Below are positions 1 through 64,000 of a DNA stretch of 64,000 nucleotides, one piece after another (positions within the stretch are counted from its first letter, which is position 1; each line of letters opens with the position of its first letter). This DNA comes from Dermatophagoides farinae (lineage: Eukaryota; Arthropoda; Arachnida; Sarcoptiformes; Pyroglyphidae). Made by a program: the position numbers and the translations under genes. The DNA is taken from contig NC_134677.1 of assembly GCF_024713945.1 (NCBI RefSeq), positions 6,575,001 to 6,639,000 of the forward strand, in the 5' to 3' direction. Under the pieces are notes generated by a model that was given only the letters and a program-made list of their open reading frames with translations, had not been told where the DNA came from and did no database searches.

Positions 1-2038
1 CTTGATGAATACACCGATGCACACAAACACGAATTAACCATTGTTTTTTTCAACAAGAAACACATAAAAATACACCTACCTAGAGAAATTTTCAATTTAT
101 CAAACACCTAATTCAAAAAAAAAAAAACAATGATGTTGGCTAAATACACGAATTAGAATAAAGTACAGTGTGATAAGGAAAATAATTTGTGGCAAGGTTC
201 GTTGCTTTCAACCTCGTGAATGTTAAATTATCAGCTGCCGGTAAATATATAAATGAATGACGAAAAAAAACGTACTCATTAAAAATGGCAACACCAAATC
301 ACGAATTAAAAAAAAAATTGTATGAAATGGGTATAAATCCCTATTCGCATTAAGATTGGACCAAATATCACACTTGAATTCAATTTAATGATGATAATAA
401 GAAATAAGATGGTTCAACGTTGAGTTGATGATGATGATGATGTTACTATAATCGTTTTAATACGTAAACGAACACAAAAATAAACACAAAACACGTTGAT
501 TTTTTTGTTTGAAAATTTTTTTTCATTAATAATCTGATGATTAAATGATGTGACAATTATTTGCTGATTAGATTGTTGTCAATGTTGAATGTCCAATACA
601 GGATTCATTGATAGAAAATGATATACCAATCAATCAATATTGGCAATTTATCGATGAATGATGATGATGATGAACAATCCTTGAATCGAATTGGAAATAG
701 ATTCAAATTAAATTCTGAAACTTCTTCCGCAAATATTTAGTCTTTTCTTCACTATAAATTTCGGGTAACACCGAAAAAAAAAATTCATCATCTAAAAAAG
801 ATTTGTGGTGACGATGGTGGTGGTCATCATCATCAACGACATCAACATCATCATCTGCAGAACATAAGCATTAAGCACCAACACCATCAAACCAGACGTC
901 ATCATCATTGTCGTCGTCATTGTCTCTCTCGCTTACTCACTATTATTATTATATTGATTACTACAATGCCAGCTTTTTTTTTTGTTCCAGCCGCCATGTT
1001 CAAGTCGACTAAAGTTTTTACAAACATACTCTGGAACAAACAACATTGGACTCACGACACGACTCAGCATCATTTGTTCGTTCATTCTACAATACACACG
1101 GAAAGAAGCAAGCAAAGGCACTTTTTATGTGTGCTGCCATCTCCATCTACTTTTGTCTCTGCTATTTTGCAGCTGCGGTCATCATCATCATCATCATCAT
1201 CATTGGATACAGCTACATCCTATGCAGCAGGACAATGGACTTGACTTTAAATGATACATCGACCGCCACTACTACCACTATCAATTCTAATTTCAATGTA
1301 TCACTCATTCATACTACTACTACACAGTTAGGTAGTAGCACTAATCTGAAATGTTCATGATATTAATAATTATCCCACCTACCTCTCCTCATCCTCCTCT
1401 ATTCATTCACCTTTAAACACAAGCTATTGACTGGCGGCAAATGCAATGACAACTTTTTTCAAGTTCTAAATAAAAAATTTTTTTATTCAGAATTATATTC
1501 TGATTCTGATTATTATTATTATTAGTTTTAATGCAATGAAATTGGATGTGGATAAGATGAATGGAAAAAAATGGCGCATGTTTCATTCAAATTCAGAATG
1601 AATGATTGAGAATCCATCATTGCGTTTGGTCCATCATCTATCGCGCATTCGATTATTTTCAATACGATTCTGTTTGTTTTATTCGCTTCAGTTAATTTTG
1701 GGGATTTTTCCAAATCTAAAAATTGTCCAAAAGTGTGTTGGCTTTGTTATATTATTAATTTCAATGAAAAACTAAGGATCAAAATGCTAACCCCACTTCA
1801 TAGGAATCTAGCATATTAGCCAGAATAATATAAATACATACAGAGATTGCTCAGGATTTAGTTGCTGATTATTTTCTCACTCCGAAAAAAAAAAATGATT
1901 TTCACCATGATGGGCGTTGTATCCGAATTCTGTTATTAAATATTATGATGATAATATAAGGAAAATGTAGATAATGATAATGTTTTTTTTATCAAAAATT
2001 TTTTTTGGAATCGTTTAGTTAGTTAGTTGAGGAAGAAA
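1..2038. other. Non-coding AT-rich flank, no gene seen
   Basis: I see no supportable gene on either strand. The stretch holds many ATG/CAT trinucleotide runs (for example around 430, 660, 800-860 and 1180-1203) and poly-A/poly-T tracts. Open frames around 950-1360 overlap each other in three frames and consist of His/Ile/Ser runs generated by the CAT repeat, so I treat them as chance. The last few hundred bases are probably 5' flank of the CIB2-like gene. Confidence 0.6.
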
Positions 2039-2857
2039 ATGGGAAACAAAGTAGCCGTATTTACTGACCAACAATTGGAAAACTATCAGGTATTCACTAT
2101 TTTTTTCTATCCATTTTTAAATTAAGAATCAAACATTTTCAATAGGATTGTACATATTTCACACGGCAAGAGATCCTCACGTAAGTTTATTCAAAATTTT
2201 TCAAAATTCTTTGATTTCAATTGCACAATATTAGTGTATATAAACGATTTCGAGAATTAGATCCAAAAATTGTACCAGCCGTTATGACCAAAGATGAACC
2301 TCATACCATATCGATTCCAATGGAAAAAATTATCAAAATGGCCGAATTGAAAGAGAATCCATTCAAAGAAAGAATCTGCAAAGTATTCTCACATGATGGA
2401 ACTGGAAATCTAACATTTGATGATTTTATCGATATGCTTTCCGTTTTCAGTGAAAATGCCAGTCGTGATAATAAACTTTACTATGCATTTAAAATATACG
2501 GTTTGATTTGATCGAAATTTATTGAATAAGTGATTGATTGATTGAATATTTAACATTAGATTTTAATGGTGATCAATTGATCAATGGTGATGATGTTGAA
2601 CAAGTCGTACAGGCATTAACTCGAAATGAATTAAACCAAGATGAAATATCCATTGTAAGAGAAAAAGTTCTCGAAGAGGCTGATATCGATGATGATAAAT
2701 GTATTTCTTTTTCTGAATTTCGACATGTCATCAGCAGAGCTCCAGAATTTCTCAAGTGAGTCAAATATAGTATAGCATTATATTATTCCTGTATCAATCA
2801 ATTAATTCTTTACTTTTCTTTCGGTTTGTTTACAGTACATTCCATATGCGAATCTAA
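2039..2857 (+). CDS. Cib2: CIB2-like calcium and integrin-binding EF-hand protein
   Basis: Five coding exons: 2039-2089, 2146-2180, 2235-2500, 2560-2755 and 2836-2857; 189 aa, close to the 187 aa of human CIB2. The N terminus MGNK with a following F-T-D-Q-Q-L-x-N-Y-Q is CIB2/CIB3-like, and MGxxx(S/K) suggests N-myristoylation. Residues about 70-95 carry the family signature ENPFKERI and a degenerate EF-hand. EF3 has the loop [12 protein letters not shown] (Asp at position 12, as in CIBs) and EF4 has [12 protein letters not shown] (Glu at position 12). The protein ends TFHMRI, matching the family's C-terminal extension. Known role of the family: Ca2+/Mg2+-regulated adaptor binding integrin tails and, for CIB2/3, TMC mechanotransduction channels. 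Intron 3 has a weak GTTTGA donor. It is convergent with the KIAA0513 homologue. Identity is firm; CIB2 versus CIB3 assignment is less certain. Confidence 0.93.
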
Positions 2858-2967
2858 TTCATATCGATTATTTATTTTTATTGGATGATTTATTCAATTC
2901 ATATTTAATAACATAAAAATAGAATAATCTAATGTTGATTAACAAATAGTATAAATTTCAATTTTTA

Positions 2968-2982
2968 AATAAATATAATAAA
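2968..2982 (+). terminator. Poly(A) signals of the CIB2-like gene
   Basis: Two AATAAA hexamers (2968-2973 and 2977-2982) lie 111-125 bases after the CIB2-like stop codon, in an AT-rich 3' UTR. They are the first canonical signals downstream. Confidence 0.55.
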
Positions 2983-3146
2983 TATATCTGAAAATACATT
3001 TGATTCAAAAATTTTTCCTACAAAATCTGACATCTAGCGTTCGAGATTATAACTAAAACGCTTTATGTTTGAAATTAACATTTAATCCATGAATGATGAA
3101 TATAAGAAGAAATTCAGAATCTTCAATCCTTTAAGGCATTTGCCGG

Positions 3147-4490
3147 TCATCGTCGTGTATTTTGAGCATTATACATTGATTCAATATTATCCTGTAGAAG
3201 CTTAAATTGTTCTATAGAATTAAAAAAATAAATAAATAGTCATTATAAATTTACTATTCTGTACTATCGATGAATTTTTTTTCTAAAATCTTACCAGCGG
3301 TTATATTGGCAATTGTACTCTGTTTTCGTAGAAATTCTAAACAAAATTCTTTAGATAGGCCAAATGAATTCATATTATGCGTGAAGGTGCTGAATTTTAA
3401 TGAGTAAAATAAAAATTTTCAAAATCAAAAATAAAATCGAATGAATATAAATTGCTTACCCTAATTGACCGAAAGTTAAATTTGCATGAAATTGCCAATC
3501 ATAATATTTATGATTTGGCTGTTCACGATTATTTTCATAGAAATTTGCTCGTTCACATTGGATTGCATCAAAGAAAGCAGCGTTCCAGAAACGTTTCAAT
3601 TTCCAAATTGGCTGATCACGTAAAACAGTACAAAGATATTGTTTGTTGTTTTGCATTGAAACTGATGATGATGATAATGATGAATGTCTTGACCATCGAT
3701 TATTGGCCATTGTAGATGTTGCTTTTGGTTGATAATGATAATAAGTGAAACACATATTCATCAATATTTTAGCTGGAGTAAAATCATCAGATTCAGCACA
3801 TTCAAATAAAATGATGGCAAAATATTGGGCCAAACTGTAGAATGTCGATTCTTGGACACATTTATTATCATTACGTTTTCTATTGATAAATCGAGCAAAC
3901 CAAAGTCTACCATTTTCCATTCGCGAATAATAACCAAATTTAGCTTTTTCATCCAAACTAATCGATGAACATTTGGTGAAAATTTTCTCCACAAATTGTT
4001 TCATAAAATATTTGGCCTCTCGAGATAATTCATCATGGTTTTCTGTGGTTACACTACATCCCGATGAGCTTGAATTCATTGATGAACATCGTCTGAATGG
4101 TTCTTGATCATTTTCAAATGATTCAACACTGGTACCAAGATCACTTACAATCCAATCTTGATTTTTTTGACAATCTAATGTACGTAAATCGGATAATGAT
4201 GTTGAATTACTACCAATACTACTATGATTACATTCACTGAAATCCAATGAATCTAAACTTTTCCAATGATGTGAATTTTGCATATTCGTTGTTGTTGACT
4301 GATTCAAATTTATTTGTGGTTGTCCATATATTGAACGATTTTTTTTCAATCGTCGATTGCTATTTTGCAGGTTGTTTTGAACATTTTCATTGAATGTGGA
4401 ATCCCATTTAGTAGAAATTCCATGTAAAATATTTTCCTTAAATGTTTTCAATTTATTCGTTGAAGAATCAAGTAATTTATGGCGATCCAT
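3147..4490 (-). CDS. KIAA0513: KIAA0513 homologue (SBF2-type-like domain, function unknown)
   Basis: Three coding exons on the minus strand: 3460-4490, 3295-3389 and 3147-3211; 396 aa versus 411 aa for human KIAA0513. The N-terminal half (residues 1 to about 150) is Ser/Asn-rich and poorly conserved. From about residue 155 it follows KIAA0513 closely: an F-x-x-x-F-V-x-K-I-F block, WFARF, a Cys-V-x-E-x-TFY segment, ILFEC, MCFTYYH, then PIW-x-x-x-RFWNAAFFDA and NLTFGQLGTFTHNM. The last exon encodes EQFKLLQDNIESMYNAQN and ends Arg-Arg. The human protein is described in brain and has no established biochemical function, so I assign none. The middle of the conserved domain is shorter than the human protein. 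The start is the first ATG of a long open exon. It is convergent with the CIB2-like gene, 289 bp away. Confidence 0.9.
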
Positions 4491-6588
4491 TATTATGGTG
4501 AATGCACTTGAATCACAAAAGAAATGTTTTCGAATGATTTATAAATATGGAAGACATTGGATACTGATTTTTTTTGTTTTGTTTAATATACTGTTTGAAA
4601 ATAAACAATTTCATAGAATTAAATTGAATATAAAATTTTTTGTTTAAAAATTCATTCATCTAACCTGATTGAATGTCGTTGAGTTTTTGAATGGCTCTTA
4701 GTGATCATCCATTCAATCAATTTCAAAGTGGTGTATGTTTTTTCGTTATGTGAATAAAATTATAATTCAATTTAATTATTTATCATCAAGTTGATCTCGA
4801 GGATGGTATATATGCAGGTGTTTGACAAATCAACATGATGGCTATGATTTTTTATGTCAAAATTACAATTTTTATTGAATGGAAAAATCCATCAAACATA
4901 GAGCAGAATTTTGGCCGAGAAAAAATAAAATTGATCCGTCACGGAGATGTAATAGCAATAAACAGAACACAAAATTTCGTATCACTGAACGGTTTGTATA
5001 ACACACTCTGAAATTATAGAATGATGAAAATGAAATTTTCAAGAAAAATTTGCCATCATTTTGTTTCGGTTAGGCCTAAATACTGTGGAACAAAATCAAA
5101 GATCGAAGAGCATGAATTCAGAGCAATGTGTATTTTTATGTGATGTGAGAAAAAAAATATGAATCTAGTACATTTGGATGGATGGATTTCCTAAAATTTC
5201 ATTTTTCGTTTTCATTTAAAGGATATACGATTTTGACGTCACATTCAATTTAAACGCCGGCTATATGTGTCGTTTTTTTTTTACATTTCCTTCGACTATA
5301 GTAAATGAACAAAATTTCCTTCCTGACATATGAAAAAGGTCAACGCGTGTATATTGTGTGTGTGTGTGTGTGTGTGGGTGGTTAGGTTGAGTATTTCTGT
5401 AATACGTGATCGATCGATAAATATTGTATCCAATTGTGTATATTGATCTGAATATGCGCGAATTGCTTCTTTCTTCGCGGTATCCAATGGATATAAATTG
5501 TAAACATAGAAAAACATTGAAAAAAAAAAATTTTCGTATCCAATGTTGATATATAGAAAAAAAAATTCAACCAATGTAACTCTAGTTACGCCATCTTGTA
5601 ACAGATAATCTGATCGTTAAAAACTTGAAAAAAACCCAAATGAAATTTTTTATCAATTAAAACTATTATTATTAAGATAAAAGAAGAAAAAACTTGGATG
5701 CTTTCTTTTTTTTTCTTTGGTAATAGTTTTTTTTAAAGAACGTATCGGGAGATCAAAGACACAGAGAAAAAAAAATGTTTATGATGATTACGATTATTAT
5801 TTTTTTTTTAAAGATTAGGTTAAACAAAAAGTACATTGAATGATGATAATTTCTATGATAAAATTGATATAGAATATTGGCACTCATCAGATCGATCATT
5901 AATGAAAAAAAAAAATGAAATCGGAAACAAAATGAGTCGCCAAGTTGACAACGATATCGATAGTGATATTGATTATATTGATATATATGGATTTCATATT
6001 TTTTTTCTTTCTTTCCAAACATCTTCACAATCATGAGGGAAAAAAAATAAAAATTTTCGTCCACGAATAAACATCAGACGCCATCATAGTATCAAGTATC
6101 ATTACCATCATCAACATCATTTAAAATATTAGATGTTTGTACCAGCGTGGCCATGGCGTTTAATATATATCAGTGAATGACAAAAGAAAAAGACATATTA
6201 ATGTGCTAAATTTTCTATTCAAGTTTAATCACGAATATTATTTTTTAAAAAATTCATGAAAAAAGAATTCTCGCCATCCATGCTTTGATTTGACATTTTA
6301 TACATTTAAATAATTCTAATATCATCAATAAGACATTTTACACGTTGTATTCAACCAATATCTTTGAAATTTGTTTACATGTATTTGTCTGTGTAAGATG
6401 TACCTTTGAACCATTAATTTGAATTAATCAAACGAAAAATACAAAGTGTGTTTGGATAGATTACAGACGATTTAGAATTATATATTGACTGATTGTTGTT
6501 GTTGTTGTTGTTTTGTTTGAAAATTGACAATCTTTATCCACACAATCATCCAACCATATTCAACCAATAAATTGTCAAAACTAATGAA
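4491..6588. other. Intergenic region between KIAA0513 homologue and HNF4
   Basis: No coding feature supported. It should contain the divergent upstream regions of the KIAA0513 homologue (left) and the distal HNF4 first exon (right). It contains a GT microsatellite at about 5355-5375, a perfect CRE palindrome at 5234-5241, poly-T tracts, and a (GTT) run at about 6494-6511. Confidence 0.55.
5234..5241. promoter_or_regulatory. Perfect CRE palindrome TGACGTCA
   Basis: The sequence is the full 8-bp ATF/CREB consensus palindrome, about 740 bp upstream of the KIAA0513 homologue start and 1.35 kb upstream of the distal HNF4 exon. The match is seen directly; occupancy or function is inference. Confidence 0.4.
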
Positions 6589-6592
6589 ATGA
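6584..6592 (+). promoter_or_regulatory. Minimal uORF overlapping distal HNF4 start
   Basis: ATG AAA TGA: a two-codon upstream ORF whose TGA overlaps the ATG of the distal HNF4 first exon at 6589. Such start-stop proximity can lower initiation or allow reinitiation. The effect here is inference, and it matters only if transcription starts upstream of 6584. Confidence 0.4.
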
Positions 6593-7198
6593 ACATTGAT
6601 ACTTCATCATCATCATCACCAACATCACCATCATCATCGACATCTTCAACATCATCAACATTCATAACAATTACATCAACCGGTGCCGTTATTCATCAAT
6701 CACAATCACAACAACAGAATGATAGAATTTTAAATAATAATAATCAACACCAATATCATCTTCATTCTTATCATAATGCAATACCACAAACATTATCTAC
6801 TTCTATTTGTCAAATTGTACAGCAACGATCCAATAACGTGAATGATGTTAAGTTTCGTAATAATAATAATAATAATAATAATCTGCAATCTACAACAATA
6901 ATTACAAATACAAATCCAATCAATGTACATCATCAACAACAACAGCAACAAATATCATCGATTGATAAAATTACCAATCAATCATCATCAACGACAACGA
7001 ATATTGGCGCTAATCATAATAATAATAATATTCAGAATCTACAACAACATCATCATCATCAACAACAACAACAACAACAACAACAATCATTAATCCATCA
7101 TCAAACATCAGGTATACAACAATCACAATCACAAATACATGGAGTGATTGTACAACAGAATTCTTCATCAATCATTTCATCACAATCATCGTCACAAC
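6589..7198 (+). CDS. Hnf4: HNF4 distal alternative first coding exon
   Basis: A 610-nt open exon starting ATG AAC ATT GAT and ending TCA CAA C before a strong GTGAGT donor, phase 1. It encodes about 203 residues of low-complexity Ser/Thr/Pro, Asn, His and Gln, with a long CAA-encoded Gln run near 7062-7086. Joining to 12625 keeps the DBD frame (C+AT gives His). There is no homology signal in this N-terminal A/B region, so its assignment to HNF4 rests on strand, position, donor and phase. It could in principle belong to a separate transcript. Confidence 0.6.
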
Positions 7199-10100
7199 GT
7201 GAGTATCTTATCATCTCTAAAAATATGGGATCATTTTTTTTCCTAAAAAAAAGCGATACTTAAAATTATATTGGCCAACACCAGGTGGCTCCTTTATGCA
7301 AAAAGTGTTTGAAAAAAAATCTTGATTTTGATTTTGAGTGAATTTTGATTGATAGAAAAAAATCAAGTATCACGAAAGAAATAGTGAATATCAACAAAAA
7401 AAGCTATATACTCTTACAAGTTTTTTTTTTGGCAAACATTTTGCTTATTATTGTCATCATTACTTATCAATCGATCAACAACAACGACAACAACAACGAC
7501 AACAAAAAATTAAATCGAATGATGAATTGATTGGTTTAGTGATAACGAACCAATTTCTATTGAACCGATCACTAATTAAAGGGAATCACGGATTGCATCG
7601 AAGAAAAAAAAAACAAAATAATAAAATAAAAAAAAGGGGACCAGTGGTGAACAAAACAAGTTGATTATTTTGTAGTTTCATTTGAAATGAAAAACTGTGT
7701 TTTTTTCCCCCCACCACCAACCATCCCCTGTGTTTATTCTTAATGGATACATATAAATAAAGATAAAATGTCATCGTCAGAGTAATAATAATAATAATAT
7801 ATTTGGATGCAAATCATCGTTACATATCCTTGGCATTCAATTTTTTTTTTCGTTGACATTCTTTTTTTTATTAGCTTTATAAATTGGTTTAATAATTTTA
7901 TTATAATCCTCATCATTATTATGGTAAAAAAAAAATCCGGATCATCATCACCTGATTTAATTTTCTGATGATAATAATGTTCAATGTTGTAAAAAAAAAG
8001 AAAAATTTGAGCCATAATTCGTGCGTGTGTCATAATATAATAATTTTAATAATTTCAATTAAAGTCTAATTTTTGTTTTTACAACAATCGGCAAAGAACT
8101 TGGTCGATTTATGAGTTTTCATTTTAATATAATATATCACACGTCACCACAATTTCTTTGATAATAATAATATACAACAATAGTAACAGTAACAGTCGTT
8201 TCAAGGATCATTGTATTTTTTTTTTTTTTTTTAATAATAAATGAACAATTTAGGCGGCCAATATTGATTGATGATAATCAAGACGGTCAAATCTGTTAGA
8301 ATGTTGTTGACCAGTATGGCCACCAAACGATATCACACTGTATTGACCAAACATCCAAAAAAAACAACAACAAGAAAAAAATATTATCAACATTGTCGCT
8401 ATGTAAATTTGTTCATCGTCGTCGCCTAATGTTTATATGCACAATACATACATACATACATGCATACATATTGACTATGGTCAAATAAGTTATTGATCAT
8501 ATAAGATTGTTTACCTTAGCTTATTATCAGTGAAAAAATATGGTCTTTGATTAGCCTATCGCATTTAAAGTATATTTTATCTGACCAGTTTTGACCACCA
8601 CCAATTCAAACGTTTTCTTGTCAATGAATAATCATATTTTAGTTTTTTTTTCTTATGTAGATATGAAATCCAAAATGGAAATTTTCGTTTCTTTTATTTT
8701 CGATTCATTCATTCATTCATTCATTCATTCGAAAACTATTCCATACATACAAATATAAAATAGAAGAATCTGGCTCTATAACGAAAGTTGAATGATTGTG
8801 AAGTAAAGTGAATAAAAAAAAATACAAAAAAAAAAACAGAAAAATTCTCAAACATCATCATCATTACAACAAACAGGTTGTGTTCACTTAGCCATTGGCT
8901 GTCATAGATGTGTGTGTGTGTGTGTATAGACTGCCATTTGAACGGCTAACATATCCAGACACATCCATTCTTTGTTTCATTGGTGTACATTCACCCATCC
9001 ACCAGCAGCTTATGGTTGCTAAAAGTTTAAAAAAAAATAGAACTAAAACTGTTCAACAAGTTTCAATGGATATCCTATAAATATGTGTTGTGTTTTTATA
9101 ATGTGGAAACTTACTTGAACTATGAATTCGACATCGTATTTGATAATAATTTGTGTTATTGCTTATTTTTTTTCCTAGGATTCCAAGGTTCTATTATGAA
9201 CCATGAAATCAATGAAATGCGTCCATTTGTACTTGAACATGGGTTAGGTTTTTCTTTCGAAAGAAAAAAATCCAAAATCAAATATTAAAAAACGAATCCA
9301 TTAATAAAAATTAGAATTAATTATCATTATTAAAACCAAATGGAAAAGAAAAATCAATTCTCATAATACGGTAACAAAAAAAAAATTAGTAATCCAAAAC
9401 TATAAAGTGTTCATCATCATCATCATTTTAAAATAAATTGTTCCCCTCGTACTCATCATCATCATTATTGCTGTCGATATTATCGTCGCTGTTGCTTACC
9501 GTTATCAAAATCACCATTATCATCATCATCAGTGATTTAAAGTCGACCAGTTATCATCGATCTTAAACCAACATATATAAGTATATGCTAAAATAAAATT
9601 TATATATTATTGAATAAGAAAATAAAACGAAAGAGAAGATATTATTATTATCAGCTTTGGTAGCCATACATCCAAAACCAAAACAACGAAAGAAAGAAAG
9701 AAAAAAAAAATACCAGCAGCTCGATAATTTACTTTGTATGATGCGAAGTTTAGCTATTGCAATTTAGTGTTATTCTTCTTCGTCGTCATCGTCAATTGTC
9801 AGCGAATGCGAGTTGGTCGCATCATCATCATCATCAATCCATCAATCTAAACATCACCTACCATCATCATCATCATCATATTTGAATTTGTATTTATATT
9901 GGATGCGTATATAAATTATGGCTCAATTTCTTCAAGTTTTTCAAATGCTCATCATCAATTGATTTGATAAGCACGAAATAATCGACATCAATGAAAAAAA
10001 AAATTTTTTTTTTGTCGACTAAATCAAAAAAAAAATAATAATAAAAGAAAATTTGAGCTATATCTTCTTTTCTCTGTCATCGTCAATTTATCTTGTATAT

Positions 10101-13100
10101 TGATTTTTTGAAACATATTTAATTTTTCATTCCATCATCAACATTTTCTTAATGGGCACAAAATTTGGTCAATCAATTGAAACAAAATCATTGGCTATAT
10201 TAAGCCAATATCGATTCTTGATGACTACATTCAATCTGGACACAATTTGAACAATACTCATTCAGTAGATATATTCCTATTCCTATATTATTTTAATTTT
10301 TATAAAAAAGTGAAATTTTTTTTTGTCAATTTAAAGTAATTCTTTTGCATATCTTATTTCAGTGTTTTGTGGGTATATGTGTGTTTTTATGAACAACAAC
10401 ATATCATTTGGCAAAAATCAACATTGAATTTATATCGTGCATTTTTTTTTCTGTGTATACATTTAAAATCCTCGAAACAGATCGAATTTAATCAAATGTG
10501 GTACAAAGGATCAAAATGTTGACCCATACGCAAGGACCAGCGTGTCGGTTTATGTATGCGTCAACAAACGCTACATACAGTGGAAATAATAGTCAATCAC
10601 CATATAATTATTTTCCAATAGACTTTAATGCACCACAACCCCCATCACTAATGTTTCGTTCACCACAACAAGATTTATCTGATACGACTGGAAATTTTTT
10701 CTGCAACGGTCCTGTAGATTATTCCGGTCTTAACAATTTAAATTCAACTATTAATTCATCAATGGAATCGATTAATGAACATGATGATGCAATGGTTTCA
10801 TCGCAAAGTTCACCAGAATATATGGCCAACGCTACTAATAATAATAGTGATTACAATAGCGGCCCTATCTATTATAATTTATCAAATGAAGATATATGGA
10901 ATAATCCATCATTATCCACCGTTTCTGTCAACAATAATGATGATTGTATGGATATTGTCGATTCGGTTGGCAACAATAATAATAATAAGAAAAATGATAT
11001 TTCTGGCTGTGAAAAAATGGACAATGCTCGAATGATTCAACAACAAAAGATTAAAGATGAAATAAGAAATAATTATATCGGTATTGATCTCTAAATCTTA
11101 TTTTTAAGGAATTTTCAGTTTTATGTGTGTGTGTGTGTGTGTGAAAATAATGAAAAACGTATTATCATTAGAACGAAAGATCTAGTTGTGCACCACCTTT
11201 GCAACCACTTTATAGCATGTGACGATCATCGATTTTTATGATGATGATGATGATTATGATGATGATAATAATAATAATAATAATGATAGCCACAATTCAT
11301 TTGATATGATAATTGCAACATCAATCCGTTCCGTTTTGCTATCGACATCATCGTTCGTAATGATCCGCAAAAGAAATTTTCTGTCCTTTTTCTTTCAAAA
11401 AATCATCTACATAAGTACATTTACAGCGTTGAAAGTTTGATTATTAACACATTATTGATATAATATAAAAATTGAATTGGCATAAATAATTTCGATCATT
11501 TTTTTTCATATTTCATGATTATTATGATTGCAACATTAGGTACATGATAATGAAGGTGATTGTCATATATAAAAATCTTATGATGATTCCATTCTTTTCA
11601 TTTATTTTAACGATCAGAAGATCAAACAAGTTGTTCACGAATAATGAATGTGCATTGTTTTGATCGACAATTTTTTGAGGTCCTTGTTCAAGAAAACGAA
11701 GAAGACGACGGTTTGAAGATTTCTTGTAAAAATGTTTATGTTTTTTTTTGTTCACTCATAATTACGCATTAGAATTTGGATTTCCCAATTCAAATCGACG
11801 AATAAAATTGAATGTGAGAGTGAAAGATCGGTCAAAAATCAATTTTTTATAGATTCAAAAAAAAAAAACAATCCACCCTCTTATTTCCAAATCATGGAGT
11901 TCAAGAAACTGTTTAATATTGTTTTTAAAATTTTTTTCTTCTGTTCTTGTTTTTTTTTGTCTTGAATCAAAGTTTTAACCGAGAACGAAATATTATTCAA
12001 AAGTATTTATCCGGTAGAATTTTCAAGTTGTAGTTTGCAAACAAAACAAAAAAATAAAACTAATTTACCGCTTATATAATTTATTGTTAGAATAACCTCG
12101 ATGATGATGATGATGATGATGAGAAAGAAAATTTTCGTTGACTTTGTTATGTCTGGCCTTATTATTATTATTATCATCATCATCATCATCATTGGTAGAA
12201 AAAAAAGAAGGATAAGTGAGTGTGTCTATGATTGTCGGAAGGTTAATTTTTTTTAATCACTTTCTCATATAATACCTGAAAAGAATTCGGTCTGTATCGT
12301 GTAATCATCTAGGTTTATCACAAATGCTGCCAGAAAGGAGAGAAAGCAAAAAAAAAAAATTAAACAAAACATAAACAAACATGTTCCATGTCGTACATTA
12401 TCAAATACATTGACTAGAATTTTATCGTAGAACTCGATTATTATCCGTACATATCAGAAAAAAAGGATAGAAAAAAACTTTGACCAACACCGCAACAAAA
12501 TTTTTTTTTGTTTGTTTCGTTGTTTATTATAATATCACATCATAATCACCATTATCATTGATGTTGTCTTTCATTTTTTCTTTTTCTTTTTTCCCCATTT
12601 GAATGTTCATTATTGCATATATAGATTCAACATGTGATTCTATCAATAGCAATGCTAACAATAATAACAATATGACAACGAATACGAATGGTTTAACTTC
12701 GACGGATAACAACCAGAGCAACAACATGGCCAATATGAATGGTAATGGAAATGGTAATAATCAACCAACGACAAATAATGAAAATAATAATAACAACAAC
12801 AATTCCGGCCAACAACATATACAAAATTCACAGATATGCGCCATTTGTGGTGATCGTGCTACCGGAAAACATTATGGAGCATTCAGCTGTGATGGCTGTA
12901 AGGTAAAATTAAAGTTCAATATTGACAATACAATGTCTAAATTGATATACTATATTATAAATTTTAGGGATTTTTTCGACGTAGTGTTAGAAAAAATCAT
13001 CTGTATACATGCCGTTTCAATCGCAATTGTGTCATTGACAAAGATAAACGTAACCAATGTCGATATTGTCGCTTGAAAAAATGTTTTCGTGCCGATATGC

Positions 13101-14514
13101 GTAAAGAGGCGGTTCAAAATGAACGGGATCGAATTACTTGCCGTAGGCCTAGTTATGAAGATACCAAAACAACATCGGGAACATCATTGGCTGTTTTGCT
13201 CAAAGCTGAAATGTCATCAAGGAAGGTGAAGGATAATAATTCGAGTTTATTCTATTAATAAAATAAATTATGCGCATTTGTCCAAATAATCCGCAGAATT
13301 GTTCTCCACCAACAGATACAAATTTTCAATCGAAAAAAATAGCCAACATTGAAGATATTGGAAATTCTATGACACAACAATTATTGATACTGGTTGAATG
13401 GGCAAAATGTATACCGGCATTCACTGAGCTAAACATTGATGATCAGGTTGCCCTGTTGAAAGCTCATGCTGGTGAACATTTACTTTTGGGCCTTTCGAAA
13501 CGATCATTAGTACTCAAAGATGTTCTTCTACTCGGAAACGATCATATCATTCCTAGACTTACACCAGATCAAGAGATCACACGAATAGGTTGTCGAATAT
13601 TGGACGAAATCGTTGCAGTTATGAAAGATGTAAATATCGATGACAATGAATTTGCTTGCTTAAAAGCAATTGTATTTTTTGATCCTGGTAAGTACTACAA
13701 CATTTTTTTTACTGTATATTATTTATATTGAATGAAATTATTTTCGATGTGAGAAGCTGTGAAAAATTTAAAAGATTCAGCTAGAGTAAAAATTGTTCGT
13801 CATCAAATACAAATCTGTCTGGAAGATTATGTGAACGATCGCCAATATAATTCAAGGGGACGTTTCGGTGAGCTTTTGTTGATACTTCCATCTTTGCAGA
13901 GTATCACATGGCAATTGATTGAACAGATACAATTCGCCAAGGCATTAGGAAAACTAAGCATCGATCATTTGATCCAGGAGATGCTTTTAAGCAGTTCGAC
14001 TAATCTAGCTCCGACAACACCGGCTGCATCAAATATCAATTCAGCTCAAAACAATCTTCCTCCACCTCCTCCAACAGATCCATTACAATGGCAAAGGAAT
14101 CATCTATGGCAGGGTGCTTATCCTAGTAAGTTATCTATTTTATATGTCGAATAATGTGTATTAACAAATGATCCATTTGAAGGGCAAACATTCCCTGAGC
14201 CAAATATGAGCAATATGGTTTCCAACATGTCTCAAGTGGTGAATGTTATTATGTCACAAGAACCAAGTGAAAATAGACAACAATCCAGTCTTGGACAGCA
14301 ACAAGCTCCCCAAATACAATCACCATTATCATCAAATCAGCCAACAATGGCTAATGGAGCACAAATGTTGGGACAAGTGGAAAACATTATGCAGCAAATA
14401 AACAGGCAAGAACAATCTGGTCTAATTAATACAGATGATCTACGATCCGCACCACCGCCACCGGTGCAAACATTCAAAAGTGAAATAACCGATACGGAAA
14501 TCAACCCATTCTAA
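6589..14514 (+). CDS. Hnf4: HNF4 nuclear receptor (alternative first exons)
   Basis: Orphan nuclear receptor of the NR2A family; it acts in the nucleus as a homodimer controlling lipid and gut gene expression (family knowledge). Shared exons: 12625-12902, 12968-13225, 13297-13687, 13757-14125 and 14183-14514. They join to either 6589-7198 (745 aa total) or 10516-11080 (730 aa); both first exons end in phase 1, as the DBD exon needs. The DNA-binding domain starts [20 protein letters not shown], keeps the P-box CDGCKG and all eight zinc Cys, and is split by an intron after CDGCK. The ligand-binding domain has [31 protein letters not shown] with the fatty-acid-anchoring Arg, [29 protein letters not shown] and an AF-2 helix IQEMLL. 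The F domain is Gln/Pro-rich and ends [12 protein letters not shown]. Introns within the domains are 50-70 nt, while the 5' introns reach kilobases. Confidence 0.96.
7199..10515 (+). other. HNF4 5' intron / proximal promoter region
   Basis: Non-coding, full of poly-A/T, CAT and ATTC repeats ((ATTC)n at 8704-8730). It contains a candidate 69-nt cassette exon at 9179-9247 and presumably the promoter of the proximal first exon. A good 3' splice site (ending AACAG at 10480) lies just before the proximal exon, so a spliced 5' UTR is possible. Confidence 0.5.
9179..9247 (+). CDS. Candidate HNF4 cassette exon (69 nt, phase 1-1)
   Basis: A strong acceptor (a run of T followed by CCTAG) precedes 9179. 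Reading in phase 1 from the distal exon gives 23 codons without a stop, including [19 protein letters not shown], and then a weak GTTTTT donor, again phase 1. Inclusion would therefore keep the HNF4 frame, and the exon has its own internal ATG. The sequence is free of the simple repeats around it. I recognise no domain. It may be chance, or an exon of another isoform. Confidence 0.3.
10496..10522 (+). promoter_or_regulatory. uORF overlapping proximal HNF4 start
   Basis: An eight-codon ORF begins ATG TGG TAC and its TGA at 10520-10522 overlaps the main-frame codons just after the ATG at 10516. Scanning ribosomes would meet this ATG first. The arrangement is seen directly; translational repression is inference. 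Confidence 0.45.
10516..11080 (+). CDS. Hnf4: HNF4 proximal alternative first coding exon
   Basis: A 565-nt open exon. The first in-frame ATG is at 10516 ([16 protein letters not shown]). It encodes 188 residues rich in Asn/Ser with scattered Tyr and Pro, including [14 protein letters not shown], more complex than the distal exon. The donor at 11081 is GTATTG (weak), phase 1, giving G+AT (Asp) at the junction with 12625. Without splicing, the frame stops at 11092-11094 shortly after the donor. I infer this is the main or second HNF4 promoter's exon, by analogy with vertebrate HNF4A P1/P2. Confidence 0.7.
11081..12624 (+). other. HNF4 intron before the DNA-binding domain
   Basis: A 1.54-kb intron between the proximal first exon and the DBD exon. 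It holds GAT/ATG and poly-A/T repeats only; the acceptor is TATATAG at 12618-12624. Short open frames on both strands here are repeat-derived. Confidence 0.6.
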
Positions 14515-14611
14515 GAATGATGAATCTGATTTTTTTGTTTTGTATAAAATTGTGTAAAAAATTTACAAAATACTAAATTAACTTAGAATTATTTTTACAG
14601 AATATGAATTC

Positions 14612-14633
14612 TTTATTTTATTTTCGAAATAAA
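14612..14633. terminator. Overlapping poly(A) signals of HNF4 (+) and VPS52 (-)
   Basis: AATAAA on the plus strand at 14628-14633 lies 114 bases after the HNF4 stop. AATAAA on the minus strand (TTTATT at 14612-14617) lies 74 bases beyond the VPS52 stop. Cleavage normally falls 10-30 nt downstream of each signal, so the two 3' UTRs should overlap by a few tens of bases (inference). Confidence 0.55.
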
Positions 14634-14690
14634 TAAAATATATCGGAAATGGGCTGGGATAGAAAAAGAAAAAAGCCAACAATAAAGATA

Positions 14691-16829
14691 TTAGAAATTC
14701 GTTTTATATTTTTTCACTTCAACCATTAATTGATGAATATTGATCAGTTCGCTTCTTAAAGGATTATTGCTGAATGGTGGTTGACTGACAATTTTCTGAA
14801 ATTTATGATAATATTGCACTAATTGTGTCAAGGCAATCTGTTGAATGTTATTTCCATTACGGAAATTAGTGAATGATGCCATTATATCTTTGGAAACCTG
14901 TTCCAATGATCGTCGCCAATTATTGTTGAAATTTTGTATCAAATCCCCAACTCTTGGTTCCAATCGTTTCAACGATTCTGTATCGTTTTTTTCTGTTAAC
15001 ACTTCGGATTCTTTAACGAATGAAATCATAGCTCCAAAATGAGGATATAACATTTCTTCAATAAAATCCATTATTTTTTTATTCAATTGTTCTCTCATCG
15101 TTTCGGCTTCATTTGATCCATCTTTTTTACGTTCCAAAAGGACGCCCAAGATTGTGTCATAATTATTGATGATGAAAACATACTGTTCTTTTGGTTTACA
15201 AAATTTGGTTGACATTCGTAATATTAAATTCATAACTTCGTTCTATATAAATAAAAATAAACATTAGTATTTCATACCTAAAAAAATGAATAAACATTAC
15301 CTGTAATATGGATAATAAATTAGTAACACGAACATCTGGAAACGTATCATTGATTGTGACAATAGCAGCGGAAAATTCAGCAAATCGTCTGGTAATATAA
15401 TGAGGTCTCATATCGATTGTGGCTATCTTGATTAAATCACAGAATTTTATGCTTTCAATGTGCATCAAAAATACTTGTTCAAATTGTGGCCATATAGTCT
15501 TGACAACACGTTCCCAATAATGACTCAATACGATTACGTTACGTTTCAACGATAATATTCGATAACGATAAATTATGTGCAAACAAACAAATAACGCTAT
15601 GGCATCATAACTTTGAGAGAAGAGACTATCAATATTCTTATAAAGTAGATCCAAAGTTTTTCCAAAAATCGTATAAAATAAATCATGTGATGTTTTAGAA
15701 TTGACCATAAAAAATTCATTCATAAATAAATATTCACGACAAGCATGATCAAAAAAAGCGTATTGTATTTCACGAAAAACATTTTCCAATGGATATTTCA
15801 TATCGTTTTTAGTTGCAGCATGCACGACAATCAATGGCGATTCAAGTTCAATTGTCAACAACGATTCTCTATCACCCAAAGAAAAAATATTAGGCCGATG
15901 CTTAACAACATTGGATTTGAGGTTAAATATTGAAATTTTATTGGCCTTATGAGAATCATCATTTCCCATTAAGTCATCTTTATCGGGTAGATCTTCATAC
16001 ATCATTTTTGTAGATTTATGAATAAATTCTTTGAAGTATGAAAAGTAAATTTTGCTCATCGTATCGATGTATTCATTTTGTATTTCTCTTGCTATATCTC
16101 TTTCGTGTGTAGCTAAAAATTTGAAAAAGAATTTATTCTTCAATAGAGCATTTTGAACAATATGATAATTGGTCATTGGTTTTTTGCATGATGAAATCTT
16201 TTTCAGAATATATTCACGTATCTTGATAATAGCTTTCGATTTAAGATTGTTCAATATTTCCATCACATCAACACAAGCTTTTGCTTCACGAAATGATTGC
16301 TCCTTGACGAATGCAATTTTATGATCCAAAATGATCAATTGTTCAAGGAATTCTTTCTCACAAACTGGAGTATCGACAATATGTTTAATCACGGATTCAG
16401 GAATAATTATATCATCAATGAATTCGCTCATTTGATTACGAATGGCTTGTTTGTTCTTCAAACGTATATTCAACGAAGCTGACAATTCTTGCAATGATAA
16501 TATCTCCTGACAAATATTGCTAAGATCGGCCTGAAAAGCACATAACATTCCCTCTAATCTTTCCAAGATTTTATCACTATCAGTGATTTGTAAATGCAAT
16601 TCAGAAATGTTATCAGCTTCCTTGATGTAACCAGCAATAGTATTATTTTCCAATTCGGATAAAGATTTTTCAACATTGGCAGAATATTCTCTTAAATCAA
16701 TATTGGAATTAAGAATTTCTTTCACCGTTTCCTCATCACAATCGATGGCTGGTTCTATAATGGATTAAAAAATGGTATTTAAACAGAAATTTAGTTACAA
16801 AAAAAATTACCAATAGTCTCCAGATTCAT
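14691..16829 (-). CDS. Vps52: VPS52, subunit of the GARP/EARP tethering complexes
   Basis: Three coding exons on the minus strand: 16811-16829, 15301-16754 and 14691-15242; 674 aa versus 723 in human. Matches to VPS52 run along the whole length: DLREYSANVE, an ESEN-like EADNISELH, LERLEGMLCAFQADLS, LNIRLKNKQAIR, a CKKPMTNYHIVQNALLK block, YFSYFKEF, EKDDLMG-like DKDDLMGND, RPHYITRRFAEFS, FIINNYD, SFTNFRNG and ELINIHQLMVE near the C terminus. The N-terminal third is predicted coiled coil. Family role: with VPS51, VPS53 and VPS54 it tethers endosome-derived vesicles at the trans-Golgi, and with VPS50 it acts in endosomal recycling. The short first exon encodes MNLETIG; the human N-terminal acidic extension is mostly missing. 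Divergent from PLC-gamma, convergent with HNF4. Confidence 0.97.
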
Positions 16830-17237
16830 TTTGAATATTTATTCGTTGTTTAGTTGGAAGTTTTGACCAAATTCATTTGACAAGAAAAACATCCATGAAT
16901 CCACTCATTTCTGGAGTGTGCGCAATATGATAGACAATTGGATACTTTGATCCATAGCTCAAGTAACGCGAAATGAGGCGGCTGTAACTAAAATGAATGC
17001 TGCTGTTATTTGAATTTGTTCCTAAATCTAGTCTGATTGTTATTGAGCTTGTACAATGATCAACAGGATGAATCGTCAGCTACAACGACCGGAAATAGAT
17101 AAAAACAGCCTTTGTACGATAGGTTGGCTAGAAAATTCCCTGGAAATGAGCAAAATCAAATACAAGCAAAACAGATGGTCAAAACAACATCGAGAAAAAA
17201 AATCATGTTTGTTATTATTACGTGAAACGATAATAGC
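16830..17237. promoter_or_regulatory. Divergent promoter region VPS52 / PLC-gamma
   Basis: The 408 bp between the two start codons must contain both 5' UTRs and promoters unless an upstream non-coding exon exists. It is less repetitive than its surroundings. A 61-codon upstream ORF of PLC-gamma occupies its right end. Confidence 0.5.
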
Positions 17238-17241
17238 ATGA
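17056..17241 (+). promoter_or_regulatory. 61-codon uORF ending across the PLC-gamma ATG
   Basis: An ATG-started frame of 61 codons stops with TGA at 17239-17241, overlapping the proposed PLC-gamma ATG (17238-17240) in an ATGA arrangement. It may be a regulatory uORF, or the true 5' end may be reached by splicing. The peptide shows no family resemblance. Confidence 0.35.
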
Positions 17242-20200
17242 ATCGTTCAGTCTTCAAGGATTATTTGTTTGCAAAAAATGATTGCCACTTGGATCATGAA
17301 TTAATTCGTCGACTAAGTGAAGGTTTTTCATGCAGAAAAATCGAAGGCAAATCATCACGATTAGAAAAGCGAAAATTTTGCATTCGATTCGAGATGTGTC
17401 GACTTGAATGGTATAAACCAATGTCAGGATATGAAGAGTTCGAAGGTTGTATCGATTTTAGAGACATCCAAGAAGTCCGCATTATCGAAGAAAATGGTGA
17501 AAAGTCTGAGAATAAAACATTTGCCATTCTATATGGGAAAAAGTTCTGCCTTCGAAAATTGTATTGCATTGGTAAGTTGTTGAATTGTTTCTTATATCAT
17601 TTTGATAGATACGAACTTTTCTGTATGAGCAGCTGATGCCGACATTTGTCCAGAAAGAATTCGCAATTTGTTTAAATATATAAAAAACATTGCAGAATGG
17701 GCACCGTTTAGAGTTCAAGTTGACATTCTATTACAGCGAGAATTCGATGAATATTCTTCACAATGTCAACATTGTAAAGGGTAAGATTAACCATTGGAGA
17801 GAAAATCAATTTTGATTTTATCAATAAATTTTTTCAGTATCTATCTAAAAGATTTAAAACATTGCATCACTCGTCATCATCTGAAATTATCAAGCAGTCA
17901 ATTGAAAAAGTTATTCTATGATGTGGATCAAAATTTTACTGGCTGTCTGGAATACGATGGATATGTTACACTGTACAATAAAATTAATAACATTCAAACC
18001 TCTCTCGATTCATCATATCTGGATTTATTATTGCAATCATATTCAAATGATTCGAAAAAAATCAGCATCGAAGAGCTAAAAGAATTTTTCATCAAAGAAC
18101 AAAAGATCAAAATATCGTTTCAACAGATTAGCGACATTGTTTTTCGAAATTCTTTGGATGCACTACGTCATTATGAAACACAAGCATATTTTACTCGAAT
18201 TGAATTTATTGATTATCTATTTTCGAAAGAAAATTCTGTCTGGAATGAATTCTGCAGTGATGTTACACATGATATGAATCAACCACTTAATCATTATTTT
18301 ATTGCTTCATCACATAATACATATTTGACTGGTGATCAATTCAAAAGTGAATCTTCAGTCGAATGTTATATTCGATGTTTGCGTTTTGGTTGTCGATGTA
18401 TTGAATGTGAGTGTTTATTTTTGGAAAAAAATCATTAAACAATAACATTATTATTATTATTTTCATATGCTCAAGTGGATTGTTGGGATGGACCCGATGG
18501 TAAACCATTGATTTATCATGGCAGAACATTAACAACGCGAATACAATTTATCGATGTCATTAAAAGCATTCGAGATCATGCATTCGAAGTTTCGCCATAT
18601 CCTGTAATATTATCCATTGAGAATCATTGTAGTATAAAGCAACAAAAATTTATGGCACAATGTCTACAAGAAATTCTTGGTGATTATTTGCTGAAAAAAC
18701 CATTAGATTTGAATGAAACCTGTTTACCATCACCTGAACGATTAAAACGAAAAATAATCATAAAACATAAGAAAAGAAGACTAGATTCTGATACTACAAA
18801 AGAATTAAGCAGCCTCAATAATTCAATCAAAGTGCCTGGTGAAGCTGGTTCCATCAAATCACTCAAAGAACGTAATGAAAATGACTATAATGAATACAGT
18901 AATTCTATTAAATATGGAAATTTGCTTGTATTCTCTGCCGATGAGAAAAGATTCAAGAAACATTTTGTCATTTTGACAAATAAAAAATTAAATTATATTC
19001 TCGATACAAATGATGATCAAGATGAAGAGGAAGAGGAAAGTGATGATGAAACATCATACGGAACAATAGGAAACAAAGAAAACAATTATTCAGCAAAACG
19101 TGGATCGCCCAAAAGTGAACTTCATTATGGTGAACCTTGGTTTCATGGTAAGCTAAAAGGTGGTAGATCAGAAGCCGAAAAAATTCTCTTAAAACATTTA
19201 GATCTTGGTGATGGAACATTTTTAGTACGGGAAAGTGAAACACATCCAGGTGATTATACTTTATCATTTTTATTCGACAACAAAGTACATCATAGTAGAA
19301 TCAAATTGGATTGTCTTGATAATGAAATCAAAACTTTTCGACTAAATAATCTGATAAGTTTCAATACGCTGTACGAATTAATCGATTACTATCAGACAAA
19401 ACCATTGAAAAGTGACAAATTTCAAGAATTGTTTTTACGTAACTTTGCTCCACAAGAAAATACTCATGAAAATAGATCATGGTTTTATAAGGATTTATCT
19501 AAAGAAGAAGCTGAAGATATTCTAAAACGATTACGACATAATGGTGCATTTCTTGTCCGACATAGCGAGCAACAGGATAATCAATTTTCAATTTCATTTC
19601 GAGCTGAAAACATTATTAAACATTGTCGAATCAAAAAAGAAGGCCGATTATATATGATTGGAAATGAAGAATTTGAAAGTCTAACTGAACTAATTGAATT
19701 CTATGAGGAACATCCGCTTTATAAGAAGACAAAACTTTTGTTTCCAGCTACACAAGAAAATGTTCGAATACTAGGAGGAGTAAGTTACGATAGTGATATT
19801 TTGAATATTAACGTGTTTTTTTTTTAAAAACACAAACAGGAACCAACAGAATCTCAAAGTAGCTACATGGAACATGGCCTCATTCCAACGGAAGAGCCAA
19901 AAGATTTGCAATATTTTGATAACGAAATGAAAGAAGAAAATGAGGATGATCAAAATCAGGATGAAATCGAAACTTGGTGTTCGATTGAGCTTGATCAAAA
20001 TGTTACCGTATCAGTGTATCCAGCTGAATTGAATTCATTCAAAGTTGGATCAATGATATTTATGGCACAGGATGAAATCGAATGTCAGGATTGGATGATA
20101 AAAATTCAAGAAATTCTTAATAAAAAAGTTAAAGTAAGTAATATAGGATTAATATTCAAATAATCAGCTTTTCTCTTTATCAGAATAATAATTCAAACAA

Positions 20201-21334
20201 AGAATCATCAAAACGACAAATTCTTAAGATCGCTCCTGAATTAAATGATTTAATCATATATTGTTGTTCAATTGGATATGATGGAAGTATGTATGAATTG
20301 AATAAATGTCATAACTATAGATTAAAAAAACGAGTATGAATTTTCCATAGAGACTACGAATTACAGAGAGATGTGTTCGATTCGTGAATCAAAAATTGAA
20401 AAACATCTAAACAGCAGCCAATATAAAAATATTATAAATTTTACACGCCATCGATTAATGCGTGTCTATCCAGAAGGAACACGGATATATTCATCTAATT
20501 ATAATCCTATACAGATGTGGAATTGTGGCATACAAATGGTTGCATTAAATTATCAGACAAAAGATAAGCCGATGCAATTGAATCATGCAAAATTCTTACA
20601 AAACGGTCAATGTGGTTATGTTCTGATGCCATCGTATATGAAAAGTGAAAGCTATAATCCATTTGTAAAACCTGTTGATCTCGATTGCTGTTCACCTATT
20701 GTACTCACTGTTAAAGTACGATTATCATTAATATTTTATTATTCTAATTATAAAATTAATATGGTAGATAATTTGTGCAAAAAATCTGAGAAAATTAATC
20801 AAAGACATATTGAGTCCTTCGGTAGAAGTCGAAGTTATTGGTGCCGATTTTGATTGTAGAAAATATGCGACAAATATAATTTGTAAGTATCATCATCATT
20901 ATTATCATCAACAATTAATCAAAATAAATTACAGACGATAATGGCTTATGTCCAACATGGACAAATGGAAATCAATTTATTTTCCATATAACTTACCCGG
21001 AAATTTCATTATTACGATTTGTCGTTTATCATCGAGATAATTTTGATGAAAGCAGTTTGGTAGGTCAGGCTACGTTTCCTGTTTCCTGTATCCGACAAGG
21101 ACTACGAAGTATAAGATTGAAAAATGAATACAGTGAACACCTTGAGCTGGCCACTTTGTTAGCTCATATCGAAAGTTTTCCGGTCAAAGTACAAACGATA
21201 CAAATCAGATTAATTTTAATTCAATTTTTAATTAAATTAATTTTTATCATTAATCATAGGATGAAGGCGTCGAAAAGCTAAATCATTCGATTGAACTTTT
21301 ATCACGGTTGGAAAATGAATTGCTAACACGATGA
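17238..21334 (+). CDS. Plcg: Phospholipase C-gamma lacking the SH3 domain
   Basis: Ten exons: 17238-17571, 17633-17780, 17838-18406, 18476-19779, 19840-20133, 20184-20286, 20351-20715, 20768-20882, 20935-21188 and 21260-21334; 1186 aa versus 1290 in human PLCG1. It hydrolyses PIP2 to IP3 and diacylglycerol downstream of tyrosine kinases at the plasma membrane. Domains: N-terminal PH (about 10-150), EF-hands (160-300), X box (308-455; [12 protein letters not shown] and a second catalytic His in ENHCS), first half of split PH (490-525), nSH2 (571-670, FLVRES), cSH2 (685-774, FLVRHS), second half of split PH (833-877), Y box (about 917-1035; [29 protein letters not shown]) and C2 (about 1030-1150). 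Both SH2 arginines and the catalytic histidines are present. Between cSH2 and the second PH half only about 58 acidic residues remain, with no SH3. A Tyr in SSYMEHGL sits where the autoinhibition-relieving Tyr783 lies in PLCG1 (inference). Confidence 0.97.
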
Positions 21335-21447
21335 ACATATTACAAATGATACCGCCTTGGAAATGTGATTTCTCATTCAAATTCATCTAATTGGAAAATT
21401 TTTCGGAAAAAAATATTCCTGCAACCTTTTGCACGTCCTTTATGAAA

Positions 21448-21453
21448 AATAAA
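21448..21453 (+). terminator. Poly(A) signal of PLC-gamma
   Basis: AATAAA 114 bases after the PLC-gamma stop codon and about 300 bases before the TMEM41B start. Confidence 0.5.
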
Positions 21454-21750
21454 ATTGATTTTATCTTTTTTTATGAAAATTGGGTTTAGATTCTTCTTTT
21501 TTATTTCCCTTTTCAGTATTTTTTATTCTTTTCAAGCAATTATCATATATAACGGCGAATATCAGACAAGAATTCTAAATACGAATTGTTCTGCATTCAA
21601 ATTGTTATGGTCATGTGTTGTTATGTTTCTTGAATCAAATCACAATGCTCATTTTTTATTTATTAATTTATGTTTTATAGTCAGTAAAGAATTTTATTAT
21701 TATTTAGAAAATCTACTGTGATATTATACTGAATTATTATTATTTTAATC

Positions 21751-22777
21751 ATGGTCGATGTATCACCATCATCGGTTCAAAGTCCTGAAACACAAAATCG
21801 TAAAGATTCGTTACAGAATTCTAGCCTTCTTCTTTTATCCATCATTTTGATATCAACTTTGTCTTTATTTATTGTTTATCTTAATTTTCCCAAACTAGAG
21901 CCGTAAGTTGTTTGCATCGATTAAATATTTAAAAATATTTATTAATCCACACTTGTTTCAGTCATGAAAAGCAGCATTTCAAGTTGCCTATGAACATTGA
22001 TGATGCCAAAAATTTGGGAAACGTTTTATCTGGGTACAAAGATCGATATTTTTACGTCGTTCTTTTCGGTTTCATTGTCACTTATATTTTGTAAGTTTTG
22101 ATTTATAACCTGAATTATTTAAAATTTATTTTATTAATATAAAGCTTGCAATCATTCGCCATTCCTGGTTCAATTTTCTTGAGTGTTATGTCTGGTTATT
22201 TATTTCCATTACCATTGGCTTTATTGTCCGTTTGTTTCGTAAGCAATTTTAAAAAAATTCTTGACTAGATTTTACAATAATCATTCTTATTTTCAGTGTT
22301 CTGCTGTTGGTGCATCGATATGTTATTTACTTTCATGTCTCTGTGGCAGACCATTTATAATTAAATATTGGCCAGATAAAGCAAACGTTTTGTCCAACAT
22401 AATCGATCAACATCGTAGTCATCTCTTTTACTATATGATTTTTCTGCGAATCACGCCATTTTTACCGAATTGGTTTATAAATATAACATCCCCCATTGTT
22501 GATGTTCCATTATCTACATTTTTTATTGGAACATTTTTAGGTATGTTCAATGGTAATTTTATCAAGCATTCGAATATTTTTTAATTTTTAATCATTAATA
22601 GGTGTTGCACCTCCTTCATTCATTGCCGTCCATGCCGGTACAACTTTATACCAGCTAACATCATCATCGAATATAATATCTTTTCAATCTATGATGATGT
22701 TGTTAGCATTCTCATTACTTTCTTTGACGCCCATCATTCTGAAACGAATATTTGCTGATAAATTCAAAAAGCCTTAA
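21751..22777 (+). CDS. Tmem41b: TMEM41B homologue, ER phospholipid scramblase
   Basis: Five exons: 21751-21902, 21962-22090, 22145-22238, 22297-22540 and 22602-22777; 264 aa (human 291). The family (VTT/DedA domain) are ER membrane scramblases needed for autophagosome and lipoprotein formation, working with VMP1. Evidence: a membrane segment near residues 25-45 followed by a loop with DDAKNLGNVLSGYKDR; then the conserved VTT core TYIFLQSFAIPGSIFLSVMS, the reentrant signature GASICYLLS, GRPFI, and the highly conserved IFLRITPFLPNWFINITSP and FIGTFLGVAPPSF; finally HAGTTLYQL and a last membrane segment ending with Lys-rich FKKP. The N-terminal cytosolic tail is shorter than in vertebrates. The C-terminal KFKKP fits an ER-retrieval-like basic tail (inference). 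The stop is 81 bp from the convergent CK1 stop. Confidence 0.96.
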
Positions 22778-22810
22778 CTCATTCAACATGAACACATTTA
22801 ATTTTTTGTA

Positions 22811-22816
22811 TTTATT
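22811..22816 (-). terminator. Poly(A) signal of the CK1-like gene
   Basis: TTTATT on the plus strand is AATAAA on the minus strand, 43 bases beyond the CK1-like stop and inside the 81-bp gap to TMEM41B, so the 3' UTRs of these two genes probably overlap. Confidence 0.5.
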
Positions 22817-22858
22817 TTCTAAATAATTTTATTTTTGTTTGATGATCATTTTTCATAG

Positions 22859-23910
22859 TTAAACAATTTTCCCTTCCCATTCATATTTCACACCATCATT
22901 GTATTTCCGGAATAGATTCCCAAAATTCTTTTTCCATTCATCATAATCTGGTTGTTGGTCAAATCGTAAAGATCTTGTATATGTCAAAAAATTGGCAAAC
23001 TCTCGTGGATAACCTTCGGATAGATTTTCCGGAGGTGTCGTCTGTTTTATATGGCCAATTTTACGATAACGTTCTTTCAAAGTGGATGCTTTCAAACCAG
23101 ACCATGGTAATTTACCTTTACGCAGAAAATACATGAACAAATGACCCAAAGATTCAAGATCATCACGTCTTGATTGTTCAATACCAAAATGTGCATTGAT
23201 GCTCATATATCGAGCCGTACCAGTCAAATTTTTTCCCTCCCGAAATGGAATATGCTGACCAGTATTGGGATCGATGAATTCTTTAGATAAACCAAAATCT
23301 ACAACATGTACAATATTACGATTGGCTAATCCTGGATAACCTAGAAGGAAATTTTCCGGTTTTACATCTCTGTATGCAATACTAGTTTTTTTTATATTAG
23401 AAGAATCATTATTTATATTCAAAGTTGTTGTAATTTTATCTCTTACTTTTTGCTATGAATAAATTCAAACCGATTTAATAATTGTAAAACCAGATATAAA
23501 ATTGTTTTGATTGTGAAATTCTGTCCGCATGATTGAAATACTTCATCCAGATTTTTTCCCAAAAGTTCGATAACTAGTACATTGTATCTAAACCATTGAC
23601 CAAACCAAAACACTTTTGGAAAGCCTATAACTTGATCATCTTTGCCATGTAGAAGTTTATATATCTTCAATTCATTTGACAATTGTGCTCCTCGATCTTT
23701 GCTTGGCTCGAATTTTATCGCCACTTTTGGTGAACGGCCATCAATGTTTTGACCAAGAAAAATTTGACCAAATGAACCTGATCCTAATTTTTCTAAAGTT
23801 TTAAAATTACCACCAATTATTGTGTCTGGTTTTATATCTTGTCCATTGGCAACCTTAACCGGTTCATAATCGTCTTCCAACCATGAATTTGAATCATAAG
23901 ACATAGACAT
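22859..23910 (-). CDS. Divergent casein kinase 1 family Ser/Thr kinase
   Basis: Two exons on the minus strand: 23447-23910 and 22859-23381; 328 aa, essentially a bare kinase domain. The P-loop is [12 protein letters not shown], the catalytic Lys is in VAIKFEP, the catalytic loop is [12 protein letters not shown], the Mg loop is DFG in [10 protein letters not shown], and the CK1 activation-segment signature is [18 protein letters not shown] followed by [11 protein letters not shown]. All catalytic residues are present, so it should be active. Some positions resemble CK1-gamma (YRDVKPEN, IDPxTxxHIP, [10 protein letters not shown]) and others CK1-alpha (SGSFG, YNVLV, SINAHxGIEQ, SLRF). There is no long C-terminal tail: no CK1-gamma palmitoylation Cys cluster and no delta/epsilon autoinhibitory tail. 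I therefore do not assign an isoform. The first 30 residues are acidic and unique. Confidence 0.93.
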
Positions 23911-26542
23911 TGTAAAACTATTGCCGATCGCATTAACAATTGTTACGATAGAAAAAAAATCAAGTTTTAAATAACACCCAATACGATTATTAATAAACCA
24001 AATAATAATCGAATAGAATCGAATTCTCTATTTATTTCATCATATAACAAATTAATCAATAAAACTTGATAACATTATGACTGCTACTTGGAAATAAATT
24101 GATCGCCATTGTTGTAATATTATGATGACGATTTTTTTTATATATATATGTTGTCGACAGATATGTTTAAACAAGCTGTCCATTAATTAATCATCGGTGG
24201 TTATACTGATCGGGTGGTGTGTGTGTGTTGTATGTTGTTCCAAAATAAAAAAAAACGATCATGATTCTTGAGTTGATTTTCATTTTCGATACTTGAATGA
24301 ATGATTGTAGCTGCATTTTTTTCGCTGTTTATTATTATAATAATATTGTTATTGATATTATTATTATTATTATTAGTTGGAACAAAAGTTATATGTCTCT
24401 ATTGAGCATTTAGCTCATAATAAAAAAAAGAAAAAAGAAAACCGGAATAATAACATATTTTCTAATGTTGTTAAATAATAAACATTAATAAACCATTGTA
24501 TTAGTTGCATGCACATTTATGAAAAATAAAACAACCGAATGGTTATGAGTGCCGTCTGGCTCTTATCACAATAATAATAATAATCATCATCATCATCATC
24601 ATCGTCATCAATGATTCTTTTTTTTCTGATGAAAAAAAAGAATCGAAGCAAAACAAACGATCCACAAAAGTGTTTCCATATTTTTGTTTTTTTTTTCATA
24701 AATAGAATGAGGAAAAAAAATGTTTGTTTGGCCAAATCTGCAAGTGACAGATTTGATTTTGGACTTTCTATCTGTACATTGTGTGTGTGTGTGTTTGCCA
24801 TTCGTATTTAAGAGTATATGCATTGTGCTTCCATTATTCGGTGACAAAACTAATTTACTTTTTCCGCCCGCCCAGTTTGAGTGTGTGTGTGTGTGTGTCT
24901 GCATGTATGTATCAATGATGAAATTCTTGGACCCTGAAGACAATCAGAAAGAGAAAATAGCCCACACACACACAAAACAGAAATCGAATACAGAAAAAAA
25001 ACTCGATTTATATTTATTAAATTGACAATAATAATTAATATATATCTAAACTCGTTTGATTTTGATACATGAAATCAATGGATCGTAAAACGAGTTTTTT
25101 TGTTGTTGTTGTTATTATTTTTGTTTTGGTCATTTTGAAACATTTATTATTAATCACAATCCAAAATAAGAATAATGTCGAATCGATATCAAATTGAAAC
25201 AAACAAAGGAAATTGCCAATCTTGAATTCCTGAATTCAATGATCATGATGTCTAGAACACATGTCGTGTTTGTCATTTCACATTTTCATATAAAATAAAA
25301 TTCTGGCTGTCAAATCATAAATTCTCTCTCTCTCTCTCCCTCTTTCTTTGTATGTGTGTGTGTATGTAAAAAATTTTATTTTACTTTACTAAGCTGGATT
25401 GAATTTTTTTTCAAAAATAAAAAAAAAATTCAGATGAATTTTTTGCTTTTTTTGATACAAATCAATCCAGAATAAAAGACCTGTTGTAATATTATAATGT
25501 GTGACAATATTATTAAAAAAAAAATGATTGCTATCGATTGGAAATTGATTCGATCGAATTGATTCTGTTTTTATTTTCTTTTCTTTTCATGATAGCCAAA
25601 TTTTTTTTCTGATATTATTTCCAATGTAACGATGTATAAAAAAAACCAATAATATCAAGTTTCTGGTTATATGACTGTTATATTGGCTTTATATGGATAA
25701 ATAGTCGATTATACGATGAATGAATAGATTGATAGCGATTGAGAGAAAAAAAACTAGTGTACCCAACATCACATGCAAACTTGTGATGGTGCTTGTGTTT
25801 TTTTTTACAATCGAATCTCAATGGAAAAAAAAATTCTCAAACATTTTTGGATCGACCGTTCATAGTTTCAGTCGAGTTTCAATTGCGATCCACATAGTGA
25901 ATACATTGTGCGTCATGTGCTTATGACAGGTATGAAAGTTTTTTTTTTACTTTTTTTTTATTCCGTTATATTCAATGGTCGTGTGTGTGTGTGTGTGTTT
26001 GTGCGTATGTTGAAAACACAACGGTGCCACTGGCTGTGTGTGTATGAGTGTTTTTAGGGAATGAAGATTTTCTTGAAATTTGATAATGTAATGTGGTCCA
26101 TAATTTCATTATACGATGATTGAGAAAAGAATTGAATTTTTTTTTTCTCATACATTCCATTCTTACCTCAAAATTCCATTATAATGATGATAATAATAAA
26201 GAAATATAATCGTTGAATGAGTTTTGATTTGATTGAATTTTTTCTTTCTTTTCTTTTCTTAGCTCTATTAAATTATCAATACATGATGATGATCATATAA
26301 TTCAATCATCATAATCATTTTGATAAAATGGAAATTATTATTATAACTACAGAATAAAAATGATTATTACAAGCAATGATGATGATGTTTGTCGCCATTC
26401 TTTATTTATAAAATAAAAACACACACATACACACGGCAATTATCGATTAATGGCACACATTTGACATATGGTGAACAATCATTATTGTTTTGGTAAATGT
26501 ATTTTACATTTATGAATGAGATTCTTATGGTACCCAACAACC

Positions 26543-26565
26543 AAAAAAAAAAAAAAAAAAAAAAA
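26543..26565. repeat. Pure A23 homopolymer
   Basis: Twenty-three consecutive A residues on the plus strand with no target-site duplication or retro-element body visible upstream, so a plain homopolymer rather than a retrogene tail. Confidence 0.85.
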
Positions 26566-28150
26566 CGATCATCAATTTTTGATCATTAAAACCAACTATA
26601 ACAATAACAATAACATAGTTATGGACAATGGACAATGAACAATAACAACAAAAAACAAACGATGATGATCAAATCGTTGGTGGTGGTGATAATGGCCTCA
26701 TTGAATGTCGTGAACAAATGCTGCCTTGCAATTTTTTTTTTCGCTCATCACCACCATCATCATCATAATAGGAAACACATGTTCCGTATTTCATTGGAAG
26801 AGAAGCCAGAAAAAAATCTATAATATAAAATTATTATCGATTCATTCAATTCATTCGTCTATTCATTCATTCATTCATTCATTCTCGTATTGTTGACACT
26901 TTTTTTCCATCTTTTCTCATAAATTGCTTAGATTGTTTGATTTTTTAAATATATCATTATTGCTATTTTATCTATCCATATGCATTTGATTCGTGAATGG
27001 AATTTATACCGAAAAAAAAATTCATCATACCATAAAAACCATCATCATCATCATCATATGAACCATTGAATCATTTATTGTCTTTTTAATATTAGAGGAA
27101 AAAAAATCTGATTCACATAGTTAATAATAATCATAGATTAATGTTTGCGTATAAAATAATTAAAACAAAAACGAAAAAATTCGTATGAACTGAATTTGAA
27201 TGATGAAATATTGCCGGCATACTGTATATAATAAATGAATGAATCGATGAACTTTTTTTTTGTATTCTTGTTTCCATTAGCAATCTTTTTCCATTTAAAT
27301 ATTTGTGTGTATGTGTGTGTGCATGGCATTTTCAACTTGAATACGGAACTTAACCAGAAAAAAATCAAAAAAAAAAAACTCCAAGTTGATTTGAATTTAA
27401 TTGGATTCTGCGTGAAGTTTTATCGGATCGAAACGGATGAAAAAAAACCGCTAATAGTTGACAAATATACGCGTGTCGTTCTTTTTTTTTTCTTTGATGA
27501 TGATGGGGGACACAATTTTAGTTCAAACCCTTTTTTCGGTATCGATTTTTTTTGTGGCTATAATACTATCGGGCGATTCAGAAAAACGAAAAAAATCAAC
27601 GATAAATATATTCGATTGAATCATGTGAAAAACGTGTGCCAACACATTGAACAACCCTCGTAACGCTCTTTAAGAAACCATTAATATCAGCAATTGTGAA
27701 TGCCAAAAGTGAATGACAGAATCCGGATATTAATAGATTTTTTTTTCGTTGGTGTAAAAGTGAGTAAGTCATGTTTGTTGTCAATGATTGATTCAATGAT
27801 CCTTTCGCGCCTCTTGTTTTTTCCCAAAAAAATATATGTGTGCAAAAAAAATCGAAGCGAAAAATTTTTTTTCAATTTTTTTTTCTCTTTCTCTCTCTCT
27901 CCTCAACTTGCATTCATTTGAAAATCCTTTGGTTTCGGTTCAAATATCGGGTGTGTGTGTATGTGTGTGTGAGTGTGTGTGTGTAAATGCATTTGTATTC
28001 CAATGATTTGAATTCATATATATTCAATTTCAATTTGTTACCATCGTTGTCAAGAATAGTGGGTACAACCCGATAAAAAAAAACAGCCACTATTATTAAT
28101 ATTAATAATAATAAAAATGTGAATAAAATGAATATTTGAATGAATGAATT

Positions 28151-28170
28151 GAATGGAATGGAATGGAATG
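28151..28170. repeat. (GAATG)4 pentamer tract
   Basis: Four perfect GAATG units flanked by degenerate TGAA/AATG copies from about 28135 to 28180. GGAATG is also the TEAD/MCAT core, so it forms a homotypic cluster of potential sites by sequence only. Confidence 0.8.
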
Positions 28171-29285
28171 AAATGAAAATGTAACGGCTGCCAAGACCTT
28201 GTGGTTTTTCATTGGTTGCATATTTAATAAATTTAATTACTTTTGATATATTCAACGATGAAAAAATAATAATTTTCATGCATTATAATCATTAGACTTT
28301 TACCATAACATACTGTGCATATATGTGTGTATACACTCTGGTGTCAATTGCATTATATTTATGAAAAACTTTTAAACAAATTTTTCAACCAAAAAAAAAC
28401 AGGACGAAAATTGTGAAAAAAAAACAAATTTAAACCAATGAATATAGTGGTGTTAGTCAAGTTATTCCACCTTGATCACCATCACCATCATCATCATCAT
28501 CATCATTTCAGAAAGAATTCTGAACAGAAAAAAAGAAAATATTTGTGTATAAATTTTGAATTCACACATCATGCTTGTTGGTTATTATCACATAAACACA
28601 CATCACTCAACTTCAACTTTTTTTCTGGTTTTCAAACCCTGTAAAAAAAAGATTGAAATTTTTAAAAACAAAATTAGCAAATAACTGCTTCGAAGTTTTT
28701 TTTTCCACGAACACATCATCATCATCATCATCATCATTATGAAGATGATGAAAAAAAAACACCATTGCAAGAATCACCGACCAACGAAAAAAAAACGATT
28801 GAGTTTGCGAGTTGCGATGTTTTTTTTTCTACTGATTCTGATGTGTGTAATCAAGATGGTAATAGTCAACAGAGGAAATACACAGCTGTTACCATGCGTA
28901 TCGTTTTTTTTTTTCATATGCCTTTCCCTTCCTCGAATATGTCTGCGTCCCGAATCTTTTTGGTTCAAGTCGATTCTATACTATCGACTAGATGATGGTC
29001 GACTAAACACACACACACACAAATGTTCTTCAAGACTATACCGTACTGTTGTTGTTTCCATTAACAATTAACTACAGACCATTTTTCATCATCATCATCA
29101 TCATCAGCTATTGAAATTAATAGAGTCTGATAGTATGTGTGTGTGTGTACGTCGGAAACTACATTGTTAATGTGTATTTGTAGTTCTTTTTTTTTTTAGC
29201 AATGTTTGTTCTTTAGCAAAATTAATTTATTCAGATCATGTGTCGATAATGGAATTAATTTGGCTTGATTTTGTTTTGGTTGTTG

Positions 29286-29335
<50 letters not shown>
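29286..29335. repeat. (ATT)n microsatellite
   Basis: About 50 bases of uninterrupted ATT/TTA repeat, the longest trinucleotide run in the left half of the window. Confidence 0.9.
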
Positions 29336-29825
29336 GTGTTTGGTTTCTTCAATTGTTTTTTTTGTTTCTCTGTGAAATGTGATTCGTTATAAATACATAA
29401 TACACACACACAAACACGCATACACATATGAATGATGTTTATATACAAAAAAAAAAAGAAAAAGAAGGAGGAGAAATTGGAAAAGAAAAAACTTGAAACA
29501 CCCAATGATAATGATTAGGATCAAATTTATATTTTAATTATAATGATTCGCGTGATTTTTTTTTTTTTTCATTATCATCATCATCATCATTATTATTATT
29601 TCTATTACTTGATAATTTTTTTTTTTTTTTGGGAAGAAAATTTGAATATAAATGTTGAGATTATATAATATATATTAATGACAATTGAATGAATAGATGT
29701 GAGAAAAAAAAATTAGAGATCACTAGATGATCAAATTATAGTTTGCAATGTGTGTGTGTGTGTGTGTGTCTGTCTGTTTGGAATACATCCGGAAATTAGT
29801 GACGCTTGAAAGCTCTATTGATTGA

Positions 29826-32800
29826 TCAATCTTCAACTTTGATTTCCGAATCTTCGTCATCGTCATCATCATCATCATTATCATTGATATCATGGATATT
29901 ATTATTAAGATGATGATGATGATCATCATCATCATCACTATGATAATCCATTTCATCATCCATTTCATCTTGATTATCTTCAAAATTGCTTAATTTTTCA
30001 TCATATTCATCATCATGTTCTGAATCTTCTGTGCCGGAATTCGTATGACGTATGTCATCAATATTTTTATTATTATCGCTTGATGTCTGATGATGTATGT
30101 TCATCGAATGTGATTTTCTATGTTCATTCAGATTATTAATACTGAATAATTTAGGCTTATTATTTGCATAGTTTTCTATATTATAATACAAATTATGACT
30201 CTTTTTATTGTTGTTGATACTATCACAGAAAGAATTTGTATTCGTTACTGTTGTTTTTGTCATCGATGTTGATGAAGAAGATGATTTGAATGCAGATGAT
30301 TTGAGCGATGAAGAATTCTTATCATTCGTTATACCATTATGAATAGCTGATGATATCATTGTTGATTTACTACTTTTCGTATGAGATGTTGATGATGATG
30401 AATTACTATTCGTATACAAACCAACACGACCATAAACGGATGATGCAGATTTTGTACAAATTGGATCGCTGAGATCTAGATTTATTTTTCGAAAAATAAC
30501 AGTAACGATATTCATTTAATTAGAATTTTAAAAAAAATATAATCACATCATCATAACAAACCAACCTGGATTTGGATTATTTTTTGTTGGCAATGTTTGT
30601 TCTCTAGTTCCACCGTTGGATAAAAGTTCTCGTTCTTTTGAATTTCGCCATTTCATACGACGATTTTGAAACCATATTTTGACCTAAAATTTAATGGAAT
30701 AAATGAAAAACAAAATAACATTACAATAATAACTATTGAAGATCTCTTTCAATATCAAAAATAAATTGATTTATTCGGAAGAGCGAGAGAGAGAGTAAAA
30801 ATTCTCGACAGAACATTTGTCATTCTATATAAAAGAGAGACATATAAGAGTTTTGAGAAAAAAAAATCAATTTAAGCAATTCAAGATAGATAAAAGTCAA
30901 TAAGAAACAATTTACACAATTACAATATTGCCATTTTTTTTTTGTTAAACGAATATTTGGATCAAATTACCCATGTAGCATATGGTAGACATTCTTACAT
31001 TCATTCACCATCAATGATTGTCCATCATCATCCATTTATGTGTTTATGTGTGTACAAACATAACATAACATTTTAGTGTACCAGAAGAGTCATTGGATTT
31101 TTTTCCTCTAAAGCTTTGAAACGTTTTTTTTTTTTTGCTTCACAAGTAAATATTTAATATGCTTCTTTTTCTGTGAACCAATGATTCTGTAACCGTCACT
31201 TTAATAGCAATGATAAAATAACACCCACAAAATTAACGTCAAACTTTGATTTCTTTTCAATTGCCTAGTTTTATCTATCCATTGTATGTTTGATGTTAAC
31301 TAGAATTTTGATGAAAAAAAAAAAATTTTTTTTTCTTCTTTGTTTTGCCAATTTTTTCTTCAGTCTTTGTGTGGTTTAATGTAGCCATTTTTTGTTGTTG
31401 TTGTTGTTGCAACGATCAACTAATCGATTTATTTTGGCAAACATATAGAATATCTAATATATTTTTCATATATAGAGATAAATGGAATAGGAAATGATTT
31501 TAATGTTGAAATTATTGCACATTCTCCATTCTGTACTTATTTTATTGGATCTATAATGTGTGATTTGATGTGCGATGATATTATCATCATCATCGTCATC
31601 ATCATCATCATCGCAGTTGTTGTTTTTTCTTGATGTTGTTGTCATCCATCAATCTTATTTTTTTCTGTTGCTTGTCTTTTTTTTTTTTTTTTTTTTGGTT
31701 TGGGTCTTTGGGTTTTTTTCTTCATCTTTATAGAATTGGAATGTGCATCACGCACACTAAAAGTATAAATGTCTGTATGCATGTGTGTGTGTGTATGTGT
31801 GTGTGTGTGTGTGTGTGTAATTGAGCGATTAAAAAGAGATTAAATTTGGCTCGACATTTTATCAGCGAACATGATGATGATTTAAATGTCAAATGGTGAT
31901 TGACTTCAATTAGTATCGAGTTTAATTTCAAACTATGATTTTCATGCCATTATTAACATCATTATCATTCATCTAAATTATTGTACAAAAAATAAAAATA
32001 AAAAAAATTTTGATTTCGAATCAATTCAATGATTATGATGATGCATAATTCATACATTATCAAACTATATATATATATATAGATCATCATCATGTAAAAA
32101 TTCGTATCAATTACATAATCACCATCATCATTATCAAAAACAAAGATGATGATGATGATTATGTGATTTGATCATCAATTGAAAAATATTGATGAAATTG
32201 ATTCAATGAATGCAATGATTTTTAGAAACAATCATGTACAATTTATAAAAATGCATACATCACGCCTTAAATTGAATGTATGTATGTATGACTAACAAAT
32301 TCTCTCTCTCTCTCTCATTTCAATTCAGATTCATATTTAGATTCGTTTTTTTTTCAGTATTCCGTTCTTGTCGTTGTCATCTTGTTTTTCGTTCTTGTTG
32401 TTGTACTTTTTTTTTGTATGTGTGTGTGTGTGTAATGTGAACAATCATTTTATTATTCAGATATATCTATCTATCCTGTATGCGGGATGTGTGTGTGTGT
32501 GTGTGTACATGTGTTGCTTACAAAAATCGAATAAAAATCATCAACATTAGATTCTTTTGTTTGGGTATAAGGACATTTGGTTCGTTCATCATCATCATCA
32601 TCATCATCATCATATATTGTATCGAATATTTAAATCAAATAGAAGAGAAAAAAAATGAAAATAAAAACGTAATAATATGGCATTAGGTAATGGTTTTCTA
32701 TGGAAATGAATTGAATAAATTGTACACGAATCATCATCATCATCATCATCACACACGCACACAGATTTAGATTAAATGATTTTATGTTTAAAATTGAATT

Positions 32801-32829
32801 CGATTACTCGATGATGTTGATGTTGTTGT

Positions 32830-32861
<32 letters not shown>

Positions 32862-35800
32862 CAGATGAAAACTTGTCGAGTTCTCTTTTTCTATCATTTT
32901 ATTGCCATTATTCTAATTCAACAATCGATAACGAAAAAAAAAAAAATTTTTTTTTTCGCTGTAATCATCAATGTATGATATCTTTTCTGCGGCATTACGA
33001 AATTATGTTACCACACATCTATAAAGATCAAAAATGTGTGTGTATGTGTGTGGTACCAAACAATAACAACAAAAATTATCATTTTACAATGGATATATAT
33101 AAATACGATTTTCATTCACACTGTTTACTCATATATATATATAAAGATAAATAAAATAGAAACTGGATTAAGTTTGGCAGCAGTTTGAATTCTTTCAGAT
33201 GAATAGTGATGATAGGTATTGTGTATGTTGTATGTGTGTGTGGTGTTCCAGATGATGGCACCAGATGTTGGTTAAATATCAAGGCCACAAGTGCCCATTG
33301 AAAAAAAAAATCAAATGAAAAAAAGAACACAAAAGGCATCACATTATCACTTGTATTGAATCTTTAGAATTTTAGTACACTGTATTGTATGTGCAAGTGC
33401 AATACTACTATATGTTAAAGATTCATTTTTTTCATTTGGGACTAGTTTTTTTCGCTTGAAATTTTTTTTGTTCAACTCTATCCTTTTTAATAATAAGCAC
33501 TGAAACTTGATTTAAAAAAAACTTAATTGTAATTATTATGTCGTATATGATGATGATGATCATGTTCATATTGTATAAATATTTTGATAAATCTATGAAA
33601 ATGACGAAAAAAACTTACTTGTGAATCTTTTAAACCAAGTTTTTCGGCCAATTTTTTCCTATCTGGTTTACTAATATATTTTTGCATTTGAAAACGTTTC
33701 TCTAGGCCTTGTCGTTGGGCATCAGAAAATACGGCACGACGCATCATTCCTCTTCGTGGTTTACCTCGGGTTGCCCATGGAAAACCGGCAGCAAATGATA
33801 AGCTTGCCAATGGCCGTAAACCTACTGATGATGGATTGGTTACTGATGCTGCTGCTGTTACTGATGATGATGATGGTACGGCTGTTGCAAGAACATTTTG
33901 TGCTGATGTTTGATGATGATGATGATGATGATGATGACTGACATTGGTTGATGAATTTACAGTAACCGTATTTAATATGGATGATGGAGGCGGCTGTTGT
34001 ACGGCCGTACTCGTCACATTTGATGACGAAGTGCTTGATGATCCACCACCACCACCACCACCAGCATTTGAACCTATTGTCAACGACAGCATGAATGGAA
34101 ATGAAAATATTATTCTTTAGATTTAACATTATTAACTAAATAACAGTTGTGTATGTGTGTGTGTGTGCTGTGCGTGATTGATCCTTGACACGTGAAGGAC
34201 AAACAAACATTGAAAAACTGATTGTATATTCAATTAAACTTAAACCATTGAATGTTTAAAAAAAAAAATTTTTTTTTATTTATTCCATACATATACACAC
34301 TGATATTAACCGTTACAATTTATTCTAATTGCCAATTGCAAAAAGGATAATAATAATGATAAGTAATAAAAATGCAAATTAGATTCATTTCGTATTAAGT
34401 GTTCGTTTTACGTTTTTGTGTTTGCTAATATGGACCAAAAAAAAAAAAAAAAATGTATTGCAAAATTATTTTTGAAGAGATTTCAATTTTTGATGATAAT
34501 TTGTTTGTGTAAGAAAAATTTAAATGACAATTGAATTGTAAAATACTAGTTGCATTTTATTTATTAAAATTCTTTACAGATTTATGTTGTGAGAATTATA
34601 TTATTATTATTGTTATTATCATTATTTACATTGGAAAAAAATTACTTACCAACTAAATATGATGATCTTGATGAGAAAAAATTATGAAAATCAATCAAAG
34701 GACGGTGTGCATTATTTGTTGATGAAACGATTGAAACGGGTGATGATTGTGATGATTTATTATTATTGTTTAGGCCATTTGCATAAAACGATGGGACATT
34801 CGATTTCAATCCATTTCGATCTGTGTGTGTTTGTGTGTGTATGTGTGTGAAAAAAAGAAAGAAATTGCCATTTATTAATCGATATAATATCATTCTTGTG
34901 TGTGTGTGTGTATTTTATTTTAGTTTAGATTATTATTAGCGATAAACGATTTTATTATTATTCTAACTGCAAAGGTAAATTTTTCTTTTCAAGATTCTTT
35001 TTTTATAGTGTTCTTGTCACGATCAATGAAAAAAATATATGAGGTTTCCATTATGTGTATTTCTATCATGTGTGTGTGTCTTGAAAATTGAATCATCAAA
35101 ACAAAACAAAAAATGACAGCTAATTAATGAATGAACAACACGAGCATAAACACACACACACACACACTTATATATTGTATTGGATGTTCAACAAGTTAAA
35201 TTCCCGTCATTTTACAACAATTAGATCATGTGATTTGACGGAAAAGAAAAACAATAATTGTTCAAACAATAGAAAGGAAAAGAATAGATATTATCGTTTG
35301 TTTTTTTTGTTTTTGTTTTTTTTCGCTCAACTGAATAAAAGATTTGAGCATCAATAAATGTATCGAGCTTCATCATCATATATTATTATTATAACATTGA
35401 AACATTAAATGTTTGCAATGCATGTAACGATTTTTTTTGTGTTGTATCACACAATACACAAAGATGTATGTGTCTGTCATCATCATCATCATCATCATTG
35501 ATCATATTCGTCGATAAACAAGAAAAAAAAACTTAACGATTCATCAAATACATTGTCGAATTAGACACGCATATTTCTAATTTTTTTTCTGACGATATTC
35601 GATATGATCATAATTAATAGTCAATTAGAACATGATGATGATGATGATGATCATTTAACAGCAGCAGAAGGCTTTTTTCAATTGAATTGATGATCATAAT
35701 CATGAACATCATGAGGGAAACAAAAAAAAAACATAAAAATATATCCGAAACAAAAACAGCAAAAAAAAAAATCTCATTAATTAATCTCATCATCATATGG

Positions 35801-38800
35801 TTCATCTATATTGTCTTCTAATTGGTATCTTTCATCAAACGATCATCAAACGAACAAAATGAAATGGTTTTTTTTCTTTTTGGTTGATTATTGAAAAAAA
35901 CAAAAAGAAAAACAAAGCTTTTTTTTGTTTTATTTTCATGTCATCGTTTTGTATCTTATAAACTTATATAGAAAAAAAATGATTAAAGCCAAAATGGTCA
36001 GAAAAAAAACGCCACTGGATAGATAGATAGATAAATCTCAATATGAATCAACAATAATAAACAGAATGAAAACGTGCATCACGATCACGATAATGTTATT
36101 GTTGTTGATGATGATGATGATGATTGGGAGAAAAATCCAATCGATGGTTTCAATATAGACATTATATGCTCATAAAAAAAAATTTTAGAACATAATTAAT
36201 ATAAAAATAATAGTAGTAGTAGTAGTAATAGTAGTTAATATTTGGCAAATGATTATCATCCATCCATCCATACATGATGTAGAAAATGGAAAGAGAAGAA
36301 AACAATGTTTAAAACAATACAATTTTAATCATCGATTATGATGTTGATGATGATGATGATGATGATGATTTGATCACGTTCATTCATTAAAAGCCTGCCG
36401 CCGATTTTTTGTTTTGTTTTGTTTTGTTTTGTTTTGTTTTCGATTTTTTTTCAACTATTGTAATGTAATCATATGTCGATCATTTTTTGCATATAAATAC
36501 TTTACATGATGTTGTTTACAAATATTGTTGACAATATTGGGTTTCAATAGTTTGTTTTTTGTTGCTGTTGTTGTTGTTGATATGTAAAAAAACCTGCCTA
36601 AAGGTAAAATCTACCTAGTCTGATCGATTAATCATTTAATGTGTATAATGATGATGGTGATGATGATGATGTTTTTCTTTCCTTGTTCAACATTAATTAA
36701 TCACATTCAGACAACAATAAGGATAATGGTGGGGGATCAGATTTAGCTGGTGAATTATATGACCATATGATGATTGTAATGTATTTTCTCCCTTTTTATA
36801 TAATTTTATTATATTGAAATTAACTTGTTCATATGACACAAACACACACACACACTCGCAATTATTATTTGAATATAATTTGCTAATTCAACAATATATA
36901 AATGAATATATCAAATCAAGAGATGGTGGTGTTTCCTATTTTTTGAATATTTGCATTTTGTTCACTTTCATGGCCATACTAAATAGTCATCGTCTTTGTT
37001 GCAATTTTTTTTCTTTCGACCATTTTTTTGCATTGGGATAATTAGTCAGATTTTTGTTGTTGTTTCTCTTTTTTTTTCTAAGCAAGAAAAAAAATTTCAT
37101 CGTTTTTCTCATCACCATCATTTTTTTTTTCTTCATTCACCTGGTACCTTGAATAAATTTTTTTGTTTTGTTTTGTTTTTGGTTCTTGTTTCAAACAACA
37201 ACAACAAGAACGGAACAAAGGATAGTGATGAGAAGACGAGAAAAACAAAAAAAAAATCAAAAATTCTTGCGTGCGAAAAATATTTTTTTTTTAATTTTTT
37301 TCAGATTTTGGCATAGCAGAGCAAAGTAAAGTTTAGTGAAAATATAATGGGAGAATGAAAAAAAAAACGAAAATTTTCTATTCTATTCAATCTAATCTAC
37401 CCAAAATCTGGATGGGTAGTTTAGTTGTGTGTGTGTGTGTGTGTTTAGGTTGATGGCACGCTTTTTTTTATGGCAGCAACATAGACAAGTCTTGAAACAA
37501 CTTTATATGCATGTTTTGTGTGTGTATATGCTGGGTATATATATATAATGACTTAATTTGACTTGCCTGTTGCATAGTGATGTGGTTGTAGTAGTGTGTT
37601 TGTGTTTTTTTTATCCAGTATCATTTGAAATTTTTTTTTTTGTAGTAGAAAAAAAAGTCACCATCATTGGCTGGCTTATTAGCATTTAATTATAGGTTAT
37701 ATGATGTGTGTGTGTTTGTGTTGAGTGAAAAAAAAAGTTTTTTTTTCTCCAAAGCTTAACTACGGTAAGATTGGTGATGCACATGGCTTAAATGTGATTG
37801 TTGTTGCTGTTGTTTGCTATTGCAGGTACAGTCAATTCAGTTCGCTAAGCTAAATCGTGTTGTTGCCGCCATTCAAACACATTAATCAAAGACTGAATGA
37901 ATTTTTTTTTTTTTTTTTTTGGTATGCAAAGAAACAAAAAAGCCAATGACTTTTAATTGCTTCTAATCGGTTATAATGATGATGATGATGAGCATTTATA
38001 TATACAACAACAACAAAAAAAAACTTCACAGAAAATCAAATCAAATGCATATTATTATGTGCGTGTGTATAGAGAGATAATACAATTATTACAATACAAT
38101 AAAAATGATTGCTTATAATTCACAATTCATAATTGTATCAATAAAATGATCTTGATTGCTTTTGAATATAAAATATTGAAACAAAACAAGAGAAACAAAA
38201 AAAAATTCACCATTAATATATACATAAGGTGCTCATAATGATAATAATAATCATTATTATTATGTACAACAAAATATATAATCATCATGATCATAATCAT
38301 TATCGGAAATTTTTTTTTTGAAAAAAAATTTCTATAGAAAAGTGGGCGTGTTTTTTTTTCTTTATCCAAATGAATCAATCAATCAATCAAGCAATCAAAT
38401 CAGAAAAAAAACAAATTGTTTGTTTCAACTATATAGAATAAAACAAAACAAAACAAAAAAAAAACATTCATGAATATAATGACTATATATTAAATAAGGG
38501 GAAATTATTCTAACAAAATTTAAAAAAAAAATGGAAACAGAATCCATTACAAATTGTTGATTGATTATCATGTTTGAAAAAAGGTAAAATATTGACAAAT
38601 AACAAATGAAAATGATTTAATATTCATGTTATTAAAACAAAGAAACTGGAGGTAAAAAAAAATCATTGGCACCAATCAGTAAATATAGATGGCGAGAAAA
38701 AAAAACCAACTGAACAACGCCTCATTCTAAATAATACATAACGATGATCATCATGATATAATAATATAATCATTACCTCTAAATCATTTTTTTCTCTTTT

Positions 38801-40311
38801 CTCTTATCATTCGTAATTTCACCACATTTAAATGTAATTATTAGTTTGTGTGTGTGTGTTTGTGTGTTGATGTAACATTAAATGAAAGAAATGAATCATT
38901 CATTATTACTTTCAACATCTAATAATTTCGATATATTCTTTCAATTCAAGTGAATCAACAACCTACAATCTTCAATAAAATCAAGACCAGACATGATATT
39001 TTACTTGTCAGATTATAATACAGATTACTCATACTGGTAATCATAACCGATTGATGATTAGTGCCATTGGATTTTTGGATAATAAAATAATCCATAACAA
39101 TTATTTGTAATGAATATTAAACAAATTATTTTCTTCTTTTCATCATCATCATCATCATCGTATCGTTCAGTCAATCATGTAGGCAGCTAGAGTTAATGTC
39201 TTTATCTCATCTATTAATATATCGATCGATTAAATATAAGATAAGAGAAACGATAATTTTCTTTTTCATTCAGCTTGATTCAATAATTTAGTTATTACAA
39301 AGTGAAATGAATTAATTTTCTTAAATGGTTTTTTCTTCTCTCTCTTTTCTCTACATTATCCTGTATTATTGTAGTCTGTTTCTTACCTTTATTATTTGTA
39401 TTGATATTTTTATTATGATGTTTTGTTTCCAATGATGATGATGATGATGTTGTTGTTGTTGATGATGAAGAAGTCATAGTTGTTGTTGTTGTTGTTGTTG
39501 TCGACAACGATGATGATGATGATGATGGGGTTGTAGATGATGATTTACAATCGGATGCAAGTATAGCATTAACACCGAATTTTAATTGTTTTGAAGAATT
39601 ATTATTTGCTGCGGTGATATTATTATTACTAATAATAGAAGGTGATGAAAGATTTGAATGATCATCCGAATGATAATCACCACAACATTCTAAATCATCA
39701 CAATCATCATTGATTTCATCATTTGTATAGGATTTACCCGTTGTTGGAGAATATTCACTAGTTGATTGTAATGATTGATGTTTATTATTATTATTACTGG
39801 CTAACAATAACCGATGATGATTCAAATCTGTTGAACGTAAACCAAATGGATTTCTATGATGATGTGGATGAAGATGATGATGATGAGGTGGTGGAGGATG
39901 AGAATGGTGAACATTTGGATTTGGTGGTGATGAACAATTATTGGATACTGCAGCAGCAACAGCTGCAGCAGCAGCCGCTGCCGCCGCTCTATCACGAATT
40001 AAATTCTCCACAAAGAATTGTGAATTATGTGATGCGGCAGCGGCAGCCGCGGCATTCGACAATAGATGTGCAGCCGCAGCTGCTGATGCTGTTGAATTGA
40101 ATGCATTTGATGTGAAAGCACCAGAATTGCTTAATAATGCAAGTTGTGATGATAAACTTAGACTGGCCGCTGTTGCAGCCGCTGCTGAAGATGATGTTGT
40201 TGTTGGTGATGAAGAATTATTATTATTATTATTATTATTTGTTGATGATGTTGCACGGAAAAAATTTTGATACAAAGATGGATGGGTAAAAAATTGTGGA
40301 AACATAGCCAT
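29826..40311 (-). CDS. Dbx: Dbx homeobox transcription factor
   Basis: Five coding exons on the minus strand: 39387-40311, 34650-34820, 33619-34073, 30566-30683 and 29826-30475; 772 aa, over twice human DBX1 (343 aa). Dbx proteins pattern neural progenitors and interneurons as repressors (family knowledge). The homeodomain (about 474-533) is near-identical to DBX: RRAVFSDAQRQGLEKRF, QKYISKPDRKKLAEKLGLKD and VKIWFQNRRMKWRNSK (Gln50, Asn51), with the common homeobox intron between positions 44 and 45. Downstream KEREL and REQTLPTK then DLSD match DBX. Upstream GKPRRGMMRR, an eh1-like FFVENLI (about 99-105), KFGVNAIL (about 243-251) and an N-terminal MFP-x-F-x-x-HPSLY also match DBX1. The C terminus is acidic (Asp run, ending EIKVED), as in vertebrate DBX1. 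Expansion is due to Ala, Asn, Ser, Thr, His and Asp homopolymers. Introns are 90 nt to 4.6 kb. Confidence 0.97.
30684..33618 (-). other. Dbx intron interrupting the homeobox
   Basis: A 2.9-kb intron between homeodomain residues 44 and 45. It contains several GT/CA runs (31782-31818, 32419-32434 and 32490-32506), CAT runs, and a TC run at 32299-32316. No other exon seen. Confidence 0.7.
31782..31818. repeat. (GT)n microsatellite in Dbx intron
   Basis: Thirty-seven bases of GT repeat with one interruption (GTATGT). Confidence 0.85.
34821..34860 (-). promoter_or_regulatory. CA-repeat 3' splice site of Dbx exon 2
   Basis: On the transcribed (minus) strand, the last about 30 intron bases before exon 2 are CA repeats with two TA/AA interruptions, ending directly in CAG. 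The poly-U tract is displaced upstream (about 34850-34860). CA repeats near splice sites are bound by hnRNP L in other animals, so splicing of this exon could be length-sensitive (inference). Confidence 0.55.
36411..36440. repeat. (GTTTT)6 pentamer tract
   Basis: Six perfect GTTTT units in Dbx intron 1. Confidence 0.85.
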
Positions 40312-42775
40312 AACTTTTTTGTTTTGTTTTTTTTTATTATTATTGTTGTTTGATAAATAATATTGGTTAAGGAAATTGATTGTTTGGGTGGTAAAATTTA
40401 TTAATCATCAATAATGTGAACGTAAGGATAATTTATTAAGATTTAATTATCAACACAAGACATATCATTGATTACACACGCAAACACACACACACACAAA
40501 ATATTTACACATCGAAATCAACAGTGACAGTAAAAGCCGTTAAAAAAAATCCATCGAAAATTTATCCATCATCTAATTCGATTCCAAAAAAAAACAACAT
40601 TCATTCATCTGAATTAACGACTGAATAAAATGAACGATTGAAAAAAAAGCCACCAACCATCAAACATGACCAGCAACAACATCATCATCTGTAGCCAATT
40701 GTATCCAAACTACAATGATGATGATGATGATGATGATAATAATTGCAGTTGTGAATCGAGTGAATGAATTGAATGAACAAGAAAAATATAGCGAGACAGA
40801 AAAACTGGAAAAAAAAGAGTCCCGCCAAACAAAGTCAAGATCGGCCTACAACATTCATTTGGTAGCCAATCAGGAGCAACGATATTTGAAAATGTTCAAG
40901 AGTTGAGATATACCATGTACAAATAATAATAATAATAATAGTAGTATATACGGGAAACAAAAAAAAATAACGTTGAATATACAAGGCTGGAGAAAATCAG
41001 TAAGGCGTGTGACGTGCGCGTCTTTTATTATTATGGATTCCTGTTTGTATGTGTGTGTGTGTGTGTGTGTGATATATGCGCCTATTTGGCTTTTATTACA
41101 TTCATATAAATGTGATAATTCACATCCATTATATTTAAATCAAACATATAATATATATATTTTTTTCCCCATAATAATAATGGTGCATGAAATGTAACTT
41201 ATTCATGTCATTCCATTCCATTCATTCATTCATTCATTCTATATCAATGAATCTAAATACTACAAGAATAAGTTAGTTCATGAGCATAATAATAATCATC
41301 ATCATCATCATCATATGAACATGAATGAAAAAAAAAATCCTTTCATTATTAATAAACCACAAAACGTTCAGAATAATAATAATAATAATGCAGAGAAAAA
41401 AAAACAAATTTGATGATGATGCCATTAATCAGTGAATCAATGAATTAATCACTTAATTAAATTACGATTAATTTATATGCTAATCAAACTGTTTTTTTTT
41501 TGGATGTAATTGCCATTTTTTTTCTCATTTTACCCATAACAAATATTCCAGTCGATAATCCATTTATATTCGTGTTTATAAAATAAATAAAAATATCAAT
41601 CAGTTTTGAATGAAGAAAAGTTTGCGAAAAAAATGGATAACGAAAAAAATAGCATCGAAAAATAACAAAAAGAATTCCACAGCTGTTGACTACATTTTTG
41701 CATCAATGAATGAATGAATGAATGAATGAAAGATAGAATTCTTCTTCATTCAATAATTTTTGTGAATGATCAATTCAATGTTGGTTTTTCACAGTAATGA
41801 TGATAATAATATTGTTATTATTATTATGTAATAATAATGACAATAAGAAAAGAAAAGAAAAGAAAAAAAAATGAATTGGACATCATATAAAGATAATGAT
41901 TATCAATAAAAAGATTGTTATGGTCCAGATAGAGAGAAATGATTTCATCTTAACACCGATCAATGTATTTATGGTATATAATAAAGAGACCAGAATGTTT
42001 GAAATTATTTTTTTCTTCTTCTTTTTCCTTGCACAACAACTGTATACGACATCGAAAAAAAAACCCGACAGCCAAACATTGTTTGTGCTTGATATAATAC
42101 TTATATCAATTTACTCAAGCAGAGGCACAGAATACAGTTATATTATTCACATAATAATAATAATAATATTATTAAGAACACATAAATGAGACCGTATATT
42201 GAAACCCGACAAAAAAAAAGAAAAAAAAATCTCAAACGAAACGAATGAAAATATATATGATGATGATGATGATGATGGAAAAAAAACGAAGAATGTCGAA
42301 AATAAAACGAAAAAATTGGCGTCAGCTGTGTTTGACACTGATCAGGCTATATATTTGTATGAAGCAAGTTATTGAGCTGAAACGATGTGAACATGATGGA
42401 GATGATGATGATGATGATGATGATAAAGATTGTCCGAACAAACTAAAAAAAAAATCTATGATACGTGTATGGGCCCAATTGGTTTCAACAATAATAATAA
42501 TAATAATAATAACAACAACAACCAAATAACAACTCTCAAATACACATGCAAACACACACACACACACACACATATTGAACATCAATATAAATGACAAGAA
42601 TCAAATATTCTGTATTGTGTGTGTGTGTGTGTATGGTGCTTGCTCATATCATTGCAAACTTCATCAGTCAATTGCAGATACTATGATGATGATGATGATG
42701 ACAACCGAAAGAATCGACCGTCCGAATAAACCCAATAACTTTTTTTTCCACTGTTTATCGGTCAATAGAAATTTG

Positions 42776-42938
<163 letters not shown>

Positions 42939-44151
42939 GGATTCAGCTGGTTGTCGCTGGTTGATTGGTCAATATAGCATGACCATAGCCATAGAATAAT
43001 TTAATGGCTTTACAAGCAATTAATTTTTATTGGAATTTCACAATTGAAAAAAAAGAATAACAAAGCCAAAAAAAAGAAAGAAAAAAAATGTACTCGGTAA
43101 ATTGGATAAATTTATCGATCATCTATCAGTGAACTTGTCATTCAAATAAAGGAAAAACTTAAAAACATGAAAGAATATTATTCTTGTGTACCTAAAAGGG
43201 GGTAGAAAGAAAAAAAGAAATTTCAATCATCATTATATCGAAGGTGGAAATCATTGTCGATGATGAATACCATCATTTTGGCCGTTGTGTTAATTTCAAA
43301 CATTGATTCTGAAATGAATTTCCACCATTTGATTCATGAAACAAACGAGTTTTTGTTGTCACACATAAATATATTGAAAAGACATATGTGGAAATCTAAG
43401 AAGTATAAAAAAAAAATTATACAAAAGATGGAAATTGTCAATCTGTGTCCATCATCATCATCATCATCATCATATATGCAATTATTATTGCCATTATTAT
43501 AATCATCATCATCATCATTTTTGTGGTTATGTCAACATACACACACACAGACACACACTGACAGGGATATCAAATTTGCATATCTATATTGTAATAATAA
43601 TGATAATAATAACGACAACAATGGATCAACCGAACAACAACAACAACAACAACAAACAACAAACAATAATAACAAACAACAAAAAGAAATCTAGTATCAT
43701 TTTTTTTTGTATGAATGAATTTTTCGTTTTGTCTATTTGTCTGTCGACCATCGTTTTTTTATTATTATTATTATTCCAATTCATATGCTGCTCATTTGCA
43801 TTGAGCTTACATTATGTGCTTTACACTATTGTGTGTGTGTGTGTATGCATGGTGGTGTAGTATATGAATTCCATTCAATTCAATTCATTTTCCATCCATT
43901 TGTTCATTTATAAATTCAATTTACAATACAATTCACTGGTTCATTTTTTGTTGTTGTTGTTGTTGTTGATATTAGATTGTCGCTTTGTTGTTCATTTCAG
44001 AGTTCACTATTGTTGTTGTTGTTTTGTGTTGATCCATTTTCATCTTTCATTTGTTTCTTTCAATCAATTTTTCAGTTTTTTTTCCTATTATATTTGTTTG
44101 TTTCATTTCATTCATGTATATAATTTATTTTTTTTTACATAACAATAATAG

Positions 44152-44204
44152 ATGAATTTATGGATAAAAATGATATACAACTTAAAAAAAATAGACGTAA
44201 ACAC

Positions 44205-44237
<33 letters not shown>

Positions 44238-44270
44238 AATCCAAAACCTGAAACCATTTCAGCGATGTGA
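44152..44270 (+). CDS. Possible orphan terminal exon, Asp-rich
   Basis: A T-rich tract and an AATAATAG acceptor precede 44152. In phase 1 the frame then runs 38 codons to TGA: EFMDKNDIQLKKNRRKH, ten Asp, and a tail GNPKPETISAM. The basic segment followed by an acidic run looks protein-like, but the Asp run is also just a GAT repeat, and I see no upstream exon to join to. Treat it as a weak candidate. Confidence 0.15.
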
Positions 44271-46961
44271 ATGAAAAGATTAAATGCTAATCAATTTTGG
44301 TGTTAATTTAATTTGTTAAGCAATTTCAAACGAAATGTTTTTATATTTTGTTGTGAAACAAAACAAAAAAAATTTCACGATCATCATCACCATCATCATT
44401 TTTTTTTATCATCGCCAAAAATATCATGCGTTAATTACTTGAATACGATGAAAAAATTTTTTTTTTTTTACTTTTTTCAAAATATAATCATTAATGATTA
44501 TAACATAATTACTATATAGCATAATGATAGATGTATATGCAAAAAAAAAAATTTCGCAAATCTTGAACACTTATGAATTGAACCGAGAGAATATTCTCTG
44601 CCATATTGAATGTGAGATTATCCTAATTTTTTTAAAAACAAAAAAACAAGAAAAAACAAATCTTTATATTAATGAGTGTGTATGCATTATTTTATTTTAT
44701 TTTTTTTTTTGCTCTAATATTTCAAATATTAGATTAGATTATATTATTATTAGCTTCATAAATGCAATAGGAAGATGAGCATCATGTTCATTATAACGAT
44801 GTTGTTGTTGTTGTTGTTGCTTGATTTGAATTTTTATATGCATTAAGTGTTCTTGAATGTAAAAAATGAAGACTTTTTCTAAAGAAAAACAAAAATAGAA
44901 GAAGAAAAAAAATAAGGTGTGTTCGATATGCCAAAACAATGATGATGATGATGATGGGCCAAAAAGAAGTGTTATAAAACATTAGCATAGATCCATAATA
45001 AATTAGTCGAGCTACATTTATTCAATGATGATGATAATATCCAAAGTGTGATCCATTGGGATGTGTGTGTGTGTATGTGTGCATGGTGATGAAATGTTGA
45101 ATCCATTCATTCATTCATTAATGCTACTCATCATCACATCACTAGATTATCCATTACCATAAAGGATAATATTATTTTCTCATTCATTTTATTATTATTA
45201 TATTCTCTTCCTCCCCACCTCACATTTTTTTTTCATCGCCATCTTCAACATCTCACGTTTTTTCTTTTCATCGTGGCCATTTACTACGATTGAACAATTA
45301 TCAAAACAACTCACTATCTATGGCTATCATTAACACTATATATATATAATATAATGTTTATTACAAAAGTTGATTTTCTATTAGAGAGAAAAAAAAATTA
45401 GTGTTTTTTTAATTACATTATCATCATTCAATTTTTTTTAAGTTATCATCATTATTTGCAACAACCAACAACAACGAACGAGTTTGAATAAAACATTTTT
45501 TTTTTCATGAATTGAACATGTATACAATTGATAATGATGAAATCAGAATTAAAAAGAAAAAAAAAATGAAATAATAGAGAGAGTTCAATATGCAATAATG
45601 ACAATAAAAATGTCAGATTAGTATACACAAAAATGTATCATATCCAGATGGAAAGAGAAAAAAAAATGCATTCATTGTGGTTATAATCGCATTATAATCA
45701 TCATCATTATTATTAGATCAAGACATTACGATTGACAAATTGTAGCGGCCCAAAATGATAGGACAACAACAAAAAAAATCTTGTACGGGGTTATATCATG
45801 GTCAATCAATTTGATTCAAATCGATTCAGAAATCATATTCACACTGACTGAAATCAAACTAAAACTAAAACGGTGATAAAGATAAAACCAATGAACAATT
45901 GGACAATAATCACACACACACACAAACACATGAAAAACATGTACCAAATTTTCTTTTTTGTTCTTTAGGATCCATTGACCGAAAGCATGACGAAATGAAT
46001 TTTCAAGAGCAAAGAAAAAAAAACGGTGACATGGTGGATATTATTATCGTTGATAAATCCAACCAAACTATCGACCGAACCCGATAATGATACAATATCA
46101 ATGTGAATCGAGGCCAATTTCATGGCAAATTAATTTAGATCGACAATGATGACGATGATGACGACGACGACGACGACTTTATTTTTTTCTCCCTAATTGA
46201 AAAATCCAAAAAGGAAACGACCGTGTTACACACACGTATTTTTGTATACAACACATGAATTTACTAAATTCTCACTCTCTTCAAACCTGCTTGGTATTTT
46301 TTTTTTTTTTTTTGGTAACATAATAAGTAATTCACAATTTGAAATTTGACAGCCACACTAAATTCCTTTTTCATGTCAATTTTTCCAATGGAACTGATTG
46401 AGTATCAGATTATATTTATGGGATTGTAAATATGTGTGTGTGTGTGTGTGTCAAATGGTGTTGTAAATGAAAAGTCTAATTTTTTTCTGGTTTATCGTTT
46501 TGAACAAAAAAAAGGGGCGGTAAAAAAAATCGTCGACGGAATATGACGATCACATGAACTTGTCTTGAACATTTGTGGTCATCATATATTTGAAACAGAC
46601 AAAAAAAAAATTCAATGAGATTTTATATAATAATAATAATATATTAACGATTGATGGCAAGAATGTATGAAGATAGACTCTTATTGTGCCGAAAAAAAAA
46701 TTTGTAATAATAATAATAATAACCAAATAAATCATTTGACTTTTATTTTATAACCTGATTACGACAGTCTGCACCAGATTACATTCACAAACAAAACAGC
46801 AAAAAAAAGGATAATCGTTTGAAAGAGAAAAAAAATCATTGCTGGTTGTAGTTTTTATTTGGTTATTGTCGTTGTTCCCATGACCGATTTGGACATTTGA
46901 TTCTTGTCTCGGGATCTATATATATATTAACTAAATGTTGCTTTTGGTTTTAAACGATGTA

Positions 46962-46985
46962 GTGGTGGTGGTGGTGGTGGTGGTG
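46962..46985. repeat. (GTG)8 trinucleotide tract
   Basis: Twenty-four bases of GTG repeat, the only long G-containing trinucleotide other than GAT/ATG in the region. Confidence 0.85.
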
Positions 46986-49900
46986 ATTATTATGGTCATT
47001 AAGAAGCCCACAGAAAATTTTCAAATAATAAATTCAATTTAACTGAATGAAAAACAAATAAAAAAATTCAATCAACAAACGTATATTATACTGGCTTTAT
47101 TTTATTTTTTTATATAAAATCTTTTTTGATTAAAAAAAATCCTAATGTTGTTTATTTGTGATTTTTTTTTTCATTTAATTAATTGAATTGAATTTTGATC
47201 AAAGGTGAAAAATTAGTTTTGTAATTGGTTTTTTTCCAGTTTGTTTATTTGGTTGTTATATCACAAAAAAAACTACAATAATACAATATAATGATAACGA
47301 AAAAAAAAGAAAAGAAAATAAGATTCATGAACAGATTGAATGTGTGTGTGTTCCAATAACAATTACAACAACCACCACAACAATAACAAACAACAAGGTA
47401 ATTGTATTTGTTCAATTCGATGTATGTATCTCAACATGAAAAAAAAAGAAAAAATTTCAACAATAATACCGAATTGGCAATATATGGGCAAATGATGATC
47501 AAATGTTACCAATTTATTATTATTGTATCATATTTGTTTGATTATTATAATTCACCTTCGAGCATTTTTTTTTCTTTTTTTCTTGGTTACCATCAATCAA
47601 TTTTTTTTTCTGTAATGTGCGGAAAAATAATAATGGTCCATTTATAATGGTGATGAAAAAAAAAATCATTGATCATGATCATTATTATTATTATTAAATG
47701 AAAATAACCTTTCACCAAAAAAAAAAAACGATCATTTACCATTGTTGTTCATTCATTCATTCATTTATTCTAATTTAAATCACAATTGTGTGTTGTTTGG
47801 TTGCCCACACACACACACATTTAAGCAGCAAATGTGATTCAATTCATTTCAAATTCAATTGATATACGTGGAAGAATACCCTCCTAACAAAAACAGCAAT
47901 CACAATCAAAATTGTGTGTGTGTGTGGCTGACACCATACATACATAACATAAAATGAAAAGGAAAGAGGCTCGTGAATTGTCAAAATGTTCACATTAAAT
48001 GTGTTAGTGTCATTATTATTATTATTATTATTATATGGAAGAGCATTTGTCGTCACCGGTAACATTGGGATGGAAAAATGAATTGTCACCAACAATAGAC
48101 TACCCCCAAATACAAATGAATGAAAAAAGCCATGAAGATCATCATTTGGGGTCCTAACATTTAAATGCAAATATAATCGACACCCAACAACAAACCGACA
48201 AATCTTGACGGAAACAACCGATCCAATATCGACCGATTTGGTTTTTGTTATCGTGTGTATGTGTGTTTTTTTTTGTCGTACATCGTCAATGGTAAATCAA
48301 ATCATGATTACAATCAATTAATCCTTGAATAAATCATTTTTTTTCTGCAATCGAATGTGTATCGATTTGGAACAAACACAAAAGAAACAAGAACAACAAC
48401 ACATTACAATGTGGATAACCGAAATGTTGGAAACAACTATTGGAAACAATGTTGTCAACAAGATAACTTGTCAAATGTTTAGTCAATGTTGTTTATTTGT
48501 CTTCAAATGTAGTTAGTTTTTACACACAAATTACAAACATGATCACAGACATGAACATCACTTGTTTGATTTAATTTATTTAATAATAATGTTAGATAAT
48601 CATCAACTTGATGTGACCATTCTGATGTCAGTAACCGAAAATGAAAGAGAAAAAAAAATCTGAACGATAATAATGATAATTAGACTAATTATAACAACAG
48701 GTTGTTGTTGTTTTTTTTGGTCACTGAAAAATTTTCATTTTTTTCACATATTAAATATAGTAGGCGTTATAATATCATTAGAAAAAATGATGATATCAGC
48801 CAGAAATGATAAATTACAAATGAAAACATTGATATTAATGAAGAAACAATGGATTATACCGTTTTGTATATGAATTTTGTTTTCCCAATAATGAATATGA
48901 ACAGAACAAAAAAAAAATTCTTGAGAACTTTGAATAATAATAGTTTTAAAAGTCATGATATTTTCAAATGACCATAAATCAATCATGTAGACGGGGGAAT
49001 TAAAATAACAAAAAAAATGACATTAATTAATTCAAAATAAAAAAAAAATTATATGAATGTTGTTATTTTAAATCCAATATCATCATCATCATCATCATCA
49101 TGGAGATTCAAGAAAAAAAAACTTACCATGATGTTGAAATGTACAAAATACGTACAACAGTAGCAAAAAAAAACACACACACACACACACATATATACAA
49201 AGCTTTATGTGTATCATCCTACTTACTTATTGTTAAAATAATGATGATCATCATCATCATGATAATTTGTAAGTCATACTCTCTCTCTCTATTTTTTATA
49301 TATAAGTATACGTATTAAACCATTTGATTACTAAACGATTATTCTGTGTGTGTGTGTTGACTTGATTAGTGAGTGGATCGTTTTCTTTCTCTCTCTTTCT
49401 CTCATATACATTTTAGATTCATATATACAACAATGATTGTAACAACTGTGACCGAAAAAAAAAATGTTTTCTGATATATAATCAAATCAGAAGACGAATC
49501 TGTTGTTGTTGTTTGTTATAATGAATTCATGTACTGTGAAATGAAAATGAATGTATAGAATAGGCGACAATATTCATCATTTTATATATCATGATTATGA
49601 GAGAAAGAAAAAAAAGAAAAGAAAAGAAAAAACAGCAAGTTAATTGCTATCGACAACTTGAATAATTGCCACTAAATAATGTCTTTATTTAGGAGAGAGA
49701 TAATTTTTATTTTTTATTTTTTTGTTTTTAAACAGAATATATTACAGAAACAAAAAAAAAATGAAGACTTCAATGATGATGAACAAGAAAAAAAAGCTAT
49801 ATTGCCATCATCATCATCATCATAATGGACTTTTAAAAATTCATTCAAACACACACACACACACACACATTGATGGATAGTTTTTGAAACATGTATTTAA

Positions 49901-51682
49901 GTATTTGACTTAATCGTTTGCTCCTCTCGACAAGTAGCTTTGGATCACTTCGGTCTCTTTTTTTTATGGACATTTTCCTTGTGTTTCATTTTCATTTTCA
50001 TTTTTTTATTTTTTTTTTTTTTTTTTGGTGAGCCATCAGATATAATGTTACAGATAATTGTTATTAATAGTGTGTTGAAGAAAGACCTAAAGCTTCGGGA
50101 ATAAAATCAAACAATCTACTTAGAAACTTTGAATCGAAACAATTATCTGTGCATTTTTTTTATATAAAAAAAGGCATTTTCAACAATGATGATAATGATG
50201 ATGATGATGAAAAACAAATTTACATTCATATGCCCACATATGTTTAGTTTCAATTATGATGATGATGATGATGAATGAATGAATTCAAAACGATGAAATT
50301 TTTTGAAAAAAAAACAAACGAACGAACAAATTACTCAATCAATGAATCATTTAAAATAAATTGAGTCAAATAATTGCCATTGAATTTATTATTTTTCAAA
50401 AAATAATATTTGTTTGTTTGTTTGTTGAAAAAATTGTTGTTTGATTCGATCATTACATCGATCCTACACACACATGTGAATGAATATTTCCAATCAAATG
50501 TAAAGCTTTTTCAAATAGAGGTGTGTGTGTGTGTGTTTGGATAATGGACTGACTATGACAAGGAGAAGGAAAATATATATTAAACTTATTCATATAACAA
50601 AGAAAAAAAAATGAATTGATGATCATCATCATCATTCACTATCATTATTGTGATTTGTTCTGTGTGGTCATCATTGCCTTTTTCTTGATCATAATCATAA
50701 TCATCATAGCTACCTTAAAAACCTAACTACTACTGGCAAGCAACACAACAACAACAATGATGATGATGATGATCTTTCGTTTTATCAATGTTTTATTTTT
50801 TTTTTATTTTTGGTCAAATAAATAACTGTGATGATGATAATTAATTAATTTTCATCATCATATTCATTTACCTTGCGATTTTTTTTTTTGATTTGGTTTT
50901 TTTTCTCGTTTGTTTGTTAGATTTTGTATAATTAAATATTTACAATGTAAAGCCATGTAATAATTAGTAATTTATCTTCTTAGCTTTATCATATTCATGA
51001 TGATGATGAGTGAATAACAACATGGGAAAACAAAACAAAAAACAAAACAAAAAAAACCAAAGCAATCATGATCAGAATTTGCAATTAACCAAACGAGAAT
51101 CATTTTTTTTTTGTTTTATTCTATTTTAGTATACATGATAAATACGTGCTATCATCATACAGGTATATGCAATGAATATAAGCCATGGTTACAATTACAA
51201 AAAAAAATGTGCTCATCATCATTTTATCAAATGAAAAATTATTTTGGTGAAATGAAAATTAATTTCATAACAAAAAACATGATTGTGATCATCAATTTTT
51301 TTTTCATTTAGTTTCATCACTATTTGCTAAAATTCTTATTTATTATTAATTTCATCTTATCCAAGACATTGATTATTATTTGATTTTTATATATACACAC
51401 ACACACACACATATTATGTCTTGTTGCTACATCGAAACCGAAAATTGAATTCATCTCAACTTGTTTGGTTATTCATTGGCCATAATTAATTATATCATGA
51501 CTTGATGATGATGATAGCCTTATTAATCACATCATCTTCATTATTCATTATATAAACACATGGATTAATCATTCGTCGTTTTGCAATTCATCGAGAATGA
51601 TTGGATTCGAAGAGGAAATAATTCATTTTTCGTTTCGTTTCTCATATTAACTGCCATCTAGTGGATGAGCAGATAAATCTAC

Positions 51683-51688
51683 TTTATT
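51683..51688 (-). terminator. Poly(A) signal of NDUFB5
   Basis: TTTATT on plus (AATAAA on minus) lies 60 bases beyond the NDUFB5 stop codon. Confidence 0.5.
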
Positions 51689-51747
51689 TACATTCACAAT
51701 TTAAAAAATCAGAATTTTTTTCATAATAAATTGATCTAAAACAAAAT

Positions 51748-52413
51748 TTAATCATCAAGTTCACCTCTATCGCTTATGCCCTCTGTTTTAAATGCAATGG
51801 TACGAAATTTATCCAACAACCAACGATTCTGTGCTGGATCTACTTCCGTATAGTACCATGCTTTGTTGTCGGCTTTTTCGGCCATCATCATTTTTAGTTG
51901 TTGTTTGACTCTATGAATTAAAATTTTTTCTGATTCTTCGGCCAATTTTGAAACACTAGATTCGTATGCAAGTGCACGATCTAGGAAACAATACTTGGCG
52001 AAAAATCTTGTGATTGGATGCTATAAATGACAAATTTAAAATATGTTAATGATAATTTAACTTTGATTATTTTAGCAACCTTATAATATTCCCAATGATG
52101 GGGTGTATATCCTTCGGGAATATCGGTTAATTCAGCATCTCCGACAACAATGTTAGCATAAGCAGTGATTAAAGTTAACGGGATTGCGCCAAGCATGAAA
52201 TAGAAGTGAAGATAATCTTTGAATGTAGACCAAACAAATCGTGATGGCTGAATGTGCATTTTATGGCCATGACCACTGAATCGAACCGATACTATCGTCA
52301 AAAAGAAAAGGTTGTCAACATAACTATTAAAATAAAAGTTGTTGCTTACTTTTTTGACAATCTCGAATCACACCATTTCTGGCCAAAACTTTGAGAGTAC
52401 TCAATAGGGTCAT
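51748..52413 (-). CDS. NDUFB5: NDUFB5, accessory subunit of mitochondrial complex I
   Basis: Three exons on the minus strand: 52350-52413, 52080-52291 and 51748-52020; 182 aa (human 189). NDUFB5 (SGDH) is a single-span subunit of the membrane arm of NADH:ubiquinone oxidoreductase in the inner membrane. Evidence: a basic N-terminal presequence-like stretch (MTLLSTLKVLARNGVIRD) then SGHGHKMHIQPSRF, one hydrophobic helix YFMLGAIPLTLITAYANIVV, and the diagnostic [20 protein letters not shown] followed by PITRFFAKY. WYYTEVD near the C terminus matches the human WYYYETID. Intron 2 uses an unusual GTTGCT donor, fixed by the protein match WEYYK|HPI. It is head-to-head with SPAG7 across 205 bp. Confidence 0.95.
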
Positions 52414-52618
52414 CTTTATTTACCAAGATAAAACAATAAAATTTAATTGAGCGACTTGAAATTCTAGAATCAGCAAAAGTCACATTTAAGAGTCACTATT
52501 TCGACTTGATCGGTTCATTATTTTTATTTTGGCGATTTTAACAAATTTTCGGTTTTATTGTTCAGGATTATAATTTTTGGTGAATTTTTTTTCAAGTCTA
52601 ACAGACAATTTAAAAAAA
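52414..52618. promoter_or_regulatory. Bidirectional promoter NDUFB5 / SPAG7
   Basis: Only 205 bp separate the two start codons, so both promoters and 5' UTRs must share it. No TATA box is placed convincingly; there are GCGACTTG- and GGCGATT-type GC patches and AT-rich spacers. Confidence 0.6.
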
Positions 52619-53621
52619 ATGGATCTTCTTGGATCGATTCTTGACTCAATGGAAAAGCCACCACAAACTAGTTCAAAACAGGAGATTCTAATCAAAAGTT
52701 TGTTATGAACATTAAAAAAAAATAATGAAATCATCTTTTTTACTCAATTTTTTCTTTTTAGAACAACAAGAAACTTTGAGGAAAATAAATGAAATGGAAA
52801 AAGAAAAATTAAAAAAGATTAGCTCTAATGTTTGTATTAATAGCCAATATGTTATGAAAGTTAATTTTGATTAATTTATTCAATATAGATCGAACAACGA
52901 TTAATCAAATTTGTCAATGATTGTAACATGGAAAAGATAGAATTTGAGACTATGCCAAAAATACATCGAACTATTGTGTGAGTAATTTGTTGTCTGATTC
53001 AAATGATTCATGTTTGATCTAAAATGATTCTTTTTTTTAAAAAAAGTCACAATATTGCCGATAAACATGATTTGATAGTATACTCATTCGGCGTTGAAGA
53101 TGTTGATAGACACTGTGTTGTCTATAAAAAAGAATTCAAACCAACTGAAGAAGAATTGGATTGTCTTCGTAATGGTGAAGATGTATATGACAGAAAACTT
53201 AAAGAATTACATGAAAAAATGGTAATTTATGGAATTTTGTAATGAGTTTTTTCATTTATCAAAAAATATCGTTCTCAATTACAGAAATTAGAGCAAAACA
53301 AAACTGATAACGATAAGAATGTAAAAAAAAGAAAAAATCCAGAACCAAATACAAGCTATACGCTTAAATATGCTAATATAATTGGTTTAGATGTTGGTGA
53401 AGCTGCAGCAAAAATTACGACACCAAATCAACAATTTGGCATGGGTAAGAAAAAGATATTTCCATTTATAATTTGAAAAAATACTAATTACAACGTTTTA
53501 AATAAATAAATAAATAGTTCCCAGCTCAAACAAACGTGATCAACGATCCATTGAACAAATCTTAAATGATAATAAGAATAAAAAATTAAAAAATTGTATC
53601 AATTCATCATCATCATCATAA
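52619..53621 (+). CDS. SPAG7: SPAG7 homologue (R3H domain protein)
   Basis: Six exons: 52619-52697, 52762-52829, 52889-52977, 53047-53221, 53285-53444 and 53518-53621; 224 aa versus 227 in human. The N terminus MDLLGSILDSMEKPP is the family signature. A Lys/Glu coiled segment follows, then an R3H-like single-stranded nucleic-acid-binding domain (about 48-110; IHRTIVHNIAD, YSFGVED and VYKKEFKPTEEELD). Near the C terminus are YAN-I-IG and VPSSNKRDQRSIEQIL, with the conserved NKRDxRSIE. The end is Lys-rich then Ser5. The protein is conserved and linked to energy homeostasis in mice; molecular function is not established. Introns 1 and 2 both use GTTTGT donors. Divergent from NDUFB5. Confidence 0.95.
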
Positions 53622-53763
53622 ATTGGATACTATTTAGTGTTGAATTTAGAAATGAGATGGCGATAATGTTGTGTATCTATAGATCATGATCATCATTAAT
53701 TTTTATATTGAAAATTTACGAAAAAATAATTTAACGATATTTTGAAGAATTATAAATGAAAAA

Positions 53764-53769
53764 AATAAA
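53764..53769 (+). terminator. Poly(A) signal of SPAG7
   Basis: AATAAA 143 bases after the SPAG7 stop codon. Confidence 0.45.
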
Positions 53770-54555
53770 ATCAACAATTATTGAAAAGTTTCCATTTAAT
53801 CATCATTTTCATATGTAAACATATAAACAACAATCAATCGATCTAACGGTCGAATTCATTTCAAACACATAACATGATAACACAATTTGTTCGTTAATTA
53901 GTATACAAATTAATTACTTTAGGGATTATATTATCATTAAGTTGTAGCATAATTTGTTGTAATTGTGTTTGTGTTTCCACGAAGATTTCTTAACACCTAA
54001 TGTTGTCTATTTAAATAATTAATTACTTATTAAGCATCAAGCATTTTGTACAGCATTCCATTCTATTTATTTCATTCTATTTACATCAAAAAAAAACATT
54101 AATTGAATCCAGTCATTATAATTCATTTCAAAATATAACAAAATGATAAATTAATTTTTGTTTCCGGATACCATTGCTTTCCACTACCAAGACCATTAAA
54201 ACAAAGCACAAGGAAACGGAAATTTCAATCACCTCTTTATATATGAAATATTTAATCATTGCTCCATCATCTCTCACTATATATGTGCATGTGTGTGTGT
54301 GTGTTCTTTTTCTCCATGGTTTTAAATTGGGAACGATTTAACAAAATAATAAAACTATCTAAATATGTGCTTTTGTGGAAAATTTCATAGAATTTAGCAC
54401 TTTTATTCTCACTCAACACAATGATAATAATCGTTTTCGTACGTTGAATTGTCAGATTTAATTTGAGCTATTGTCATTTAAAGACATGCATACAACAAAA
54501 AAAAAACCTCGTAGGATGACAACAACGTAGCTATAGCAGCCATCTAAAAGCAGGC

Positions 54556-54572
54556 AACAACCATTGGTTGTT
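54556..54572. promoter_or_regulatory. 17-bp palindrome with central CCAAT/ATTGG
   Basis: Two perfect 8-base arms (AACAACCA / TGGTTGTT) around one T, in an unusually complex patch. The dyad symmetry suggests a dimeric protein site; the arms resemble SOX-like cores. Function is inference. Confidence 0.3.
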
Positions 54573-57548
54573 TCATCACCTCTGTCGCCATATAGTTTGT
54601 TGTTGTTGTTAATATTGGCTGAAGCCCCCGTTATGTTGACAGTTTGAAGATCCGATTAGGCGAATTGCTGATAACGGCTACGGCAACCAATGAAATTCAG
54701 TCATTTTTTTTTATCTCTTTCTTCGCATTAGTTGTCATTTCATGGGCTTAATCAGAATTGATTGAATCGAAAAAACGTTTATATATATCGTCGATCAATT
54801 TTTTTTTCTTCCAACCATTCGACACTCTCCATATATATAATAGAACGAAACATGGTATGAAGAATGAAAATTGGCGATAATTAGAATGGGAAAAAAAATT
54901 TACCACTCATCCTCGAAGCTATACTAGATGTAATTATTAATTTTGAAATTATGGATAGATTCATTTTTTTTTTTTGTCCTTACTCCGCCTTTTTCCATCT
55001 ATTATTGTTATCCACAATGTCAATGACGTTATATTGTGAATGTATTTGAATTTGGTGGAAAAATGATGATGATAAAAAAAATTGAATTATTAAAGATGAC
55101 GATGAACGTGTTTTTCTTTCGCTAATAATAATAATAATCATTTAATTTGAGATGCATTTTTCAATAAAATTTAAATTACATTCAATGGCCAACCAAAATG
55201 GTCCAAACACCAACGTCATTAGCATTGGAACGTTTCAACAAGAATATGTATGTGTACCAGGGGAAAAAAACTGAGTCAACACATTCTCTATTTCTTTTTT
55301 TTGTGCTAATTTTTTTCTCCATAAACGACAAAAATTGAATTGTTCTTGGTTATAATAATAATATATAATGCTTCTGGCTCAATTTTGGAACATTTATGTG
55401 TTTCAGCCGTGAAGTTGAAAAAAATGATGGCATTTCCTTTTTGCATGATGAAAAAAATTTTTTTTTTTTTACTTTTAGCACAATCAATGTTTGTTGACAA
55501 CATATATATATATACCATTTATTTATTGCACATGTATCCTTTTTTTTGTTGCTGAACTGAACTGAATATCATTCACAAAAGCAAAAAAAAAAATTGAAGA
55601 GAAATCTTCTGACACTATAATACAGGCAAACATACAATGGCTAGCAGCAAGTAAAAATAAACAATTTTATTGCCATGCTCCGCCTTTGTATCACGGAATC
55701 CCGCCCAATGATTGGCAATACAATGACCAAAAAAAAAAAAACCATTCAGAAAAAATGCATATATATTGGTCGATGAATGGCTAATTTTTTATTCGATTCT
55801 CGACCAAACAAGTGATGGGTGCTATCAGCCAAAATGATGAACAACCAGTAAGCCAACTAACTAGTCGAAAAAAAAACATTGTTGGACATTATTGGCAATT
55901 TAAAAAAAAAAAATACCACAGCAATTCCAATATCGATGACGAATTCGTATTTGCCAAACATTGTTACATCGTTTGTAGTTTAAAATATACGAATGAAAAT
56001 GGAGAAAAAACTATTAAATAATTATTAAATTATCACAAGAAAAATATTTGAACCAAAGATATCGATGAAATGATTTTTTTTTTAAAAAAAAACAAAGAAT
56101 TTCAACTAATAGGAGTAAAATGAATTTGAAATTTGTATCAAAAATAATTTTCATCTATTAATGAAAATGTGTAAATAACTCACAATTAATCGACTGTAGA
56201 AAAATTTGTTATTATTATTATTATGGATCAAAATTGGGTGTTGATTTTTTTTTGGCCATAATTAATTATAGCCTTATTTAACTCGATATTTTTGTGTGGC
56301 CATATCACCCCACATTACACATAACATTATCCCTTTTTTTATGATGAACATAATTTTTTTTTTTTGGAAAATTTCATTTATTATTTAATTAAAATTCTTT
56401 TACAGAAGAATTTTTTTTATAATCTTTTTCTCATTGTTAAAAATGATGACGATGGCATGAAATTTTTCATCATCTAGTTGATTTTCAATTTAATTAAGCT
56501 TTCACTAGCTTTCCATTCAAATCAATATTAGTTTTTGAGACGCGTGCGTTGACTGATTTTATTTTTCAAACAAAAAAAAAAATTTTTTTTTTGATCGAAT
56601 AACTTTGAATGAATATCAAAAACAACCAATTTCGATCCATCAACTCGTGAATTATATTTTTTTATTACATAAACTGAACAATCGTGCGCATCATTTCTTA
56701 CTTTTTTTGCATTCCTTTTTTTCTGACTGTATTTCAAAATACAAACGCGCGCGATACTTTTTTTTGGGGGCTTTTACTAACTGAATCGATGATTTCAATC
56801 TTCGATTCTTTCATTTATTTTTTTTTTGGTTCAGTATAACACTATTTCAATTAGCGTTGCTATGTATTTGTGTTTAGCTCTTTTTTTTCTGTTTTGTTAT
56901 TCCATCACATCACATTCACACAGCATGTTGCCAATTTGACAGTGTTGATTGTTGTCTTGTTCGGTTTTGGTTCGACTTGATCGAGATCATCATTTGGAAC
57001 GATTTTTTTTTTGTCGTTACTTTCATTCATTTCTATCTATTTATTTTTTCTCTTTTTTTTTCTCACTAACTGTGTATGTTGTGTTGGTTTCATCTTGAAC
57101 ATGCGAACAAGCACCCAAGAGGCGGCAATTATGATGACTCGCCTACTCTTCATTTTTTGTTCATTGTTTGTTTCTAGTTGTTTCAAGCATTCATTTGTAG
57201 CCACCATCATGGACATCATAGAAATAGTAGTTTTTGATGAAGATGGATCAAAAAAAAAAAAAAAAAATAGATCTCATTAGCTGATCACAACCATCTTACT
57301 GATTAACTGACGAACCAACATTTGAAATCAATTTTTTCCATTTACTCATTATTCAACGGAATTGATCACGACAAAACGAAAAAAAAAAATCTTTTCCTAT
57401 TTCTTATTGTTATCATAAGAGTATGAACGAGATCTTAATTGCTACTTAACTATCAAACCAAGAATTGGAATCTGTTCCTAATTTTAATTGTGATGTTAAT
57501 CACTCGACATTGAAAACAATCGACGAATAACAAATTATCCAGTAAAAA

Positions 57549-58440
57549 ATGCTGAATTCATCAAATAATAGTCGTATTGGTAAAAACTACAACTACAACA
57601 GACACCATTGCCATTGAAACGACAACAAAATCATTATTAGGCAATAATATAAACACCTCATCATCATCATCATCACGAGCTATACAACAATACCAACAAT
57701 CACCGTTTGCTATACATCAATTACTTGGTTTGTCCACTACGACCAAAACTAATAATCGAAATGGATCAATAATAACCAAGTCAAAACTTTGTAGTCCAAC
57801 AAACACATCGACAACAATATCGGATACACATACAGATGATGATATCGATGCTGAAGATGAATATGATGATGACGATGAAGATGATAATTCAAGAATATCG
57901 AATACAAGTCATGCAAGTAGCCATAGTAATCATAGTAGTCATAGCAATAGTAGCATATCCGTTGGTTCACATAGTACGGCTGTTTCATCATCAAAATTGT
58001 TAGGAATTTTTCCACCGACAACATCATCGATATCGATACTACAAGCAACAAATAATAATAGTTCCTCATCATTTAATGTGAATAATTTGGTCAATACGAC
58101 CAATGTTTCGGCTACGAATTTTTCCTCCATATATTTTCCAACCTCGCGCCATCATCATTCATCATCATTGTCATCAACAGTTACGTCAACACAACCACCG
58201 CCATCATCATCAGTGGCAAATTCTACAACAAATTGTTTTGGTAACAATGATGCTGCAGCTACAACTGCTGCTGCTGTTGCTGCCGTATGTCAATCGATCA
58301 ATGATCATCCAATATCATCAGCCACAATTCAACGTGGAACATCGATTCCATCATATTTTAATTCTTCAACAGCCGCTGCTGCTGCATTCATGTCGGCTCA
58401 TGTTGGTCATCAATTTCATCAACATCATCATCATCATCAG

Positions 58441-58471
<31 letters not shown>

Positions 58472-58627
58472 CGCAACCACAACAACAGCAACATCAACAA
58501 ACGAATGCAATTTCTAATACTAAAAATTCTTTTGCAGGAATCGGTAACAACAGCAGTACAACTTCACTATTCAATCCATTTGGTACAAATGAAATTGGAA
58601 AATTTGGTGACAAAAATTGTTCCACGG
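57549..58627 (+). CDS. First coding exon of a probable Vsx-type homeobox gene (partial)
   Basis: A large open exon ending TCC ACG G at a strong GTAAGT donor (58628, phase 1). It encodes about 345 residues rich in Ser, Thr, Asn, His, Gln and Ala. Near its start is SPFAIHQLLGL, an octapeptide/eh1-type repressor motif of the kind found at the N terminus of paired-class Vsx1/Vsx2 proteins (FxIxxLLGL). A conserved-looking acidic block (DDDIDAEDEYDDDDEDD) follows. No homeodomain exon is visible downstream in the window, so it should lie beyond 64000. Start problem: the frame containing the octapeptide has no upstream ATG before an in-frame stop at 57553-57555, whereas the only good ATG (57549, MLNSSNNSRIG) is in another frame. 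Family assignment rests on one short motif. Confidence 0.55.
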
Positions 58628-61600
58628 GTAAGTTTAATAATATGATGATGATGGTCTTAAAAATTAATGGTGACAAAAAAACTTGTGGACAATCATTATT
58701 TTTTTTTTGTAAACCGAAACATAAATAAATGCTTCTTTACTTGTACAATGAACATTGTATTTAGATCTAAATCTAAAATTTATTTGAATATTATTAAATA
58801 CAGGATATTCATTCTGTTGTAGTGTATTCATGTTTTTTTTTTGTTATCTTTTCCATTGTTTCCTCAATCATTTTATAAATTGATGATTTGAAAAAAAGGT
58901 GACAAAAACATTTATTCATTTTGAATGAATGGTTAATGGAAAAAAAATACCATCATCACCGTTTAATATTCAGAAAAAAAAGAAATCAAATATGAAAATG
59001 AAAATGACATGTTTTTTTTCTTTGTTCAATTCGATCATTCACTCATTTTATATTCAATTTATATTGAACAAAACCATTCGATTGAATATCATTTAAATAC
59101 CTATTCAATCCAAATTAAGTTAAATGTGTCGCTCTTTACTCACAATTTAGTCAAGTAATCGTGTCAAAGTCAATAGAATAAATGTGAAATAGCAAATCAA
59201 TGAACATTTACTAGATAGAATGAATGAATGAATGAATAAATGTCACATTTGATTCAAATCAAAATTGTTGTTGTTTTTTTGTTCAACTTTGTCAACTCGT
59301 GTGTTTTTGAATCTCGTTTCTTTTGCCCTATGTTGAATTCAAGAAATAAAGTCCTTGGTGCATTGAGTTCATCCATCGACAACAACAAAAGGCCAAAGCA
59401 ATAGCACGCCTTTGTTGTATGACAAGACAATCAAACAATACAAATAAAAAAAAAAATAAATATGACAAGGACAGTGACATTGACAATCATGTGACCATCA
59501 TGTCATAATTTTTGATGATGATGATCAATACTGATGATGATGATGATGATGACCGGTAGTCAATATGATAAACCATTAATATGTCAGACACACAATTGGT
59601 GATTGGGCAATTTCAAATTCGTTATCAAAATATAAATTATTAATTTGTCTTATTCAAAGAAAAAAAAATGAAAGATTATGCGTCTAATTTGCAAGCTGCT
59701 TTCAAATATTTTTTTTTCTAATTTGCAAGTGTGAACTCCATTGAATTCATCATTCTGTTCATTGTCTGCTATATTTTTCGAAAATATATAGAATGGAACA
59801 GATGATGATGATGATGATGATGGTATATACAAGTCAAGTGACAAAAGCAAATATTCCAAAATATGCTATGACACAGTATGTGGCATGTACACACACAAAC
59901 ACACACACACACTTCAATTGGAACGAAAAAAAGAAAGAGAAAAAAAAATAATGCTGCATACACTCTTTAGTATAGTAGTTATTAGTCAATTATAATTTTC
60001 AATATACAAAATACGGAATTTTTCTTAATGATGATGAATTTGAATGATAAGGCACACATATACGCACTATGAGAGTCTGATGGTCATGATGTACAATTTT
60101 TTTTTTTATTATAAATATACACGCGCCTGTGTATCTAACTGAAATTCGGGTGTCAAATCATAGTCATTCTTTAGTAACTATCTATCTATTGATCTAAACT
60201 ATATATCGGCCAATCACCACGAAATAATAATCATGATAATAATGATAAAAATGACTGCTGAATATCGAAACTCTGAATGTCAGTAGAGGCAAGCAATGTT
60301 TACATTTTTTTTTCCTTTTTTTTCATTTTACTCACAAAATTCTATTGTCGATCAACTTCATCGACTTTTAAGTGACTTGTTCTCGTTAAGATCGGTTATA
60401 ATTTGAATCAATTGTTATGTTATTGTTATTATTGACATTGGCCATCATCACCGACCAACTACTGATTGACACATACACGACACACACACACACACAATGA
60501 TTTGTTATTTTTTTTTTTGTTAGCGTACACTCGATGGCGAAGTTGTGGGCGAAGAAAAAAAAATTCTTTGCCTTTTGAACGAAATTCTATTCGCATTCAC
60601 TACAATAATACGCCTGTCAAATTTGTATCAACCAATCAATCAATTGATCGATTATTTTATTTTTTTTTGTAAAATAATTGATTAATTGGCAAATTTTCAA
60701 CTTTCATGGTGATAATAATAATAATGGCTACTGTTATAATGGTGATAGCACACGAATAACAATCATTTTAACCTTTTATTGGCTGTTATTTGGCTTATAT
60801 TTTATTTCGTGTGTGTGTGTGTGTTCAATTAATTAATTACTTTATTAATTACACTCTTGATATGGCTAAGATGATAATTCTTATACATATGGCAGTGAAT
60901 TTAATATAAATGATAAAAGACTGAAAACAAAACAAAAAAATTAATTAAATTATTGATTTTTTTTGCATGGAAAAAATTTTTCTTTAAAAAACGAATGCTT
61001 TCCATCATCATGACAATAGACAAAAGACCATAGGCCATTGATGAAACAATCCAATTAATGAAAATGAGAGAGAGACAGAGAGAAAGATGCTTTTAGAATG
61101 GAAAATGAAGAAAAAAAAAGTGATGCTCAACGACAATATAACGAGTCAATAATAAATAATGTCTACATTGTACACTATTTTTGTTCCATCATTCAATGAT
61201 CGGTCAATTAAGAAAACGGTTTTCAGTCATCATCATCATCATCATCATCATTATATTTGGAATGAAAACTAAAACTAAAGTTATCCGATGTAAAAAAAAA
61301 GAAAAAAATTGAAAAATCATCCATTAAGAATTTGGTTGAACATTTTTTTTTACAGTTTTTTTGTTTTGTTTTTCGAGTCATTATACTCGCACACACACTA
61401 AGAGAGAAAGAACAATAACGGATGATGATGATGACGATGTCATTTAATTCTGTGAAAATGAAATCAAAAGATTTTTTTTTAATGGTCTCTTTTCTGTCAA
61501 AAGTTTTTGTTTTTCATTATAAAAATTTTAAACAATAGACATCTAAAAGCCATCTTGATTCTTTTTCTTTTCTTTTTTTTTATTTGATCATAATGATCAT

Positions 61601-64000
61601 ATATGAATTGGATGCATTTTCACAATTGTAAAACTAAAATAAAAAAAATCCAATTCAATTTGACCACTGTTGTATGTGTGAAAAACAACAACAACAATAA
61701 CAACAACAACAATGATTAAGTTCGATCTTCATAGATTATCAATTAGTAATCAAATACCCGGATGAAATCATTTTTTTTTTGATTCGATCAATAAAATGAA
61801 ATTGATTGATTGATTGATTACAATACAATACAATACAATCGACAACAATTATTAGATTGGTTATTTAGTTAATTGTACTTCAATTTTTTTCTTTTATATT
61901 AATCCATCCAACAATAATATATATGTTTTGTCCAATTGTAAAGTCAATGATTTTAAATTGAATTTTTTTTTTTTGATGGCCTGTTCATTTCAGATTACAG
62001 AGAAAAAAATGATAATAAATGAAATGAATAAATAAATGAAAGAAAAAAAAATGAAACATACATACATAAACACAAAAAGTGTTCGTATAAAGACAATAGT
62101 GAACAAGTGGTAAAGAAAACAAAACAAAAAAAATTGGCAGACATTTTGTGTAAATATTTACCATGGCATTAACACACACAGTGACAGAGAGTAACGAATA
62201 ATGAATTTAACAAGAGCAAGGAATTGTAATGTGTTATGCATTGATAGAAATTAATTTCATAAAGCTTGCCAACCAACCAACCAACCAACCAAATTCAAAT
62301 CTCTTGAGATGTGCATTACTCATAAGAATGGATATAATAAATGAATGAATTAGAATGACAACAAAATGGTGAATGAGAAATGAGAAATGAGATGTGTTAA
62401 GATGCACACACGTTGATTGGTGATTTTTCAAGTGATGAAATTTTGAAAACTTTGATGTTGTTGTTTTGTTACTTTTTGGCCTTTTTTTTTGATTCTATCT
62501 CGTTTTTTTATAATTATTATTATTTTGAATGAATGAATTGCAAACTATGTGGAAAATCAACACACACATACACACACACACACACACACTTGAAACATCA
62601 TTTTTCTCTCAATTCGATGAGTATGGTTCGATGAACAGGTAATAAAGAAACGGAAAAGAGAGAAGGAGAGAGAAATGTTTCATTTAAACATGTTTCAATA
62701 TCGTTTTATTTAGTTTTATTCAGTCATCTTCAGTTTTTTTTGTTACCTGTAGATTAATAACTTTACCTTAATAATATTGGTTATGATGTTGATGTAAATA
62801 AAATTTTTTTTTTTATTTGATTCGATTCAAGTGTATTTTTTTTCATCATTTCCATCAATGAAATAAATTTGATTGGCAGCCAATTCAGGCATGCAAAATG
62901 CATGAATTCTAAATAAAAATTTTTTTTTGTGTGTGTGTGTGTGTACATTCAAAATAGAACAGGTATTTAAGTATGTAAAGTACTACAAACACACCTAATT
63001 GATTCCGAATGTATGCACTAAATGTTGAACAAGTTAGCTGAATGAAGATGAAAAATAATCATTAATATATACACATTGTCAGCAATGTAAATTGAATGAG
63101 ATTCAAGGATAAAAAACAAGAAAAACATAAATCTATATATAAATTGATTTTGCGTGCACAGATATGATCGATCATTGCCATTTATTAAAGCCCGAATTAA
63201 CAATTTAAATTGTATTCAAAGGCGTAATCATACTGTAATTCTTATTATAGTTAGCTTCAAAAAAATAGATTATCAAGAATCCCTCTTTTCCTTTCAAATT
63301 CTCCCCAACAAAAAAAAATAGAACAATTGGCTGATTATTACAAATTAAATTGAACTATTAGCTTGACAATATATATATATGAACATTATGATAAAATGGC
63401 AAACATAGGATTTTAGTTTCGTGTAACGTTCCTGGAAAGTCTAATAATAATAACCAATCATGGCATCGTTTTGTTATAATTTTACTATCCATTGCATGAC
63501 TATTTTGTGTTTGTGTGAAAATTCAATTTACTATTCACATTTTTTTTTATCATTCTTTCCATTTTTTTGTGTCGTTATTGGTTGGTCAACAACAAATCGG
63601 ATTTAATGCTTATAAAATAATGATGATGATTATAATCATGATTGTTCAATCTATGATAATAATATTCATTCAGTTTTTGTTGTTGCTTTATATTCGATTC
63701 GGATTATATCCACTCGAGCGGATCGACGATATATATTTGTGTGTGTGTGTGTGTGTGTGTGTTTGTATGTGTTTTTAGCCCGTTTAACCGCATTAATCGT
63801 TATATTCGGTTCTTTAGGTTTTGGAATTGATTTTATCAAGAAAAAAAAATTGTTCCACCAAACCAAATCATATCACGCATATTAGACTAAGCTGAATTCT
63901 GTTTTCATCCATAGCTTGTCAGTTTGATAGATTGGAATTTTTTTTTGTCCATTATTAGAATAAAAGAGAATAATAATATTTTTAGTGTGTGTTCTTAAAC
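58628..64000 (+). other. Probable intron of the Vsx-like gene
   Basis: 5.4 kb downstream of the strong donor with no supportable exon, no homeodomain codons such as WFQNRR, and only simple repeats: (CCAA)6 at 62269-62292, (GATT)n and (CAATA)n at about 61803-61840, CA runs at about 59889-59912, 60480-60496 and 62560-62589, and a GT run at 63738-63761. It is labelled intron by inference from the open donor. Confidence 0.45.
62269..62292. repeat. (CCAA)6 tetramer tract
   Basis: Six perfect CCAA units. Confidence 0.85.

Follow-up and report, generated by a model that had tools for sequence, protein, structure and literature searches.

The stretch of DNA analysed here, referred to as the window, comprises 64 kb (G000:C1:6575001-6639000) of the 62.4-Mb, 22-contig genome of the astigmatan mite Dermatophagoides farinae. 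Its forward strand carries, at positions 17238..21334, a gene for a PLC-gamma-type protein without a detectable SH3 domain. In our splice model, this gene is composed of ten exons (17238-17571, 17633-17780, 17838-18406, 18476-19779, 19840-20133, 20184-20286, 20351-20715, 20768-20882, 20935-21188 and 21260-21334), which together provide 1186 codons with a single terminal stop. The nine intervening introns all have GT-AG boundaries and measure 50-71 nt, with weak donor sites (GTACGA and GTACAA) in two cases. The gene is arranged head to head with a Vps52 gene on the reverse strand (15199-16764; Vps52_C 1.3e-72, Vps52_CC 1.1e-54). Just 3' of it lies a small multi-exon gene for a membrane protein (~21750-22777, forward strand; VTT 4.2e-12, in one exon frame), which we take to be of the DedA/TMEM41 type, and beyond this a protein kinase gene on the reverse strand (22862-24027; Pkinase 6.5e-9 on its C-terminal piece) that resembles casein kinase 1 by eye. 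Elsewhere on the same contig, we noted the gene for the Der f 2 allergen (L027; G000:C1:893129-893452, reverse strand), matching Der f 2 at 99.2% over 120 aa and Der p 2 at 88.4% over 112 aa; in a comparison of seven ML-domain pieces, L026 emerged as a second group-2-like ML-domain protein (43%).

A Pfam search (E<=0.1) with the spliced window protein returned 12 families, including X, Y, C2, SH2 in two separate stretches and EF_HAND_2_PLCG (41.3 against a cut-off of 27), with EF_HAND_1_PLCG absent from this set; the N-terminal PH domain scored 22.3 bits, below the Pfam cut-off of 25.1. The PI-PLC X domain, one half of the catalytic barrel, occupies positions 18274..18774 and is split by the intron at 18407-18475, its PF00388 matches in the genome falling into two pieces (G000:C1:6593274-6593435 and 6593472-6593774; 1.1e-65 for the spliced protein). 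It is followed by the first half of the split PH domain (18898..19017; ~aa 492-531), recognised by alignment to the sPH domain of vertebrate PLC-gamma1 (PLCG1) and trailed by an acidic tail, and then by the nSH2 domain (19138..19392; PF00017 at G000:C1:6594138-6594392, 5.6e-18) and the cSH2 domain (19480..19704; PF00017 at G000:C1:6594480-6594704, 7.4e-21), so that the two SH2 domains sit between X and Y. The second half of the split PH domain, including its C-terminal helix, lies at 19972..20133 (~aa 830-883). An earlier reading had it start near residue 833, close to the ~830 that we determined by eye; the boundary itself is fuzzy, with a weak Pfam alignment reaching back to ~808. The PI-PLC Y domain follows at 20338..20634, its PF00387 match in the genome (G000:C1:6595338-6595634; 7.9e-38) beginning 13 bases upstream of exon 7 (20351) and its match in the spliced protein covering aa 903-1012 (3.4e-39). 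The C2 domain (20704..21101; aa 1036-1133; PF00168, 2.1e-13) spans the introns at 20716-20767 and 20883-20934.

When its two halves were joined, the split PH domain of the window copy aligned with positions 3-103 of the Pfam PH profile at 26.1 bits, barely above the cut-off of 25.1; in the same test, a PLC-gamma paralogue on contig C5 (see below) reached 30.7 bits and PLCG1 51.9 bits. Since the split PH domain is thus still recognisable, SH3 is the sole missing part of the array. The other elements agree well with the initial annotation, which had described both FLVR arginines, the X and Y residues and the C2 domain as intact. The FLVR arginine is indeed present in both SH2 domains, as in PLCG1, and the motifs of X (SSHNTY, ELDCWDG, IYHG and KHKK) and Y (SSNY and CGYVL) align with those of PLCG1. 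Which residues within these motifs are catalytic is, with the exception of H335, our assumption. An H335A form of PLC-gamma1 is employed in PMC9203054.

The place at which an SH3 domain would be expected, between the cSH2 domain and the second PH half, is taken by an acidic linker (19840..19971; ~aa 786-829) without SH3 signal. No SH3 family was found in the Pfam search (E<=0.1) of the spliced 1186-aa protein, the very check that the initial annotation had proposed for its claim of a PLC-gamma lacking SH3, whereas the same search retrieved SH3_1 from the C5 paralogue at 2.9e-12. When queried alone at E<=10, a threshold at which the HMMER filters drop most matches above ~0.1, exon 5 matched only PH (0.013, under the cut-off) and no SH3 family, and a 57-aa version of the linker matched no family at all. 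Genome-wide, SH3_1 gave 52 matches (E<=0.001), none of them inside the 64-kb window. We also used an SH3 profile composed of eight SH3 domains from the same genome together with those of the C5 paralogue and PLCG1. Against the reading frame of the linker, its top score was -2.5 bits, reached at aa 851-860 within the PH half, with -3.4 bits in the linker proper (aa 796-801); the C5 control reached 78.4 bits, a value favoured by the fact that its own SH3 domain and that of PLCG1 belong to the profile. The spliced window protein was among the sequences searched with this profile and gave no match.

In a 50-residue cut, the linker contains 16 acidic and only 2 basic residues, bearing out its description as acidic. 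It had also been described as devoid of the conserved SH3 tryptophan; the lack of SH3 signal agrees with this statement, but a single Trp does occur, at the very end of the cut (ETW). Space is short as well, as had been proposed: from the 'PLYK' motif of cSH2 to the 'QDW' motif of the PH helix, the window copy has 104 residues versus 191 in the C5 paralogue, whose span also includes extra low-complexity sequence. In an AlphaFold2 model of exon 5 alone (mean pLDDT 65.8), the linker has low confidence (block means of 45-56 for residues 1-40) and is followed by strands and a helix; made from one sequence without an alignment and covering only half a domain, this model carries little weight. Used as a Foldseek query against the PDB, this half-domain model gave 19 matches at E<=10 and none at E<=0.001.

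When the whole genome was searched for X, SH2, SH3 and Y domains, another group arranged as in PLC-gamma came to light on contig C5 (L025), consisting of X (2770732-2771222), a pair of SH2 domains (2771643-2771897 and 2771982-2772206), SH3 (2772369-2772509) and Y (2772903-2773241). Its translation from L025 yields a protein of ~1353 aa, the final short exon being uncertain, and its SH3 domain matches the PLCG1 SH3 structures 1hsq (1.4e-22) and 1y0m. The gene has three introns, two of which share position and phase with introns of the window copy, versus nine in the latter, and apart from SH3 its domain set is the same. A Gly/Gln/Asp-rich low-complexity stretch (L025 ~5030-5160) is found at the place that the bracing tail of SH3 occupies in PLC-gamma1. 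Directly 3' of the gene lies a cytochrome P450 gene (L025 6765-8374, forward strand; 4.3e-34 on its first piece). The mite genome thus holds two PLC-gamma paralogues, the window copy without SH3 and the C5 copy with the canonical SH2-SH2-SH3 order. This finding revises the view of the window gene as the animal's PLC-gamma, whose loss of SH3 could be dated by comparison across mites: given the SH3-bearing C5 copy, the absence of SH3 belongs to one paralogue and not to the whole animal.

By ancestry, the window copy is a PLC-gamma that lacks one defining textbook feature, the SH3 domain after cSH2. Its best match in the PDB is PLC-gamma1 (9qb7; 4.2e-230; aligned residues 37-786 and 843-1165), and the six top-ranking sequences are all PLC-gamma1 or PLC-gamma2, with PLC-delta1 following at 1.4e-107. 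PLCG1 (PDB 9qb7, 6pbc, 7z3j and 7t8t) displays the same succession of X, split PH, nSH2, cSH2, linker tyrosine, Y and C2 but carries, after cSH2 and ahead of the second PH half, the SH3 domain and bracing tail that are both missing from the window copy. Another arthropod PLC-gamma is Drosophila small wing (sl), which, according to PMC12387771, has conserved domains similar to those of PLCG1 and is the only gene in the fly that corresponds to both human isozymes of PLC-gamma; we liken it to the window copy by description and not by sequence. Among the literature matches listed, whose coverage is partial, there was no report of a PLC-gamma without SH3 or of PLC-gamma in mites. Relatives of the alignment of the two mite copies were confirmed neither in prokaryotic contigs (66 pattern matches) nor in viral contigs (35). 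To our knowledge, the ancestral PLC-gamma carried an SH3 domain, and we infer that this domain was lost from the window copy rather than never having been present.

Could an SH3 domain be encoded but have been missed, because its exon is concealed or the assembly has collapsed there? Unusual splicing is conceivable, as the gene model is based on sequence only. However, the intron at the junction between cSH2 and linker (19780..19839; phase 0, after residue 785) is just 60 nt long, below the size of an SH3 exon, so that it holds no hidden exon, as the initial annotation had argued, and the splice sites keep the reading frame across the junction of exons 4 and 5. Introns of 50-71 nt and the count of 0 N in the window leave no room for an SH3 exon, and there is no assembly gap at 19779/19840. 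With the linker devoid of SH3 signal and the 64 kb free of SH3_1 matches, nothing points toward an exon-calling or assembly artefact, and we regard a missed SH3 domain as exceedingly improbable. Hardly more credible is the notion that the window copy is a decaying duplicate on its way to becoming a pseudogene: one domain is gone, but 1186 codons remain open across ten exons with splice sites, and the similarity to PLCG1 equals that of the canonical C5 copy. Somewhat less remote, albeit still improbable, is a role as a scaffold or decoy that competes through its SH2 domains for phosphotyrosine sites and contributes little catalysis. Such a role would fit a protein that is missing a regulatory domain and bears an acidic linker, but both X and Y have catalytic motifs in agreement with those of PLCG1, and Y and C2 are conserved.

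A more serious alternative concerns the age of the SH3-less copy and is compatible with the mechanism that we favour. If the duplication had occurred within the mite lineage and both copies had then evolved fast, the loss of SH3 would be young, a scenario to which we assign a substantial, if less than even, chance. In the best tree, a weakly supported branch (54/45) indeed separates the two mite copies from the other sequences, with end branches of 0.58 and 0.67. This tree was rooted with three other PLCs from the same genome, which cover no more than 31-39% of the alignment columns, and the alternative trees in which one or the other mite copy joins the vertebrate pair were not rejected (p-AU 0.31 and 0.30). 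Moreover, in a core composed of X, both SH2 domains, Y and C2, the window copy is identical to the C5 copy at 315 of 619 positions (50.9%) and thus no closer to it than to PLCG1 (328/619, 53.0%), with the C5 copy and PLCG1 sharing 326 of 619 (52.7%); for comparison, PLCG1 and PLCG2 agree at 64.3% (399/621). As the copies are 51% identical to each other and each 53% identical to PLCG1, the duplication looks old and, judging from these identities, likely is. Nor does the window copy appear to be faster-evolving in its core, given that it alone departs from the other three proteins at 43 positions, versus 50 for the C5 copy. Taken together, we consider it quite probable that the window gene is an apparently old, SH3-less paralogue, one of two mite PLC-gamma proteins, and otherwise fit for tyrosine-kinase-regulated phosphoinositide hydrolysis.

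The linker of this SH3-less paralogue contains two tyrosines, Tyr794 in the sequence SSYMEHGL (19864..19866) and Tyr810 (19912-19914). Tyr794 is the better candidate for an activating phosphosite, because its Y-M-E context resembles the Y-V-E context of Tyr783 in PLCG1; the C5 copy has Y-L-D. Based on this short motif, Y794 may be the equivalent of Y783; in an ungapped count from the tyrosine of the cSH2 'PLY' motif, it falls at the position of Y775.

In autoinhibited PLC-gamma1, as described in PMC7004563, the sPH domain caps the catalytic barrel and cSH2 grips C2, with the C-terminal tail of SH3 acting as a 'keystone' that braces cSH2 against sPH. Cancer-associated substitutions of keystone residues activate the enzyme, R687W and R753H being examples that may disrupt contacts, and the polyproline surface of SH3 stays free for partners including SLP-76, Cbl and Vav1 (PMC7004563). 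Because the SH3 tail braces cSH2 to sPH in PLC-gamma1, the array of the window copy is, by analogy, probably looser and more easily activated. The initial annotation had gone further and predicted the loss of SH3-dependent autoinhibition; the SH3 domain is indeed absent, but the keystone model (PMC7004563) predicts a looser array and not zero autoinhibition. R687 and R753 (PLCG1 numbering) correspond to H and L in the window copy and to F and R in the C5 copy, while both mite copies retain Y747 and D1165 and have Lys in place of R748; these residue numbers were obtained by hand count on alignments, with D1165 assuming an offset of 22 for 9qb7. With R687 changed in the C5 copy as well and R748 replaced in both, R753 is the one position left to display a pattern of brace-partner loss, and the low-complexity stretch after SH3 in the C5 copy implies that mites in general may show little conservation of the brace. 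The alignments thus offer a faint suggestion that the brace is gone from the window copy and that the grip of cSH2 on C2 has been retained.

PLC gamma is reported to dock on Trk (PMC2772990). In the model that we favour, the nSH2 domain of the window copy would dock on phosphorylated receptors, and a kinase could then phosphorylate a linker tyrosine, Y794 being the best candidate. Its capture by cSH2 would detach cSH2 and the split PH domain from the X/Y core and allow the latter to hydrolyse PIP2, and the docking of proline-rich adaptors would be left to the SH3-bearing C5 copy. The window copy would thus work as a PLC-gamma, most likely as an SH2-only, tyrosine-kinase-driven form with neither the SH3 docking site nor the keystone brace. 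It is tempting to go one step further and imagine a division of labour in which the C5 copy serves adaptor assemblies and the window copy, SH2-only and readily triggered after shedding its brace, represents a natural separation-of-function mutant conserved across an arachnid lineage, but this idea is speculative and rather unlikely to hold in full.

The SH2-SH2-SH3 array within a split PH domain counts as the hallmark of PLC-gamma. If active, the window copy would show that a PLC-gamma can work without SH3 and its bracing tail. House-dust mites are readily obtained and well sequenced, and an SH3-less copy beside a canonical one would provide a natural construct for determining what SH3 adds to the enzyme, be it docking, autoinhibition or both.
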